Source: Lysinibacillus sp. B2A1 (lineage in GTDB: Bacteria; Bacillota; Bacilli; Bacillales_A; Planococcaceae). Taken from it: DNA of 64,000 bases. Position numbers and translations under genes: made by a program. Of the stretch, positions 1 to 64,000 are shown one piece after another (within the stretch, counting starts at the first letter, position 1; every line of letters begins with the position of its first letter). The DNA lies in assembly GCA_002973635.1 (NCBI GenBank), contig CP027224.1:5010001-5074000 (forward strand), written 5' to 3'. The notes under the pieces were generated by a model. That model saw only the letters and a list, made by a program, of their open reading frames with translations. It did not search any database and was not told the origin of the DNA.

Positions 1-23
1 ATCATACATTTGAACGGCAAAAT

Positions 24-55
24 AAGAAGAGCAGCGATTAACTCGCGCTCTTCTT
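24..55 (-). terminator. Terminator of the SLH 5'-nucleotidase gene
   Basis: Arms AAGAAGAGC and GCTCTTCTT pair around a 14-base loop. On the minus strand the hairpin is followed by a T-rich tail, about 10 bases after the stop codon of the nucleotidase gene. Confidence 0.75.
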
Positions 56-65
56 TTCAATTTCA

Positions 66-2426
66 TTATTGAATTAAATATTTACCGAAGCCGCCCACTG
101 TATCTCCCAAATATTTAATAGAGCTACCTGCTGGGATAACTTTTTGAGCATCCTTGGCAGTTTGGTAAATAACCTTTGTATTTGTTGGGAATGGTACAAA
201 CGACCAGTTATTGTCAGCAGCAGGATTGATTATTTTATTGTCCATAATGTAATCAACAACAGCTTGACGATTTTCATACGCATAATTCGTCACATTAGAG
301 CCATTAGCATTTTTAAATGTCGCCCCATATGAGCCGCCAACACGGTAATTGTTTGTAATAATAATGAAGTCTTGTTTTAAATCAATCGGTTTACCAGCAT
401 ATTGTACATTCTTAATACGATTTGCCTTTTCATCAGTAAGATTACCACGACGATCATATTTTGCTGGCGATGTCACATCAATTTGATAAGTTAAACCATC
501 TAGCACGTCGAAATTATAAGAACGTGCCTCTGGATCGATAATATTTTGCTCTTCTGTTTTATTTGGATCAATTGTTGCAAAAATGCCTGCAGCCATCTCT
601 AACCATTCAATAGCTTGAGCACCTGTCACTTTAATCGTTGCAACAGTGTTATCATAATGGTAAATATCTGCCATATTTTTAATTGCAAGAGGACCTACAG
701 GAATATTTGTATAATCAGCAGGATTATTACGAGAACCTGCTTTGAAAGGTGCACCAGCAGAAAGCAGTGGTGTCTTTTCATCAGCAGTACCTTTTAATTC
801 CTTTTCAATAAACCATTTTTGAGCCTGTGTAACAATTTGAATGGAAGAATCATCTTGCACCATAGAGAAGTAACTATGGATTGGAGCAGTTGTCTCACCA
901 ACAGGTTGACGAATATACTTTAATGTACCTTCATGGGCTTCCTTAATTGCATTTAAAACAATATTAGAAGGCTGTAATCCCTCTTTTTTAATAGAGTGAA
1001 TAGAACCTTGTCCATCCACAACAACCCATTTTGAGCCCTGTAGCTCTAGCTTTAAATCAATAACACCAAGATGACTACCGTAGCTACCTGCCATAACAGT
1101 AGGTACTCCATTAATTGTCCCTTTTTCTTGATCTACATTTTTTAGATCCTTATAGTCACCTGGGAAGGTTAAATGAGAGTGACCTGTAATTAAAGCATCA
1201 ATACCTTCGATATCAGCAATTTGATAGCCAACATTTTCCGCGCCCTCCACATACGTATCTTCACCAATACCTGAATGTGAAAGAACAACAATTACATCTG
1301 CGCCTGCTTTTTGCATTTCTGGCACAACTTCTTTTATCGCTTCAACAGGTTCTTGCATAGCAACTTTACCCGCTAAATGAATGGCATCCCACTCAACAAT
1401 TTTTGTAGGGACGATACCTGTCACACCTATTTTAATTGTGTGCTTTTTACCTGTATGATCTACAACCTCTTTATCTAAAATGACATAAGGCGTATACATA
1501 TGCTTTTTTGTTTTTGCATCATAAGTGTTTGCATTTACGACTGGATATTGTGCATCATTTAATACCTCATCTAAAAACGCTAAACCGTAGTTGAATTCGT
1601 GGTTACCTAATGTACCACTATCATATTTCAATGCATTAAGTGCTGCGATAGCTGGATGAACTTCACCAGGCTGTAATACATTTTCTAACGCCTTATAAGA
1701 GCCTAATGGCGTTCCCTGAATTAAATCGCCATTATCGAACAATAATGTGTTTGGATTTTCAGCACGTGCTTGCTCAATTAATGCGGCAGTATTCGCTAAT
1801 CCTACATCAGCTGATTCAGCATCTAAGTAATAATTATAATTAGCAAGGTTCGTATGGATATCTGTCGTTCCTAAAATTTGTAGATCCATTGTAGTTTTAG
1901 CTGTTGGTAATTTATATTCAGCTGCAAAACGTTCCACAATACTTTGCATTTGCTCGAAAGTCACATAGTCACGAGGGCGAATTGTGTTATCATCAAAGCC
2001 TTGTAAAATATTTGCTGCAACAGCATTTGCTAAATCTTGCTTATGTGTCATAGCAATTAAATCGGCATCCTTGAATTTATCCAACACCGAAAGTGATGCG
2101 TTTTCATTAACTAGTCCACGGGCAGATATAACAAAAGCTTGTTGACGTGTTAATTTATCATCTGGTGCAAACGATGTGACACTTTTACCTTTAATCAAAT
2201 TCAGCTCTACTGCTTTTTCCACATAAGGGGCTAAATCCTTTGGAACATCCGTGAAAGACAGTTTAGAACCATCATCTAGCTCAATGTTTAATTTTTCTAC
2301 TAATTCTTTCACGTAGTCTCCTCGTGTCACGTCGTTCGATGCTGCATTTGCAGACAGTTCAAATGGTAGCAACGTGATTAGAAGAAGTAACATCGATAAG
2401 AATTTAGTAATTAATTTCTTATTCAT
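66..2426 (-). CDS. SLH-domain cell-wall 5'-nucleotidase / 2',3'-cyclic phosphodiesterase
   Basis: This 786-residue exported enzyme probably removes phosphate from nucleotides and cyclic nucleotides outside the cell. A signal peptide covers residues 1-28. Residues 30-170 hold two to three S-layer homology motifs (for example the TRGDYV start), which anchor proteins to secondary cell-wall polymers. A calcineurin-like phosphoesterase domain follows, with the metal-binding motifs TDIHTN, DNGDLIQG, GNHEFNYG and ITGHSH. The C-terminal half matches the 5'-nucleotidase substrate domain. SLH motifs are usually at the wall-anchored end, as here. The start is preceded by AAGGAGG at good spacing. The gene stands alone between two terminators. 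The exact substrate is inferred from the family and not visible in the sequence. Confidence 0.9.
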   Translation of the reverse strand: MNKKLITKFLSMLLLLITLLPFELSANAASNDVTRGDYVKELVEKLNIELDDGSKLSFTDVPKDLAPYVEKAVELNLIKGKSVTSFAPDDKLTRQQAFVISARGLVNENASLSVLDKFKDADLIAMTHKQDLANAVAANILQGFDDNTIRPRDYVTFEQMQSIVERFAAEYKLPTAKTTMDLQILGTTDIHTNLANYNYYLDAESADVGLANTAALIEQARAENPNTLLFDNGDLIQGTPLGSYKALENVLQPGEVHPAIAALNALKYDSGTLGNHEFNYGLAFLDEVLNDAQYPVVNANTYDAKTKKHMYTPYVILDKEVVDHTGKKHTIKIGVTGIVPTKIVEWDAIHLAGKVAMQEPVEAIKEVVPEMQKAGADVIVVLSHSGIGEDTYVEGAENVGYQIADIEGIDALITGHSHLTFPGDYKDLKNVDQEKGTINGVPTVMAGSYGSHLGVIDLKLELQGSKWVVVDGQGSIHSIKKEGLQPSNIVLNAIKEAHEGTLKYIRQPVGETTAPIHSYFSMVQDDSSIQIVTQAQKWFIEKELKGTADEKTPLLSAGAPFKAGSRNNPADYTNIPVGPLAIKNMADIYHYDNTVATIKVTGAQAIEWLEMAAGIFATIDPNKTEEQNIIDPEARSYNFDVLDGLTYQIDVTSPAKYDRRGNLTDEKANRIKNVQYAGKPIDLKQDFIIITNNYRVGGSYGATFKNANGSNVTNYAYENRQAVVDYIMDNKIINPAADNNWSFVPFPTNTKVIYQTAKDAQKVIPAGSSIKYLGDTVGGFGKYLIQ

Positions 2427-2684
2427 GTAACAGCCTCCTTAATAATCTAATATTTTCCTACTATTTCTATTATATTATACTAATACATATATTCACTGAA
2501 TAAATAGACCTAATTGTATGTACTTTTGAATGATTAGCAAAGCACTTTACTAGAAAATCACAAATTAATACCACTTCCCTTTATTCTTTACTATGTAATG
2601 TTATTTAATGGAATTGACAATAAGTGTTTAGCATCAATATATCAGACTACTATACCACCACCGTACCTCTGCTACACAATAAAA
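2427..2684. other. Intergenic region, upstream of the nucleotidase
   Basis: AT-rich stretch holding the ribosome binding site of the nucleotidase and presumably its promoter. I see no gene, repeat or riboswitch-like structure in it. Confidence 0.5.
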
Positions 2685-2712
2685 AAAGTCCTCTCAGATT
2701 AGAGAGAACTTT
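2685..2712 (-). terminator. Terminator of azoR
   Basis: Arms AAAGTCCTCTC and GAGAGAACTTT pair with one mismatch. On the minus strand the hairpin is followed by a run of seven T, just after the azoreductase stop codon. Confidence 0.8.
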
Positions 2713-2729
2713 CGTTAAAAAATAAATGA

Positions 2730-3356
2730 TTATGCATGGACAGATTGTAAAGATTGAGCTACTTTTTTAACTTCTTCTAGGCCATTTGCAATAATTTCTT
2801 GAGCTTTATCTGGTGAAGCATTGTGTCCTTCAATAACAACCTCTTCGATAATTTCCATACCGAATACGCCACCTGCAACATTTTTAATATAGTTAACTGC
2901 CATTTCCAATGGTTGAGCTTCTGGTGAAGTGTAGTAACCACCACGAGCATTTAAAATAATTGCCTTTTTGTCTGTCATTAAGCTAACCATTTGCCCTTGC
3001 TCATTATATTTGAAAGTGAAACCAGCTTGGTATACATAATCAATGAAAGTTTGTAATGTAGCTGGAATTGTTAGGTTCCAAAGTGGGAAAGCAAATACAA
3101 CTACATCAGCTGCAGTTAAAGCATCCATCGCTTTTTGCTTTGCAGCTAAAAGACGAGATTCAATGTCAGTTAACTCCCCTCCATTTTGGACTTTACCAAA
3201 AGCATTGAATAGATCTTGACCAAAATATGGCATATCTTCTTTATACACATCAAAAGTTGTAACATTAACACCTTGTACATTTTCCATAAATGTCTCATAC
3301 ATTTTAGTTGAAATACCATCTGGTCGGTTGTTAGCTTTTATTACTAATACGTTCAT
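2730..3356 (-). CDS. azoR: FMN-dependent NADH-azoreductase
   Basis: A cytosolic flavoprotein of the AzoR/NQO family that reduces azo dyes and quinones with NADH by two-electron transfer, protecting against quinone and thiol stress. The 208 residues fit the family length. The flavodoxin-like fold shows the FMN-contacting PLWN at 91-94 and RGGYY at 138-142. A perfect-looking palindrome about 36 bases before the start (3392-3409) matches the operator of MhqR, the quinone-sensing MarR-type repressor that controls azoreductases in Bacillus subtilis. The start ATG has GGGAG upstream. It is monocistronic, with its own terminator. Confidence 0.92.
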   Translation of the reverse strand: MNVLVIKANNRPDGISTKMYETFMENVQGVNVTTFDVYKEDMPYFGQDLFNAFGKVQNGGELTDIESRLLAAKQKAMDALTAADVVVFAFPLWNLTIPATLQTFIDYVYQAGFTFKYNEQGQMVSLMTDKKAIILNARGGYYTSPEAQPLEMAVNYIKNVAGGVFGMEIIEEVVIEGHNASPDKAQEIIANGLEEVKKVAQSLQSVHA

Positions 3357-3391
3357 TATATAAAATCTCCCTTAAAAATCATAATTTAATA

Positions 3392-3409
3392 TATCTTGAT
3401 TTCGAGATA
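3392..3409. promoter_or_regulatory. MhqR-type operator upstream of azoR
   Basis: TATCTTGATTTCGAGATA is an inverted repeat (TATCTtGA/TtCGAGATA). It differs at one central position from the site at 44301-44318 in front of an MhqD-like hydrolase. The match to the B. subtilis MhqR site is from memory. No mhqR gene lies in this window. Confidence 0.6.
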
Positions 3410-3432
3410 TATGACTTTCTTAGTCTAAAAAA

Positions 3433-3466
3433 ATTTCAGTCAAAAGTCAACACTTTTGACTGAAAT
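3433..3466 (-). terminator. Terminator of the DsbA-like gene
   Basis: Perfect 15-base arms starting ATTTCAGTCAAAAGT with a four-base loop. On the minus strand they are followed by TTTTTTTAG. It lies between the DsbA-like gene end and the azoR promoter. Confidence 0.85.
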
Positions 3467-3526
3467 ACTTATATAGACATATTGATTTATACTTCCAGTT
3501 CCTCTTGATGTATGACTACCTTGTAT

Positions 3527-4234
3527 TTAAAATTTACAGCTTTCATCTGTACATACACTAGTATCGTCAGTGCCAGCCATTTTTAATGCTGGTTTTAAGC
3601 CCTCTTCTTGCGCTACTTTACGCAAAGTATCTTCAAACACTTCCTGTGATTGGGCACCAGAGATACCATACTTACGATTGAGAACGAAGAACGGTACACC
3701 ACGTACACCAAGCTCTAGCCCTTCTTGAATATCTGATTCAACCTCACTTTTATACTCTTCAGTCGCAAGAACCTTCGCAACTTCATCACGATTCAGACCT
3801 ACTTGCTCAGCTATATCAACTAATACATTATCCTGTCCGATCCGTTTTGCTTCAATAAAATAACCATGTAATAGCGCTTCTACAAGTGCTGTAGCATCCC
3901 CTTGCTGCTCCGCCCATTTCACTAGACGATGTGCCTTTAATGTATTTTCTTCCATTAACTTATCGAAATTATAGTTTAGACCAACCTCTTTGGCCCTAGC
4001 AGCCACGCCTTGCGTCATTTCTTTTGCTTTCTCTAAAGACATCCCATACTTTTTCGCTAAAGCTTCAAACGTGGATACATTTGTATCAACAGGTGTTGTT
4101 GGATCAAGTTGATAACTTTTATATACAAACTCTACCTGCCCTGCAAAACCTGTATCCTCTATTGCCTGCTCCAACTGCTTTTTCCCAATATAACAAAATG
4201 GACATACATAATCTGACCATATTTCAATTTTCAT
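3527..4234 (-). CDS. DsbA family oxidoreductase (FrnE/YwbO-like)
   Basis: A thioredoxin-fold protein of the DsbA/FrnE group, probably a cytosolic thiol-disulfide oxidoreductase, since no signal peptide is present. The redox motif CPFC is at residues 11-14, and the cis-proline loop GVPFF follows the helical insertion. The C-terminus carries two more cysteines (CTDESC), which could be a second redox or metal site. The length is 235 residues from the ATG at 4234. A GTG four codons upstream overlaps the AAGGAG ribosome binding site and is not a credible start. The gene is divergent from the FAD/Rieske oxidoreductase, so the two may share a control region. The client is unknown. Confidence 0.88.
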   Translation of the reverse strand: MKIEIWSDYVCPFCYIGKKQLEQAIEDTGFAGQVEFVYKSYQLDPTTPVDTNVSTFEALAKKYGMSLEKAKEMTQGVAARAKEVGLNYNFDKLMEENTLKAHRLVKWAEQQGDATALVEALLHGYFIEAKRIGQDNVLVDIAEQVGLNRDEVAKVLATEEYKSEVESDIQEGLELGVRGVPFFVLNRKYGISGAQSQEVFEDTLRKVAQEEGLKPALKMAGTDDTSVCTDESCKF

Positions 4235-4363
4235 CAACCAACACACTCCTTTTTGCTACATTGTAGCGATAGTCTTTACAGCAAGGCAATTTTTATGCCT
4301 CTTTGCATAAATTTTCAAACCAATCTACATACTGAACATAAAAACAATGTGAGGGTTTTATGT

Positions 4364-5743
4364 ATGACACAATCTCTTTGGCTCGCAACATCTGATTCCA
4401 TCTCCTTAACATCTCTGAATGCTTCTACAAATTGTGATGTATGCATAATAGGCGGAGGCTTGACAGGTCTCTATACGGCCTATGTCTTGGCAAAATCGGG
4501 TGTTGACGTAGTCTTACTTGAAGCAAATACACATTTAGGCCATGGCACAACTGGTCATTCAACAGGAAAATTAACTGCACAGCATAGCTTAGTTTATTCA
4601 GAACTTATTGAAAAACTATCAGTAGAAGAAGCAAAGCTTTATTATCAGCTCAATCAGCTCGCTATTGAAAAGGCGATGCAATTACTTCCGAAGAATAGTA
4701 TCCAGCAAGTTGATTCATTACTTTATTGCCAAACAAAAACAGGATATGCCCAGTTATTAAAAGAATGGAATGCCTATAAAGTTTTAAATATCAAAGCAAA
4801 GATCACCTCTGAAACAGAGCTCCCTTTCCCAATTACAAAAGCACTTAGTATGTCGCAGCAGGCACAAATAAATCCAGTGGAGGTATGTAATTTTCTTGCA
4901 AAAGAAGCATTGTCAATGGGTGCAAAACTCTATACAAATACCCGTGTGCAACAATTAAACATATCACAAAATAATCTACATACCGAAAATAACATGTCGG
5001 TTCAATATAACAAACTTATTTTGTGTTCACATTACCCCATTGAAGCCTTTAAAGGGCTACAGCTTTTTAAGCTTTCTAACAGCCGTTCCTATATGGTTGC
5101 CAGCAAAATTAATGATACGATGCAAGGACAATATCTCTGCGTAGATTTCCCTTCCCGTTCGATTCGTACCGCAACCATTAACAATGAGCATTATTTAGTA
5201 CTAGGTGGCGCTAACCATATTGCAGGTGGAACAGCAAAGACAGCGCCCTATTATGAGGCCATTGAAGGAGAAATGAAGGCACATTTCGATCAAGAACCAA
5301 TCTATCGTTGGTCCGCACAGGATATTGAAACACCTGACATGATTCCTTATGTAGGAAGGATTACAAAATCGCTGCCTAATGTTCTTATTGCAACTGGTTA
5401 CCGTAAATGGGGAATCTCCAACTCATTTGTAGCTGGAGATATATTATCTTCCTTGATTACAGGTTCAAGGAGTGAAGACGGTGCAATTGCTCTTTATTCA
5501 CCAGCACGTACAAAATTTGGCGCTCAATTTATGCAAATGCTTAAGGTAGGAGGATTTGTAGCCAAGGAATTTGTCGGTGGCTATCTTAGAAATGCCAGTG
5601 CACCAACTTGTACGCATTTAGGCTGTAAAACAAAATGGAATGAAGCTGATGAAACTTGGGATTGCCCTTGTCATGGCTCCCGCTTCAATGCTAAGGGAGA
5701 GGTTCTTGAAGGTCCTGCTGTACAACCATTAAAATTAGAATAG
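4364..5743 (+). CDS. FAD-dependent oxidoreductase with C-terminal Rieske [2Fe-2S] domain (YhfW-like)
   Basis: A two-domain redox enzyme of 459 residues. The N-terminal DAO-type domain binds FAD through GGGLTG at about residues 30-35. The C-terminal Rieske domain has the ligand pairs CTH at 416-418 and CPCH at 434-437. The architecture matches B. subtilis YhfW, whose substrate is not known. The reading frame is open upstream, but the ATG at 4364 is chosen because GTGAGGG lies 8 bases before it. The start region is separated by about 130 bases from the divergent DsbA-like gene. Its terminator (5743-5774) overlaps the last base of the stop codon and is duplicated at 6456-6487 by a mobile element. 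Confidence 0.88.
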   Translation: MTQSLWLATSDSISLTSLNASTNCDVCIIGGGLTGLYTAYVLAKSGVDVVLLEANTHLGHGTTGHSTGKLTAQHSLVYSELIEKLSVEEAKLYYQLNQLAIEKAMQLLPKNSIQQVDSLLYCQTKTGYAQLLKEWNAYKVLNIKAKITSETELPFPITKALSMSQQAQINPVEVCNFLAKEALSMGAKLYTNTRVQQLNISQNNLHTENNMSVQYNKLILCSHYPIEAFKGLQLFKLSNSRSYMVASKINDTMQGQYLCVDFPSRSIRTATINNEHYLVLGGANHIAGGTAKTAPYYEAIEGEMKAHFDQEPIYRWSAQDIETPDMIPYVGRITKSLPNVLIATGYRKWGISNSFVAGDILSSLITGSRSEDGAIALYSPARTKFGAQFMQMLKVGGFVAKEFVGGYLRNASAPTCTHLGCKTKWNEADETWDCPCHGSRFNAKGEVLEGPAVQPLKLE

Positions 5744-5774
5744 AAGAGGCTGTCTTTTTTTAAGACAGCCTTTT
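5743..5774 (+). terminator. Terminator of the Rieske oxidoreductase; left copy of a 32 bp duplication
   Basis: The arms AGGCTGTCTT and AAGACAGCCT are followed by TTTT. The same 32 bases recur without change at 6456-6487, on the other side of a 681 bp element. They therefore look like a target-site duplication that spans a whole terminator. Confidence 0.85.
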
Positions 5775-6455
5775 CATAGTGTTGAAAAATTAAATAGTCA
5801 AGGGACTCTTTGTGAATATTTAGTCAAAATGAAGGTGATTTCCGTTCCAGGCTACTCGCTTTCCAGTGGGCGAGCGACGAGCCGCTTCCTGCGCTGACGC
5901 TCCGTGCAGGGTCTCGTCTGTCTCGCTATCCCACGGGAGTCGAGTAGCCTTGCACTCCAATCTGCAATAGTGTAGAACTTTAAATATTTTCTTCCCTCAA
6001 AAGAAAAGTAAAAGCATGTTACTCACCATCATTAAATGGATAGAATATTGGTACAATTCTACAGATGTTAACCTACATTTTATGCGTAAAACAAACTACT
6101 TTGTAACTTTACATAAAGTACTCCTCTGTTTTCGCATAGAAAAATGTTATCAAAGCTCCATTTTTGCACAATATAGTGATGGCTTAAGACTTCAAATTTA
6201 TCACAATATATTTGTGTGAATTGCCAGAAGAAAATACTATGAACAAAGGTTGATTGGAGTGTAGACTGAGTGACTCCTCGGGGATTCAGCGTCACAGATG
6301 AGACCCTGGAGCGAGCAACGCGAGTGAAGCGGCTCATCGGACGCCCCCAGGAAAGCACTCAGTCGGAACGGTGATCAACCCCTCGTTTTGAAAAAGGGCT
6401 ATACTTTTTAATTTGTCACCTTGATTTCATTGACATAATAGTATTTCAACAACAT
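5775..6455. mobile_element. Non-coding MITE-like element, copy 1 (681 bp)
   Basis: The ends are imperfect inverted repeats: CATAGTGTTGAAAAAT on the left and the complement of AGTATTTCAACAACATG on the right. Inside are two large imperfect palindromes, GGCTACTCG...CGAGTAGCC near 5852-5951 and ACTGAGTGA...GCACTCAGT near 6266-6363. The unit is homologous along its length to 40809-41410 in the same order. Identical 32-base terminator copies flank it. There is no credible gene inside. It is probably a non-autonomous transposable element. The long duplication spanning a palindrome recalls IS1182-type insertions, but that assignment is inference. Confidence 0.75.
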
Positions 6456-6487
6456 GAAGAGGCTGTCTTTTTTTAAGACAGCCTTTT
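6456..6487 (-). terminator. Terminator copy next to ppaC; right copy of the 32 bp duplication
   Basis: Identical to 5743-5774. The hairpin is symmetrical and A/T-flanked on both sides, so this copy can now serve as the terminator of ppaC on the minus strand (7 A on the plus strand loop side, T-rich tail). Confidence 0.65.
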
Positions 6488-6495
6488 TTCTCTAT

Positions 6496-7422
6496 TTATT
6501 TCAATGCATCCGTTAAAACTGGTACAATTTGTTTTTTACGAGATACTACACCTGGTAAAATAACACGATTATTAACTAGCTCTGCTCCAAAACCTTTTGC
6601 TGCAGCCTCTGCTACTTGTCCAATTGCAACAGCCGTTGAATCATTATTTAAAATATCTGTCACAACAAAGAAGAATAAATCTAATCCATTTTCTGCAACA
6701 TTTTTATTTAATAAAATTTCTAATTCCTCTTGGCGTCCAAGCACGTCATTAATATCAACAGCGTTTACCTGAGCAACTACAGATTTATATTCCCCAAACT
6801 GGAACTCTTTTGCATCTAATGATAAAAGATCCTCTAATGATTTATCTGAAAGGTCAGCGCCTGCCTTCAACATTGCTAACCCGTACTCCGCGATGTCAAC
6901 TCCTGCAATCGCTGCTAATTCATCACCAGCTTTTATATCTTGCTCTGTGCAAGTAGGTGATTTGAATAATAATGTGTCTGAAATAATAGCAGAAAGCATT
7001 AATCCCGCAATATTTGAAGGTATTTCAACACTGTTCTCCTTGAAGATTTTGTTTAAAATTGTAGCAGTACAGCCAACAGGTTCAGCACGGTAGTATAAAG
7101 GATCAGCTGTTTGGAAGTTTGCAATACGGTGATGATCGATAACCTCTGTAATTTGTACTTCTTCAATGCCATCAGCAGATTGTTGGAATTCATTGTGGTC
7201 TACAAGAATTACTTGTTCTGCCTCTCCTACTACTGTTGAGATGGAACGCGGTGCCCCAAAGCCAAATTTATCTAAAGCAAACTGTGTTTCGTTATTTACT
7301 TCTCCTAGACGTACCGCTTCAGCATCTACCCCTAGTTGTTGCTTTAAGTATGCATAGACAATAGCAGATGTAATTGTGTCTGTATCTGGATTTTTATGAC
7401 CAAAAACTAAAACTTTACTCAT
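6496..7422 (-). CDS. ppaC: Manganese-dependent inorganic pyrophosphatase
   Basis: A family II (DHH) pyrophosphatase that hydrolyses pyrophosphate to two phosphates in the cytosol and so pulls biosynthetic reactions forward. The 308 residues are the standard length for the form without CBS domains. Metal ligands are visible as GHKNPDTD (H9, D13, D15), VDHNE (D75, H76) and DHH at 96-98. The substrate-binding RKK lies near residue 295 in the DHHA2 domain. The start has AGGAGG upstream. It is monocistronic. Confidence 0.97.
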
Positions 7423-7835
7423 TAAAATTACTCCTCCTAAATAGCAATAACATTTATTTTATTTTATCATACCCTATGAACTATCGTGATAGAAAGTAAA
7501 ACTTTGTCTATCAGTGCTTGCAATATATTTGTATTAAAAATCCATATGATATTTTTCATATACTAAAATAACTTCAATACATCTAATATCATACTTTTCC
7601 CATTGGTTAAAAAAGATAAATATGTGTAGCTATAAGGTAAATATTATCATCAACAACTATATTATTATCTTTTTTTACCATCCTATTTTTAACATTTAAT
7701 ATTAATAATAAATACTTCATTAAAAATAATTGCAATAAATAGATATATAGTTGGGTTTTTATGTTTAAGAAAACATAAGTTTATGATATTATCAGATAGT
7801 CTATATTTTAGGATATACAGGAAATGGGGATTACA
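7423..7835. other. 413 bp intergenic region, very AT-rich
   Basis: This lies between the divergent starts of ppaC and the acetyltransferase gene, so it should hold both promoters. I see only AT-rich runs, with no clear operator, repeat, terminator or small gene. Confidence 0.4.
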
Positions 7836-8639
7836 ATGACAAAGAAGATGGAAAAAAAGTATATTCCTTTAGCAAATTATTTTGAAGTAGCTTTACAACA
7901 AGAGATTACTTTATCCTTTAGCGAACTAGAAAATATTATGGGACAAGCCTTACCAAATGCAGCTTACCTGAATAAAAGCTGGTGGAAAAAAACAAAACCT
8001 CCTCTTACACATTATTTGTCATGGACAAATGCAGGTTACTACGTTATTGATATTAAACTTGGAACTAGTGTAACTTTCTCGCGTACACAAATGAAGGCTG
8101 CATCGAATAATATCTCTAAAGATGACGACATCCCATCTGCATACATAATCCGAGCAATCGAAGCCTCCGATGCTAGATCATTTATACATTTACAGGAAGA
8201 GATTTTCGAACAAACTGACTTTATGTATAACATTCAAGATGAGTTGGATTTAACTGTACAACAGCTTCGTAAAAATTTAATCTACTGGAAGCAACTAAGA
8301 AACAGAACAATTTTACTTTGTGTATTAAATGGCAATTTTGCTGGTTATGTAGTTATCCATGGCTACAAGCATTCTAAAAATAAACACGTTGCATCTATTC
8401 ACCTAGCTGTTAAGGAAGAGTTTCAAGGAAAAGGAATTGGTTTGGCACTTATGGAGGCAGTTGAGAAATGGTCTAAACAGCGAGAAATTTCACGCTTAGA
8501 ATTGTGCGTTATGGAGCATAATGATATTGCCTTAAATTTATTCAGAAAATTAGGTTATCAGCAAGAGGGTATTCGAAAAAACGCCATTAAGTTAAATGGT
8601 CGCTACATGAACGAATACAGCTTAAGTAAAATTTTATAA
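7836..8639 (+). CDS. Two-domain protein: DUF7662-like N-domain plus GNAT acetyltransferase
   Basis: This 267-residue protein fuses two parts. Residues 8-83 hold a small domain with the pattern YIPLANYF...FSELENIMG...WW...WTNAGY, which resembles the DUF7662 family of unknown function. Residues 100-267 form a GNAT N-acetyltransferase with the acetyl-CoA loop QGKGIG at 197-202 and a RimI-like tail. The substrate cannot be read from the sequence. The ATG at 7836 is chosen because GGGG lies 6 bases upstream. An in-frame ATG at 7824 sits on top of an AGGA too close to use. It stands alone, convergent with the RpiR-type regulator. Confidence 0.8.
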   Translation: MTKKMEKKYIPLANYFEVALQQEITLSFSELENIMGQALPNAAYLNKSWWKKTKPPLTHYLSWTNAGYYVIDIKLGTSVTFSRTQMKAASNNISKDDDIPSAYIIRAIEASDARSFIHLQEEIFEQTDFMYNIQDELDLTVQQLRKNLIYWKQLRNRTILLCVLNGNFAGYVVIHGYKHSKNKHVASIHLAVKEEFQGKGIGLALMEAVEKWSKQREISRLELCVMEHNDIALNLFRKLGYQQEGIRKNAIKLNGRYMNEYSLSKIL

Positions 8640-8649
8640 GCTTCTTTTC

Positions 8650-8683
8650 AAGGTGTCTAAAACTTATTTGGGCATCTTTTTTT
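8650..8683 (+). terminator. Terminator of the acetyltransferase gene
   Basis: AAGGTGTC pairs imperfectly (two G-U pairs) with GGCATCTT and is followed by a run of seven to eight T, 10 bases after the stop codon. Confidence 0.55.
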
Positions 8684-8700
8684 ATCTTCTCCCTCAAAAA

Positions 8701-8732
8701 AACGCATAGATCACTAACGTATCTACGCGTTG
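8701..8732 (-). terminator. Terminator of the RpiR-type regulator gene
   Basis: On the minus strand CGCGTAGAT pairs with ATCTATGCG and is followed by TTTTTTT, just after the regulator stop codon. Confidence 0.75.
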
Positions 8733-8739
8733 TAATGCC

Positions 8740-9603
8740 TTAGAAAACCTGCTTTTCTCTTGCAGCATCTAAGAATAATAAATTATTTTCTACTTGTTCA
8801 TAGGATTGCTGATATTTCTCATATTGCACTTTATCTTGGTTGATCATTTCCTCAATTAATGCATGTAAAAACGAAAATAAAACGGGGACAATATCCAAAG
8901 ACGTTTGGTTCTTCATTCCAAGCGCAAATATTGCACTTGCATAATCACGAACAGGTGACAACGCAGATCCAGTAATAGCAATAATTTTTACCTTCTTCAT
9001 TTTTGCAATTTCAACGATAGTTTTTATATCATTTGTATGCTTATCACATGAGAAAACGATTAACGTTGTATGCTCTCCCATACTGTTAATTTGTTGAACA
9101 ATATCATCAGAATCCGAACGAAGCTGCTTAACGTTAGAACGTAAAGTTCTTAGTGTGTATGATAGCCAGTTTGCAATAGATGCAGCTTGTCGAGTACCTA
9201 AAATATAAATATTATCAGCCTTATGCATCCATTTTGAACTTTTCTGCAACATACTATCATTAATAAGATGGATGGTATCTTGAATATTTTGACTATCACG
9301 TTGCATAACTTTACCAAAGCTTGTGTTTTGTTGCTTATTTGAAGTATATGTAGGTTGAAGAGTCGTCCCATTTTGAGACATTAAATAACCTCTAATTTCT
9401 TCCTGAAGCTCTACATAACCCGATAAATCCATCGCATAACAAAAACGGATAACAGTCGATTCACTAACATTTGCCTGCCTCCCGACTTCAGCCGCTCCGT
9501 TACCAATTACAGCTGTGGGGTTGTTCATAACAAATTGTGCAACTTTACGTTGTCCCTTTGATAGCCTTACAAACCTTCTTTTTATTTCTTCATTAATGCT
9601 CAT
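8740..9603 (-). CDS. MurR/RpiR family transcriptional regulator
   Basis: A 287-residue DNA-binding regulator of the RpiR type. The N-terminal helix-turn-helix (about residues 1-75, with VGRQANVSESTVIRFC) is followed by a SIS sugar-phosphate isomerase-like domain (about 120-260) that usually senses a phosphosugar. The start is placed at the ATG at 9603 because the family begins with a short helix there and AAAGG lies 9 bases upstream. The open frame extends further but that part looks non-coding. The next gene on the same strand is an MFS transporter upstream with its own terminator, so co-transcription is unlikely. No target operon is evident nearby. Confidence 0.87.
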   Translation of the reverse strand: MSINEEIKRRFVRLSKGQRKVAQFVMNNPTAVIGNGAAEVGRQANVSESTVIRFCYAMDLSGYVELQEEIRGYLMSQNGTTLQPTYTSNKQQNTSFGKVMQRDSQNIQDTIHLINDSMLQKSSKWMHKADNIYILGTRQAASIANWLSYTLRTLRSNVKQLRSDSDDIVQQINSMGEHTTLIVFSCDKHTNDIKTIVEIAKMKKVKIIAITGSALSPVRDYASAIFALGMKNQTSLDIVPVLFSFLHALIEEMINQDKVQYEKYQQSYEQVENNLLFLDAAREKQVF

Positions 9604-9969
9604 CCCTAACAACCTTTCTTTCAATGAAATTATCACGAATGGAGATTGTTTACTACTGACTCTAAATTCGATTAAAAATACAGTATCACGATTACAATTT
9701 GAATACAATGACTTTTCAGAAAAATCTTTAGCGCTTCAGCTTGCTAATATAACAGTTCGCAATAAATTGACATAAATTCGTTATATTTTCACTAACCCCA
9801 GTATCTTTATCAACTTAATTTATTGGATGGAATTTTCTATTGATTTGTTATTTTAACAGATTCAAGAAAATAATTGTATAAAAATTAATAAAAACTAATT
9901 TTTATGTATTAAGAGAGCAATAATTAATAGCTTTTCGTTGCAAGATAGCACCTTCTTGACCAAAAAATA
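9604..9969. other. Intergenic region upstream of the RpiR-type regulator
   Basis: About 365 bases of AT-rich sequence that should contain the regulator promoter. I see no clear operator palindrome or gene. Confidence 0.4.
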
Positions 9970-10001
9970 AATGTCTTGGACTATTATTAATCCAAGACAT
10001 T
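9970..10001 (-). terminator. Terminator of the MFS transporter gene
   Basis: Perfect 11-base arms AATGTCTTGGA and TCCAAGACATT with a 10-base loop. On the minus strand a T-rich tail (TTATTTTTT) follows. Confidence 0.85.
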
Positions 10002-10010
10002 CCTAATTTT

Positions 10011-11240
10011 TTAGTCTAATTCGATTTGCTTAGTTTCTTTTCCTAAAAATAGCACTCCGAGAACACCAATAATGATCGCTCCACAGAAAATCGTAAAAAT
10101 AAAGCCAATATCATATCCTGCTTTTAAAAATGAACCCACTAGCAAGGGACCAAAAATACCGCCTATACGCCCAACAGCTGCCGCCATCCCTGCACCTGTA
10201 CCACGAATCACAGCCGGATACTGCTCAGGTGTATAAGCATAAAGAGCACCCCATGCTCCTAAATTAAAGAACGACAAAAACATCCCAGACGTTAACAAGG
10301 CCGCTAGCGTCTCAGCATTCCCAAAAATGAAAGCACTTACAGCCGTTCCAGTTAAATAGGAAACAAGTACAAATTTCCGGCCAAATCTTTCTATAAACCA
10401 TGCTGCAGTAAAATAGCCTGGTAGCTGTGCAAGTGTCATAATTAGCACATATTTAAAGCTTGAGATCATATCGAAGCCTTTACCAACCATAACACTAGGA
10501 AGCCATAAAAACATCCCGTAATAGGAGAATACTACCGTGAACCATAGCACCCATAGCATAAAAGTAGAACGCGCATATTTCTTCGACCATACATCCACAA
10601 TATTTTGTCTTATACTACGTTTCTTCGATTCTGCTTTTACAGTAAATTGAGGTGAATCTGGTAAATGCCAGCGAAGATAAATTGCATATACTGCTGGAAG
10701 CGCTGTTAACAACAAAGCAGCACGCCATCCCCATGTAGGAATAACAAAATACGAAATCAGTGCTGCAATTAACCACCCTGCTGCCCAGAAGCTTTCTAGT
10801 AAAACAACTACTCTTCCTCTTTCCTTAGCTTCAACACTCTCCGAAACTAATGTTGAGGCAACAGGAAGCTCTCCTCCTAGCCCCATACCTACTAAAAAGC
10901 GCAAGGCCATAAATGCAAATAAAGTAGTTGTAAACGCGGACAGACCACTTGCAATCGAAAACAAAACCAATGTCCACATAAAAATTTGTTTCCTTCCTAC
11001 TTTATCAGCAAATATACCGAAAACGAGTGCCCCTACAGCCATCCCAATAGAATTAATGCTACCTATCCAACCTGATTGATTTGGCTCTAGCCCCCAATCA
11101 GCAGCTAGGGCTGCAATGACGAACGATAAAATTCCTACATCCATTGCATCGAAAAGCCATCCAACACCCGCTACACCTAATAGCTTGTTACGTGAAATAG
11201 ATTGTTGTGACTTATTTGTTGTAACCGTATTTGTTGTCAT
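10011..11240 (-). CDS. MFS transporter, NiaP/aromatic-acid-type (YceI-like)
   Basis: A 409-residue major facilitator with about 12 membrane spans. Motif A appears as GIFADKVGRK in the loop after the second span, and RFLVGMGLGGELP marks the fourth span as in the sugar/aromatic acid-porter branch. The overall pattern (GWLFDAMDVGILSF near the start) resembles B. subtilis YceI/NiaP, a niacin carrier. The substrate here is not proven. It is divergent from thrC across about 200 bases and ends at its own terminator. No NAD-repressor site was recognised. Confidence 0.8.
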   Translation of the reverse strand: MTTNTVTTNKSQQSISRNKLLGVAGVGWLFDAMDVGILSFVIAALAADWGLEPNQSGWIGSINSIGMAVGALVFGIFADKVGRKQIFMWTLVLFSIASGLSAFTTTLFAFMALRFLVGMGLGGELPVASTLVSESVEAKERGRVVVLLESFWAAGWLIAALISYFVIPTWGWRAALLLTALPAVYAIYLRWHLPDSPQFTVKAESKKRSIRQNIVDVWSKKYARSTFMLWVLWFTVVFSYYGMFLWLPSVMVGKGFDMISSFKYVLIMTLAQLPGYFTAAWFIERFGRKFVLVSYLTGTAVSAFIFGNAETLAALLTSGMFLSFFNLGAWGALYAYTPEQYPAVIRGTGAGMAAAVGRIGGIFGPLLVGSFLKAGYDIGFIFTIFCGAIIIGVLGVLFLGKETKQIELD

Positions 11241-11260
11241 TTAACCACCTGTCTTTACAC

Positions 11261-11289
11261 TTGACTTTACATTATGTGTATACTATACA
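11261..11289 (+). promoter_or_regulatory. Sigma-A type promoter for thrCB
   Basis: TTGACT is followed after 17 bases by TATACA, pointing at thrC. The start point would lie near 11296, leaving a leader of about 150 bases. The leader holds a weak hairpin (GAATTG...CAATTT) but no T-box signature that I can see. Confidence 0.55.
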
Positions 11290-11444
11290 GTTGTTTCAAG
11301 AAAGTGACAAGCACTATTCAAATTACCGAATTGTTTCGACAATTTCAGAATTGCTATTGAAAATATAGTACGATTTGCGTTAAAATGTCTTTTATATAAA
11401 AACAACTGTTCTTTCTATAAGAACAAAAGGAGATCGTAAACGTT

Positions 11445-12497
11445 ATGTGGAAAGGCCTAATTGAAGAATATAAACAATTTTTACCCGTAACAGAAAATAC
11501 ACCTGCCCTAACTTTAAATGAAGGTAATACACCTCTTATACATTTGGTGAATCTATCCAAAGAACTTGGGATTGAGCTTTATGGAAAAATCGAAGGGGCA
11601 AATCCAACAGGCTCATTTAAAGATAGAGGTATGGTATTTGCCGTTGCAAAAGCAATTGAGGATGGAAGCAAATGCGTAATTTGTGCGTCTACAGGTAATA
11701 CTTCAGCCGCAGCTGCTGCTTATGCAACGCGCGCTGGAATCCAGTCAATTGTAGTTATTCCTAAGGGCAAAGTAGCTCTAGGTAAGCTGGCACAAGCAAC
11801 AATGTATGGTGCAAAGATTATCGAAATCGACGGAAACTTTGACGATGCCTTAAACATTGTTCGTCAAGTAAGTGAAACTACTCCTGTAGCTCTTGTAAAC
11901 TCAGTAAATCCATATCGGATTGAAGGGCAAAAAACAGCCTCATTTGAAATCGTAGATGCTTTAGGAGCAGCACCAGATTATCTATGCATCCCTGTTGGTA
12001 ATGCAGGCAACATTACTGCATACTGGAAAGGCTTTAAAGAATACAACGCTGCAAAAAGCTGTGGCCTTCCAAAGATGTATGGCTTTGAAGCTGAAGGTGC
12101 AGCTGCCATTGTAAAAGGAGAACCAATTGCTGAACCAGAAACTGTGGCAACAGCAATTCGTATTGGAAATCCTGCTAGTTGGAAATTAGCAGAGGCAGCT
12201 CGGGATGAGTCTGGGGGCATTATTGATTCCGTAACAGACGAAGAAATCGTTGCAGCCTATAAATTAATTGCTGGTACAGAAGGCATTTTCGTAGAACCTG
12301 GTTCTGCTGCATCATTAGCTGGTGTTATTAAATCCGTTAAAAATGGCAAAATCGCCAAAGGCTCAAAAGTAGTTACAATATTTACAGGTAATGGACTAAA
12401 AGATCCCGATACTGCCATGAACGTTTCAACAGTAGAGGTTGTTTCTCTTAAAAATAATGAAGAAGAAATTCGCCAATACATTGAGGGCGTACTATGA
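11445..12497 (+). CDS. thrC: Threonine synthase
   Basis: Converts O-phosphohomoserine to threonine with pyridoxal phosphate, the last step of threonine synthesis, in the cytosol. The 350 residues match the short bacterial class. The PLP lysine is K59 in [10 protein letters not shown]. The phosphate-binding region [11 protein letters not shown] follows near 82, and GNAGN lies in the second half. AAGGAG lies about 12 bases before the ATG. It is the first gene of a thrC-thrB operon, overlapping thrB by four bases (ATGA). Homoserine dehydrogenase, which often heads this operon, is not present here. Confidence 0.96.
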
Positions 12498-13387
12498 GTA
12501 AAATGTGGCAAATCTCAGTTCCTGGGAGCACAGCCAATCTAGGCCCTGGCTTTGATTCAATAGGACTTGGCTTGTCCCTTTACTTAAAACTAACTGTTTC
12601 TGTTCAAGAAAACTGGGAAATTATCCACCTCGATGATAATGGTCCTAAAGAGTTTGAGCTAGAAGAGCATTTACTATACGTGATTGCCAAAAAAATTGCT
12701 GATCAATTCGGGAAACAGCTCCCTGCATGTCGTGTAGAGATGGCAAGTGAGCTTCCATTAGCCCGTGGTTTAGGAAGTAGCGCAGCTGTTATTGTGGCTG
12801 GCATCGAGTTGGCTAATCAGGTCTGTGAGTTAGGCTTATCTGTACAGGATAAACTTAATTTATCCTCACAAATCGAAGGACACCCAGATAATGCAACAGC
12901 CTCAGTATTAGGAGGCTTAACCATTTCTTCAATGGATGAGAATGGCGTTGTTGATACATTCCATGTCAATGATATTGACGCAGCCTTTGTTGTTTTTGTA
13001 CCTGATGTTGAACTAAAAACAAGTGAATCCCGTTCTGTGTTACCAGAGCAATTTGATCGTACATATGCAGTGCAGGCTTCAGCAAATGCTAATATGTTAG
13101 CAGCTGCATTAATGGCACATGATTTCGAGAGAGCGGGTCGCTATATGGAAGCTGACTTATTCCATGAGCCATTCCGGGCAAAATTAATTCCAAACTATAC
13201 AGAAATTCATGAAGCTGCGAAGAAGAATGGTGCATTTGGAACAGCATTAAGTGGTGCAGGACCAACGCTAATTTCTATTATTCCATCCACAATAGCTGAC
13301 GATTTTGTAAAAGCTATGAAAAATCAATTCCCAGAACATCAAATTATCTTAACAAAAGCCGATGAACATGGTATACAAGTAAAGTAA
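12494..13387 (+). CDS. thrB: Homoserine kinase
   Basis: Phosphorylates homoserine with ATP to give the threonine synthase substrate. This is a GHMP kinase of 297 residues with the N-terminal [14 protein letters not shown] and the ATP loop [10 protein letters not shown] near 86-96. The C-terminal [13 protein letters not shown] motif is present as TALSGAGPT. Its ATG overlaps the thrC stop, so the two are translationally coupled. A strong terminator follows at 13394. Confidence 0.96.
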
Positions 13388-13393
13388 TGTATT

Positions 13394-13423
13394 AAACGTC
13401 TACTGAAAAAGTAGACGTTTTTT
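13394..13423 (+). terminator. Terminator of thrCB
   Basis: Arms AAACGTCTAC and GTAGACGTTT with a seven-base loop, followed by more T. It lies 6 bases after the thrB stop. Confidence 0.85.
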
Positions 13424-13441
13424 CTTGAAGGAGGAAGTAGC

Positions 13442-14128
13442 TTGAAACCAATTATTTTCTGTGATTTCGATGGCACTATAACAGAAACTGATAATATTGT
13501 CTCACTTATGACTCAATTCGTACCAGAGGCTTCTGAGAAAATCGCAAAAGCAATGATGGAACAAACCATATCCTTTAAAGAAGGTGTTTCAGCAATGTTC
13601 GAGCTATTGTCTACTAACCAAAAAGAAGCTGTGATTGACTATTTATTAGATACAGCCATTATACGTGAGGGCTTTGGGGATTTTGTAAGCTTTGCACAGG
13701 ATAAGCAGATTCCGTTTTATATCGTTAGCGGCGGTGTTGATTTTTTCATAGACCCACTTTTAGAAAAGTACGGACCATTTTCAGGCATATATTGTAATCG
13801 TGCTGATTTTTCGGGGCAGCAAATCAAGCTCGTCTTTCCAAACAGTTGTGATGAGGAGTGTTCTAAATTTAATACACAAGGGTGTGGCTGCTGTAAGCCA
13901 AGCGTCATGCGTAAAGTTACACAGAATGATCATTTTAAAATTGTGATTGGAGACTCCCTATCTGATTTTGAGGCTGCTAAACAGGCAGATTTTGTGCTTG
14001 CGAGAGATCATCTTATAACACGCTGTAAAGAACTTGATCTCCCCTATAAACCTTTCGAAACATTTCACGATTGCTTAGATGCTGTAAAACTGCTTATTGA
14101 GGTTGAACAAGCTGTTTCCTTATCATGA
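13442..14128 (+). CDS. MtnX-like HAD phosphatase
   Basis: A 228-residue HAD hydrolase. The nucleophile motif DFDGT is at residues 8-12 and the metal-binding GDSLSDFEAA is near 170. The cysteine-rich GCGCCKPS segment is typical of MtnX, the 2-hydroxy-3-keto-5-methylthiopentenyl-1-phosphate phosphatase of methionine salvage. No other mtn gene is nearby and the thr terminator separates it from thrB, so the role may differ. The start is a TTG with AAGGAGG about 8 bases upstream. It converges on the PAP2 gene. Confidence 0.78.
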   Translation: MKPIIFCDFDGTITETDNIVSLMTQFVPEASEKIAKAMMEQTISFKEGVSAMFELLSTNQKEAVIDYLLDTAIIREGFGDFVSFAQDKQIPFYIVSGGVDFFIDPLLEKYGPFSGIYCNRADFSGQQIKLVFPNSCDEECSKFNTQGCGCCKPSVMRKVTQNDHFKIVIGDSLSDFEAAKQADFVLARDHLITRCKELDLPYKPFETFHDCLDAVKLLIEVEQAVSLS

Positions 14129-14151
14129 GCTTCTTAATTTTTTATACAACA

Positions 14152-14183
14152 AAGGGAGCTATGCTTATTAAGCTAGCTCCCTT
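14152..14183. terminator. Bidirectional terminator between MtnX-like and PAP2 genes
   Basis: Arms AAGGGAGCTA and TAGCTCCCTT, 12-base loop, placed between two convergent genes. Confidence 0.7.
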
Positions 14184-14191
14184 CCTACATG

Positions 14192-14800
14192 TCATTTTTG
14201 ATTTCTTTGAAAATATCGCTTTCGACGTTCATACCAAAACATACAAATGATGAACCAAGTATAGCCCATGCTCCAGCCAGCTAACACATCAGATGCAAAA
14301 TGACGAGCCCCAGCAACTCTAGACAAACCAATAAGAACTGTTAAAATAATTGCGCCAATCCAAAGCAATATTTTACGTCCTTTCCTATTATTTTCCGCTA
14401 AAATATAGGCTGTTGTGAATAAATACAAAATTCCAGTCATAGAATGTCCAGATGGAAAACTGAAAGAAGTAAGTTGCTCTTCGATTTCAGGACGTGGTCG
14501 TTGTACCCATTTTTTTAAAATTTGATTCAGTACATTACCACCAGCTACCGTTAACAATACAAATAAAATACCTCGATAATTTTTTGCCTGCCAAGCTAAA
14601 TAAACAATTAAAACAAGGGCTACAGAAACTACAAATGCAGGTTCGCCGATATAATGAAAAAATTCAATAAAACGATTCCCGAAAATAAATTCTGCCATTT
14701 TTGTATCAAAATTTTTAATTGAATTACTTTGAAAAGTAGCTTGTAGCATACAATAGATAATTAGTGTTAATAATGATAATGAATATGCAAAAATTTTCAT
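14192..14800 (-). CDS. PAP2 family phosphatase
   Basis: A membrane-bound lipid phosphatase of 202 residues, probably acting on undecaprenyl pyrophosphate or phosphatidic acids at the outer face of the membrane. All three PAP2 motifs are present: KKWVQRPRP at 96-104, PSGH at 116-119, and SR...H...D with S160, R161, H167 and D171. Five to six membrane spans are visible. It is separated from the upstream small gene by about 80 bases and ends at a shared terminator. The substrate is inferred from the family. Confidence 0.9.
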   Translation of the reverse strand: MKIFAYSLSLLTLIIYCMLQATFQSNSIKNFDTKMAEFIFGNRFIEFFHYIGEPAFVVSVALVLIVYLAWQAKNYRGILFVLLTVAGGNVLNQILKKWVQRPRPEIEEQLTSFSFPSGHSMTGILYLFTTAYILAENNRKGRKILLWIGAIILTVLIGLSRVAGARHFASDVLAGWSMGYTWFIICMFWYERRKRYFQRNQK

Positions 14801-14880
14801 ACCAGACTTCTCCTCAAACTGCTATCTATGTTTTCACATCATATCATATTTTAGTTAGTAAGAGGTGAATATCCATTTGT

Positions 14881-15015
14881 CTAAATCGCTGAACAATTGC
14901 TTTCATTTTCTTGAGCCATAATTAATGTTATTTTATCGGTTTTATTAAAATAATTGGAAAATGCTAATGCAGCGATAAATAAGATTGCAATGATAGGTAT
15001 TATTTTTCTAAACAA
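14881..15015 (-). CDS. Small hydrophobic peptide, 44 aa, possible secreted or membrane peptide
   Basis: A short frame with a TTG start and GAGGAAG 8 bases upstream. The product begins FRKIIPIIAILFIAALAF, a basic start followed by a single hydrophobic stretch, then a polar tail (about residues 20-44) ending SNCSAI. It looks like a signal-peptide-bearing or single-span peptide. It begins about 40 bases after the stop of the 299-residue gene and may be in its operon. The shape is like that of exported signalling pre-peptides, but no known family is recognised. The GTG just upstream is too close to the Shine-Dalgarno to be used. Confidence 0.45.
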   Translation of the reverse strand: MFRKIIPIIAILFIAALAFSNYFNKTDKITLIMAQENESNCSAI

Positions 15016-15054
15016 AATAAACACTTCCTCATCTTAATATCATTGTTCAGATAG

Positions 15055-15954
15055 CTATTTTAATAGTACAGGGTCAAATAACCAATCCCTAGGTCCAAAG
15101 TTTTTATCCTTTTCGCCCCTTACCTCACGAGAAATATTATTTTTAATAATGATTTCTCTGAACTTTCTACTAAACAAAGTTTTTCGGTACAAATATCTGC
15201 CATCATGACTCCATTCTGCCGAGTAGAATATATCACCCGTCAGATCTTTCAAATCTTCATTCTTGTATATATCTGGACCATTAATAACTCCACTTAACCC
15301 ACATCGACATGGAGGTTGCTCCGTTGCAAAATATAATTTCACTCTTTCATTACTACATTCAGGCAATACTTGTGTTGGTATAATTTGAAAAGCCTTTTGT
15401 TTACCTTTCTCAGGTCCTTGATGAATTACCTCAAGAAGCTCATAACCTTGAATGTTCTCCAGCTTCATTAATGCTACTAATTCCTGTGAAGCTATCCAAT
15501 ATCCGCTCACATGTACAAGATGGCGATCTTTCATTTCTGTTGTATCAATAACAATTGGTGAAAGTTGCTCTTTCTCCATTAGCCCACAATGCTGGCAATG
15601 GGTACTTATAGAAAATAAAGTTCCTTTATCATCTAAAAACATATCAGGTGAATTACCTGTTGAATTTAACGTAAACAATGGTGCTTGCTCATATTCACTA
15701 TCTGAAAAATCAAAGTAAAAACGTTCTCCAATAGAAACAATTCCTAATTCGCGCTCTAACGATTTATATAATGCAGCCACCTGTTCATATGTCACTTCTT
15801 CATTTAATGTAAAAATAGGATTAAAAGATGCCTTTAAATTTCTTTTTCTAATTTCAGGCGCACCGATAAAAATTCCATATCGATTATAAACTTTAATGAC
15901 TTGATCTTGATTAGATTCATCTATAGAAAATAAATTTTCAAGTTCTACTTTCAA
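15055..15954 (-). CDS. Unknown 299-aa protein with cysteine pairs
   Basis: I do not recognise this protein with confidence. It is soluble and mixed alpha/beta, with a CxxCG at residues 120-124 and a CRCG at 216-219, which could bind one zinc ion together. The arrangement is loosely reminiscent of double-CXXCG immunity proteins (SitI-like), but the second motif is one residue short, so this is only a suggestion. It has a TTG start preceded by AAGGTAGG. The control region upstream is the left inverted repeat of the com locus (16113-16260), so it may be a target of that system. The 44-residue peptide gene follows. Confidence 0.65.
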   Translation of the reverse strand: MKVELENLFSIDESNQDQVIKVYNRYGIFIGAPEIRKRNLKASFNPIFTLNEEVTYEQVAALYKSLERELGIVSIGERFYFDFSDSEYEQAPLFTLNSTGNSPDMFLDDKGTLFSISTHCQHCGLMEKEQLSPIVIDTTEMKDRHLVHVSGYWIASQELVALMKLENIQGYELLEVIHQGPEKGKQKAFQIIPTQVLPECSNERVKLYFATEQPPCRCGLSGVINGPDIYKNEDLKDLTGDIFYSAEWSHDGRYLYRKTLFSRKFREIIIKNNISREVRGEKDKNFGPRDWLFDPVLLK

Positions 15955-16112
15955 AATACACGCCTACCTTTATATAAAGTTTTATGGTGAAGTACGTTGA
16001 CTAGCTAGTAACTTTAAAAAATCTACAATTTCTACTTTATTTATAGATAGCAAGGTTACCTATTTTCACTAATTTTTCTCATCTATCATTACTTACTGCA
16101 GCAAAATTTACT

Positions 16113-16260
16113 TAACCACGATTAACTTAAGCGTACCAGTACTTATACCGCCATTTCAACGTTAGGTTTACGCCAATTTTATGGCGGTCTTTACTCAAAT
16201 TTCCGGCGTGATTTGGCGTATATATAAAAAACACCGCCACTTTTTGGCGGTGTCAACAGA
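16113..16260. repeat. Left inverted repeat of the comQXPA segment
   Basis: About 150 bases that recur, inverted and with small gaps, at 20462-20635. Shared blocks include TTAAGCGTA, CGCCATTTCAA, TTTACGCCAA and CACCGCCACTTTTT. It contains several TGGCGG/CCGCCA half-sites. It lies after comA and before the 299-residue gene. Its inner end is also a terminator hairpin (16232-16255). Confidence 0.7.
16232..16255 (-). terminator. Terminator of the comQXPA operon
   Basis: Perfect arms ACACCGCCA and TGGCGGTGT around a five-base loop. On the minus strand they are followed by TTTTTTATAT. It is about 140 bases after the comA stop codon and forms the inner end of the left inverted repeat. Confidence 0.7.
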
Positions 16261-16392
16261 AAAATATAGGCACTTGGTATTATTTATAAGGAAATATTAC
16301 CTAAGTTAATATATGGGAGTTTAAAACTACCTAATGTCTCCCTTTTTATTGAAATATATACCAGTACCATTTTAGTGTAACATATAATTGAA

Positions 16393-17016
16393 CTAAAGTA
16401 AATTCATTCTTTCAGCAAGATTTACAGCCTCCGTACGTGAGTCAACGTTTAGCAAAGAAAACAACTGTGTTAAATATCTTTCCGTTGTTCGCTGAGGGAT
16501 ATTTAGCTCAATCGCTATTGCCTTATTCGTATGTCCTTCGGCAATTAATCGTAAAATTTTCTTTTCTTTTTCATTTAAATGAATATCAAGTTTAGCATCT
16601 TGCAATTTAAATCTATTATCAAGAAAGTCTAAGAAATTTTGAGGTAAGACGATTTCTCCATTTGCAATAGCTCGTATAGTCCGTAATATTTGTTCCTTGG
16701 ATGCTGTTTTCGCCAAAATTCCTTCTATTTTCCGTTCTAAGATAAGTGGATAATAATCCGTAATATCATCACCAGTATAAAGAATAATTGAAGCCTTTGA
16801 CTGAATAGCTTTAATGTTACGAGCTAAGTTTATTCCATTTTCTAATGGCATATTTATATCTATCAAATATATATCATGGGGGTTATTTCTAATTCTCTGG
16901 ATAACATTTGTTGCGTCGCATTCTGTATCAACGATAATGTCTTCGTTTTCTTGAAATAAATTTTTTGTTCCCTCTAACACAATAGGGTGATCATCCACTA
17001 TGAGCATCGTAATCAA
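16393..17016 (-). CDS. comA: ComA-like response regulator
   Basis: A NarL/FixJ-type regulator. The receiver domain (about residues 1-115) begins LIVDDHP and carries the phospho-acceptor in LIDINMP, with AKTASKE near the end. The LuxR-type helix-turn-helix fills the C-terminus (EGHTNKAIAIELNI, then NVDSRTEAVNLA). Many positions match B. subtilis ComA, including the SRTEAV segment. In B. subtilis it is phosphorylated by ComP and activates competence and surfactin genes. The gene overlaps comP. The furthest start is a GTG lying on its own Shine-Dalgarno, so the TTG at 17016, 10 bases after AAGGA, is preferred; length is then 207 residues. Confidence 0.88.
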   Translation of the reverse strand: MITMLIVDDHPIVLEGTKNLFQENEDIIVDTECDATNVIQRIRNNPHDIYLIDINMPLENGINLARNIKAIQSKASIILYTGDDITDYYPLILERKIEGILAKTASKEQILRTIRAIANGEIVLPQNFLDFLDNRFKLQDAKLDIHLNEKEKKILRLIAEGHTNKAIAIELNIPQRTTERYLTQLFSLLNVDSRTEAVNLAERMNLL

Positions 17017-19294
17017 GTGTGTCACTTCCTTCTTTTACTGTAATTCTAATCGACATCCCTTCATTAATTTGCGAATCAATATAAAAATGCCCGTTAAAGG
17101 CTTTTACACGCTCCTGCATACCCCGAATTCCCATTGACTCTGCAATAATAATATCATCAATATTACAACCTACACCATCATCTTTGTAAAAAATTTCAAA
17201 TCCATCGTCTGTCTCTTGAAGATGAATTTCAACCGTTCTCGCATAGGAATGTTTTAAAGCATTATTGAGCAATTCTTGGAAGAGTCGATAGATCATTAAA
17301 TTCATACGTTCATCCTCTAGGTAAAGGCGGTCAATCGTATATAGTAACATAAAATTAGCTCTCTCTGTTACTTTTCGAATCAGCTTCTCTAAAGCTGCAT
17401 TTAATCCTAAAGTATCGAGTAATGGAGGCTTCAAATTTTCACAGTAGGTTCTTAAATCATGCAAGGAACCAATCATCTGCTTATGAATCTTTGCAAGTTT
17501 TTGCTGAATATCTGTCGTATCCTTTGCATTGACAAGGACATCGACCTCTCTAGCAATATATAGCTGCTCTTGCAAATTGGTATCATGTAACTCCTGTGCT
17601 AATTGATATTTTTCTTCTTCAAAGCGTAGCCATAGTAGTTTGTTTAACCAAGGTAAATGACTATCGTCTGCTTGCTTCATATGCTTTAATTCCTCTAACA
17701 GTTCTTCCACCATCTTTGTATTTTCAATAAAATTATTTACATAGAGCAGGAGTAATTCAAGCCATAAAAGTTCTTCTTCTTTTAAATGAATCAAATTGTT
17801 ATGTCCTAATACTAAGGCTCTTTTACAATGAGCATCCTGATGGAGAAAGGCTATATAGACTTTGTCAATTTTTCTTATCTCCCCCAATTTCAAATCCTCT
17901 ATTACTATAGGATCAAACGGAAGCCTCCCCTCTTCCTTTGAAGAAAATTGATGGTTGTCATAATCATAGGTTAGTACAAATACATGCTCCAGCTCAAGAT
18001 GTAGCGATACCTCCTGCGCAAATTTCTCTAATAACTCATCTATTTTAATAGTTTTACCAATTCGATCTACCGCAGTATATAGCTGATGTATGTAATCCCC
18101 TTTTGTTGAAAATAAGATTTTTCGTTTTCGATAATCAACCTTTTCTTTTATGTAAAAAAGTACAACTAAAGATACAAAGGTAAAGAATGAAATACCTGAT
18201 ATAACAGACATCGTTAAGTATTTACCAGCAATCCAGTATAGGCCAGCTGTAAACCACACAGTAAACAATAATGAAAAAATGACATAATACCGGAGTCTTG
18301 TAATATGATATTCAATATCAAATAATCGTTCAGCTAGCTGTGTAAAGATAAAGCTAAAAGGAATTAATAATAAAAATAGAGCACTAATTTCAGCTGAAAG
18401 AATGTATTGATGAAATAAGATATTAGGGAATGCATAAAGAAATAGGAATGGCAGAAATGGAATCATAATACTATTCAGCAACATCTTCAACTGAGGTGAT
18501 TTATATTTGAAATAGCTTAGCAATAATATACTAAGTATGGTTATAAGGAAAATGAAGAAAATAGCTAATACAACATTAGAAAGTAAATTATGAGTAGATG
18601 GATAGATAATGCCGATACATCCTAAAACCATGGCTATTATGGGTAGTAAATAAAATAATTTAATATTATTAGAAAGCAACCAGTTTGTTTTTAAAAATGT
18701 ATAATAATTTCTTAAAAAGTGTAGTAATAACACTAGGCATAGCAACATGCTTCCACGGTTAATGATAATCCCAGCTGCATTCAATCTTCCCGAAGCACCA
18801 CTACTAACGTATGCTATAGAAACTGTGAGCATAAAAAGAATTAATAGATTTATCAATTTTGTATTTTTTTGTTTAAAATAAAGATAAGTAGTGATAATTA
18901 AAGTAATAAAATAATAACAAGCAGGCATCACCAAAAGATAGTAAAATTGCTGAGGGATATCAAAATGATGTATCTTTACATTTACTTTCTCCCCATCCTG
19001 CTTCATTATTGTTAAATCATGAGCAGATAATATCGTAAACAAATATTTAACATTATCCAACTCTTCAATCGGTGTATCATTAACATTTATAATAATATCA
19101 CCTGGAGATATATTTTGATCCATTGCCCATTCTTTATAATAGAAATCAGTGATTACCCATTGTCCCTGTTCTTCCTTAAGCCCTATATTCAAAAAAGGCC
19201 CGCTATAATTCACATATAGCAAAAAAAGACCAATTGCTAAATAGAGACTTATAGCGCGCCAAAAAATCCTACCTGGTAATAATTTTAGTTCCAA
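16991..19294 (-). CDS. comP: ComP-like pheromone-sensing histidine kinase
   Basis: A membrane sensor kinase of 767 residues, nearly the length of B. subtilis ComP. After a first span (12-30) comes an extracellular PDZ-like domain (about 35-115, with SPGDIIINVND). Then about nine more spans run to residue 382. A cytosolic linker follows, then a HisKA_3 box with ELHDTN (H570), and an ATPase domain with LLNNALKH near 675 and DDGVG at 705-709. It should bind modified ComX outside and phosphorylate ComA. The start is a TTG inside the last codons of comX, 6 bases after AGAGGG, so translation of the two is coupled. The 3' end overlaps comA. Confidence 0.92.
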   Translation of the reverse strand: MELKLLPGRIFWRAISLYLAIGLFLLYVNYSGPFLNIGLKEEQGQWVITDFYYKEWAMDQNISPGDIIINVNDTPIEELDNVKYLFTILSAHDLTIMKQDGEKVNVKIHHFDIPQQFYYLLVMPACYYFITLIITTYLYFKQKNTKLINLLILFMLTVSIAYVSSGASGRLNAAGIIINRGSMLLCLVLLLHFLRNYYTFLKTNWLLSNNIKLFYLLPIIAMVLGCIGIIYPSTHNLLSNVVLAIFFIFLITILSILLLSYFKYKSPQLKMLLNSIMIPFLPFLFLYAFPNILFHQYILSAEISALFLLLIPFSFIFTQLAERLFDIEYHITRLRYYVIFSLLFTVWFTAGLYWIAGKYLTMSVISGISFFTFVSLVVLFYIKEKVDYRKRKILFSTKGDYIHQLYTAVDRIGKTIKIDELLEKFAQEVSLHLELEHVFVLTYDYDNHQFSSKEEGRLPFDPIVIEDLKLGEIRKIDKVYIAFLHQDAHCKRALVLGHNNLIHLKEEELLWLELLLLYVNNFIENTKMVEELLEELKHMKQADDSHLPWLNKLLWLRFEEEKYQLAQELHDTNLQEQLYIAREVDVLVNAKDTTDIQQKLAKIHKQMIGSLHDLRTYCENLKPPLLDTLGLNAALEKLIRKVTERANFMLLYTIDRLYLEDERMNLMIYRLFQELLNNALKHSYARTVEIHLQETDDGFEIFYKDDGVGCNIDDIIIAESMGIRGMQERVKAFNGHFYIDSQINEGMSIRITVKEGSDTLDYDAHSG

Positions 19295-19443
19295 ATTCCG
19301 CCCTCTAAATCAATTTCATTGTTAAAAGCATCTAAAATTGCTTTTTGTTCCATAGTTGAAATTCCAATCAATGAGGCTTTTTGTTCCTTCAATAGTGTAA
19401 CTAGGGCTGGGTTTTGTTCTAGATACTGAATTACGTTCATCAT
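19285..19443 (-). CDS. comX: ComX pheromone precursor
   Basis: A 52-residue peptide that should be cut and isoprenylated by ComQ, exported, and sensed by ComP. Reading the minus strand gives a start of MMNVIQYLEQNPALV, a middle KASLIG with ILDAFNN, and the tail EGGIWN. The conserved pattern of B. subtilis ComX (a Y before an NP-like pair, then ACLIG, then an AYN-like motif) is clear. The tryptophan at position 51, next to the last residue, is the expected prenylation site. GAGGAGA precedes the first of two ATG codons. The gene lies 12 bases after comQ, and its stop codon overlaps the comP start. Confidence 0.88.
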   Translation of the reverse strand: MMNVIQYLEQNPALVTLLKEQKASLIGISTMEQKAILDAFNNEIDLEGGIWN

Positions 19444-19455
19444 AATAATCTCTCC

Positions 19456-20358
19456 TCATTTCATTAGTTTTTTTAGGTAATCTTTACCTACTTCGTTTAT
19501 AGCTACATTTTCAAGATAACTCAATGCTTTAAACTTATAGACATTTTTAATGGTAATGGCATAACGTATCGCACCACCATTTGTCAACTCGTTTTCTGTA
19601 GCATTATTATCCAAAACTGCAACTATATCATCATTATAATAGTTTTTTACAGATTTTGAAACATCATTTTTTTGTGATAAAAGATAAATAATAGGCAATG
19701 AGTATCTTTTATTTAGCAAATCATTTTTTGGCCCCCAAGTTTTTAGACCCTGGATATCATTTTTTATTTGTTGAATGATGCCTATGTATTTACTATATTC
19801 CTTCACCTGAGAAGAGATTTCGCCCTTCGCAAGCACTTCCCCTATTAAGCAGCTCAGAGCTGTTAAAGAGCCTGATTTTTGTTCAATCATTTGTATATAT
19901 GACTGCTCATCTCTACAACTGTTGAGTAAGTCAAGCTGCTGTCCGTTAATACTGCTTAATGCGTACTCCTCAAGGATTTGATTAGCCTTATTTTTGTGTT
20001 CAAAAGAGGTTTCACGTATTATTTTAGAAGCCATAACTAACATAGCTAAAGCAACATTTAATGATAACTCAGGTGTTTTACTCCAACTATTGTCTGAATC
20101 CTTATCTTGCAAGTCATCTATAATATCGAAGGACAAAATTAGAAGTTCAATAGCTGCAGCTACTTTATAAATGTCCTCATCTACACAATCTGTAAATGCC
20201 TCATAATGCAAAACACAGAGTCTGCCAAATGAATAGCCTTCCGTTCTTTTTTCTTCTTTAAAGCTTTTTAGCATCGATTTTAAATCATAGCCCATCAAAG
20301 TCTCGTTTTCTAAAAGAATGTCCAATGATTCATTAATATGTTCATCAAGACCCTTCAA
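19456..20358 (-). CDS. comQ: ComQ-like isoprenyl transferase
   Basis: A 300-residue polyprenyl-synthetase-type enzyme that matches ComQ in length and position. It modifies the tryptophan of ComX with a geranyl or farnesyl group. The first Asp-rich motif is DDLQD at 81-85, within FDIIDDLQDKDSD, and the second region reads KNDIQG. The start is a TTG 9 bases after GGAGG. A TATAAT-like -10 lies upstream near 20395 without a good -35, as expected for an activated promoter. It is first in the operon comQ-comX-comP-comA. Confidence 0.9.
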   Translation of the reverse strand: MKGLDEHINESLDILLENETLMGYDLKSMLKSFKEEKRTEGYSFGRLCVLHYEAFTDCVDEDIYKVAAAIELLILSFDIIDDLQDKDSDNSWSKTPELSLNVALAMLVMASKIIRETSFEHKNKANQILEEYALSSINGQQLDLLNSCRDEQSYIQMIEQKSGSLTALSCLIGEVLAKGEISSQVKEYSKYIGIIQQIKNDIQGLKTWGPKNDLLNKRYSLPIIYLLSQKNDVSKSVKNYYNDDIVAVLDNNATENELTNGGAIRYAITIKNVYKFKALSYLENVAINEVGKDYLKKLMK

Positions 20359-20461
20359 TAGTCCCTTCCTCCTTTAATTATATTACTAAATATTATACAT
20401 TTTAATGGGAAATAATACTACATGCTTCATTTTTTTAGTAATACTTTCCATATACTATTTT

Positions 20462-20635
20462 GACGTAAATACCGCCAAAAAATGGCGGTATTTGTAGACA
20501 CCACGCCATTTTTTTGTTAAGAATTAGTAAAAAAAGTGGCGGTGTTGTATGATTGACCGCCACTTTTTGGCGTAAACTCACCATTGAAATGGCGTCCTTA
20601 TTGATGTTACGCTTAAATTAAGCTACGATTAAGCA
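20462..20635. repeat. Right inverted repeat of the comQXPA segment
   Basis: The reverse complement of this stretch aligns with 16113-16260, best at the outer end (TTAAGCGTA, CGCCATTTCAA, TTTACGCCAA). It holds about seven TGGCGG/T or complementary half-sites. These include the perfect palindrome ATACCGCCA-N5-TGGCGGTAT (20469-20491) and AGTGGCGGT...ACCGCCACT. It lies between the comQ start and the divergent 218-residue gene. Confidence 0.7.
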
Positions 20636-20729
20636 TTTGGGCATATGGTATATAATTTTAAGTGATCAATATTTAATAAAGGAAGAATTTAAATCTATCG
20701 AAGATTCTCCGAAACTGGGAGTGATTGAA

Positions 20730-21386
20730 ATGAAAAATGAAGTAAATGAAAATGTTTTAATCCTTACAGCTACCTTTTCTTGCGCAATTTCTGTCTTAGA
20801 AGAAGAAATTATCATCAAAAAACCTTCACATGAACAACAAAGCATTGAACAGATTATTATTGGAGCCGAGCAACAAGCTTATATAGAAACCTTGGCAGAA
20901 TATAAAAATAATACTACATTATCAAATTTCATTATGGAGATACCTGGATTTGAAGATACTTATCAACAGAGGTTGGACATGTTTATTGAACCTTACGGAA
21001 TTATAAGAGTTTTTGAAGAGGGTTCGTCCGTTTCACCTTTAGTCATTCCGTTTACCTCTGGGCTGAATATTAATGCACCAATTCTATATACAACTGCACA
21101 TTGTACCATTATTAATGCAAGAGGTGCATCTATGATTAGTAACGACTCCAATACTTCAATTATTGGAAAGGCGGAGAATTTAATGGGCTCCTCCATCTAT
21201 CATAGTAATACTGATTTAGCGATCGATATCTCCTCTTCAGGGGATTTATCAACAGTGAAGGAAACGAATTGGACCCACTATCACCCTACTGCCAATTTAA
21301 CTGGCGTTTCCATTAATGATAGTGGTATTTCTTTTAATATTACTAAGGCCTTTAATTCATGGAATAGAGCGTCAATGAAACATTAA
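20730..21386 (+). CDS. Unknown 218-aa protein divergent from comQ
   Basis: I do not recognise this protein. It has a short hydrophobic stretch near the start (about residues 9-22, NVLILTATFSCAISVL), which might be a weak signal or membrane segment. An acidic region follows, then a long Ser/Thr/Asn-rich C-terminal half without cysteine pairs. The ATG at 20730 is chosen for the GGGAG 8 bases upstream. The frame stays open to a TTG at 20637 but that part lacks a ribosome binding site. Its control region is the right inverted repeat, so regulation by the com system is a reasonable guess. No terminator is obvious after it. Confidence 0.6.
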   Translation: MKNEVNENVLILTATFSCAISVLEEEIIIKKPSHEQQSIEQIIIGAEQQAYIETLAEYKNNTTLSNFIMEIPGFEDTYQQRLDMFIEPYGIIRVFEEGSSVSPLVIPFTSGLNINAPILYTTAHCTIINARGASMISNDSNTSIIGKAENLMGSSIYHSNTDLAIDISSSGDLSTVKETNWTHYHPTANLTGVSINDSGISFNITKAFNSWNRASMKH

Positions 21387-21505
21387 CTTATATCTAAATG
21401 CTAGATTGTACGATTCATCAAAAAACCGCAAATTCCTCGCTCTCTTATTAGTCTATGGGAAGGTATTTTATTTTGTTGCCTTCCCTCTCCTCTTCTACAT
21501 CAGAA

Positions 21506-21538
21506 AAAGGTGCCTCAAATTACTTTGAAGGCACCTTT
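21506..21538 (-). terminator. Terminator of the iron-uptake operon
   Basis: Arms AAAGGTGCCT and AGGCACCTTT with a 13-base loop. On the minus strand they are followed by TTTTTCTG. Confidence 0.8.
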
Positions 21539-21543
21539 AAATA

Positions 21544-21858
21544 TTAACCTTTTACATAGTAAACTTCTTGACCGCTTTCAATAACGTATTCAGGCTTCGG
21601 CTTTCCTGCACTTGCCTTGTGACCTGCAATATGCTCGGGACTCTTCTCCCAATTTTTCCATGCTTCCTCTGATTCCCAACGAACCATAATTAGCACTTCC
21701 TCATCACCACGGCGCACTTTCTTAACAAGTACTTGCTTATCAACAAAGCCAGGTTGTTTCTCAAGCAATGATGGCCCATCTGGCTTAGCGCCAAAACGTC
21801 CCACAACCTTATCCGAATTTCCTTCCGTCACTATGATACGTTTAATTTGTACAAACAT
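21544..21858 (-). CDS. IsdG/HmoA-type heme-degrading monooxygenase
   Basis: A 104-residue ABM-fold protein that should open heme and release iron in the cytosol. The core MVRWESEEAWKNWEKS and the later histidine in HIAGH match the IsdG/Hmo family, in which a Trp and a His line the heme pocket. The N-terminal asparagine of staphylococcal IsdG is not at the same position, so activity needs a test. It is the last gene of the ycl operon, starting directly after yclQ. This places heme iron release under the same Fur control as siderophore uptake. Confidence 0.8.
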   Translation of the reverse strand: MFVQIKRIIVTEGNSDKVVGRFGAKPDGPSLLEKQPGFVDKQVLVKKVRRGDEEVLIMVRWESEEAWKNWEKSPEHIAGHKASAGKPKPEYVIESGQEVYYVKG

Positions 21859-21859
21859 A

Positions 21860-22867
21860 TTAATTAAACGCCTTTAAAACATCTTCTACTTTTTGTGTTT
21901 CAGAAGTTAATCCGCCACCTGATAAATACCATACTTGTGGATCAAGGTAGAAGATTTTGCTGTTTTTCGCAGCATTAGTAGCACTAACGATTTCATTTTC
22001 AATTGCAGCTTTTGTACCTGACTCACCTTCTGGATTTACTGCAGCGTCACGGTCAACTACAAATAAAACATCTGGATTTGTATCACGAATATATTCAAAG
22101 CTTACATTGTCACCGTGAGTATCAACTTTAATATTTTCATCAGCAGCCTTTACACCAAATACATCATGAATCACACCGAAGCGTGAACCAGAACCATATG
22201 CAGATAATGAGCCTTCAGAACCTAAAACGATTAAAGCTTTCTCTTCTGACGCAGCAGTTTTTTCTTTTACTTCTTCTACTTTAGCTTGGTATGCAGCAAA
22301 TGCATCAGCAGCTTCTTTTTCTTTACCGAAAATTTTACCAGCTAATTCAGTATTCGTTTTGAATGATTCTACAAAATTAGCGTTATCTACACCAACAAAT
22401 ACTGTTGGTGCGATTTTAGAAAGTTCCTCATAAGCTGAAGCTTGACGACCAGAAATGAAAATAATATCAGGAGTCATTGAAGAAATCGCTTCAAAATCAG
22501 GCTCTTTTAAAGAACCAACGTTTACGTAAGTTGTATCAGTATATTTGCTTAAATAGCTAGGAACTGATTGTTGAGGAAGACCTGCAACTTCTACTCCTAA
22601 AGCATCTAAAGTATCAAGGAAACCGTAGTCAAATACTACAACGTTTTTTGGTTGTTCTTTAAGTGTTACTTCTTCAAATGTACTTTCTCCACTTGTGCTA
22701 CCTGGAATTGTGATTGGGTAAGCTGAAGCCTCTTCTTTTTGTTCTTCAGCTGGTTTATCAGTTGTCGTACCTTTATCTTCTTCTTTAGCTTCTTCCTTAG
22801 AACTACAAGCAGCTAATACTAATAGCATCATCGCCATTAATACAGTAAGTAATTTCCAATTCTTCAT
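21860..22867 (-). CDS. yclQ: Siderophore-binding lipoprotein (YclQ/FpbQ-like)
   Basis: The extracellular binding protein of an iron-siderophore ABC transporter, 335 residues. The lipobox LAAC places the acylated cysteine at residue 21, followed by a charged Lys/Glu/Thr-rich linker. The core shares long stretches with B. subtilis YclQ (petrobactin), including VGSLKEPDF, SKIAPT and VIHDVFGV, and the end WYLSGGG. The gene order N-O-P-Q is the same as in B. subtilis. It is separated from yclP by about 60 bases. Petrobactin specificity is inferred from similarity. Confidence 0.92.
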   Translation of the reverse strand: MKNWKLLTVLMAMMLLVLAACSSKEEAKEEDKGTTTDKPAEEQKEEASAYPITIPGSTSGESTFEEVTLKEQPKNVVVFDYGFLDTLDALGVEVAGLPQQSVPSYLSKYTDTTYVNVGSLKEPDFEAISSMTPDIIFISGRQASAYEELSKIAPTVFVGVDNANFVESFKTNTELAGKIFGKEKEAADAFAAYQAKVEEVKEKTAASEEKALIVLGSEGSLSAYGSGSRFGVIHDVFGVKAADENIKVDTHGDNVSFEYIRDTNPDVLFVVDRDAAVNPEGESGTKAAIENEIVSATNAAKNSKIFYLDPQVWYLSGGGLTSETQKVEDVLKAFN

Positions 22868-22930
22868 TGTAAAATTGCTCCTTTAAAATTATAATTTATA
22901 GTTTAATGATGGTTGAACCATCTATTACTA

Positions 22931-23692
22931 CTAAGAGTTAAAATACACGCATATACGACAGCCATTCTGTTCCTGAACAGGGATATCCATATCATAGATT
23001 TCCTTCAAAGCATCTGAGTTGATGATGTCATTGGTTGGTCCGTCTTTCACAACACGTCCATTTTTTAAAGCTACGATATGATCAGAATATACCGATGCAA
23101 AGTTAATATCATGCAATACAATCACAACCGTTTTACCTAGCTCATCTACTAGCTTTCGTAAAATTTTCATGATTTGCACAGAGTGCTTCATATCTAAATT
23201 GTTAAGTGGTTCATCAAGCAATATATAGTCTGTATCCTGAGCTATAACCATAGCAATAAATGCACGCTGGCGTTGACCACCTGATAATTCATCCAAATAA
23301 TTGTGTTGCATATCATCTAAATTCATATATTGAATAGCTTCATCTACCTTTTGCTCATCTTCTGGCTTTAAATTTCCTTTTGAATAAGGGAAACGACCAA
23401 ATGACACAAGCTCACGAATGGTTAGACGTACATTCATATAGTTTGATTGCTTCAAAATAGAAACACGCTTCGCAAAGTCATCTGATTTCCAACGACGTAC
23501 ATCTGATTTATCGAGTAATACTTCTCCAGTATCTGCATTTAGTAAACGGCTTACCATTGAAAGTAATGTTGATTTACCTGCACCATTTGGTCCAATAAAT
23601 GAAGTAATTTTCCCTGGTGCAACGTCGACACTGACATCTTGAATGACCGGTTTCTTACCAAAAAACTTGGAGAGTTCCTTTACTTGGATCAT
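22931..23692 (-). CDS. yclP: Siderophore ABC transporter ATPase (YclP-like)
   Basis: The ATP-hydrolysing subunit, 253 residues. Walker A is GPNGAGKST at 34-42, the signature LSGGQRQR lies near 136, and Walker B with LLDEPLNNLD follows. The FecE/FhuC branch is indicated by length and by the partner permeases. The start overlaps the yclO stop by four bases (ATGA). Confidence 0.95.
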   Translation of the reverse strand: MIQVKELSKFFGKKPVIQDVSVDVAPGKITSFIGPNGAGKSTLLSMVSRLLNADTGEVLLDKSDVRRWKSDDFAKRVSILKQSNYMNVRLTIRELVSFGRFPYSKGNLKPEDEQKVDEAIQYMNLDDMQHNYLDELSGGQRQRAFIAMVIAQDTDYILLDEPLNNLDMKHSVQIMKILRKLVDELGKTVVIVLHDINFASVYSDHIVALKNGRVVKDGPTNDIINSDALKEIYDMDIPVQEQNGCRICVYFNS

Positions 23693-24642
23693 CCTGCTGA
23701 CCTACTTTCCTTCAATAATAAGTAGATGAAGTACACGCCACCTACAAAGTTTATAATAACGCTAAGTGTTGTATCAAAGTTGAAAATACGTTCGACCATC
23801 CACTGACCACCGACTAAAGCAACAATACTCATTACACAAGAACCCGCTATTAACACAGAGTGCTTGTACGTTTTGAAAAATTGATAAGATAAATTCGCTA
23901 CGATTAAACCAAAGAATGTAATGGGTCCAACAAGAGCAGTAGATACTGCAATTAACACCGAGGACAGTATAAGCATGCGCTGTACAAGCTTATCGTATGG
24001 CACTCCTAAGTTAATAGCTGTATCACGCCCAAGAGACATTACGTCTAATTGGCTCATATGACGCCAGCCATAGACAAAGGCAACTACAATTGCAATAGCT
24101 GCTAGCCACACTAAATCCGAATTCACATTATTGAAGCTTGCAAACATTTTACTTTGTAAGCTTAAAAATTCATTCGGATCAATTAATACTTGGAAGAACG
24201 TTGTAACGCTTCCTAAAAACGTTCCTACTATCATCCCAACAAGCAGTAAGAAATAAATTGGACGCTTTCCCTCTTTGAACAATACTCGATAGAAAATTAG
24301 CGCAAAGACAACCATCGCTGAAACAGCAAGTAAAAAATTGTATTGAGCGCTAATCACAAATATCGACATTGAACCAAAGAAATAGTAGATGATTGTTTGG
24401 ACCATCATATATAACGCATCAAGTCCCATTACACTTGGCGTTAAAATACGGTTATGTGTAATCGTTTGGAAAACCACAGTAGAATATGCAATAGCTATTC
24501 CAGTTAACGTCATCGCTACGACTTTAATAAGGCGTCGAGGGAACGCATAATGATAGTTTCCATTCAATTCATAAAATACATACAGTAAGATAGAAGCTAC
24601 TGCAAGACCAATCAAAATCAACATCTTTGTATGATTACGCAT
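23689..24642 (-). CDS. yclO: Siderophore ABC transporter permease (YclO-like)
   Basis: One of two FecCD-type permeases, 317 residues with about nine to ten spans. The conserved loop SLGRDTAINLGVPY and the coupling segment VGPITFFGLIVANL are typical. It overlaps yclN by eight bases and yclP by four, which indicates tight coupling. Confidence 0.93.
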   Translation of the reverse strand: MRNHTKMLILIGLAVASILLYVFYELNGNYHYAFPRRLIKVVAMTLTGIAIAYSTVVFQTITHNRILTPSVMGLDALYMMVQTIIYYFFGSMSIFVISAQYNFLLAVSAMVVFALIFYRVLFKEGKRPIYFLLLVGMIVGTFLGSVTTFFQVLIDPNEFLSLQSKMFASFNNVNSDLVWLAAIAIVVAFVYGWRHMSQLDVMSLGRDTAINLGVPYDKLVQRMLILSSVLIAVSTALVGPITFFGLIVANLSYQFFKTYKHSVLIAGSCVMSIVALVGGQWMVERIFNFDTTLSVIINFVGGVYFIYLLLKESRSAG

Positions 24643-25585
24643 ATGCTCTCCCCCTAAACAACATAATTAGGAAAATCGCACTTCCGATGACACCAACTGT
24701 CATACTAATTGGAATTTCATAAGGGAAAATCAGCACACGCCCTAAAATGTCGCATAATAGTAAAAACGACATCCCTAGCAAAGCTGTATGAGGCAATGTT
24801 TTAGCAAGATTATCCCCCTTGAACAGCGAAATGATATTTGGAATGATTAACCCAAGGAAAGGAATCACACCAACAGTAAGCACTACTGTTGTTGAAATAA
24901 GGGCTACTAGCACTAAACCTAAATTCACAACGAATTTGTAGGAGAGACCGAGGTTTTTAGCAAAATCCTCACCCATACCAGCCACTGTGAAACGGTTTGC
25001 ATAAATGTAAGCTAAAATCAGCACGGGTACACTTATGTATAAAAGTTCATAACGACCTTTCATCATTAATGAGAAATCTCCTTGTAACCATGCAGAAATG
25101 TTTTGGATAATATCCGCCTTATACGCAAAGAATGTCGTAATTGACGAAAGAATATTCCCAAACATCAAGCCAATAAGCGGTATAAAGATCGCATCTTTAA
25201 ATTTTATTCGATTTAATATTTGCATAAATAGTAGTGTGCCAGCTAAAGCAAATATGAAAGCGAAGGAAATTTTTTGAAAATACGTGACATTCGTAAAAAA
25301 CATCATCGAAATCAGTACACCCAGCTTTGTGGCATCTAAAGTACCTGCTGTTGTGGGTGACACAAACTTATTCCTACTTAAGCTTTGCATAATTAAACCA
25401 GCAATACTCATACCTGCTCCAGCCAGTAAAATGGCTACAAGTCTTGGTACACGACTAATTAAAAAAAGTCTAGTTTCTTCTGATTGGAAGTCTAATAGAT
25501 CACTCGGTTTAATATTCACTACTCCAATAAACAGTGACACAATCGACAACACTACAGTTGCTGTTAAAAGATATCTTATTTTCAT
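24635..25585 (-). CDS. yclN: Siderophore ABC transporter permease (YclN-like)
   Basis: The first gene of the iron operon, a FecCD-type permease of 316 residues with about nine spans. It carries GEDFAKNLGLSY and VIPFLGLIIPN, the family coupling region. The ATG at 25585 has CGGGGAT 6 bases upstream and is preferred. An ATG seven codons earlier (25606) has only a weak GAG before it. A Fur box lies about 45 bases upstream. Confidence 0.92.
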   Translation of the reverse strand: MKIRYLLTATVVLSIVSLFIGVVNIKPSDLLDFQSEETRLFLISRVPRLVAILLAGAGMSIAGLIMQSLSRNKFVSPTTAGTLDATKLGVLISMMFFTNVTYFQKISFAFIFALAGTLLFMQILNRIKFKDAIFIPLIGLMFGNILSSITTFFAYKADIIQNISAWLQGDFSLMMKGRYELLYISVPVLILAYIYANRFTVAGMGEDFAKNLGLSYKFVVNLGLVLVALISTTVVLTVGVIPFLGLIIPNIISLFKGDNLAKTLPHTALLGMSFLLLCDILGRVLIFPYEIPISMTVGVIGSAIFLIMLFRGRAYA

Positions 25586-25631
25586 TGTAATCCCCGGTAG
25601 ATTCATTTTAGCTCGTAATCCATTCTCTAGT

Positions 25632-25650
25632 GAAAATGATTATCATTACT
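25632..25650. promoter_or_regulatory. Fur box upstream of yclN
   Basis: GAAAATGATTATCATTACT is close to the 19-base Fur consensus GATAATGATAATCATTATC. Its place just before the siderophore operon fits iron repression. Confidence 0.8.
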
Positions 25651-25695
25651 CACGATTTTCATTATAAGTCTGTTTTTATTCTCAGTCAACCTATA

Positions 25696-25714
25696 AATGA
25701 GAATTGTTCTCGTT
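25696..25714. promoter_or_regulatory. Possible second Fur site
   Basis: AATGAGAATTGTTCTCGTT is an inverted repeat with the TGAGAAT half-site spacing of a 7-1-7 Fur box, about 45 bases further upstream than the first. Confidence 0.45.
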
Positions 25715-25778
25715 TTTACTAGAATCCTTTAAAAACGAGCTTAAATAACAAAATAGCAACATTTTCTTTTATTTCACA

Positions 25779-25976
25779 AAATCAATTATGCCTCGGCATA
25801 ATTGAGTCCGGAATCGGCTTTGTGCTTACACAAAGTACTCCTTTCCGATTCCGTGACATCCGCCGGAGGCTTTAACTTATTTCAGCGGGTGTTTGGACAC
25901 CCGTTGAAAAGCAGCTTAAATTTGCATTCACCTCTCCGCCCATAGAGGTGGGAGACTTCTGCTGAAAGAAGTTAAA
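25779..25976. repeat. Structured intergenic repeat, copy 1 (about 198 bp)
   Basis: Homologous to 55367-55563. It contains the palindrome CAATTATGCC/GGCATAATTG, a nested stem GGAATCGG...CCGATTCC enclosing CTTTGTG/CACAAAG, a GGGTGT/ACACCC hairpin and a CACCTCT/AGAGGTG hairpin. The long pair TTTAACTT(A)TTTCAGC and GCTGAAAGAAGTTAAA encloses the last two. The complement strand resembles the structured ends of IS200/IS605 elements; no transposase is present. Confidence 0.7.
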
Positions 25977-26015
25977 AACTTTCACTTATTCTTCAAATTT
26001 CTTATACAAAGTGAA

Positions 26016-26061
26016 AAGGTAATTGAGAATAAAATACTTTATCTTTCCTCAATCACCTTTT
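26016..26061 (-). terminator. Terminator of the YkvI-like gene
   Basis: On the minus strand AAGGTGATTGAG pairs with CTCAATTACCTT (one mismatch) across a long loop and is followed by TTTT. Confidence 0.55.
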
Positions 26062-26064
26062 TAA

Positions 26065-27117
26065 TTAAGCTATACGTTGATTTCTTTTTAGCCATGCAAA
26101 AATAATAAAAATTACTAACATAAAACCTACATATCCCATAACAGCATATAGCTTTGCCACAAGTGTCGTAAATCCAGCAAGGCTTGCAAGAAAACCCAAG
26201 ATGCCAATAATGACGCTCGCTACCTTAAAGCTCGGTTTATTAGGTTTAAAAAAACGTACCATGAAGGAATAGAACATTCCTACCGCAGTATTATAAATCA
26301 TTCCCAATAGAGAGAAGGACATTAGAAGACCAACGAATGGATGAATTTCATTTGCCAATGCCAGCATCGGTATGTCCAATCCTACTATGACATTCATTTT
26401 AGCAAGAAGGGAAAGATTAATTAGCAATATTAAAGCTCCAAGCAAAACCCCACCTATAATGCCACCCATACCCGCAACTTTTTCATTGCGAATAGCCCCA
26501 CACATAACTGTTAAAAGTGAAAAACAAACACCAATATTAAAAGACATATAGAGTAAAGCCGTCATCCACCAGCTTTTAGTACTTATTTGTGCCTGCTGTG
26601 CAATAACAGCTTGTTCTACAAAGGTAATATCCATCGTGGCTAATGAATAGACAGCTATTATGGATACAATGATGAGCAGATAAGGGGTAGCAATCGCAAT
26701 GATATTGATGATGCTTTTCACATTCATCATGACTGTTACTATCGTAAGAACAATCATGCAAATGCTCCCTAGCCAAACAGGTAGTCCAAACATTTGGTGG
26801 AATGTGGCACCCGCTCCAGCAAACATGATAACCGCTACGCCAAATAGAAAGAGTGACAGTAAATAATCCATCACAAAGCCCATAGATTGTCCTGATATTT
26901 GGTAAATCAAATCCTTATGTGATGATGTACGGTATCTTGAGCTAATTTGGGCAATGCACATACCTACTAAAGCAAACCCAAAAGTAGCAATAAATGCACC
27001 GTAAATTCCTTTAAAGCCGTAGCTCGTAAAATATAGTACGATTTCCTGCCCTGACGCAAATCCTGCACCGACGATAATCCCTACATAGGCACCACCGATT
27101 TGCAAGCTTTTCTTCAA
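26065..27117 (-). CDS. YkvI-like membrane protein, probable transporter
   Basis: An integral membrane protein of 350 residues with about ten spans. The opening GGAYVGIIVGAGFASGQEI is characteristic of the YkvI family, related in fold to amino-acid/cation carriers. The substrate is unknown. It lies 107 bases after the N-acylamino acid racemase gene in the same direction, with no clear terminator between them, so it may be part of that operon and carry an amino acid. That link is inference. Confidence 0.8.
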   Translation of the reverse strand: MKKSLQIGGAYVGIIVGAGFASGQEIVLYFTSYGFKGIYGAFIATFGFALVGMCIAQISSRYRTSSHKDLIYQISGQSMGFVMDYLLSLFLFGVAVIMFAGAGATFHQMFGLPVWLGSICMIVLTIVTVMMNVKSIINIIAIATPYLLIIVSIIAVYSLATMDITFVEQAVIAQQAQISTKSWWMTALLYMSFNIGVCFSLLTVMCGAIRNEKVAGMGGIIGGVLLGALILLINLSLLAKMNVIVGLDIPMLALANEIHPFVGLLMSFSLLGMIYNTAVGMFYSFMVRFFKPNKPSFKVASVIIGILGFLASLAGFTTLVAKLYAVMGYVGFMLVIFIIFAWLKRNQRIA

Positions 27118-27223
27118 ACAGTTCTCTCCTCGTTTATGATGTTAAAAACACTAATTCAAGAGATGCATATCACAAAAAAGACTATAGGTTTTAGAGGAAG
27201 AATCGCCCTACATCCCACTCTAA

Positions 27224-28330
27224 TTATTGGTAAACCTTCTTGCTAAGTGTCAACTTCTCAATTACTTTCATATTAGGCATATATCCTATTCCTATAGTCT
27301 GTGGCACACTTATATAGCCATCATCCACGATAACTTCAGGAAAGATGATATCCTCATACCAATAATGACTAGAGCCTGCAGTATCTCCAGGCAATACGAA
27401 ATTGCTAAGCGATGTTAATGCAATATTTTGTGCTCGTCCGATTCCTGCTTCTAGCATGCCGCCACACCAAACTGGAATATTATTATCTTTACATAAATCA
27501 TGGATTCTCTTGGCTTCGGTTAATCCGCCAACTCGTCCGATTTTGATATTTATAACACCACAGCTACCCAGCTCTATTGCTTTGCGGGCATCCTCATAAC
27601 AGGTGATGCTTTCATCTAAGCAAATGGGTGTTGTTAACTTCCCTTGCAGCTTTGCATGATCCACAATATCATCTACAGCTAATGGCTGCTCAATCATTAG
27701 CAGATTATATGCATCAAGCTGCTGCAATACATCTAAATCATTTAATGTATAAGCTGAATTAGCATCTACCATCAAGGGTAAATCAGGCATCTTAGAACGA
27801 ATAGTACGTACCACTTCTACATCATGGCCAGGCTTAATTTTCACTTTTACTCGTTTATAACCCTTCTCAAGATGATTTTGTATAACATTCAGTAATTCTT
27901 CCTTTGAAGGCTGAATACCTACACTAACGCCTACCTCAATTCGCTCCTTTTCACCACCTAAGGCTCTTGCCAGCGATTGATTTGTTTGCTGTGCATAAAT
28001 ATCCCATACAGCGCCTTCAATTGAGGCCTTTGCCATGCAATTACGTCGAATCGAGGAAAATAAAGTACTTACCTCATCTGGGTGCACAATCTCTTTATAT
28101 AACAAGATAGGTATCAGAAAGTCCTCCAGCATATGCCATGTTGTTTTTATTGTTTCCTCAGTATACCAAGGTGCTGCAAAGGCAACTGCTTCTCCCCATC
28201 CTATCGTGCCTGATTGATCTTTTGCTTCTATCAGTAGTAATTCTTTTTCGTCAATGGTGCCAAAACTTGTTGCAAAAGGTGCCTTCATCGGCATTTTTAT
28301 ATGTCTAACGATAATTTCTTCTAGTTTCAC
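27224..28330 (-). CDS. menC: N-succinylamino acid racemase / o-succinylbenzoate synthase (enolase superfamily)
   Basis: A muconate-lactonizing-type enolase-superfamily enzyme of 368 residues. The catalytic KxK is at about 162-164 (KVKIKPG), and metal ligands appear in DANSAY (D189), EQPL and LDESI. A second lysine lies in NIKIGRVGG. The family often does both OSBS and N-succinylamino acid racemization. No menaquinone genes are nearby. The neighbours are an acyltransferase and an M20 deacylase, so racemase activity in D- to L-amino acid conversion is more likely. It has a GTG start with AAGGAG 9 bases upstream. Confidence 0.85.
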
Positions 28331-28352
28331 AAAAATTCACTCCTTAATCTTA

Positions 28353-29177
28353 TTATAAAGCTAATAAGGAGCGTCTTACTAATAGATAGCTATGCACATA
28401 TTCTTTGTGTTTTTTCATTCTTACAATGGCATAATCTTGTTCAAATAATGTTGTTAAGATTGTACGAACCTTATAACGCCAGTCCTCCGCAAGCTTAGGG
28501 CTTTCCACTTTCATCTTTTGTAAACATTGAGGGATGGGTAGTAAATAGGCATCTTTATAAAAGGATTGCTCTCGCTGGAATTCACCATCGATATCTAGCA
28601 CAGGTAAGCCATCCACCGTCAACGACCACGGTACAATTTCCTCAGCCCCCTCTTCCAGCTCATCCAGGCTATCCTCTACTCGATCACGTTCAATCCACCA
28701 TTCCACAACAATTCGATCTGAAGGCAGCCCCTCGTTAAAATCATCTTGGAGCGGACCATAATAATCATTTTCATACTGATAACTAAAAGCATTCAACTTC
28801 AAAAATGACAAATTAGCCATACGTGCTTCCAATGGTTCAAATAGCCAATGCACAAGCTGAAACCCATGATCCCTTGCATATTCTTGTTGCGCGTGCTTTA
28901 ATAATTCTCCTACACCTTGTTCACGATATGTTTTCTCCACACCAATCATGTGTGAATGCAGATACATTTTCCCTTCACGATAACCTACAAAACAATAGTT
29001 AAAGCCAATAAGCTTGTCCTCTAAATAAGCTCCAAGTACTAGTCCACCATTTTGTACAGCTGCCAATAATTGATGTGAGGGGATAGCCTGTGTTCCCCAA
29101 ATCTCCGCATTTAAACTCTGCACTTCTGCAATCTCAGCAGGTGTCATTATTTTTTGAATTCGCACTCTTTCTAACAT
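28353..29177 (-). CDS. GNAT acyltransferase of the amino acid succinyltransferase type (COG3375-like)
   Basis: A 274-residue acyltransferase. The GNAT domain occupies about residues 1-150, with the acyl-CoA loop EQGVGELL near 85-92 and a family-specific region FNYCFVGYREGKMYLHSHM. In Geobacillus kaustophilus a homologous enzyme succinylates D-amino acids as the first step before racemization. The start overlaps the stop of the M20 gene by one base (TAATG), and the racemase gene follows 22 bases later. Gene order thus supports that pathway; the acyl donor is not visible in the sequence. Confidence 0.8.
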   Translation of the reverse strand: MLERVRIQKIMTPAEIAEVQSLNAEIWGTQAIPSHQLLAAVQNGGLVLGAYLEDKLIGFNYCFVGYREGKMYLHSHMIGVEKTYREQGVGELLKHAQQEYARDHGFQLVHWLFEPLEARMANLSFLKLNAFSYQYENDYYGPLQDDFNEGLPSDRIVVEWWIERDRVEDSLDELEEGAEEIVPWSLTVDGLPVLDIDGEFQREQSFYKDAYLLPIPQCLQKMKVESPKLAEDWRYKVRTILTTLFEQDYAIVRMKKHKEYVHSYLLVRRSLLAL

Positions 29178-30322
29178 TATGCTGATGCCTCCTTTGTATT
29201 CCCCGACTCCAAAGCTAACAATACAGCTCTTGTCAGGATTTCAACTCCCGTTACAAGTCTTGCCTGCTTAAATCTCATCTTTGGATGGTGCAGCCCAGGC
29301 GTTAATCCACATCCTAAACCTAACATACTTGTTTTTAAATGGGGGCGTTGCACTGCATAGTGATGAAAATCCTCTCCCCCTGGTGTACGAACTGGTTTTC
29401 TTAAATTCGACAACCCGGTCGCTTGGACGATCGCCTGTTCCATAATGTATTGAGCAGTAGTGTCTACCTCCGCTGCGACTATATTCGCAACTGTTCTTAA
29501 TTCAATTTGTACTTTATGCAAGATTTTAGAAGAGTCAATGACTCGCTTTACACCTTGGGCAAGTGCATCCATGACATCATTTTGCTGTGCGCGAATATCA
29601 ATCGTAAAGGACGCATTCCCCGGAATAATATTGCCAGATTCTCCCCCTGCGTGGAATTTAGTCATCTTGATGGATACAGGAATCATTGGATCTGTATGAA
29701 TGGTTCTCAAATCTTCAATAATCGTAGCTCCTACCTCAATGGCGTTTACACCAAGATGTGGTCTTGCTGCATGTGCATCCTCACCAATAATCTCTCCCTC
29801 CATTAATCGTGAGGCGCCATGATACAATGCAGCACAATATGTACCATCTTCAAGTTCATGCACTGGTCTTACATGGACACCAAATAAAAAGTCTAAATCA
29901 TCAATAACCCCCTCCTTTAGAACCGATAAAGCACCTGTTCCTTTTTCTTCAGCGGGCTGGAATATTACACGAATAGTACCCTTAAACGACTGAGCCTGCT
30001 CTTTTAAGAGCAATAAAGCACCAATAGCCATCGTCATATGTCCATCATGCCCACAGGAGTGATTTGCTCGAAATACACCATCTACCTCCTGCCATAATGC
30101 ATCTATGTCTGTACGCAAGCCAACCTTAGGACTGCCTTTTCCTATGTCAACATAAAGTCCTGTACTGTTTTTAAAGCGTATAGGTGAAAATCCTTCATTT
30201 GTTAATAAATTAAAAATATAATTGGTGGTTTCAACCTCATGCCAGCTTACTTCTGGATTTGCATGTAAATACGTAAAAATTTCCATTAGTCTTGGCCTCA
30301 AACGATCCAATGCTTCCTTCAC
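29177..30322 (-). CDS. M20 family amidohydrolase, probable N-acyl-L-amino acid deacylase
   Basis: A zinc amidohydrolase of 381 residues. The metal site is seen in CGHDGHMT, the catalytic glutamates in PAEEKGTG, and another ligand in GVHVRP. The C-terminal GGEDFHHY completes the family pattern. In the inferred pathway it removes the succinyl group from the L-form made by the racemase. It is first of the three-gene operon, with a GTG start 9 bases after AAAGGAG. Its annotated relatives include N-acetyl-diaminopimelate deacetylases and aminoacylases, so the exact substrate is open. Confidence 0.85.
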   Translation of the reverse strand: MKEALDRLRPRLMEIFTYLHANPEVSWHEVETTNYIFNLLTNEGFSPIRFKNSTGLYVDIGKGSPKVGLRTDIDALWQEVDGVFRANHSCGHDGHMTMAIGALLLLKEQAQSFKGTIRVIFQPAEEKGTGALSVLKEGVIDDLDFLFGVHVRPVHELEDGTYCAALYHGASRLMEGEIIGEDAHAARPHLGVNAIEVGATIIEDLRTIHTDPMIPVSIKMTKFHAGGESGNIIPGNASFTIDIRAQQNDVMDALAQGVKRVIDSSKILHKVQIELRTVANIVAAEVDTTAQYIMEQAIVQATGLSNLRKPVRTPGGEDFHHYAVQRPHLKTSMLGLGCGLTPGLHHPKMRFKQARLVTGVEILTRAVLLALESGNTKEASA

Positions 30323-30521
30323 AGCAACCAGCTCCTTTAATTTTCATACTAGTAAGATTATTATAACTAAAATAAAATCTTTTCATAGAAGCTTATACCT
30401 ACATTTAGCAAATAAAACGACTGTTAAAGCTCTAATTGTTGTGACAGCTCTTTCCTATCAAGCACTTTATATATTCTATCCTTCACTTGAGCTCCCCTAT
30501 CCATCACTTTTAAAATCAATA

Positions 30522-30562
30522 AAAAAAATGTAAATACAGCCTTCGATAAACTGTACTTACAT
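30522..30562 (-). terminator. Terminator of the POT transporter gene
   Basis: On the minus strand ATGTAAGTACAG pairs with CTGTATTTACAT (one mismatch) and is followed by a run of eight T. Confidence 0.75.
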
Positions 30563-30570
30563 CTTTTGAT

Positions 30571-32058
30571 TTAATTAATACCTCGCATAGCTTTTGAAAT
30601 GATTGGCGAAAGTACTAATAAAATTATCCCTATAACAATTGATAAAGAACCTAAAAAGCCGAAATAAGTGAATTCGCTTACAACTTCATATACCCTAACA
30701 AGTTGCGCATTAATTGCTTGCGCTGCGGCACTTGTTAAAAACCATAGAGACATTGTTTGTGCAGCAAATGCCTTTGGTGCTAATTTTGTCGTAGCTGACA
30801 ACCCTACTGGTGATAATAATAGCTCTCCAACAACGACTAAAAAGAAGGATAGGACTAGCCACCATGGGCTTACCAAAGTTTCTCCACCTGATAAATATGC
30901 TGGAATCATCATTACTAGGAAGGATAGTCCTGCAAAGAATAATGAATAGGCAAATTTTCGAGGTGTCGTTGGTTGTTTATCTCCCCATTTTAACCATAGC
31001 ATTGCAAATAACGGAGCCATCGTTATAACGAATAAAGGGTTTAATGATTGGAACCATGAAGATTGAATGCGAAAACCACCAATATTCAACTGTGTACGCG
31101 AGTCTGCATACGTTGCTAAAATAGTAGCACCTTGTTCCTGAATTGCCCAAAACATAACTGCCGATAAAAACAGCGGAATATAGGCAAGTAGACGAGATTT
31201 CTCATCCTGGGTTGTTTTTTTACTACGATACATGAATATAAAGAACAGCGTTGGAATAATAATTCCTAAAGCTGTAATGATTAAACTGAATACATTCATT
31301 GTCAATACACCCGTTTTAATGCCGATTGCACCTAAAATAATAATAACTAATGCAGCCACACCAAATTGTGTAAAAACTTTTTTACGCTCTTCTGGCTTTA
31401 AAGGATTATTAACTTGTAGGCCTGCTAATCCTAAATATTTTTTCTCTGTTAATTTATAAACAATTAAACCAATTAACATTCCTAACCCTGCAAATCCGAA
31501 GCCTAGGTGGAAACTAAATTTTTGTCCAATTGTTCCGACAATAAATGGTGCAATGAATGCTCCCATATTAATACCCATATAGAAAATTGAAAAACCTGCG
31601 TCACGACGGCTATCTGTTTCAGCATAAATATCACCAACGATACTTGAAACGTTTGGCTTTAATAAGCCTGTCCCCATAACAATAAAGGCCATTGAAGTAA
31701 ATAACATACCTATTCCACCAGGTAAAGCTAGCAGTAAATGACCAATCATTATTAACACGCCACCATAAAAGATCGTTTTACGTGTACCTAACAGTCGATC
31801 GGCAATCCAACCTCCAATGATTCCCGACATATATACAAGTGACCCATAAATAGCCATAATAGAGTTTGCTGTTCCACGATCTAAACCAAGTCCACCTTGA
31901 TTCAATTCATAATACATAAAGAAAATCAGAATCGCTCGCATACCATAGTAGGAGAATCGTTCCCAAAATTCTGTAAAAAATAATGTAAAGAGCCCTTTAG
32001 GATGTCCAACAAAGCCATTTTGAGGGACGGATTTTACAATTTCATCTTTAGTAGACAT
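30571..32058 (-). CDS. dtpT: Proton-dependent oligopeptide transporter (DtpT-like)
   Basis: A POT/PTR2 carrier of 495 residues that brings in di- and tripeptides with protons. The family signature FTEFWERFSYYGMRA is in the first span, with the ExxER motif for proton coupling. GGWIADRLLG and FSIFYMGINMGAF follow in the N-terminal half. About 14 spans are visible, as in bacterial POT proteins. It is monocistronic. Confidence 0.94.
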   Translation of the reverse strand: MSTKDEIVKSVPQNGFVGHPKGLFTLFFTEFWERFSYYGMRAILIFFMYYELNQGGLGLDRGTANSIMAIYGSLVYMSGIIGGWIADRLLGTRKTIFYGGVLIMIGHLLLALPGGIGMLFTSMAFIVMGTGLLKPNVSSIVGDIYAETDSRRDAGFSIFYMGINMGAFIAPFIVGTIGQKFSFHLGFGFAGLGMLIGLIVYKLTEKKYLGLAGLQVNNPLKPEERKKVFTQFGVAALVIIILGAIGIKTGVLTMNVFSLIITALGIIIPTLFFIFMYRSKKTTQDEKSRLLAYIPLFLSAVMFWAIQEQGATILATYADSRTQLNIGGFRIQSSWFQSLNPLFVITMAPLFAMLWLKWGDKQPTTPRKFAYSLFFAGLSFLVMMIPAYLSGGETLVSPWWLVLSFFLVVVGELLLSPVGLSATTKLAPKAFAAQTMSLWFLTSAAAQAINAQLVRVYEVVSEFTYFGFLGSLSIVIGIILLVLSPIISKAMRGIN

Positions 32059-32383
32059 AACAATTACCCACTCCCAATTTAATTATTCAAAAAAAATATT
32101 ATTACCCATTTTCATGGATAAAAAACTTTGTTTCATCATACTAAAGTGTTTTAAAAACTTTATCAAGAGTTTTAAAAAATGTTGAAAATTTATCTCTTTT
32201 CTATAAATTCTGATTAAATATTACGAAATAATACTAAATCCTTTATATCTAAGTTTTCTCACTCTTTCACTACAATGTAATTCCAAACGACCATTAAATT
32301 ATTCTAAAATATTTTATAGTCAGATTATTTATAGTATTAACATATAAGCTAGGATTATCCTCAAAGCCTTCAGACATAGCCAT
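32059..32383. other. Intergenic region upstream of the peptide transporter
   Basis: AT-rich; presumably holds the transporter promoter. I see no operator or small gene that I can support. Confidence 0.4.
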
Positions 32384-32420
32384 GAAAAAAAGCATGCTAG
32401 AAACGTATCCAGCATGCTTT
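32384..32420 (-). terminator. Terminator of hflX
   Basis: Arms AAAGCATGCT and AGCATGCTTT with a 12-base loop. On the minus strand they are followed by seven T. Confidence 0.85.
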
Positions 32421-32435
32421 AAATCTGTATGGTGA

Positions 32436-33719
32436 TTAAATTACATATCCTTCATATTTCGTATAGTCCGCTTCCTTGACTTCGAGAGTTAGCAGTGTGC
32501 CATTTTCTTCATACTCTGTGTCGTAAACAGAAGCATGCTCATTTAAATAGGACACAATATTTCCTTGTTCATAGGGTATGAGCATTTTACACGTCACATA
32601 GTTAGCAAAAATATGTTGACGTATCAATTGGAGTAATTCTTCTAAACCAACTCCCTGCTTTGCAGATATCCAAATATTATCTCCACTTACAACTGGGTAT
32701 GGAACGTTTGCTAAATCAGCTTTATTGTAAACATAAATAGTTGGTATTCCTTCAACACCTACCGCTTTAAGTGTTTCATTCGTTACCTCCATCATAAAAC
32801 CATGCTCAGCATTTGACACATCTACAACATGCAGCAATAAATCCGCATCACGAGCTTCCTCTAACGTAGAACGGAATGCCTTTACTAAATGATGTGGTAA
32901 TTTACTAACGAATCCAACTGTATCCGTTAATAAAAAACTCTTTTTATCAGGTAGTTCTATTTGACGGACAGATGTTTCAAGTGTGGCAAATAGCATATCC
33001 TTTTCAAACACTTGTTTATGATCCTCCTGCCCGATTCTAGCAAGCAGTTGATTCATAATAGTGGACTTCCCAGCATTCGTATAGCCAACAATAGAAACGA
33101 CAGGGACGGCATTTTTACGTCGTTGTTTACGCTGTGTCTCTCTTTGTTCCTTTACTTGCTCTAGCTCTTTCTTAATTTTTGCAATTTGATCCTCGATTTT
33201 CCGACGGTCTAGCTCTAGCTTTGTTTCACCAGCTCCTCGGTTTTTAAAGCCACCGCCTGTACCACCTCCTTGACGGCTCAAAGAGGCATGCAAGCCAACT
33301 AATCGAGGCAGCATATATTGTAACTGCGCTAACTCTACTTGCAGCTGTGATTCTCGTGTTTTTGCCCGACGTCCAAAAATATCTAAAATCAACATCGTTC
33401 GATCAATGACCTTTGTCTCCAAATCACGCTCTAAATTACGGATTTGTGAAGGAGACAATTCATCATTGAAAATGATTAGATTGGCTTTTGCTTCTTCAAA
33501 AAAGTTTTTTATTTCTTGAATTTTGCCTGTACCCACATAATGAGATGGTGTAATGCGCTCTAAATTTTGAGTAACAACCCCTACTACCTCCACATTTAAA
33601 GCTTCTGCTAAATTTTTTAGCTCCTCCACTGAATAATCAAAATGCTCATCATTTCGTAAATTGACGCCAACTAATATGGCCTTTTCTAACAATATATCGA
33701 CATCCTTGATTCTATTCAT
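32436..33719 (-). CDS. hflX: Ribosome-splitting GTPase HflX
   Basis: A 427-residue GTPase that binds the 50S subunit and separates stalled ribosomes. The N-terminal HflX domain (about 1-190, ending with RRKIEDQIAKIKKEL) contains the Gly-rich GGGTGGGFKNRGAGE segment. The G domain has GYTNAGKST, DTVGFV and NKAD. The start is the ATG at 33719, 8 bases after GGGAGG. The open frame upstream has no ribosome binding site. It follows putP on the strand but after a terminator. Confidence 0.94.
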   Translation of the reverse strand: MNRIKDVDILLEKAILVGVNLRNDEHFDYSVEELKNLAEALNVEVVGVVTQNLERITPSHYVGTGKIQEIKNFFEEAKANLIIFNDELSPSQIRNLERDLETKVIDRTMLILDIFGRRAKTRESQLQVELAQLQYMLPRLVGLHASLSRQGGGTGGGFKNRGAGETKLELDRRKIEDQIAKIKKELEQVKEQRETQRKQRRKNAVPVVSIVGYTNAGKSTIMNQLLARIGQEDHKQVFEKDMLFATLETSVRQIELPDKKSFLLTDTVGFVSKLPHHLVKAFRSTLEEARDADLLLHVVDVSNAEHGFMMEVTNETLKAVGVEGIPTIYVYNKADLANVPYPVVSGDNIWISAKQGVGLEELLQLIRQHIFANYVTCKMLIPYEQGNIVSYLNEHASVYDTEYEENGTLLTLEVKEADYTKYEGYVI

Positions 33720-33821
33720 CCACAATCCTCCCACCAATACTTGGTGTTTCTTACGACAAATTTTCTTCATCTTACCATATAATGCCCTAAATCGTGCCGT
33801 TTAAAAGCTGATTTTAATAAG

Positions 33822-33851
33822 AAAAATGCGCCCTCCTAAAAGGCGCATTTT
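33822..33851 (-). terminator. Terminator of putP
   Basis: Arms AAAATGCGCC and GGCGCATTTT with a short loop, between the putP stop and the hflX upstream region. Confidence 0.75.
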
Positions 33852-33853
33852 GT

Positions 33854-35338
33854 TTATTTTTCTTCCTTCAGTAATTTTTCCGTACGTTCAAATTCTTCTT
33901 CTATTTCTTTGTTCGGTCTATACGTCACAATACTGACGATAACAGCAACGATTAAACAAACCACGAAGCCTGGTACAATTTCATACAGTGTCTCAGTTAA
34001 AACTTTAATCTTACCCCAAATAAAGGCTGTTGCAGCTCCTGTTACCATCCCACTTAGCGCCCCGATATTTGTTAGCTTTCTCCAATATAATGACAGTAAT
34101 ATGATTGGACCAAATGCAGCACCAAAGCCTGCCCATGCAAAACCAACTAAGTCCAATATAGAACTATCTGGATTCCATGCTAAAATGGCGGCTACAATGG
34201 CTACAACTAATACAGCGATACGCCCAACGAATACATAATGCTTATCATCTGCTGTTTTATTAAATAATGCTTTATAAATATCTTCTACAAGTGCTGAAGA
34301 TGTCACAATTAATTGTGATGAAATTGTACTCATTACCGCAGCTAATATTGCTGCTAGCATAATCCCCGCAATAAAGGGATGGAATAAAATTTGACCAAGC
34401 ACAATAAATACTGTTTCAGCATCCTTTAACTCGCTTGCATTTTGTTCGTAATAGGCTACACCGACCAGCGCAGTCCCAATTGCACCAAATAGACTTAGCA
34501 TCATCCAACCAATTCCAATACGTCGAGCCTGCTTTGTCTCCTTCACTGAGCTAATAGCCATGAAACGAACAATGATATGTGGCTGTCCAAAATAGCCTAA
34601 CCCCCATGCGAGCGAAGAAATAACTCCTGCTGCTGTTGCGGTTGCTGGCAATAAATTCAAATGCTCAGGATTAACCGCTTTAATAGATGCTATCGTATTG
34701 CCTAGACCGCCCGTTAAAAACAAACCAAATAATGGTACAGTTACAAGCGCCAAAAACATAATAAGTCCTTGTAAAAAATCGGTATAACTAACCGCTAAAA
34801 AACCACCGAAGAGAGTGTATGCTACAACAACTGCTGATACAATCAATAAACCTGTGTGATAGTCATAGCCAAATGAACTATCAAAAAACTTACCTCCTGC
34901 TACCATTCCTGAGGATACATAAAATGTAAAAAAGATTAAAATAATAATACCAGATGCAATTCTTATCAACTTGGTATTGTCACGCAAACGATTATCCAAA
35001 TAACTTGGAATGGTGATGGAGTCGTTCGTCACTTGTGTATAAACACGAAGTCGCGGTGCAACAACTAACCAGTTCAAATACGCTCCTATGGTTAACCCAA
35101 TAGCAATCCAAGCCTCCACCAAACCAGATAAATAAATAGCTCCTGGCAAGCCCATTAAGAGCCAGCCAGACATATCAGCGGCTCCTGCACTCAGCGCAGT
35201 TACAGCTGGGCCAAGCGATCGACCACCAAGCATATAATCTGTTAAATTGGACGTTTTAACAAATGCATACCATCCGATTCCAAGCATTGCGACCATATAA
35301 ATAACAATCGCCAGTAATTGATACATGTTACCTGACAT
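33854..35338 (-). CDS. putP: Sodium/proline symporter
   Basis: A sodium:solute symporter of 494 residues with about 13 spans, taking up proline with Na+. It matches PutP/OpuE at GGRSLGPAVTALSAGAADMSGW and at GFAWAGFGAAFGP. A short charged tail (EEEFERTEKLLKEEK) ends the protein. GGAGG precedes the ATG. No proline catabolic genes are adjacent, so nutrient and osmotic roles are both possible. Confidence 0.92.
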   Translation of the reverse strand: MSGNMYQLLAIVIYMVAMLGIGWYAFVKTSNLTDYMLGGRSLGPAVTALSAGAADMSGWLLMGLPGAIYLSGLVEAWIAIGLTIGAYLNWLVVAPRLRVYTQVTNDSITIPSYLDNRLRDNTKLIRIASGIIILIFFTFYVSSGMVAGGKFFDSSFGYDYHTGLLIVSAVVVAYTLFGGFLAVSYTDFLQGLIMFLALVTVPLFGLFLTGGLGNTIASIKAVNPEHLNLLPATATAAGVISSLAWGLGYFGQPHIIVRFMAISSVKETKQARRIGIGWMMLSLFGAIGTALVGVAYYEQNASELKDAETVFIVLGQILFHPFIAGIMLAAILAAVMSTISSQLIVTSSALVEDIYKALFNKTADDKHYVFVGRIAVLVVAIVAAILAWNPDSSILDLVGFAWAGFGAAFGPIILLSLYWRKLTNIGALSGMVTGAATAFIWGKIKVLTETLYEIVPGFVVCLIVAVIVSIVTYRPNKEIEEEFERTEKLLKEEK

Positions 35339-35495
35339 ATTTTCTCCTCCTTGTCGCTCTTTCAGCTATTCCGAATAAATATACCATAAATATACTTATA
35401 TGCCTTTATTTTGTATAATCTTTAAAGTATCATCGCTCTATATAAAGTGTGTTAAACTAGTGCCATCTATTACAGAATAAAGAAGGCGAAAAAGT

Positions 35496-36656
35496 ATGAT
35501 ATTTGAAGAAATGAAAACTCAACTGACAGAGAGAATTTTACAGCAGCAACTTGTTACTGCTACCATTAGTCAACCACGAATGAAATCAAATGAAGTTAAG
35601 CGCATCAAGCTAAAGCCTATTTTGCTTAAGGATGTTTATCATATACAAATTGAATACCAATTTGAACGCATTTTAAAACACGAAAATATCCTTCTAGAAG
35701 ATTTTCCAGAAAGACTTGCATTATTTTTTGATGATTACCGTCAAGCGCATATTGATTTTATAGACGAAAAAGTACAAATCCAACTATCCAAAAAGAATAA
35801 AGTACTATGGAAATCCGATAAATCAGTCGCTCCCAAGCAAATTAATTTAGCGCATAATCGCCAAAAAAACTATCTTCTTAAAGAGGAGCAACCATATCCA
35901 TTTTTAATTCGGCTTGGTGTGCAAACAGAAGAAGGAAAAATTAAAAAACAAAAATATGATAAATTTAAACAAATTAATCGCTTCATTGAATTTATTGATG
36001 ATACCCTAGCTTATTTACCAAAGGATCGTCAGGTTCGTATTTTAGATTTTGGCTCTGGAAAATCCTATTTAACATTTGCGCTATACCATTATTTAAAGGT
36101 TGAAAAGGGATTAGATATTCGTGTTACAGGCTTAGATTTGAAAAAAGAAGTCATTGAAGAATGCTCCACAATCGCAGCTGATTTAGGTTACGAGCAACTC
36201 GAGTTTTTAGTAGGGGATATTAATGAATATAATAGTGAGTCAAATGTAGATATGGTTGTTACGTTACATGCCTGTGATGTTGCTACAGATATGGCATTAG
36301 CTCGGGCTGTGAAATGGGGAGCAAAGGTTATTTTAAGCGTTCCTTGTTGTCAGCATGAGTTAAATCGCCAATTAGATACACCTGCACTTGACATCATGCT
36401 TCAGCACGGGCTTGTACGCGAACGATTTGCCGCACTTGCTACCGATGCTATTCGTGCTGAAATTTTATCTCTTGTTGGCTATGAGGCACAATTGCTGGAG
36501 TTTATCGACATGGAAAATACACCAAAAAACATTCTTATCCGTGCTTATCACACAGGGAAAAAACCAAGCCCTGAGCAGCGTACTCGTTACGATAATTTTT
36601 TAACCTTGCTAAATGCCCAGCCATTCTTAGCAAAGGAGTTAGAAACATATCTATAA
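35496..36656 (+). CDS. Class I SAM-dependent methyltransferase (Methyltransf_32-like)
   Basis: A 386-residue protein with a long N-terminal region (about 1-165) rich in basic residues, and a Rossmann methyltransferase domain with ILDFGSGKSYLTFAL as motif I near residue 183. TGLDLKKEV (motif II), LHACDVATD and SVPCCQHELN follow. The CCxHE-like segment and layout fit the GSTCD/RRNAD1-type family, probably acting on RNA, but the substrate is not known. It is divergent from putP and converges on an ABC permease gene with a shared terminator. Confidence 0.82.
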   Translation: MIFEEMKTQLTERILQQQLVTATISQPRMKSNEVKRIKLKPILLKDVYHIQIEYQFERILKHENILLEDFPERLALFFDDYRQAHIDFIDEKVQIQLSKKNKVLWKSDKSVAPKQINLAHNRQKNYLLKEEQPYPFLIRLGVQTEEGKIKKQKYDKFKQINRFIEFIDDTLAYLPKDRQVRILDFGSGKSYLTFALYHYLKVEKGLDIRVTGLDLKKEVIEECSTIAADLGYEQLEFLVGDINEYNSESNVDMVVTLHACDVATDMALARAVKWGAKVILSVPCCQHELNRQLDTPALDIMLQHGLVRERFAALATDAIRAEILSLVGYEAQLLEFIDMENTPKNILIRAYHTGKKPSPEQRTRYDNFLTLLNAQPFLAKELETYL

Positions 36657-36686
36657 GTTTTTTGTATTTGTAGTTAAATACAGGAA

Positions 36687-36717
36687 AAAGGCGATCCAAC
36701 GTATTTGGATCGCCTTC
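36687..36717. terminator. Bidirectional terminator
   Basis: Arms AAGGCGATCCAA and TTTGGATCGCCTT between the convergent methyltransferase and ABC permease genes. Confidence 0.8.
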
Positions 36718-36721
36718 TCTA

Positions 36722-38041
36722 TTATAGTTCTTGTCGTAACGCTTGGATAACATCAATTTTAGTGGCTTTACGGGCTGGACGATAGCCTGAAATCATAGCC
36801 ACTCCAATACTGATAGCTGCTGCAATAACAACAAGCTGCCAAGGAATCAAGGAAAATGTAATATCGTTATTTCTAAAACCTTCTTCACCTGTTGCAGCCT
36901 GTAAAATTAACGGTAATGCGGCATTAGCTACGAAGCTAATAGCATATGATATTATTACTGCGATAACAGTACCGATGATCCCAATGAACGTACTTTCCAT
37001 TAAAAATAATCGTTGAATAAGCTTAGGACTTGCGCCAATAGCCTTTAACACACCAATTTCACGAGTACGCTCTGTTACTGCCATTGTCATTGTATTGAAA
37101 ATACCTATAGATGCAATTAATACGGCAATCGTGCCAACGAATATAAGGCCAACTTTTAGCACTAGGAAAAATACATTCATTTGATCTAATTGCTCAGTAA
37201 TGGAATACACGCTATAGCCTTTATCTTTAAGTTTATCTAATATAGGCTTTACATTTTCTAACGTATCAGCAAAAATATTAAATTCTGAATAAAACATTTC
37301 ATCTTCTTTAAGATCTACTGCTGTAGCCAAATTAGATGCTACTACTGGCTTTTGTTTTATATCCATATAGACAACGTTATTAATCATCCAATCATAGGTA
37401 GGCTCCTTCATCACACCCACAATTGTATAGTTCATTTTCTCTGTCTCTTTAGCTGCACTAATGTTAGGTGCTAAAGATAATTCGATATCTTTGCCAATTA
37501 AAGATTCCTTATACCCTTCTTCTTTACCATCGTAATATGTGCCTTCTGCCTCGGCCTTTTTATTCTTTTCTTCAATAATTTTGCGCTCAGCATCATTTAA
37601 TAAGGTTTGAGCAAAATGATAGCCGACTATGATTTCATTTGGCTTAGATGGATACTTCCCTTCTGCAAGCTTGCCATTTACTTGCTCAAAATCCTGCATA
37701 TTGGCAACATAGAGGTTAGAGCTTGTATCTCGTCCCTCAAAAAATGAGTGTGCAGAGGCATTCACTGTAATTGTTTCAAGTACAGTTTCAACATGCTCGA
37801 CCCCTTTTATTTCCTGTATTTGTTTATCTGTAAACGGCTCATTATCGAATACTTGAATTTTTGTTACTTTTTCATTTGATAATATTTCATTGCGTAATGA
37901 ATCCTGTAGACCAAACCCTACAGATGCAAGGACAATTAAAAATGCACAGCCCATTGTTGCTGCTAACACTGTCATAAAGACACGTAGTTTATTTTTCTTG
38001 ATATGCTGTGAAACAAAATCTATCTGATCTTTAAATAACAT
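36722..38041 (-). CDS. ABC transporter permease, MacB/FtsX type
   Basis: A 439-residue membrane subunit with one N-terminal span, a large extracytoplasmic MacB-type domain (about 45-275) and three C-terminal spans forming the FtsX domain, with the conserved TRTREIGVLKAIGAS (here TERTREIGVLKAIGAS). It works with the ATPase encoded just before it. Exported cargo is unknown; such pairs move antibiotics, peptides or lipoproteins. The ATG at 38041 is chosen for the GGAGG 6 bases upstream; it lies one base after the ATPase stop. Confidence 0.9.
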   Translation of the reverse strand: MLFKDQIDFVSQHIKKNKLRVFMTVLAATMGCAFLIVLASVGFGLQDSLRNEILSNEKVTKIQVFDNEPFTDKQIQEIKGVEHVETVLETITVNASAHSFFEGRDTSSNLYVANMQDFEQVNGKLAEGKYPSKPNEIIVGYHFAQTLLNDAERKIIEEKNKKAEAEGTYYDGKEEGYKESLIGKDIELSLAPNISAAKETEKMNYTIVGVMKEPTYDWMINNVVYMDIKQKPVVASNLATAVDLKEDEMFYSEFNIFADTLENVKPILDKLKDKGYSVYSITEQLDQMNVFFLVLKVGLIFVGTIAVLIASIGIFNTMTMAVTERTREIGVLKAIGASPKLIQRLFLMESTFIGIIGTVIAVIISYAISFVANAALPLILQAATGEEGFRNNDITFSLIPWQLVVIAAAISIGVAMISGYRPARKATKIDVIQALRQEL

Positions 38042-38042
38042 G

Positions 38043-38729
38043 TTATTCCTCCTCCTTAACAAGTTCACCATCGTACATACGGAAACGTCGATGCGCTATG
38101 GTTGCTACTTCTTCGTCGTGAGTAATGATGACAAATGTTAAACCAAGCTCACGATTTAAGCTTTGAATAAGCAGCAAAATATCTTGCTCAGTTTCTGAAT
38201 CAAGACTCCCTGTGGGTTCATCTGCCAACAGTATAGGCGGATTAGTGATCAAGGCTCTAGCAATACTAACACGCTGTTGCTGTCCGCCAGACAATTCATT
38301 CGGATAATGGTCTGATACCTCTGATAGGCCAACCTTGTCCATTATTTTTTTGACCTTTTCTTTTCGTACAGCTTTCCCAGCACCCTGTAACTTTAAAGGA
38401 AGCTCAATATTTTCAAATGCTGATAATCCAGGCATTAGTTGAAAGTTTTGAAAAATAAAGCCAAATTGTTTCAAACGAAAAGCTGCACTTTCAGTTTCTG
38501 TAAGATGAGCCGTTTCTTTTCCATTGATTTTAATGGACCCTTGCTCAGATTTCATGAATCCTGCTAAAACTTGTAATAGGGTTGATTTTCCAGAGCCACT
38601 TTTGCCAACAATTGCAACAATCTCTCCTTGCTTTACCTCAAAGTTAACTCCTTTCAATACAGGAATATGTTTTTCCTTGCCCTTTTTTCCTATTAAAAAT
38701 GTATGTTGTAAGTTCTCCACTTGAATCAT
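38043..38729 (-). CDS. ABC transporter ATPase, MacB/LolD type
   Basis: A 228-residue ATPase. Walker A is GKSGSGKST near 42-50, the signature is LSGGQQQR and Walker B LLADEPTGSLD. This length and the partner permease place it in the MacB/LolD exporter group. It is the first gene of a two-gene operon. No membrane fusion protein or two-component system is next to it. Confidence 0.93.
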   Translation of the reverse strand: MIQVENLQHTFLIGKKGKEKHIPVLKGVNFEVKQGEIVAIVGKSGSGKSTLLQVLAGFMKSEQGSIKINGKETAHLTETESAAFRLKQFGFIFQNFQLMPGLSAFENIELPLKLQGAGKAVRKEKVKKIMDKVGLSEVSDHYPNELSGGQQQRVSIARALITNPPILLADEPTGSLDSETEQDILLLIQSLNRELGLTFVIITHDEEVATIAHRRFRMYDGELVKEEE

Positions 38730-38998
38730 TTTCCTTTAACGCCCCTTTCTCATTCTTTCTCTATTGTAGAAAAGAATTCTTAAAAAAGTTAAAGGATAAA
38801 AATGAAGATATTCTTAAGAAAAAGGGCAAACTAAATAAAAAGCTCTTCTTTACATTATCTTTACAATTTATGTTGTATGAATGAGAACTTTTTGGCTATT
38901 TCACTCTTTATAAATCCCCTATTTAAAGCTCTTTTAATACTATTTCAAGCTTCCACATGATATTTTGTGAACAATTTGTATATTACAGGAATGTAAAG
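38730..38998. other. Intergenic region between the ABC operon and the phosphate genes
   Basis: Divergent control region for the ABC exporter and DUF47-pit operons. AT-rich with no gene that I can support. Confidence 0.4.
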
Positions 38999-39029
38999 TT
39001 TTATGTAGAATGTATGAATTTTATGTAGA
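38999..39029 (+). promoter_or_regulatory. Direct repeat overlapping the DUF47-pit promoter
   Basis: TTTTATGTAGA occurs at 38999-39009 and again at 39019-39029, two helical turns apart. A TATGAT -10 lies at 39047-39052, so the second repeat covers the -35 position. This layout suits binding of an activator such as a PhoP-type regulator, but the motif is not the textbook one. Confidence 0.4.
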
Positions 39030-39105
39030 TAAATTAAAGATTTTGTTATGATAGTAAAGTTTAGAGGTCGATTAATTTATTTATATCCAGGAGGATTCGA
39101 TTTGC

Positions 39106-39726
39106 ATGCTTAACTCAAAAAAACAAGACCCTTTCTTTATTGCCTTGCATAAAATTGCTGAAAATATGAGAGAGGCCGTACATTACGCAAATGATTTTCG
39201 TATCAACAGTGTAGCTGACCTGAAAGAGATCAGCATTACTATGAAAAATTACGAAACGGCTGGCGATAAGCTCATTCATGATCTAATCGTAATGCTAAAT
39301 AAATCATTTATGACACCTATCGAGCGTGAAGACATCTTAGAATTTGCGATTCGTATGGATGATGTATTGGATGGTACGGAGCATTGTATCGCTCATTTTG
39401 AAATGTTCTCCCTAACAGAAGTTGATGAATCAATGCGCATCTTCTTAGGCTACATCTCAAAAAGTGCTGATGAAATTGTTAAAGCAACAGAAGAGTTAAA
39501 GAAAAAGAATCTTATTGGTATGCGTCCACACGCAATTCTAATTAAAGATTACGAGCGTGAATGTGATGAAGTACAACGTTCGTCCATTAAGCAATTATTT
39601 TTAAATGAAAAAGATCCAATTCGAATTATTAAATTTAAAGATATATACGAACAATTAGAAGATATCGCTGATTATTGTCAAAATGTTGCCAACACAATGG
39701 AAACAATTATCATGCGTAACGCGTAA
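39106..39726 (+). CDS. DUF47 family (PhoU-like) accessory protein of phosphate transport
   Basis: A 206-residue all-helical protein of the DUF47/TIGR00153 family, distantly like PhoU. Conserved acidic motifs such as IEREDILEFAIRMDDVLDG and YEQLEDIADYCQN are expected to bind metal. In B. subtilis the homologue YkaA precedes the Pit carrier, as here. It probably regulates or couples the carrier. CAGGAGG precedes the ATG. Confidence 0.9.
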   Translation: MLNSKKQDPFFIALHKIAENMREAVHYANDFRINSVADLKEISITMKNYETAGDKLIHDLIVMLNKSFMTPIEREDILEFAIRMDDVLDGTEHCIAHFEMFSLTEVDESMRIFLGYISKSADEIVKATEELKKKNLIGMRPHAILIKDYERECDEVQRSSIKQLFLNEKDPIRIIKFKDIYEQLEDIADYCQNVANTMETIIMRNA

Positions 39727-39746
39727 TTAGGAGATGGGCACTTACA

Positions 39747-40763
39747 ATGAACACAATCATTATACTAACCGTACTGGTCGTCATCTTTGCCCTAACATTT
39801 GACTTTATCAACGGCTTCCATGATACAGCAAATGCTATCGCAACTTCGGTTTCCACTAGAGCATTGCCACCGCGAGCAGCCATATTAATGGCAGCGACGA
39901 TGAATTTTGTCGGAGCTATTACTTTTGTTGGTGTGGCAAAGGCTCTTACAAAAGACATTGTAGATCCATTCTCTTTAAATGCCTTTCAAGGAGACACAAC
40001 TGGCTCAATTGTTATTTTAGCCGCATTAATTTCGGCAATTATTTGGAATTTACTCACATGGTATTTTGGAATTCCTTCTAGTTCATCACACACATTGATT
40101 GGCTCCATTGCAGGAGCTGCTGTGGCATCTGCTGGTTTCAGCGTTTTAAACTATGGCGGCTTTACAAAAATCATTATGGCATTAGTATTTTCACCGATCC
40201 TTGCTATCTGTGCCGGTTTTCTGATGATGACACTATTTAAATTATTATTTAAAAATTTGAATTTATATCGTACAAATAAAGGATTCCGTACAATGCAAAT
40301 TTTCACAGCAGCTATCCAATCATTTACGCACGGTACAAACGACGCTCAAAAGGCAATGGGGATTATGACCATGGCTTTAATTGCTGGAGGCTTACATACA
40401 GGAGATGAAATTCCTTTTTGGGTACGTGCTGCCGCAGCAACTGCCATGGGTCTAGGTACCTCTATTGGCGGTTATAAAATTATTAAAACAGTCGGTGGTA
40501 AAATTATGAAAATCCGCCCTGTAAACGGGGTAGCTGCCGATTTAGCATCTGCATCTGTTATTTTTGGCGCTACTTTAATCCACCTACCAGTATCAACAAC
40601 TCACGTAATTTCTTCCTCCATTATGGGAGTAGGCTCTGCACAACGTGTACGTGGTGTAAACTGGGGGATGGCTCGTAAAATAGTTACTACTTGGATTATT
40701 ACAATGCCAATTTCTGCAGTAATGGCTGCTGTTATTTACTTCTTTTTATCTTTATTCTGTTAA
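39747..40763 (+). CDS. pit: Low-affinity inorganic phosphate transporter (Pit)
   Basis: A PiT family carrier of 338 residues that imports phosphate, usually as a metal complex. The two family repeats are visible at NGFHDTANAIATSVSTRAL near the start and SFTHGTNDAQKAMGIM near 190-205. About ten spans. It starts 20 bases after the DUF47 gene with a GGAGATGG ribosome binding site. Its terminator carries a 32-base segment that was duplicated by insertion-element copy 2. Confidence 0.93.
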   Translation: MNTIIILTVLVVIFALTFDFINGFHDTANAIATSVSTRALPPRAAILMAATMNFVGAITFVGVAKALTKDIVDPFSLNAFQGDTTGSIVILAALISAIIWNLLTWYFGIPSSSSHTLIGSIAGAAVASAGFSVLNYGGFTKIIMALVFSPILAICAGFLMMTLFKLLFKNLNLYRTNKGFRTMQIFTAAIQSFTHGTNDAQKAMGIMTMALIAGGLHTGDEIPFWVRAAAATAMGLGTSIGGYKIIKTVGGKIMKIRPVNGVAADLASASVIFGATLIHLPVSTTHVISSSIMGVGSAQRVRGVNWGMARKIVTTWIITMPISAVMAAVIYFFLSLFC

Positions 40764-40776
40764 TTTTCTTGCATAT

Positions 40777-40808
40777 GAAGACTCCTGTTCTTATTGGACA
40801 GGAGTCTT
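40777..40808 (+). terminator. Terminator of pit; left copy of a diverged 32 bp duplication
   Basis: Arms AAGACTCCTGT and ACAGGAGTCTT. A degenerate 32-base copy sits at 41411-41442, in which the last 12 bases (GGCAGGAGTCTT) still match well. Confidence 0.75.
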
Positions 40809-41410
40809 GTTGTTGAAAAACAAAATGCTCAAGGAAAACTTTGTGATATTGTGGAAAAATGAAAATGATCTCCGTTTCAGGCTACTCGTTTGCCGCTGAC
40901 ACTTCGCTTTTTTGCATAGTAAAGCTTCCTGTGAGCGAGCAACGAGCCTGTAGAGTAGACTTGCACACCAATTAGCATTAGTGTAGACCTTTATATATTT
41001 TCTTCATCTCAAATGTAAAGTAAGCTTGGTTACTCACCATCATAGATATAACAGTGACACACTTCTACCAAATGTCCTACCACTAAGAGCCACTTTGTTG
41101 CTGAGATTTCGTTTTATCGCTATACATTAGTGTGAGATGCCATAAGAAAATACTATGAGCAGTGGGTGATTGGAGTGTAGACTGAGTGACTCCTCGGGGA
41201 TCAGCGTCACAGATGAGACCCTGGAGCGAGCATATTAGGGGAACGAAGGCTAAAAGCATCACGTCCTGTGATAACGCCTTCGTGACCAACCTCCTGTTGC
41301 CCCAAGCGGCTCATCGGACGCCCCCAGGAAAGCACTCAGTCGAAACGGAGATCAACCTCTCGTTATGCAGCTATACTTTTAAATTTGACATCATAGTTTT
41401 TCAACAACAT
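40809..41410. mobile_element. Non-coding MITE-like element, copy 2 (602 bp)
   Basis: Starts GTTGTTGAAAAAC and ends with its near-perfect complement GTTTTTCAACAAC. It shares with 5775-6455 the inner blocks around GGCTACTCG, TTGCACNCCAAT, GTTACTCACCATCAT, GAAAATACTATGA and ACTGAGTGACTCCTCGGGG, in the same order. The first palindrome is decayed. The second carries a different 72-base loop containing AACGAAGGC/GCCTTCGT and ATCACG/CGTGAT-like arms. Flanked by a diverged 32-base duplication of the pit terminator. No gene. Confidence 0.7.
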
Positions 41411-41509
41411 GAGACGTTTGTTCATTAGTGGGCAGGAGTCTTAACATTGTCACACGACAAAATGTGACACATCCTTTACACTATTTGAAAAGGGGGATGC
41501 TACACGACT

Positions 41510-43618
41510 ATGAAAACTTTTTCAGCTTTTATAACAGCACATGCTAAAGCTATCGTAGCTATTTGGCTCGTAATTTTTATTGCAATGGCTGTGTTCGCCA
41601 TACAACTTCCAAGTAAGTTGCAAGGAGATGGTTTTTTTGTGGAAGGAGATCATACCTATGTCACAAAAGAGCTAGCCGAAAATTTTGATTTACCTTCAGA
41701 TACTATTTTGGTTGTTTTTGATCCAGCTAAGGATAAGGAAATTCAAGATACTTTAAAAAAGTTAGATAACATCAAGGAGATCCACTCCATTCAGTCACCA
41801 CTCGATGATGCCTCTTTACAAAAGAACGGCATTGCCTATGCTATGATTCATCTGAAAAATGATATTGATAATCTAACTGATATTGTGAAGGATATTCGTT
41901 CTTTAATTGAAAAAGATGGTGTGACTGTAACAGGTGGACCTGTTATTTCGGCAGACATTAATACAGCAAGTCAAAAGGATTTAGCATCAGCAGAAGCAAT
42001 TGGCTTGCCGATTGCCATTATAGTCCTATTACTCGCTTTTGGGACTGTTGTAGCCTCTGTACTACCAATTATTATCGGGGTTGTCACAGTTGTAACTGCG
42101 TTTGGTGTTATGACATTGCTTAGCGGTAATGTTAATTTATCGATCTTTGTCTTAAATATTGTACCGATGCTTGGACTAGCATTAAGTATTGATTTTGCCC
42201 TATTGTTTATTAACCGTTATCGTGAAGAACGTGCCCATACATCCATCCCTGAGGCCATACAAATCGCTATACAAACCGCTGGAAGATCTATTATTTTTTC
42301 TGCAGTTTGTGTGATGATTGGCTTGGGCGCGATGATAGTAATTGGCGTTGAAATATTCCATAATATCGCATTGGGTGGCACTATTGTGGTATTACTGGCA
42401 GTGCTTTCTGGCCTTACATTACTACCTGCCACGATGATGCTATTAGGAGATCGTCTAAATAAATGGCGTTTAATACGTGTTAAGCCTGGTGGGGCAAATC
42501 GTTGGCGTGGCTTTGCAGGCTTTGTTATGAAATATCCAGTCACGATTGTTATTGTTGCACTAATACTATTAGGTATTGGTATGATTCCATTGAAGGATAT
42601 CCAACTAAAAATACCTCAGGTGGACTCATTACCGACTAAATATGATGCACGTACTGCCTATGATAAATTAGATGATACATTTGGGCTTGGCGAAACCTCA
42701 ACATTATACTTGCTTGCTGAACGAAAGGAAGGCTGGGAGGATAATGAGGCAAGAGAGCTTATATATACTATTCAGGAAAAACTACTTGCTGATCCATTAG
42801 TGACCAATGTGTCAACGATTTATACGGCTGCTAAAATCAAAACACCTGAGGAGTTGAATGCTTCCTTGGAAATTCCACAGATGGCAGAACAATTACAGCC
42901 CGTTCTAAGTACGTTCTCTAAAAAAACTCAGCTATTTATCCCAATTACATTAGATGCAGCCGGTTCTTCATCTACTGCGCAAAAATTCGCACGAGCGTGG
43001 AAAGATAAGGATTTGGGTGTCAATTTTGCACTTGGAGGACAAGCAAAATTCAATCAAGAAATCTTTGATGAAATTGCCAATAAAATTGTATTGGCTATAT
43101 CAATTATTCTCATTTCAACATTCTTTATTTTAATGCTCGCTTTTCGTTCCGTGTTAATTCCGCTAAAGGCGATTATTATGAACATTATTGGTCTTTCTTC
43201 TGCCTTTGGAATACTCGTTTATATTTTCCAATATGGACATTTTGGTATCGATGCGGGTTCAATTGTCCTGATTATCCCAGTTATTGTTTTCTGTCTTGTG
43301 TTCGGCTTAAGTATGGACTATGAAGTCTTTTTAATTTCACGTATCCAAGAGGAATATTTAAAAGGGGCAGATAATACACGCGCCACAATTGATGGACTTA
43401 CTTCTACCAGTCGGATTATTACATCAGCTGCCCTTATTATGATTGTTATTACAGGTGCCTTCGCCTTCACAGATGTCATGCCTGTTAAGCAAATTGGTGT
43501 AGGTATAGCCATTGCCGTTGCTATCGATGCAACCATTATCCGTCTCATGCTCGTACCTAGTCTTATGAAGCTGTTTGGTGATTGGAACTGGTGGCTACCC
43601 TTTGCTAGAAAAAAATAA
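41510..43618 (+). CDS. MMPL family transporter
   Basis: An RND-type membrane protein of 702 residues with two six-span bundles and two extracytoplasmic loops (about 35-165 and 365-505). The first bundle holds LALSIDFALLFINRYREE, and the second FGLSMDYEVFLISRIQEEY, the MMPL/YdfJ signatures with proton-relay aspartates. Bacillus homologues export lipids or toxic compounds; the substrate is unknown. It has a GGGGG ribosome binding site and no partner gene. Confidence 0.9.
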   Translation: MKTFSAFITAHAKAIVAIWLVIFIAMAVFAIQLPSKLQGDGFFVEGDHTYVTKELAENFDLPSDTILVVFDPAKDKEIQDTLKKLDNIKEIHSIQSPLDDASLQKNGIAYAMIHLKNDIDNLTDIVKDIRSLIEKDGVTVTGGPVISADINTASQKDLASAEAIGLPIAIIVLLLAFGTVVASVLPIIIGVVTVVTAFGVMTLLSGNVNLSIFVLNIVPMLGLALSIDFALLFINRYREERAHTSIPEAIQIAIQTAGRSIIFSAVCVMIGLGAMIVIGVEIFHNIALGGTIVVLLAVLSGLTLLPATMMLLGDRLNKWRLIRVKPGGANRWRGFAGFVMKYPVTIVIVALILLGIGMIPLKDIQLKIPQVDSLPTKYDARTAYDKLDDTFGLGETSTLYLLAERKEGWEDNEARELIYTIQEKLLADPLVTNVSTIYTAAKIKTPEELNASLEIPQMAEQLQPVLSTFSKKTQLFIPITLDAAGSSSTAQKFARAWKDKDLGVNFALGGQAKFNQEIFDEIANKIVLAISIILISTFFILMLAFRSVLIPLKAIIMNIIGLSSAFGILVYIFQYGHFGIDAGSIVLIIPVIVFCLVFGLSMDYEVFLISRIQEEYLKGADNTRATIDGLTSTSRIITSAALIMIVITGAFAFTDVMPVKQIGVGIAIAVAIDATIIRLMLVPSLMKLFGDWNWWLPFARKK

Positions 43619-43630
43619 ATAATAGTTATA

Positions 43631-43665
43631 AAAAATCCGCTTCCTTTTAAAGGCTGCGGATTTTT
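43631..43665. terminator. Bidirectional terminator
   Basis: Arms AAAAATCCGC and GCGGATTTTT between the convergent MMPL and hydrolase genes. Confidence 0.8.
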
Positions 43666-43669
43666 CCTA

Positions 43670-44278
43670 TTATGCATAAATGTTGTTATACCATTCTTTT
43701 GCTGCCACTACCTCAGGCATAGTTAGCTGGTGGCCAAAATTAAACCATTTAGTCGTCACATTTGCACCCGCTGAGGTTAAAAGTGTCTCTAAATCCTCTG
43801 ATTCCTGCGCAGTACACATTGGATCATTCGTACCAGCACTGATAAAGACAGGAATAGATGAAAGCTTTGGTAGTTCTATACCTCGTCTAGGTACCATCGG
43901 ATGATGTAAAATAGCGCCTGCTAAAGCATCCTCATAATGGAATAATAGGCTTGCTGCAATATTTGCACCATTTGAATAGCCAATAGCTACAACTCGGCTG
44001 CCATCAAATTCATACTGCTGTGCTGCCTCTGATAAAAAGTCATATAATTCCTTTGTACGGAAGACTAAATCCTCTATATCAAAAACACCCTCTGCTAAAC
44101 GACGAAAGAAGCGCGGCATGCCATTCTCTAACACATTCCCACGAACGCTTAAAATGCTTGCAGTTTCATCAATTTCCCTTGCAAGACCAATTAGGCTCTC
44201 TTCATTTCCGCCTGTACCATGCAATAACAACAATACTGGCTTTGTTTCATCTGTTCCTTTATAAAAAACGTGCTGCAT
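43670..44278 (-). CDS. Alpha/beta hydrolase, MhqD-like
   Basis: A cytosolic carboxylesterase/phospholipase-type hydrolase of 202 residues. The oxyanion region LLLHGTGGNE is near 17-26, the nucleophile in IGYSNGAN near 105, and the catalytic Asp and His in AGTNDP and NFGHQL. The start QHVFYKGTDETKP resembles B. subtilis MhqD, a quinone-resistance protein under MhqR control. An MhqR-type palindrome lies 23 bases before the ATG. The ATG at 44278 is preferred because an in-frame TTG upstream overlaps the AGAGGTGG ribosome binding site. Confidence 0.85.
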   Translation of the reverse strand: MQHVFYKGTDETKPVLLLLHGTGGNEESLIGLAREIDETASILSVRGNVLENGMPRFFRRLAEGVFDIEDLVFRTKELYDFLSEAAQQYEFDGSRVVAIGYSNGANIAASLLFHYEDALAGAILHHPMVPRRGIELPKLSSIPVFISAGTNDPMCTAQESEDLETLLTSAGANVTTKWFNFGHQLTMPEVVAAKEWYNNIYA

Positions 44279-44299
44279 AAACAACAGTCCACCTCTCAA

Positions 44300-44491
44300 T
44301 TATCTTGAATTCGAGATAATTGTAGCCTGTGGTAAAATTAAATTCAAGCTCTTTGACTTATTTATTTCACGATTTTCACTATTTGGCTGTTCCTTGTGGT
44401 CTTTATAAAATTTAGTAATCGTGAAAACTGAAAATAAACATGCCGCGACAACAACCACAATAACTATTCCCACTAATTTTTTTCCATTCAT
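44300..44491 (-). CDS. Small single-span membrane protein, 63 aa
   Basis: A short frame with GGGGG 10 bases before its ATG. Residues 5-26 form one hydrophobic span (KKLVGIVIVVVVAACLF), followed by a basic and then polar tail. It lies 22 bases after a 154-residue gene in the same direction. Its last six codons coincide with the MhqR-type operator, so the tail sequence may be constrained by DNA binding. No family is recognised; it may be a real small gene or a chance frame. Confidence 0.5.
   Translation of the reverse strand: MNGKKLVGIVIVVVVAACLFSVFTITKFYKDHKEQPNSENREINKSKSLNLILPQATIISNSR
44301..44318. promoter_or_regulatory. MhqR-type operator upstream of the MhqD-like hydrolase
   Basis: TATCTTGAATTCGAGATA is an inverted repeat that matches the azoR site at 3392-3409 at 17 of 18 positions. 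It lies just before the hydrolase ribosome binding site. Confidence 0.6.
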
Positions 44492-44513
44492 TGACCATGT
44501 TCCCCCGAACTAC

Positions 44514-44978
44514 TTATTTCTTATTACGAAAACCTTCTTCTAGTAAATATTCTTTCGCAGCATCATACGTACCAAAAGCTTCTTCTAAATTTTCTCCATG
44601 ATAAACATTCCAAGAACGCTGCTCAAAGGCTAGCTTTAATTGTACATTGTCTCTGCTTTGCCATATCTCAACAATCGGCTCTTGTTCATCTTCTTCCTCT
44701 GATAAATATTGAATAGCATCTTCAATAATTTCACGAAGTCGTTGCTCATCATAATCACGAATATTCACTAAGCCTTTATCATTCGCTTCTTCCTCATAAC
44801 GCAATAAATCTCCAACAAAGACAAATCCGTTGCCATTTGGATGAAGCTTTTCTACAACAATGGTCTTTTCATACAGACTGTCCATAAAATGATAATTTAA
44901 GCGCTTTAAAGAAATCTCCTTCTTTGTAAGCTCAGGAAATGATTCGATGATATCTTGTTTTTGTTCAAATGTTAGCAT
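44514..44978 (-). CDS. Unknown 154-aa soluble protein
   Basis: I do not recognise this protein. It is acidic and mixed helical, with an N-terminal half rich in E and K, a block SEEEDEQEP near residue 95, and a C-terminal half ending EYLLEEGFRNKK. It has no signal peptide or span. The ATG at 44978 is chosen for GGAG 8 bases upstream. The upstream open frame lacks one. It may head a small operon with the 63-residue gene. Confidence 0.7.
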   Translation of the reverse strand: MLTFEQKQDIIESFPELTKKEISLKRLNYHFMDSLYEKTIVVEKLHPNGNGFVFVGDLLRYEEEANDKGLVNIRDYDEQRLREIIEDAIQYLSEEEDEQEPIVEIWQSRDNVQLKLAFEQRSWNVYHGENLEEAFGTYDAAKEYLLEEGFRNKK

Positions 44979-45044
44979 ATAAAATGCTCCTTTTCTATAC
45001 AATCTCCCTACAGTATAACTTATTTTTTCTGTTATAACGAAGCG

Positions 45045-45084
45045 AAATAGGACAAGCACAATTAATTAATGGCTTGTCCTATTT
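45045..45084. terminator. Terminator-like hairpin
   Basis: Perfect 13-base arms AAATAGGACAAGC and GCTTGTCCTATTT after the Nudix gene. The T tract on the minus strand is short, so strength is uncertain. Confidence 0.5.
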
Positions 45085-45088
45085 TTAC

Positions 45089-45712
45089 TTATGTTGTTTT
45101 ATTAAACATCTTATCTTTTACAAACTGAATCACATGTGCTACATATAGTTCTCGATATGGAACAAATTGTGCAGTACTTACTGGACGCACAATTTTTGCT
45201 CGCTGACCGTCTGGGAAGTATTCATAGCCTTCAATATTAAGAGTGGCCGTTTTTCCTAAAAAGAAGGCCTCTGCCTCATTCAAATTCGCTCTAACAACCC
45301 CTGACACTTCCTCATATTGAAGATCAAAAGAATTCCAATCATGTTTGAATGGATATATGTAAACATGGCAAAATTCATTGTCGATCATATTTTCTGAAAC
45401 TATACTACAGGATGTCATGCCCATTTTTACAACATCATCTACATTGATAGCAAGGCCCAGCTCTTCCTTCACTTCCCGAATGCCTGATTCAACTGTTTCA
45501 ACCGCTAATAAATGCCCTGCTGCTGTTATATCCAACAACCCTGGGTAATCTTTTTTTTGCGCACTGCGGATTTGAAAATAGATATAGTTCTCATTGACAA
45601 GCCAGCAGTGGAATGTTTCATGCCACAGCCCTTTCTCATGTACCTCAGCTCTCGTTGCTGTTCCAATTTGTTCATGCTGCTCATTAAAAACCTTCACAAT
45701 TTCTTGTTCCAT
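45089..45712 (-). CDS. Nudix hydrolase (isopentenyl isomerase-like branch)
   Basis: A 207-residue Nudix protein. The box appears as GHLLAVETVESGIREVKEELGL near residues 65-87 in shortened form, one residue less than the classic spacing between the first Glu and Arg-Glu, as seen in the IDI/YfcD-like branch. The N-terminal VFNEQHEQIGTATRAEVHEKG and W-H-ETFH pattern belong to that branch. The substrate is unknown. It follows the AI-2E family gene by 11 bases and is likely co-transcribed with it. Confidence 0.83.
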   Translation of the reverse strand: MEQEIVKVFNEQHEQIGTATRAEVHEKGLWHETFHCWLVNENYIYFQIRSAQKKDYPGLLDITAAGHLLAVETVESGIREVKEELGLAINVDDVVKMGMTSCSIVSENMIDNEFCHVYIYPFKHDWNSFDLQYEEVSGVVRANLNEAEAFFLGKTATLNIEGYEYFPDGQRAKIVRPVSTAQFVPYRELYVAHVIQFVKDKMFNKTT

Positions 45713-45723
45713 TTTTTCGACTC

Positions 45724-46833
45724 CTAAACTGACTTCGTAGCCCTTTTCTTAATGGCGTTACGTTGATCGTAAATATTAGATACGATAACCTTTAATACGG
45801 CATAAAATGGCACAGCAATAATAATTCCGATAAAGCCTGCAATATTACCTGCTGCTAAAATTATCGTGATAACTGTTAAAGGATGTATATCGAGTGTTTT
45901 TCCCATAACGTTTGGTGTTATAAAATTACTATCAATTTGCTGCGCAACAAGTGTGACAACCGATACCCATATTACAAGCACGGGATCCTGAATTACTGCC
46001 ACAATTAAAGCTGGTGTAAAGGCAATCCAAGGTCCAATAAACGGAATCATATTCATAAAGAAAGCGAATATGACAAGGAGCAATGAATACTCTAAACCAA
46101 TAATTAAATACCCAACGTACATAATAAGCGCCAATAAAAAGCTAATTTGCAGTTGTCCTTGAATATAGCTACGTAGAACATCATCAATTTCACTTAACGT
46201 TTTTTTAATCCATTCACGACGTTCACCACTGAAATATTTATAAATCGAAGGCGCAAATTTTTCGTGATCCTTCAACATAAAAATAAAGAAGAATGGAATT
46301 AAAATAGCTAATAAGGAGACAGACACTATAGATTGTAAGAAGGAGACAAGCCCTTTACTCGCAACTACAGCAATATCCTGTACAGAATTTGCCATTTTAT
46401 CAATAATATCTTTTAACTGTGTTGGGAAGTTATCTTTATTTTGCAACAAATAGTCTGTTGCATCTTGAATACTCGTGCTAATACTTGCACTTATATTCGC
46501 ACTAATCATAGGTGCATTCTTTACTAATTTATTGACCTGCTCTGCAATTGGATTTCCTACAATCCATCCAAAGATACCTGCAATAGCAATCAACCCTATA
46601 ATAATTGTTAATATACTTGCCCACCGCGGGAATTTACGTTTTTCCAAAAATCGCTGAATTGGCTCAGTCACGTAGTATAAAACTCCACCAAGTAATAGAG
46701 GCACAAAAATTGCTTTTAATAGGATGACTAGCGGTGAAAAAATCCAATGAATCTCCACAAAATATTTAATGATTAGTAGTGTTAATAATATCCCTACGCC
46801 TACTTGAAACCAAACTTTTCTTGTCACTCTCAT
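45724..46833 (-). CDS. AI-2E family transporter
   Basis: A membrane protein of 369 residues with about eight spans of the AI-2E exporter/YdbO-like family. Recognisable segments are PFIGPWIAFTPALIVAV and the C-terminal PNVMGKTLDIHPLTVI with the following Gly-rich span. Family members are linked to AI-2 export or Na+/H+ exchange, so the function is not fixed. It is the first gene before the Nudix gene. Confidence 0.87.
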   Translation of the reverse strand: MRVTRKVWFQVGVGILLTLLIIKYFVEIHWIFSPLVILLKAIFVPLLLGGVLYYVTEPIQRFLEKRKFPRWASILTIIIGLIAIAGIFGWIVGNPIAEQVNKLVKNAPMISANISASISTSIQDATDYLLQNKDNFPTQLKDIIDKMANSVQDIAVVASKGLVSFLQSIVSVSLLAILIPFFFIFMLKDHEKFAPSIYKYFSGERREWIKKTLSEIDDVLRSYIQGQLQISFLLALIMYVGYLIIGLEYSLLLVIFAFFMNMIPFIGPWIAFTPALIVAVIQDPVLVIWVSVVTLVAQQIDSNFITPNVMGKTLDIHPLTVITIILAAGNIAGFIGIIIAVPFYAVLKVIVSNIYDQRNAIKKRATKSV

Positions 46834-46942
46834 TCACTTCCTTTTTTCACAGTTACTGAAAATACTACTGATATATTAACCATTTCGCAAGTATCCTAGT
46901 ATTGATTATCAAAATAAAATTTACTATCCATTCTCAACTTAA

Positions 46943-46993
46943 AAATTCGTGACACTTTCACAAGTATTTATCCAGTGAAAGTGTCACGAATTT
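46943..46993 (-). terminator. Long-stem terminator of the M3 peptidase gene
   Basis: Perfect 19-base arms (AAATTCGTGACACTTTCAC and complement) with a 13-base loop. A TTTTT tail follows on the minus strand. Confidence 0.8.
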
Positions 46994-47014
46994 AAATAGT
47001 TAATTGTATAAAAT

Positions 47015-48712
47015 TTATAGTGCCACGTCGTCTATAGAATTTAGGTATGCCTTAATTTCGCCAATAACAGATTCAACACATCCATCTTCAAATGGCGATA
47101 TTAACCCAGCTTCTTTTACAAGCTTCGTGAAGGACATAGAACCACCTAACCCACATAAATGAATATAGTCCTTCCAAGCTTCCTCAAACTCTTCTCTTGA
47201 GCGTTTCCAGAACTGGAAGGCACAAATTTGTGCTAGCGTGTAGTCAATATAATAGAATGGGCTTGCATAAATGTGACCCTGACGCTGCCAAATTCCTCCT
47301 GTCTCAAGGTAGCCATTATGATCATAGTCACGATGCGGTAAATACGTTTCCTCAATTTTCTTCCATGCTGCCTTACGCTCAGCTGGTGTCATTGTTGGAT
47401 TTTCGTATATAACATGCTGGAACTCATCTACCGCAACACCATACGGTAAGAATAAAAGACCACTGCTTAAATGTGTAAATTTATATTTCTCTGTATCCTC
47501 TTTAAAGAACAGTTCCATCCAAGGCCATGTAAAAAATTCCATACTCATCGAGTGAATTTCACAAGATTCAAATGTTGGCCATAAGTACTCTGGGATACCG
47601 ATGTCACGGCTTGAATACACTTGGAAGGCATGTCCTGCTTCATGTGTTAATACATCTATATCACCTGAAGTACCATTAAAGTTTGAGAAGATGAATGGTG
47701 AATGATAGTTTTCGATAAATGTACAATATCCACCGCTTTCTTTCCCTTTCTTCGCTACTAAATCCATTAATTCATGATCAATCATGAAATTGAAGAATTC
47801 ACCTGTCTCAGGTGATAACTCCTCATACATTTTTTTACCGTTCTCAACAATCCAGTCTGGATCACCTTTTGGAGTTGCATTTCCAGATAAAAAGTTTAAC
47901 GCTTCATCATAGAATTTAAAATCAGAAATACCGATACGCTTTGCCTGACGCTCATACAGCTCAGAAGCAACTGGTACTATTAAATCGCGAACCTGATCGC
48001 GGAATTTCTTCACCATATCTGCATTATAATCAATGCGATTCATGCGAACATAGCCTAGCTCCACATAGTTTTTATAGCCTAATTTAACAGCAATTTCATG
48101 ACGTACCTTTACAAGCTCATCATAGAGTCTATCAAATTCTTCTTCATGCTCAGCAAAAAAACCAAAGCGTGCTTCTGTTGCTGATTTACGTATTTCACGA
48201 TCAGTAGACTCTGCATATGGTCCAAGCTGAGCAAGTGTTAATGTTTCGCCATTAAAATCAATCTGCGCAGAAGCTACTAGTTTATTATATTCTGATACAA
48301 GCTTGTTCTCCTTTTGCATTAAATCAATGACTATTGGTGAAAAGCCTTTTATTTGATAAGTTGCTAAATCGAATAGCTGCTGTCCCCATTTATTCTCTAA
48401 TTGTTCACGGAATGGAGAAGCAATCAATGCTTTATAATATTCTGTAGTTACCTCTTCTAGCTCGGGACCCACTTCATCGAAATAATCACGCTCTGCTTGA
48501 TAAAATTCATCATTTGTATCAATTGATGCACGAATATACACTAAATTCGCCATTGTGGCATAATCATTACTTAAAGCGTTTAGTTGTTGAATGATGCTGC
48601 TTTGCTCATCCATCGTTCGCGCATGTTTAAATTGCTCAATTAAAGATAATTGCCGCTCTTTCATTTCTTCAATATTTGGACGTTGGTATTCATAGTCTTT
48701 AAACGTTTTCAT
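47015..48712 (-). CDS. M3 family oligoendopeptidase (PepF-like)
   Basis: A cytosolic zinc peptidase of 565 residues that cleaves short peptides. The zinc site is LTHEAGHAFQ, with a third ligand in FESCEIHSMSMEF. The surrounding helical layout matches the M3B/PepF group. The ATG at 48712 is chosen for GAGGGG about 7 bases upstream, over a frame start eight codons earlier. It is monocistronic. Confidence 0.93.
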   Translation of the reverse strand: MKTFKDYEYQRPNIEEMKERQLSLIEQFKHARTMDEQSSIIQQLNALSNDYATMANLVYIRASIDTNDEFYQAERDYFDEVGPELEEVTTEYYKALIASPFREQLENKWGQQLFDLATYQIKGFSPIVIDLMQKENKLVSEYNKLVASAQIDFNGETLTLAQLGPYAESTDREIRKSATEARFGFFAEHEEEFDRLYDELVKVRHEIAVKLGYKNYVELGYVRMNRIDYNADMVKKFRDQVRDLIVPVASELYERQAKRIGISDFKFYDEALNFLSGNATPKGDPDWIVENGKKMYEELSPETGEFFNFMIDHELMDLVAKKGKESGGYCTFIENYHSPFIFSNFNGTSGDIDVLTHEAGHAFQVYSSRDIGIPEYLWPTFESCEIHSMSMEFFTWPWMELFFKEDTEKYKFTHLSSGLLFLPYGVAVDEFQHVIYENPTMTPAERKAAWKKIEETYLPHRDYDHNGYLETGGIWQRQGHIYASPFYYIDYTLAQICAFQFWKRSREEFEEAWKDYIHLCGLGGSMSFTKLVKEAGLISPFEDGCVESVIGEIKAYLNSIDDVAL

Positions 48713-48786
48713 AGAAGTCCCCTCTTTCTGTCGCATACACCGTTATATTTCTATTATATGCCAAATATCTAGTATTAAGAAACAAT

Positions 48787-49362
48787 TTAATAGCCAATTA
48801 TATATGTTTTTAATAGTGCTGCTCTTTCCCGTAGCTTTAACTTAGCTTCTACTGACTTTGGTGTTTTAGCCGCCACCACATCTACTTCTAAATCCAATGT
48901 TTCGGCTAAATATTTTGCTCGCTTTAAATGAAAATCATTGGAAACAATCGTAACCTTCTTCGTTTTCTCCGGCAGTAGTTCTTTTGAAAATAGTAGATTT
49001 TCATAGGTTGATGTAGATTTGTCTTCCATTACTATCCTGCTAGCTTCAATGCCATTGTTTAGTAAATATTCAAGCATAACGGAAGCCTCTGTCTGATCTT
49101 CATCTGGCCCTTGACCGCCAGAAACAATTACTTGGACATGTGGGTATTTCTTTAGATACTCCGCAGCCTCTTCCAATCTATTTTTCAATGAAAGTGATGG
49201 AATGCCCCCTGGTTTTACCTTTGCTCCCAGCACAATCATGTATGCAGCTTTTCCGTTTGCAGCTGGCTGAACGCCTTCTTTCATCTCTTCACCCAGCCAA
49301 ATATAAATGCCAATACATATGGCAATACCTAGTATCCCTAGTCTCATCATCCATTTTTTCAT
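48787..49362 (-). CDS. YdcF/SanA family protein (DUF218)
   Basis: A 191-residue protein with an N-terminal signal-anchor span (about 5-24) and an extracytoplasmic DUF218 domain. Conserved motifs are VLGAKV, VSGGQGPDE and EDKSTSTYENLLFS, then SNDFHLKRA. The function of the family is poorly known, with suggested roles in envelope integrity. It lies between the peptidase and a chemoreceptor gene. Confidence 0.87.
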   Translation of the reverse strand: MKKWMMRLGILGIAICIGIYIWLGEEMKEGVQPAANGKAAYMIVLGAKVKPGGIPSLSLKNRLEEAAEYLKKYPHVQVIVSGGQGPDEDQTEASVMLEYLLNNGIEASRIVMEDKSTSTYENLLFSKELLPEKTKKVTIVSNDFHLKRAKYLAETLDLEVDVVAAKTPKSVEAKLKLRERAALLKTYIIGY

Positions 49363-49406
49363 GATATTTTCCTCCCTTACCTTTTAATAACGTTAGGTAA
49401 AGAAAA

Positions 49407-49441
49407 AGGATGCTTGTACTAGGCTACGGTACAAACATCCT
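49407..49441 (-). terminator. Terminator of the first chemoreceptor gene
   Basis: Arms AGGATGCTTGTAC and GTACAAACATCCT (one mismatch). On the minus strand a TTTTTCTTT tail would follow. It lies between the chemoreceptor stop and the YdcF start. Confidence 0.7.
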
Positions 49442-49447
49442 GTTAAA

Positions 49448-51190
49448 TTATCTTAATATAAAGCGTTTAATCGATTCTTGTAATGCCGTTATTTCGTCCG
49501 TTAAATCATTCGAAGATTCACTAACAAGTTGAATTGCACGCTGTTGCTCATCAACGGAGGCTGTTACCTCCTCTGATGCAGCAGCATTTTTCTCACTTAT
49601 CATGGCAATACTTTCAATAGAGTGCATAATGTGATTCTTCGAGTTATTTAAATAGGCTACGCCCTCAGTCATATCCCCAATGACTGCAATAATTTTCTCT
49701 ACCGCTAATTCAATTTCCCTAAAGGAGGATTCAGTAATAGCCACAGAGTCATTTTGCTGAAGAACAATGACATTTGTTTTCTTCATCTCGTCGTTTACTA
49801 AATTGGTTTCGCTTTCAATTCCCTTTAAGGTTGTTCGAACTAGTTCTGTTGCAACCGATGTTTGGTCAGCAAGCTTCCTTACCTCCTCTGCCACAACAGC
49901 AAATCCTTTACCATGTTCACCAGCTCTGGCTGCCTCAATGGATGCATTTAATGCAAGTAGATTTGTTTGATCCGAAATTTCTGTAATCGTACCGACAATC
50001 CCTTCTATTTCTCTTACCTTCTCAATTAAACTGCTGAATACTGATTGTACAGTGTGAATTAATGCAGAAGATTCTTGTGATTTCTCTTTTAAACCAGTTA
50101 AGTTGACAAGCCCTTCCTGATTAGACTGTTTCATATGTTGAGAGGCATCGAGTATTAATTCATTTTTATCATGCAGTACTTCAATCTGCTGTGCAAAATT
50201 AATAGCCGTTCGATTTGTATCCTCAGAATCTGAAGCTTGCTTGACAGCCCCTTTTGAAACCTCATTAATTGCTTTTACTATTTCATCTCCATAAGCATTT
50301 GTCTCCTCTGCTACAGATGTTAAATTTGACGATGTTGATTGAATCTCTACAATGGCTTCCTCTACATCCGTAATTAACGTTTTCAATTGATCGACCATTT
50401 CATTAAAGCCTTCATTTAGCTGCCCAATTTCATCCGAGCGTTGTAAATCTTCAATTTCTACAGTGAGATTTCCTCTGGCTACTTCACGCACACGCTTAGA
50501 TAACTTTTGAACAGGGACGGCTAAATGTCTAGAAACCATTATAACAATTGCTGTTCCAATAATGGCGGCTCCTAATAACGTAATGCCAATAACAAATAAT
50601 AATGAATTAGCTTCCTTATTAAAGTCTTGCATATATGTACCTGATGCTATGATCCATCCCCAGTGAGGATCCTTCGCAGAATAAATAATTTTATCAGCTA
50701 ATACATCTTGACCAGGTAGCTCAAATTCATACTCCGTAAAGCCTCCTCCCGCAAGTGCTTTTTCTGTTACTTCACGAATAAAATAATTACCGCTGCTATC
50801 CTGATCACCCCACAGATTATCCCCTTCTCTAGTTGGGTGAGTTGTTAATGTCCCCTTGTCATCTAAGACATAGATATAGCCGTACTCTCCTAAATCTCCA
50901 GGATAATTAATTGGTCGCTTTCCTTCACTATCCTTTGGTCCGAGAAATGCCTCACGCACTCGCTCCTGTGCTTCCCCTAAAGGGATGTCCCCTTTTTCTA
51001 CACTTTCATTTGCGAGCTCGATTAATTGCAAAGCAGATTCAACACTATTTTTAATAACTTGCTCCCCAATATCTTCCATACCATTTTTCGCTTTACCATA
51101 GCTAACTAAACCAATAATTAAACTAGGTATTATTAATAATGCTAGTGAAATGATAATCAGTTTTCCCTGTATCGAACGTAAAAACCTCAT
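49448..51190 (-). CDS. Methyl-accepting chemotaxis protein with Cache sensor
   Basis: A 580-residue transmembrane receptor. Span 1 is about residues 9-30, and an extracellular Cache-type sensor follows with [16 protein letters not shown] near 105-120. Span 2 is near 195-217, then a HAMP domain, then the signalling coiled coil. The tip carries [20 protein letters not shown], the MCP hallmark. The ligand is unknown. It lies 200 bases from a second receptor gene in the same direction. Confidence 0.94.
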
Positions 51191-51394
51191 GCTTTGACCC
51201 CCTTTTTTCCTCGTTCACCAAATGTATTATTATATATTATGTTATGGTTTGAAAATTTTCACAATGGGTAAAACGCATTTATGCGCGAATTATTTGATTA
51301 TTTACACAAATATGCTTATATTCATACTTTTATGCTTAAAAAAAAGCTATCTTTCTACAGGGAAAGCCCCCATTGAAAAATAGTTTTTTGACTT

Positions 51395-53146
51395 TTATCC
51401 TAATTTAAATGTATGGATTGCTTTTATAACTTCCTTAGACGTTTGGTCCAACGTATTGACAATCTCATTTAATTGGGCCACCATTGATACTTGTAAATCT
51501 GACGCGGCTGCTGCTTCCTTCGTTCCTTGTGAACTATGCTGTGCAATATCCTTCATTTGCTCTGTTGTCGCTAATATTTCTTCTGAGCCAGCAGACATTT
51601 CCTCGATGACAGCTGAATCATCTTGAATTTTATTGTTCACTCCAACGACTGAGTCCAAAATTTTCGTTAAGCTATCCCCTATTTGTTGAACTGCTGTATT
51701 ACCAGCCTGCACATCGATCGTGCTATTAGACATTTCCTGTAGAGCACGCTCTGTTATCAGCTTAAAACTAGCTAGATGATTGTGGATATCGTCGGCAGAT
51801 GCTTTAGACATCTCTGCCAATTTACGAACCTCATCAGCCACTACAGCAAACCCTTTGCCAGCCTCTCCAGCTCTTGCTGCTTCAATCGCTGCATTTAACG
51901 CCAGTAAATTCGTTTGGTCGGCAATACTCGTAATAATAGATACCATTTCTTCAATTGATTGGAATTTTTCGCCCATGTCTTTCACATGACCAGCAGTACG
52001 TAAAACAGATGACTCTACGTTTTGTATTTGAGATACAACCTTCTGTGAATGATGAACGCTTGTCTCTACTAGCTCTGTCATAGCCGAGGATGACTCAGCA
52101 ATTTCTGAAGTTGTATCAGCTAGGCGTTGAATACCAATCGACATTTCGTTCATGGTTAACACAACTTCTTGGTTGTTTTGCTGTTGCTGCTCACTACCAG
52201 CAGCGATCTCAATTATTCGATTAGCAATTTGAGAATTGGATGCCTCGACATGCTGTGAGGTTTCATCAATTTTACTCACAACCTCCTGTAATGCTGAAGT
52301 TCGTTGTTGAATCATCTGGAAGGTTTCTTTTAATTTTTTTAAGGATTCTTGGAAAGCATGTGCAAAAATTGTAATCTCATTTTTCCCTTTTAAGTGAATT
52401 TTATTGACTTCTATCGTAGCCTTGACAATATCTCCTTGTGCAAAGCTTTCTGCAGCCATTCCCAAAACTGCTAGTGGTCTCAATGCACGATTTATATAGC
52501 TATACATCACAAAAATCACGATTCCAGTTAACACTATAATCACAACAATCAAAGCAGGGAGAGTAGAGGTTAATACAAGGTTCGCTATACCACTTACCTG
52601 CGTGGCTTCAATATCAACCCCAACAAAGGCAACAATTTTACCAGATGCATCTTTCAATGGTACAGTTCCTGATAAATAATCACCAAATTCACTATGCAAA
52701 ATATCTGAGTAATAGCTACCTGACTTCATTACTTTTTCAAGATCCCCATAAAAAGTTGATGAGGACTCATCGCCAATAAGACCTGCGTTTTCTTGATCAT
52801 CTGCAGGCATACCATCCACTAAAAATCTTACCTTTTTATCATCCTCTGGTACCCCAAAAGTATAGGCGTATAACACACCATTTTTTTCACGTAAATCATT
52901 TAGCCCTTCACGTAACTGCCAATACAATTCAGACTCGGTAGGATTTTTTGATAGTTTACTATAATCATCTGCATTTAAATGATTAGCAATGTTTTCTGCA
53001 ACTGCTACTGCCTGTGAGCCCATTGTTTTATTCACTGATGATTTTGTTACATAAATAGTAGTTAGAATAAAAAAAATTAACAAAGCTAGTAACATAAAAA
53101 ATGATATTAATACTATCTTATTGCTTAATTTTCCAGTCGCGCGCAT
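51395..53146 (-). CDS. Methyl-accepting chemotaxis protein
   Basis: A 583-residue receptor with span 1 at about 10-32, an extracellular sensor (about 33-195, with [20 protein letters not shown] typical of a Cache fold), span 2 near 197-218, a HAMP linker and a signalling domain. The tip motif is [20 protein letters not shown]. It differs from the neighbouring receptor in its sensor, so they probably detect different ligands. No che genes are near. Confidence 0.94.
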
Positions 53147-53228
53147 ACTTTCCTCCGTTAGTTTACTAATATACTAATTACTTATTATTACCTATTGAGT
53201 TATTTTTTCAACTATTTCGACTTCATTT

Positions 53229-54524
53229 CTATGATATTAGGGTTAACCAAGCAACTAATGCTAGTAAGGTAGCGAAAAGGGTAGGAATTGTTAGAATTAT
53301 ACCTATCTTCATATACTGTACCCAGCTTATTTGAATATCCTTCTTCGCCAATATATGCAGCCATAACAATGTTGCAAGTGAGCCAATCGGTGTCATTTTG
53401 GGACCTAAATTGGAGCCAATGACATTCGCATAAATTAGCCCTTCTTTTATAATCCCTGTAGCATTCGTCTCCGCAATGGCTAACGCATCGATCATAACAG
53501 TAGGTAAGTTATTCATGACAGCTGACAATATCGCTGCGACAAACCCCATCGTAATTGTCGAGACAACTAATCCCTGTTGAACAGCATGCTCTAATAGATC
53601 TGCAAGTAATCCCGTCATCCCCACATTTTTCAAGCCGTAAACCACCACATACATCCCAATAGAAAAGAACACAATATTCCATGGTGCTCCTTTCACAACC
53701 CGCTTTGTATCGACCGTCTCACTTTTGCGCGCAAGCCAGAAAAATATTGCTGCTACACCACATAAAATAAAGGATACTGGGATTGTTAAAAGCTCACTTG
53801 TAAAGAAACCTAGTAATAGAATAGCTATCACATACCAAGAAAGTGAAAATAATTTTTGATCACGAATTGCTAGTTTCGGGTTTTCAACTGCCTCTAAGGA
53901 ATAGACTTTGGGAATTGAACGATGGAAAACTAAATAAAGTACAACAACGCTTATCAATAATGAAATGATATTGGGTACTATCATATGTAAGGCATACTCC
54001 ATAAAACCTATATCAAAATAATCTGCTGACACAATGTTTGTTAAATTACTAATGACTAAGGGTAGTGAAGTTGTGTCTGCTATAAAGCCACTCGCAATAA
54101 TGAATGGAAAAATCATTTTTTCAGTTAAATGTAGCTTACGAACCATAGCTAAAACAATCGGTGTTAGTATCAATGCTGCTCCATCATTAGCAAATAATGC
54201 TGCAACAATAGCTCCAAGACAGGCAATATAAATAAACAACCGAATACCACTGCCCTTTGCGAGCCGTGCCATATGGAGAGCTGCCCACTCGAAAAAACCG
54301 ATTTCATCTAAAATAAGTGAGATTAATATAATTCCAATAAATGATAATGTGGCATTCCAAACTATGCCTGTAACCTCTAAAACATCATGCCAAGTAACAA
54401 TCTTTAGTACCAATGCAAGTAGAGCCCCTATACAGGCAGACCAACCTATAGATAATTGACGTGGCTGCACTATTACAAAAAATAATGTTGCTAAAAATAA
54501 AACAATTGCTAAAACCGTTTGCAC
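53229..54524 (-). CDS. ArsB/NhaD-type permease
   Basis: An ion-transporter superfamily permease of 431 residues with about 11-12 spans. Segments such as [17 protein letters not shown] and [12 protein letters not shown] are typical of ArsB. Homologues export arsenite or exchange Na+/H+. No arsR or arsC is adjacent, so arsenic resistance is uncertain. It reads in the same direction as the YebC gene, but the YebC terminator (54543-54568) lies between them. Confidence 0.82.
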
Positions 54525-54542
54525 AGGTCTCCTCCTAATTAA

Positions 54543-54568
54543 AAACCAGTAGCGTTTATGCTACTGGT
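54543..54568 (-). terminator. Terminator of the YebC gene
   Basis: Arms AAACCAGTAG and CTACTGGTTT with a short loop. On the minus strand a TTTTT tail follows, just after the YebC stop. Confidence 0.8.
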
Positions 54569-54576
54569 TTTCTTAA

Positions 54577-55296
54577 TTATTCTCCTAAATCTGCATTATG
54601 GAAAACATTTTGTACGTCTTCTAAATCTTCTAATGCATCAATTAATTTTTCAAATTTAACTATATCGTCGCCTGTTAATTCTACCTCTGTTTGTGGAAGC
54701 ATGGACAGCTCTGCTATAGTGAATTCCTGTACACCAGCAGCTTTTAAAGCTTCTTGTGTAGCAAAGAATTGATCTGGCTCCGCATAAATAATAACTGTAT
54801 CCTCTTCTTCTAGAATATCACGTGCATCAAGATCCGCTCCCATTAAAATTTCAAGAACTTCATCTGCTGACTTGCCCTCTAAACCGATTACTGCTGTAGA
54901 ATCAAACATGTAAGCAACTGACCCACTTACACCCATGTTCCCATTATTTTTACCAAATGCTGCACGTACATCAGAAGCTGTACGATTAACATTATTTGTT
55001 AAAGCATCGACGATAATCATTGTGCCTGCTGGTCCGAATCCTTCATAACGTAATTCATCATAGCTTTCATCACCAGCGCCCTTTGCCTTTTCAATTGCTT
55101 TTTCAATAATATGCTTAGGAACGCTATATGTTTTTGCTCGTTCAAGAACAACTTTAAGCGCACGGTTTGATTCAGGATCTGGTTCGCCCGATTTAGCTGC
55201 CACATAAATTTCGCGTCCAAATTTTGCATAGATGCGACTTGTGCTCTGGTCTTTAGACGCTTTCTTTTCTTTAATATTGTTCCACTTACGACCCAT
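54577..55296 (-). CDS. YebC/TACO1 family protein (YeeI-like)
   Basis: A 239-residue protein of the YebC/PmpR family. It begins with the expected [15 protein letters not shown] and contains the family core [16 protein letters not shown] and [13 protein letters not shown]. Members were described as DNA-binding regulators and more recently as translation factors relieving stalls at proline stretches. The start is the ATG at 55296, three codons inside the longest frame, in line with family members. It has its own terminator. Confidence 0.93.
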
Positions 55297-55366
55297 TGTT
55301 TCCACTCTCTTTCAACATGTAAGTTTATCAAAATCATAGATGCGAAATTACACACCTGTATATGGT

Positions 55367-55563
55367 AAATCAATTATGCCTAGGCATAATTGCGTCTGGA
55401 ATCGGCTTTGTGCTACACAAAGAATTCCTTTTCGATTCCGTGACATCCGCCGGAGGCTTTAACTTCTTTCAGCGGGTGTTTGGACACCCTCTAAAAAGTA
55501 AATAAAATTCGTATTCATCTCACCACCTATAGAGGTGGGAAACATCTGCTGAAAGAAGTTAAA
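55367..55563. repeat. Structured intergenic repeat, copy 2 (about 197 bp)
   Basis: Matches 25779-25976 along its length. Here the outer palindrome CAATTATGCC-TA-GGCATAATTG is perfect and so is the 16-base pair TTTAACTTCTTTCAGC/GCTGAAAGAAGTTAAA. Inner hairpins GGGTGT/ACACCC and CACCTATAGAGGTG-like are kept although the bases between them differ, which suggests selection or recent copying of the structure. Confidence 0.7.
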
Positions 55564-55690
55564 TACTTGTCGTATCTTTACTCTGCAAATAATAACACAA
55601 AATACGCTTGCAAAGCTAGGTATACCAATGTTTAACACTAAAAAATAAATTGTAAAATTTTTCGTTATTAAGGTACCTAACCATCGAATT

Positions 55691-56155
55691 CTACAGTTTC
55701 TGTTCTCCTTTGATTTTTTCCAGTAAAGCATAGCAGCCCTCTAAAACTAAATCATAGGTTTCTTGAAAATCCCCTGTATAATATGGATCAGGTACATCTT
55801 TTTGATGGACAGTTAAATCTAAAAAACGGAAAATTTTTGGCGAATCGGGATTGCCTAGCATTGCTCGAATATTACGTATATTACTTTCATCCATACCAAT
55901 AATGTAATCAAATTTTTCAAAGTCTGCCTTGTGCAATTGGCGTCCTTGCATTCCTTTTATCGAGATGCCGTATTCTTTAAGCTTCTCTTGAGTCCCTTTG
56001 TGAGGAGGCTCACCAATATGCCACGAGCTTGTAGCGGCTGAATCTACTGCTATTTTATGAGTCAAGCTCTCCTTCTCAACTAAATCACGCATAACTGCTT
56101 CCGCCATTGGAGAGCGACAAATATTCCCCAAACATACAAAAAGTACATGAATCAA
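55691..56155 (-). CDS. Low-molecular-weight protein-tyrosine phosphatase (YfkJ-like)
   Basis: A cytosolic phosphatase of 154 residues. The catalytic loop CLGNICRS has the nucleophile at C8 and arginine at R14, and the general acid is in DVPDPYY near 120. The start is a TTG at 56155, 9 bases after AGGAGG. Starting there gives the family N-terminus (IHVLFVCLGN), whereas the longer frame would include the ribosome binding site. It follows the plsC gene by about 110 bases. Confidence 0.92.
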   Translation of the reverse strand: MIHVLFVCLGNICRSPMAEAVMRDLVEKESLTHKIAVDSAATSSWHIGEPPHKGTQEKLKEYGISIKGMQGRQLHKADFEKFDYIIGMDESNIRNIRAMLGNPDSPKIFRFLDLTVHQKDVPDPYYTGDFQETYDLVLEGCYALLEKIKGEQKL

Positions 56156-56179
56156 TTTCCAAATCCTCCTACAACAAAG

Positions 56180-56213
56180 CACCCAAAATCAAACGTGATT
56201 CTGAGTGCCTTTT
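56180..56213. terminator. Imperfect terminator-like hairpin after plsC
   Basis: AAGCACCCAAAATCA pairs imperfectly with TGATTCTGAGTGCCTT. The T tract is better on the plus strand than on the minus strand, so its effect on plsC is uncertain. Confidence 0.35.
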
Positions 56214-56264
56214 TATTTGAATATCTACTAGTGTTCAGTAAATCTTCTCAAAATAACAGTGACT

Positions 56265-56873
56265 TTATTTTTTCCCTGCTGCAATGCGCTGTTCTAATTC
56301 CTCTGTTAAAGACATTAGTTCATGCTCTAATCGATGTGTAAATTCATCGCGTCCTTCTTTGCCTTTCCCTGTTACATAAAAGGGTTCACCATAAATTAGA
56401 TAACCTTTTCCACGTTTAAAAACGTCACCAACATTACGCGCCCCAACATAAGCAGCTGGTACAATTGGCGCTTTGGATAGCTGTGCTATTGTAATGGCGC
56501 CCTGCTTTAAATCTGTTCCCTCAGCACTCCTTGTACCTGAAGGGAATATGCCCACAATTTTACCCTCTTTCAATAGCTGTGAAGGAATTTTAATAACACT
56601 AGGACCAGGATTATCACGATCAACTGGGAAGGCATTTAAACGATTAATAAGCCAGCCAAGTCCCTTCATTTCAAACAATTGCTTTTTAGCCATAAAATGA
56701 ATTTCTTTAGGATACATCGCGACCCCTAAATTTAAAATATCAACATAACCTGTATGGGTACATGCAATAATATACCCGCCTTCTTTTGGTAAATTTTCTT
56801 CTCCATATACGCGAGCCTTGGAGCCCATTAATTTTAAAAATACTTTGACAACATTTGCTGCTAATTTATACAC
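56265..56873 (-). CDS. plsC: 1-acyl-sn-glycerol-3-phosphate acyltransferase
   Basis: A membrane-associated acyltransferase of 202 residues that makes phosphatidic acid. The catalytic HTGYVD (H40, D45) and the glycerol-phosphate-binding FPSGTRS are present, with one hydrophobic N-terminal stretch. The second motif usually reads FPEGTRS; the change to Ser is worth noting. It lies upstream of the phosphatase gene. Confidence 0.9.
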   Translation of the reverse strand: MYKLAANVVKVFLKLMGSKARVYGEENLPKEGGYIIACTHTGYVDILNLGVAMYPKEIHFMAKKQLFEMKGLGWLINRLNAFPVDRDNPGPSVIKIPSQLLKEGKIVGIFPSGTRSAEGTDLKQGAITIAQLSKAPIVPAAYVGARNVGDVFKRGKGYLIYGEPFYVTGKGKEGRDEFTHRLEHELMSLTEELEQRIAAGKK

Positions 56874-56958
56874 TGTTTCATTCCTACCTTATTTCAATAG
56901 TTATCCCCATTGTAATCGAAAAGACCAGTATACTGCAATTGCATAAGTCCTTTCGAAG

Positions 56959-58878
56959 TTATCCGCTATAACTATCTTTATTATCTATTGTCCTTCTTGT
57001 CAGAACAATATCATCAAAATATTGTGTATAGGCAGAATCACCTGAATAGGATAAACATAAATATTGCTTTGCACGTGTCATACCAATATAGAGACGTGAA
57101 GCTTCCTGTTCTAAATCTTCCTCTAGATACCAAGGTGTATTATCAAGATTCACGATAAATACCACTTGAAAATCCAAGCCTTTACTGCTATCAATTGTAC
57201 TAATTTTGACCGATTCTTCATTGCGCTCAAAGGCACGTTTGCTGTCAGCTGATTCTGCAATCCAATAATACGGAATGTTTATTTCCCGTAGCTTCTGCTG
57301 TAAAATGGCTACATAATCCTGTCCCTTGCTCTTTCGTACCCTGTATAAAATAAGGATTTCATGATATGGAATTTTCTTTTCAATATGCAATTTTCGAATT
57401 TGTAATGCTACAATTTGAGCCTCTTCAAAGAAATTATTCCGACGAATTATTGCAGGTTCTTCTCCTTTACGTCTTGTACTTTGCGGGGCAATAATTTCGC
57501 CCTCCATCTCCTTTGACACAACCTTATTTTTAAGTACTGAGAAATGTTGATAAAAATCCCAGGCAAACTTCACAATTTGAGCTGTATTACGATAATTAAT
57601 ACTTAATACTCTTGATCGGCCCTGGAAGCTTAAACCTGTATCTTGAATATAAGAGCGCGCCCGTTTATATATTGATTGGGCACGGTCCTCAACTAAGAGT
57701 AGTGACATGGTATCAGGATTTAATAAATTTGCCACTAGTTTTAACCATTCACCTTCAAAATCCTGCCCCTCATCAATCATAATAGCATCGTATTTTGGTA
57801 AGATAGCTTCTCTCTTCTCTAGCTTTTCTAGTAAAAGTGGTATTCTTTCTTCAGAGGTTTTTAAATCCTTTCTTAAAAATGCATGAAAATTGCGGACTTG
57901 TATTTGCTGAGATTTCTCTTGGAAGCCATCTGTTCCTTGAGAAAAATCAAAATCAAACAAACTATCAGGGGTGTGCATCATATGAAAAATCATTTGCTCT
58001 ATTGCCCTAGCGAGAGAAATATTGTAGCACAAAATCAGGATTTTCCAATCAGGATGCTGCTTAGCTAAAATCTTGGCTCTAGCTGCCAAAATTAAGGTTT
58101 TACCACTCCCAGCTACTCCACGGATTAGTCGATTTTTATCGCCAATTTGCTTTGCTAACTTTTCCTGATGTAAATCCATTGTTTTGATATCATGCAATGA
58201 CAGCAATAACTGATCTTGATAAGGGACAGGTGCTTTAAATTCCGCACTTATTCTGACCTCTGGGAATAGGTGATAGCGTATTCTATTGATATCCTCTGGA
58301 GATAGAGGTTCCTTTAATCGGAATGGCATACTGAACATATTCATAATTTTTTCAAAGAGATTTTCCTCTGAAAAGCCTTCATAGTCTGGATCAATTTCAT
58401 CTCTAGTTAAACAAAAATTAGGCTCTACTATACTATAAAGATCATGTTCAATAAAATCACTTTGTGTCATTCTTGTAAATACCGCACCTGCTCCACAGGG
58501 GAATTTAAGTTTAAATTGATATTTACCTTCCAATTGCACAAGACCTTTATCCTTTTTTAGTGCATCACAAATATGGAACATATAGTCTTTTGCTTGCTTA
58601 TATGGACTTTTAACCGTTGTTTGATTTCCTTTAGCAGAACGAATCATCCAAGTATCTTGATTAACATGCAATAAGGTATGCTTAGTATAATCCTTCACCT
58701 CAAGTACAATTAACCCTAAATCAGGACCTAAAATAACAAAATCCGGTCTTCTTCCTAATATTTCAGGCTCATAGTAAACAATATAATCATCAGGCAGATA
58801 TTCCTTCAATGTTCGAAAAAGTAAGCGCTCACCAGTTGTTGCTGTGGAACGTATTGTTTCCGGCATGGTCATTGCCAT
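56959..58878 (-). CDS. NERD-domain UvrD/Rep-like helicase
   Basis: A 639-residue fusion of an N-terminal NERD nuclease-related domain (about 10-130, with RRPDFVILGPDLGLIVLEVKDY carrying the D-ExK-like residues) and a superfamily 1 helicase. Walker A is RGVAGSGKT near 255, Walker B is MIDEGQDFEG, and motif VI is LYIGMTRAKQYL. The role is probably DNA repair, or possibly defence. The ATG at 58878 has GGAGG 7 bases upstream. It stands alone after the RlmA gene. Confidence 0.88.
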   Translation of the reverse strand: MAMTMPETIRSTATTGERLLFRTLKEYLPDDYIVYYEPEILGRRPDFVILGPDLGLIVLEVKDYTKHTLLHVNQDTWMIRSAKGNQTTVKSPYKQAKDYMFHICDALKKDKGLVQLEGKYQFKLKFPCGAGAVFTRMTQSDFIEHDLYSIVEPNFCLTRDEIDPDYEGFSEENLFEKIMNMFSMPFRLKEPLSPEDINRIRYHLFPEVRISAEFKAPVPYQDQLLLSLHDIKTMDLHQEKLAKQIGDKNRLIRGVAGSGKTLILAARAKILAKQHPDWKILILCYNISLARAIEQMIFHMMHTPDSLFDFDFSQGTDGFQEKSQQIQVRNFHAFLRKDLKTSEERIPLLLEKLEKREAILPKYDAIMIDEGQDFEGEWLKLVANLLNPDTMSLLLVEDRAQSIYKRARSYIQDTGLSFQGRSRVLSINYRNTAQIVKFAWDFYQHFSVLKNKVVSKEMEGEIIAPQSTRRKGEEPAIIRRNNFFEEAQIVALQIRKLHIEKKIPYHEILILYRVRKSKGQDYVAILQQKLREINIPYYWIAESADSKRAFERNEESVKISTIDSSKGLDFQVVFIVNLDNTPWYLEEDLEQEASRLYIGMTRAKQYLCLSYSGDSAYTQYFDDIVLTRRTIDNKDSYSG

Positions 58879-58929
58879 ACGCACACCTCCATCTCTATTA
58901 CCTCACTTACTTCTTCTCCAGAAACGACA

Positions 58930-58956
58930 AAACTCCTGTTTTTTTCACAGGAGTTT
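58930..58956 (-). terminator. Terminator of the MATE-rlmA operon
   Basis: Arms AAACTCCTGT and ACAGGAGTTT with a seven-base loop. On the minus strand TTTTG follows, about 20 bases after the rlmA stop. Confidence 0.7.
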
Positions 58957-58972
58957 CCAAATTTATTCATAA

Positions 58973-59803
58973 TTATACACGGCCCACTAATACATCAACA
59001 TCTATCGTGATTTCATATAAATGGATAGCAGCACCTTCTTTTTTATGCCACCCCATTGGCGTCATTTCAAGCAATGCTGGGATTAGCTCAATAGCAAGTG
59101 ATGTCGTATAGGTGATGCGCTTCACGCTTACTTCCATAAAGCTTTCTTTAAAACGAGCAACTATTTGGTCATTTGAATAGGACTCCTTGTCTGAATCCGC
59201 ATATAATTGTGCTCGAAGCTCATGTAAATACTTACTTTGAGGGACAACTTTTACTACACAACCACCCGGAGCTAGTAAACGTTTAAATTCTTCGTAATTT
59301 GCAGGTGATAGAATATTTAAAATGGCATCAAAGCTCGATTTTGCAAATGGACTTTTCGCCAAATCACCCACACACCAAATCTGTTCTGGATAATGTCTAG
59401 ATGCAGCAAGTATACCTTCCTTTGCAATATCAATCCCCACACCGATGCCTTTTTTCTCAGCCATTATACGAGCTAAATGTGAGCCCTCTCCACAGCCAGT
59501 ATCAAGCACTGTTTGTGCAGGAGCAATTAGTTCTATAATTTTATCTTCAATTTCATCATAAATGCCACTATCAATAACCGTCTTACGAGACTCAAAGAGC
59601 TTCTTGCTATATTTTGAAGCAGCTCCATGTGTCAGCATATTAATGTAGCCTTGCTTGGCAATATCAAAAGAATGATTGGCCGAACATACCATTCTCCCTT
59701 GCTCCTGTATTGTCATGGACTCCTGACAAATCGGACAAGCAAAAAGTGATAAATTTTTATTCATTAAAGCCGCTGCTGCAGCTCGTTTAGAAAGTGCTCC
59801 CAT
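58973..59803 (-). CDS. RlmA-type 23S rRNA guanine-N1 methyltransferase
   Basis: A 276-residue SAM-dependent enzyme. The N-terminal zinc finger has C23, C26, C40 and H44 in ACPICQ...MVCSANHSFD, followed by IAKQGYINML. The SAM site is LDTGCGEGSHLA. It matches RlmA(I/II), which methylates G745 or G748 of 23S rRNA, the latter giving tylosin resistance in some species. The ATG follows the MATE stop directly, with AAGGAGG 8 bases upstream, so the two are translated from one message. Confidence 0.85.
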   Translation of the reverse strand: MGALSKRAAAAALMNKNLSLFACPICQESMTIQEQGRMVCSANHSFDIAKQGYINMLTHGAASKYSKKLFESRKTVIDSGIYDEIEDKIIELIAPAQTVLDTGCGEGSHLARIMAEKKGIGVGIDIAKEGILAASRHYPEQIWCVGDLAKSPFAKSSFDAILNILSPANYEEFKRLLAPGGCVVKVVPQSKYLHELRAQLYADSDKESYSNDQIVARFKESFMEVSVKRITYTTSLAIELIPALLEMTPMGWHKKEGAAIHLYEITIDVDVLVGRV

Positions 59804-61189
59804 TTAATGTGCCTCCTTCTGTTCTGATGGCGAAACAAGTGCATAACGCTCCCATTTACGACTTTTCCATCTAAAGTATACGATAATCGCTCGCATCCAT
59901 TCATCTGCTGATATCGCTAGCCAGATGCCTACTAGACCCCAATCTAAAACAAAAACAAATAAATACCCCAATGGAAGACTCATACAAACCATTGATAAAA
60001 AGCCAATTTTCACAGGAAATCTAGCATCACCGGAGGCACGTAATGAGTTAATAACCACGATATTCATCGTACGCCCAGTCTCAAGCAGAATACTTAATGC
60101 TAATACAGAGGCACCAATAGCAATAACCTCTGAATTATTCGTAAAAACATGCATTAATGGCTTACGGAAGATTGTTACAATCGCAACCATTGCAAATGTA
60201 AATACAAAGGCTGCACGTACACTTTTCCAAAGCTGTTGATAGGCCTGATCCTTATTGCCAGCTCCGACATAACGGCCGATAATAATGGCTGTTCCTGTAC
60301 CAATTGCAATGGCAAATAAATACGTAAACATTGAAATATTCATTGCATATTGTCTCGCTGCCAATGTCTCTGCTCCTAAATATGTTGCATAGTATAGGAA
60401 AACTATCTGACAGAACTGATAAAGAACCTGCTCAAATGCAGAAGGCAAACCGATGTTTAATATTTTTCGAATATAGTCCTTTGAAAACTCAAAATAATAT
60501 TCTAGCTTCACCCTTACCTCCATCACCTGATATAACAGCCAGAAAAACACTAGAACTGCTAATCCACGGCTGATAACAGAAGATATAGCTGCTCCCTTTA
60601 CACCTAGCTCTGGTAATCCTAAGTTTCCAAAGATTAAACCGTAATTTAAAATAACATGTAGTACATTCATTCCTAGTGATACATACATTGTTTGTTTTGT
60701 CCAACCATGCACACGAATTATTGCTGCTAATGCATTGATAATTGCCTGTAAAAAAATAAAGCTTCCTATGATGACTAAATAGCTTTGTGCATATTTAAGT
60801 ACTTCTCCTTGTAAGTTCATCATTGTCATTAGATGGCTCGCAAAGAAGAAGAAAAGTACACTCATAATGATTCCAACAATCATGTTCATCGTAACTGCCA
60901 AAGCTGATATTTTCGCAGCTTCAAAAAAACGCCTTGAGCCTAAATATTGAGATACAACAATCGATGCACCATTACCAACTACTTCAAGTATTAAAATCGC
61001 AATATGAATATATTGATTGGCTGCACCAACTCCTGATACAGCATTATCAGATAAAGCGCTGAGCATAAAAGTATCGGCAAGGCCCATTAACATAAATAAA
61101 AATACTTCTAAGAAAATCGGCCAAGTTAAATGAAATAAGCTTAATTTGTTTGTGTCTTTACTATCACTTTCTCTTACTGTAGTTGCCAA
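59804..61189 (-). CDS. MATE family efflux transporter
   Basis: A cation-coupled drug exporter of 461 residues with 12 spans in two bundles. The motifs MGLADTFMLSAL in the first span and GLPSAFEQVLYQ in the second half are typical. The pairing with an RlmA-type methyltransferase suggests joint protection against a ribosome-targeting drug, though this is inference. Confidence 0.92.
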   Translation of the reverse strand: MATTVRESDSKDTNKLSLFHLTWPIFLEVFLFMLMGLADTFMLSALSDNAVSGVGAANQYIHIAILILEVVGNGASIVVSQYLGSRRFFEAAKISALAVTMNMIVGIIMSVLFFFFASHLMTMMNLQGEVLKYAQSYLVIIGSFIFLQAIINALAAIIRVHGWTKQTMYVSLGMNVLHVILNYGLIFGNLGLPELGVKGAAISSVISRGLAVLVFFWLLYQVMEVRVKLEYYFEFSKDYIRKILNIGLPSAFEQVLYQFCQIVFLYYATYLGAETLAARQYAMNISMFTYLFAIAIGTGTAIIIGRYVGAGNKDQAYQQLWKSVRAAFVFTFAMVAIVTIFRKPLMHVFTNNSEVIAIGASVLALSILLETGRTMNIVVINSLRASGDARFPVKIGFLSMVCMSLPLGYLFVFVLDWGLVGIWLAISADEWMRAIIVYFRWKSRKWERYALVSPSEQKEAH

Positions 61190-61290
61190 TACATTTCACT
61201 TCTCCTATTTCCATTAAAATAAATAGTATCTTATCATAGATTTCATGACTGTAAAGAATTTTCTAGAAATAAAATAGCCTATTTCACTTA

Positions 61291-61321
61291 AAAACCCCTC
61301 TCACCATATGTGAAAGGGGTT
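61291..61321 (-). terminator. Terminator of the tyrosine phosphatase gene
   Basis: Arms AAAACCCCTCTCA and TGAAAGGGGTT (one mismatch). On the minus strand TTTTTAAG follows, beside the phosphatase stop. Confidence 0.8.
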
Positions 61322-61325
61322 CCTA

Positions 61326-62093
61326 TCATGTTAAGCAATTAGCCTGTAATTGCCTACGTTTATCTGCTGTTAATCCGAATTCCTGCTCTAAAAAGGCAGC
61401 CTTTGAACCATACCGTCTATCCATTGCATCGAATGCTGCCTGTAAATAATCCTCCCGAGCAGACATCAATGCATAAAATTGCTGTAATTCTCGTTCATTA
61501 TAATGTTGTTGAATGGCCTGAGCCATTCTTTCAACCATTGGACGTAGATGTAGATTTGTATCTAAATAGTCTTCCATAATCGTTTCCTCTGGTACATCTA
61601 AAGCCAGTAAAATAAGTGCACCGCCGATACCTGTTCGATCCTTCCCAACTGCACAGTGATGAACCAGCCCAAGATTATTCGGGTTTTGAATAATCGTCAT
61701 TAACTCTTTAAAGGAAGCATTATTAAAAGGCATTTGTGCATAAAATTCCTGGAACATCTCTGGACTAACAACCTTATAAAAATCTTTTCCACCAGTATTT
61801 GTTGGCATCTCAAAAGCATGATTGCCCTTTGCAGGGATTTGAATATAGTGAGCATGCGGTAAAATGGGATTAGGATTGTTTTGGGCTTCATGGTTATCAC
61901 GATAGTCAAATATCGTTTTCACACCTAATGTTTCAAAAAGCTGCTTATCCGCTGTCGTCATCTTACCAAGTGCTGCTGAGCGAAAAAACAAGCGACTCTT
62001 TACGACACGACCATCTCTCGCTTTATACCCACCCATATCACGAAAATTATAGACTGCTTCAAATGGAATAACCTTCACATCAAACGGTTTCAT
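61326..62093 (-). CDS. Tyrosine-protein phosphatase (PTP-like, Y_phosphatase3 family)
   Basis: A 255-residue cytosolic phosphatase. The N-terminal NFRDMGGYKARDGRVVK is typical of the LipA/PtpB-type dual-specificity group, and the catalytic loop is HHCAVGKDRTGIGG. Members dephosphorylate phosphotyrosine and sometimes phosphoinositides. It is monocistronic. Confidence 0.93.
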   Translation of the reverse strand: MKPFDVKVIPFEAVYNFRDMGGYKARDGRVVKSRLFFRSAALGKMTTADKQLFETLGVKTIFDYRDNHEAQNNPNPILPHAHYIQIPAKGNHAFEMPTNTGGKDFYKVVSPEMFQEFYAQMPFNNASFKELMTIIQNPNNLGLVHHCAVGKDRTGIGGALILLALDVPEETIMEDYLDTNLHLRPMVERMAQAIQQHYNERELQQFYALMSAREDYLQAAFDAMDRRYGSKAAFLEQEFGLTADKRRQLQANCLT

Positions 62094-62205
62094 TCATTAC
62101 CCCTCCCATAATTGCAAGCATTATTATCTTTATTTTATAGAATGAATCGAAAGAATACCAATTTTTGCACTATGAATTCAAAGATTTATTCACTACTTAA
62201 AAATA

Positions 62206-62244
62206 AAACTCCAACAATCATCCCTTAAAATGATGTTGGAGTTT
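62206..62244 (-). terminator. Terminator of the 176-aa gene
   Basis: On the minus strand AAACTCCAACATCAT pairs with ATGATTGTTGGAGTTT (one bulge) and is followed by a TTATTTTT tail. Confidence 0.7.
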
Positions 62245-62266
62245 CAATTTGCCAATTACGCTCGCG

Positions 62267-62797
62267 TCATAAATCTTTCTGATTTTCACTTTTTTTATAA
62301 AAGCCTTCTAAAAATTGCATTAATTTTTCAAACTCCACCGAAAAAATATCCTGCATACCGAAATATCCCTCACTGTCCCCTATTATATTAGCGAATTTTT
62401 TGTAGAGTCGATGGATATATTCATGGTGACGATAGGCATAAAATTGAACTTCCTTTACCTCCTTATGTTCTTCTAAAATATGCTTGAGCATTTGTGAAAA
62501 GCCATTAACAAAGGAACGGCTATTTTGATATTCTTTCTTTAATAGAGCGCAATCAATAAAGACAATTTCTTTATTTTTAAAATGATCCTCCCGTAATCCC
62601 AACGTATAGCTAGCTGCCGCGATTACTTCCTGTTGAGCATTATAAAAAAGAAGTAGATTTGTTTCTTCTATCATGATTGATAAACTTCCTAGAGTCTCCA
62701 AAATAGGATACATATCATCAAACATATTTCTGTTTTGCAAAAAGAAAATCGCAAACTTTTCATAATCCTGTTCTGTCTTACATTTCATTATATGCAT
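62267..62797 (-). CDS. Unknown 176-aa protein, possible GNAT-like fold
   Basis: I do not recognise this protein firmly. The early segment LLLFYNAQQEVIAAASYTLG and the later HHEYIHRLYKKFANIIG are reminiscent of acetyltransferase-fold proteins without a clear acetyl-CoA loop. The start has AAGGAGG 9 bases upstream. It lies 16 bases after the aminopeptidase gene and is probably co-transcribed with it. Confidence 0.6.
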   Translation of the reverse strand: MHIMKCKTEQDYEKFAIFFLQNRNMFDDMYPILETLGSLSIMIEETNLLLFYNAQQEVIAAASYTLGLREDHFKNKEIVFIDCALLKKEYQNSRSFVNGFSQMLKHILEEHKEVKEVQFYAYRHHEYIHRLYKKFANIIGDSEGYFGMQDIFSVEFEKLMQFLEGFYKKSENQKDL

Positions 62798-62813
62798 TCA
62801 TCTCACCCTCCTT

Positions 62814-64000
62814 CTAATCGGTAAATTTAGATACCCATTTTCCATGCATCAAAATTGGTTCCATTGAGCCGTCATCATGAACACCATTCACTTGTAAATG
62901 CTGGGAGCCAATCATAAAATCAACATGGATTATACTAGAATTAATACTATTTTCATGATCTACTCTATCTTCCTCTTTCAAGCCTGATGTATATGCCTGC
63001 CCAATCGCTAAATGACAGGATGCATTCTCATCCAATAAAGCATGGTAAAAAATAAGATTACTTGCTGAGATAACAGAGTCATGGGGCACTAATGCAACCT
63101 CACCAATATATTTTGCTCCCTCATCTTTATGCAAAATACCATTTAACACATCCAGCCCTTTTTCTGCACTACAATCAATAATCTCTCCATCTTTAAAAGT
63201 AAGGGTAAAATCATCAATTACCTGCCCTTCATAAACTAATGGCTTTGTATTTTTAACGACTCCATTAACACCCGTTTTAAGTGGTGTTGTATAAATCTCT
63301 TCTGTTGGCATATTACAAATAAATGGTGTTCCATTGTCATTTGTTTCTAAGCCATTCAACCAATAATGATTTTTTGGTAATTCGATTTTTAAGTCTGTGC
63401 CTTCACAGATAAAATGTAAATATTGAAAATGCTTATTGTTTAATAATGCTGCCCTTTTATTTAATTCTTCTATATGCTGCTCCCATGCTGCTATTGGATT
63501 TTCATTATCCAATTTCATTATCTTAAAAAACTCCTCCCATAGCTGTTCTAGTCCATCCTTTGGCACCATATGAGGAAAGATAGACTCTGCCCATTTCTCC
63601 GTAGGATAAGCAACAACAGTCCAGCTCACTTGCATGCTGATCAATTTTTCAGTAAAGGATCGGAAGGCAATTGCCGAAGCATATTCAGCTTTTTCTACTT
63701 TAATGGGATCGATTCCCTCCATATTTTGCAGATGAGGTGAAATAATATAAAGAAAGGCAGCACCATCACTTGCCAGCTCTTCGTAACCTTTTACAAGCCA
63801 ATCGGGTGTATATCCCAACCCCTGTTCTGACATTAATTCGCATTCAATGCGAGCCAGCTCTTCGTCAATCCATTTTACATAAACAAAATGCGCGCCATTG
63901 AGATAAGCATATCGACAAATTCTTCTGACAAAATCAGCAGCAGTAATAGATGCAGAAATTACTAATGTCTGCCCCTGTTGAATATTTATTCCTACTTTTA
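62814..64000 (-). CDS. M29 aminopeptidase, 5' end cut by window edge
   Basis: A metallo-aminopeptidase of the AmpS/AmpT (M29) family. The frame stays open from the stop at 62814 to position 64000, giving 394 visible residues. The family is about 410 long, so roughly 15 residues lie beyond the edge. The part before the first internal ATG at 63833 (VGINIQQGQTLVIS, then FVRRICRYAYLNGAHFVYVKW) clearly belongs to the family, so that ATG is not the start. Metal ligands include the glutamates in GEVALVPHDS and the His in IHVDFMIGS. Confidence 0.92.
   Translation of the reverse strand, partial: KVGINIQQGQTLVISASITAADFVRRICRYAYLNGAHFVYVKWIDEELARIECELMSEQGLGYTPDWLVKGYEELASDGAAFLYIISPHLQNMEGIDPIKVEKAEYASAIAFRSFTEKLISMQVSWTVVAYPTEKWAESIFPHMVPKDGLEQLWEEFFKIMKLDNENPIAAWEQHIEELNKRAALLNNKHFQYLHFICEGTDLKIELPKNHYWLNGLETNDNGTPFICNMPTEEIYTTPLKTGVNGVVKNTKPLVYEGQVIDDFTLTFKDGEIIDCSAEKGLDVLNGILHKDEGAKYIGEVALVPHDSVISASNLIFYHALLDENASCHLAIGQAYTSGLKEEDRVDHENSINSSIIHVDFMIGSQHLQVNGVHDDGSMEPILMHGKWVSKFTD

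Follow-up and report, generated by a model that had tools for sequence, protein, structure and literature searches.

A Lysinibacillus comQXPA operon as the probable hub of a multi-channel ComX network

Gene content of the core locus

The window analysed here is a 64,000-nucleotide stretch of Lysinibacillus sp. B2A1 (CP027224.1, positions 5,010,001 to 5,074,000), which carries on its minus strand, at 16393-20358, a complete comQ-comX-comP-comA operon. The features of the locus are:

20456..20621: CGCCA/TGGCG half-sites and palindromes forming the left flanking array (inverted repeats I1 and I2), between comQ and a divergent gene at 20637
19456-20358, minus strand: comQ, 300 aa, DDLQD motif, polyprenyl synthetase model PF00348 at 73.7 bits
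19285-19443, minus strand: comX, core pheromone precursor, 52 aa, containing KASLIG and ending in EGGIWN, PF05952
16991-19294, minus strand: comP, core receptor histidine kinase, 767 aa, HisKA_3 and HATPase_c
16393-17025, minus strand: comA, core response regulator, 210 aa, receiver and LuxR-type HTH (PF00072, PF00196)
16122..16266: right flanking array, in which these half-sites are arranged inversely, between comA and a gene at 15055

The four genes are adjacent, on one strand and in the canonical order of a comQXPA operon. The original prediction had placed a complete locus with a real comX at these positions, and Pfam matches together with a conserved neighbourhood bear this out; of the gene overlaps that it described, comX/comP and comP/comA are present, but comQ and comX do not overlap. 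A search of the 52-residue frame with the Pfam ComX model, which had been suggested as a check, gave 46.3 bits (E 3.7e-12; cut-off 25), and stop codons in relatives, named as a possible objection, were found in none of 73 ComX matches in 32 genomes of the genus. The gene had not been overlooked in general, as was supposed, since 13 of 27 related proteins, most from Lysinibacillus, are already named ComX. HisKA_3 and HATPase_c in ComP, and Response_reg and GerE in ComA, exceed their Pfam cut-offs, and PDZ models matched ComP below cut-off only. ComP comprises a sensor (about residues 1-340), a catalytic His570 and a DxxxQ motif (571-575), with His570, Asp571 and Gln575 kept in all 89 aligned ComP rows. 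Hydrophobic stretches in ComP were also noted by eye.

From its sequence, ComQ is the predicted Trp-prenyltransferase of ComX, which in turn is predicted to be prenylated and secreted. A whole-genome search with comQ returned one match at 100%, the next ones being just 32% and 27% identical. The modified residue would be Trp51 of 52, followed by one Asn, and this short tail had been taken as a possible mark of a new pherotype. Exactly one residue follows the Trp in 31/31 core ComX and in 31/33 ComX of the satellite pairs described below (one or two in 33/33), so tail length is not distinctive; the identity of the tail residues, unlike its length, may matter for pherotype. The nearest relative (G014) has a ComX whose last six residues are identical to those in the window.

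Conservation of the locus and its flanking arrays

Neighbours of the core locus are kept across the genus: the gene at 15055 comes after comA in 31/31 genus-mate loci and the siderophore-side genes lie on the other flank in 29/31, which argues that the arrangement is not due to chance. A transposon-like or mobile cassette, a reading prompted by the flanking inverted repeats, was rejected on the same conserved neighbours. Core comA lies beside core comQ in all 31 relatives. In the draft genome G002, which also has a satellite, the comA frame is truncated to 132 aa, and ComA output may therefore be lost or the sequence wrong. In G017 the core site holds adjacent comQ and comA without comX and comP, and the sole comX-comP pair of that genome sits elsewhere.

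Paired CCGCCA...TGGCGG arrays on both flanks of the operon had escaped the original prediction. Among the 31 relatives, the left array (upstream of comQ) is found in 29, the right in 30 and both in 29, the exceptions being G017 (right only) and G005 (none). The arrays are perhaps operators, with ComA as a candidate regulator binding them. The HTH of ComA reads RTVERYL in G005, which has no array matches, and RTTERYL in the other 30 aligned core ComA rows (G002 was excluded for length), a coincidence that represents one evolutionary event. Palindrome matches elsewhere were inspected at 12 loci, several lying by prophage amidase or secreted-protein genes and several not being array-like.

Satellite comX-comP pairs

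The main point of this study, that several signal/receptor pairs are arranged around one comQ and one comA, falls outside the original prediction. This genome holds three further comX-comP pairs with no adjoining comQ or comA, on contig C1:

about 1.660 Mb: satellite comX-comP pair
about 2.824 Mb: satellite comX-comP pair
about 3.862 Mb: satellite comX-comP pair, comP interrupted

Their ComX frames match PF05952 at 43, 44 and 40.8 bits and have the C-terminal Trp; the receptor at 3.862 Mb is probably dead.

We defined a satellite as a comX-comP pair without comQ and without comA in the fetched locus. The 73 ComX frames of the 32 genus genomes comprise 31 core frames, 33 satellites and nine others in divergent comQ-linked loci, and one core comQ is present in each genome. 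As none of the 33 satellites has its own comQ and comA, they were classed as comX-comP satellites rather than comQXPA loci. They occur in 26/32 genomes, with up to five per genome, and the six satellite-free genomes include G005, which is only 86% complete. Satellite comX is open in 33/33 cases and comP is full-length in 29/33, the four broken copies including one in this genome (L010). The core comQ is the sole comQ match (E<=1e-3) in six of the 26 satellite genomes (G004, G018, G022, G023, G030 and G031). In this genome a second, divergent comQ-like locus (L121) encodes an enzyme that could modify satellite ComX, and divergent comQXPA-like loci also occur in some other satellite genomes. Besides ComA, this genome has two ComA-like regulators (L011 and L121).

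Searching the genus with ComP (E<=1e-80) revealed no hit with at least 60% identity outside known comX loci, the comparison with these loci being made by eye, and thus no receptor-only satellites. Outside the genus, 32 ComX matches were obtained in 28 genomes, and 20 fetched regions covered 21 of them; in one other genus (g10), comXPA has outlasted its comQ, which is missing or disrupted, and 4/4 genomes carry an intact comQ at another site.

Spread of satellites by plasmids or phages was considered and rejected. The phage search gave no match, and seven plasmid records matched, with three alignments spanning over 80% of the query. Two of these three were inspected; in both, comP-comA precedes a gene of 299 aa and PAP2, which is the arrangement of the core locus, and they are therefore probably chromosomal pieces labelled plasmid.

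Satellites have a conserved promoter of their own. A pattern search found the core arrays at 0/33 satellites, so their regulation differs from that of the core. An inverted repeat, TAGTTACA...TGTAACTA, was seen by eye upstream of several satellites (11 of 33 upstream regions viewed), and RNAalifold predicted no pair in 10 leaders chosen from the 33.

Conserved and variable parts

In the ComP tree, 30 satellite rows (29 full-length and one 691-aa fragment, L104) form one clade (SH-aLRT 99) and all but one of the 31 core rows form a second (98). The remaining core row, L055 of G005, branches beside the satellites and was for this reason excluded from the core set when identities were averaged and fixed differences counted; it was included in the ComX-tail and identity-correlation sets.

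Identity between core and satellites is unevenly distributed. In the DHp helix around the catalytic His (556-582) it reaches 95.2%, against 49.3% between core and other ComP-like kinases (nine rows, all accompanied by a comA-like gene of their own), and in the ComP sensor (1-340) it is 54.1%. His570, Asp571, Gln575 and the N-box Asn are kept in 30/30 satellite rows. ComX residues 1-40 are 70% identical between core and satellites, against 44% between core and others, and residues 41-52 only 30%. The last six residues of ComX are all distinct in each of the 25 genomes with two or more core or satellite ComX, and none is common to the core and satellite sets. Helix identity alone is no proof of ComA phosphorylation.

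Satellite comP looks to be under purifying selection, with dN/dS of 0.09-0.27 in 11 pairs; ratios for comX pairs, calculated on about 52 codons, run up to 1.0. In five close genome pairs, core sensors are 94-100% and satellite kinase halves 96-100% identical, with satellite sensors at 51-59%. In matching satellites, a block of ~1 kb (the comX 3' end plus the comP sensor) has been replaced in kinase genes that are otherwise nearly identical. The low-identity block in G007/G008 runs from comX codon 44 of 52 to near comP codon 308, and in other pairs it ends as late as about comP codon 370.

Hub model and alternatives

We consider the window operon the probable hub of a multi-channel ComX network, in which one ComQ and one ComA serve a conserved core channel and hypervariable satellite channels. 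The window comQ, as the sole close comQ in this genome, would serve four comX genes, its product prenylating the Trp of core ComX and, in trans, of the three satellite precursors. Each mature peptide would be sensed by the ComP sensor encoded beside its own comX, giving orthogonal pairs, and the kinases, retaining one ComA-facing helix, would converge on the window ComA as their proposed common output. In the sequences, the ComX leader, on the side of ComQ, and the DHp helix, on that of ComA, are conserved and the ComX C-terminus and ComP sensor diverge, and in satellites this specificity block is exchanged by recombination. Core alleles, stable among close relatives, would represent a shared channel, and satellite alleles, which differ, private and lineage-specific ones. 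The correlation of core comQ identity is as strong with the sensor (r 0.73) as with the kinase half (0.70), so ComQ may not be fully generalist.

That the satellites belong to a different circuit, with ComP rewired to another regulator or ComX prenylated by another enzyme or active unmodified, we judge unlikely. It would fit the missing comQ and comA at all 33 satellites, their array-free promoter, the divergent comQ-like locus of this genome and the cut comA frame in satellite-bearing G002, but it sits poorly with a satellite helix 95% identical to that of the core when the nine ComP-like kinases with their own comA-like gene reach 49%, with the single comQ match in 6/26 satellite genomes, and with G017, where one comX-comP and one comQ-comA stand apart. 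Continued function is indicated by the dN/dS of the 11 satellite pairs, the 33 open comX frames, the catalytic and N-box residues kept in 30/30 rows and the recurrent exchange of one and the same specificity block, which together make it highly improbable that satellites are decaying duplicates with no present function, even though comP is broken in 4/33 and 6/32 genomes have none. A further reading, very unlikely in our view, is that of an ordinary second-copy comQXPA with the satellites as a local quirk. Excerpts of the 2014 census of Dogsa et al. (PMC4008528) describe two comQXPA loci in L. sphaericus C3-41 and in L. fusiformis ZC1, and extra comQ-linked loci occur here as well (L082-L090); the satellites, however, lack comQ and comA, form their own clade next to the core and are present in 26/32 genomes.

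A more specific form of the hub model can be put forward only tentatively, and we find it doubtful: a two-tier quorum sensing with a conserved core channel, shared by close relatives, and hypervariable satellite channels private to lineages, with a generalist ComQ and one ComA, in which satellite ComP would act as net ComA phosphatases until their own peptide is heard (an AND gate). If true, the AND-gate reading would turn the satellites into an inherent filter for kin or cheating.

Relation to known systems and significance

In Vibrio harveyi, parallel kinases for several signals converge on one regulator, the signals and receptors being unrelated. Lysinibacillus would likewise join several signals to one output, but its signals are paralogues within a single precursor family. 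A Rap receptor represses ComA for as long as its peptide is not bound, and ComQ-type modification is not known there; the satellites, unlike these, are proposed to be membrane kinases with a common modification enzyme. The Rap-Phr paralogues of B. subtilis, which converge on ComA according to excerpts of PMC4771773, resemble the proposed network in that many peptide/receptor pairs feed one regulator. The operon shares with B. subtilis ComQXPA its four genes and their order, the ComX Pfam family, the prenyltransferase and a hypervariable 5' half of comP. Excerpts of two papers give B. subtilis one ComP-ComX per isolate, with experimental selection against a second (PMC4771773), and place comQ itself inside the poorly conserved region (PMC6334282), whereas a Lysinibacillus genome can carry as many as five additional comX-comP pairs, and the replaced block starts inside comX and leaves comQ out. 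The double com loci of PMC4008528 resemble ours in genus and in exceeding one com locus per genome, but they include comQ, and modules without comQ and comA are not met in the excerpts of that census, its supplementary tables aside. Our literature search found no publication on comQ-less comX-comP modules.

Lysinibacillus, in which additional comX-comP pairs make up an entire clade, has apparently done the opposite of B. subtilis for a long time. AND-gate wiring is, from excerpts of PMC4771773, the kind required for extra systems to accumulate, and the hub model, if true, would provide a natural system to test which wiring lets redundant signals do so. It would also predict a tryptophan prenyltransferase able to act on several precursors and supply natural experiments, with the same core and a swapped satellite, for pheromone-receptor specificity. 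One cell might thus use several chemical dialects at once.

The comQXPA operon and its flanking sites

The original prediction of a complete comQXPA locus is borne out, all four genes being present in the window and each protein backed by Pfam; searching the proposed ComX frame with the Pfam ComX model returned a match.

Genes of the window operon
19456-20358, minus strand: comQ
19285-19443, minus strand: comX (Pfam ComX, 46.3 bits, E 3.7e-12)
16991-19294, minus strand: comP
16393-17025, minus strand: comA

The operon is flanked at 16122-16266 and 20456-20621 by arrays of CCGCCA...TGGCGG palindromes and half-sites, set in inverted arrangement. Arrays on both sides were found at 29 of 31 relatives' counterparts of this operon (core loci), with only the right-hand side in genome G017 and none in G005, while the pattern had no match at any of the 33 comX-comP pairs lacking an adjacent comQ or comA (satellites). 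The arrays are perhaps candidate operators of some regulator, possibly ComA. Similar arrays or single palindromes occur at L122:4987-5193, L123:4841-5072 and in fetched loci L213, L215 and L219, near genes named by eye as prophage holin/amidase-like or small secreted-protein genes (MKISK...); these may represent a regulon.

Additional comX-comP pairs in the same genome

Searched as DNA against the window's genome (G000), the operon revealed further comP-like places, and a ComX model search identified four ComX frames in all, three of them away from the window. Neither comQ nor comA lies beside any of these three.

Satellite pairs of G000
L008: comX 53 aa, C-terminus NGLWYL; comP 781 aa
L009: comX 52 aa, C-terminus ENGIWF; comP 786 aa
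L010: comX 53 aa, C-terminus ELRIWY; comP broken by an insertion whose frames look, by eye, like IS transposase

Upstream of satellite comX (e.g. L008:8820-8974), a conserved promoter, TTGTTG...TATAAT, is followed by TAGTTACA, and in several satellites TGTAACTA stands ahead of the ribosome site; RNA structure in this upstream region received no support. Contig C1 of G000 carries at about 1.08 Mb (L121:4850-9061) a divergent comP-comA-comQ cluster with a 59-aa opposite-strand frame (C-terminus STWLPR), which has no match to Pfam ComX and resembles the "hypothetical comX on the opposite strand" described in PMC4008528. At about 3.68 Mb (L011:7897-10708) a ComP-like kinase is paired with a ComA-like regulator of its own, and comX was not found there. 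Kinases with 35-43% identity to satellite ComP are present in many genomes of the genus.

Distribution within the genus

The window belongs to the genus Lysinibacillus. The census covered 32 genomes of this genus, from which loci were fetched and then annotated. ComX was found in all 32 (73 frames), as was core comQ (62-100% identity to the window comQ). The frames comprise 31 core comX (every genome except G017), 33 satellites and 9 in other, divergent comQ-linked loci. Satellites are spread over 26 genomes, with five in G012, three in G000, two in G014 and one in each of the remaining 23; none was found in G005 (86% complete), G013, G021, G026, G027 or G029. In six satellite-bearing genomes, core comQ is the sole match at E<=1e-3. 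The gene arrangement of G017 is telling, with comQ and comA adjacent to each other at the core locus, neither comX nor comP between them, and its single comX-comP located elsewhere. Counting against a single shared ComA is the satellite-bearing draft G002, in which the reading frame of core comA ends prematurely at 132 aa (L052:2346-2744), leaving the receiver part open and the HTH part in a different frame; this may be real or a sequence error.

In a quick tree of 89 ComP rows with long outgroup branches, 30 satellite rows form one clade (SH-aLRT 99) and 30 of the 31 core rows another (SH-aLRT 98), with the G005 core ComP placed beside the satellites (support 96). For comP, dN/dS was 0.09-0.27 across the 11 satellite pairs compared and 0.05-0.15 across 5 pairs of core genes; for comX, with only ~52 codons, it spans 0.08-1.0. 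Satellite comP thus looks to be maintained by selection. A search of the genus found no matches to satellite ComP at 60% identity or above outside comX-bearing loci.

Conserved and variable regions

In ComP-type kinases, the helix around the catalytic His takes part in choosing the response regulator, and the DxxxQ motif in phosphatase activity. This helix (556-582, window ComP numbering) is 95.2% identical between core and satellite and 49.3% between core and nine other ComP-like kinases, whereas the sensor (1-340) is only 54.1% identical between core and satellite. His570, Asp571 and Gln575 are kept in all 89 rows. ComX behaves similarly: its leader (1-40) shows 70% identity between core and satellite and 44% between core and other, while the C-terminus (41-52) shows 30% between core and satellite. 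The last six residues all differ in each of the 25 genomes with at least two core or satellite ComX, and the core and satellite sets have no last-six sequence in common. Conservation of helix and leader alongside divergence of sensor and C-terminus suggests that the faces expected to contact a common ComQ and ComA are kept, and that those expected to set the pheromone dialect vary. Residue 573, inside DxxxQ, is Asn in 31/31 core rows. Satellites carry Ile at this site in 19 rows, Asn in 6 and Val in 5, and none of the 28 rows outside these two groups has Asn; as a guess, the residue may shift the kinase/phosphatase balance.

Block replacement of the variable regions

Genomes G007 and G008 share 99-100% identity across 10 kb of the core region. 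In the satellites of these two genomes, identity is 96-100% over the ~1.7 kb preceding comX, with the neighbourhoods diverging further upstream, and again downstream to the limit of the comparison, but between comX codon 44 and roughly comP codon 308 it falls to 58-73%, measured per 100 bases. Pairs of G002, G003 and G010, together with G000/G014, have core sensors at 94-98%, satellite kinase halves at 96-98% and satellite sensors at 51-56%. The two satellites of the G000/G014 pair have neighbours on both sides in common, with upstream DNA similarity breaking after only ~300 bases, and two satellites within G012 combine kinase halves at ~95% with sensors at 54%. Among pairs whose kinase halves are at least 88% identical, the sensor falls below 75% in 58/64 satellite and 34/86 core pairs; contrast satellite pairs L109/L112 and L094/L100 show no identity drop. 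Core alleles are replaced too, but between more distant pairs.

Identity of comQ is 74-89% (mean 83.5) in 15 core-replaced pairs and averages 86.5% in 52 unreplaced pairs, and over 465 pairs correlates at 0.73 with the sensor and 0.70 with the kinase half; comQ is therefore not swapped with the sensor as one block, though some co-variation persists. In B. subtilis, the poorly conserved region includes comQ (PMC6334282).

Occurrence outside the genus

Across the family, ComX was found in 60 of 261 genomes (28 of 229 outside the genus). Among 20 regions fetched from outside the genus, comQ is adjacent in 16; the other four, all from genus g10, have comX-comP-comA without intact comQ. Degraded comQ pieces remain beside comX in G067 and one short piece in G065, and all four g10 genomes encode an intact comQ elsewhere (41-42% identity to the query), next to which comP is split in G065. 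Genus g10 thus shows independently that comX can persist after the adjacent comQ is lost, where the genome has another comQ. Separately, two near-identical tandem comX lie between comQ and comP at L154:4627-5258 (G059, another genus), and a record labelled as a Stenotrophomonas rhizophila plasmid (CP031730.1, L221) contains a core comQXPA of Lysinibacillus type amid the genes that normally flank it; this sequence is likely mislabelled or a contaminant.

Proposed wiring

Earlier reports describe two com loci in each of two Lysinibacillus species (2014 census, PMC4008528), a single ComP-ComX per B. subtilis isolate, and selection against a B. subtilis strain given an extra pair (both PMC4771773); these points were not found in the part of PMC8895600 available, and PMC5199041 does not use com gene names. 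No comQ-less comX-comP modules were found in a literature search of listings and text passages that took in few subscription papers and bioRxiv preprints.

We consider it probable that several ComX-ComP channels share a single ComQ and a single ComA, and would rely on the former for modification and on the latter for output. As to how the channels combine, PMC4771773 reports OR-gate behaviour for two ComX signals in B. subtilis, and accumulation of additional systems where a newly gained receptor represses dominantly as long as its signal is absent. Because of this published model, a role of the satellites as a veto (AND) would be favoured over their acting as an added (OR) input.
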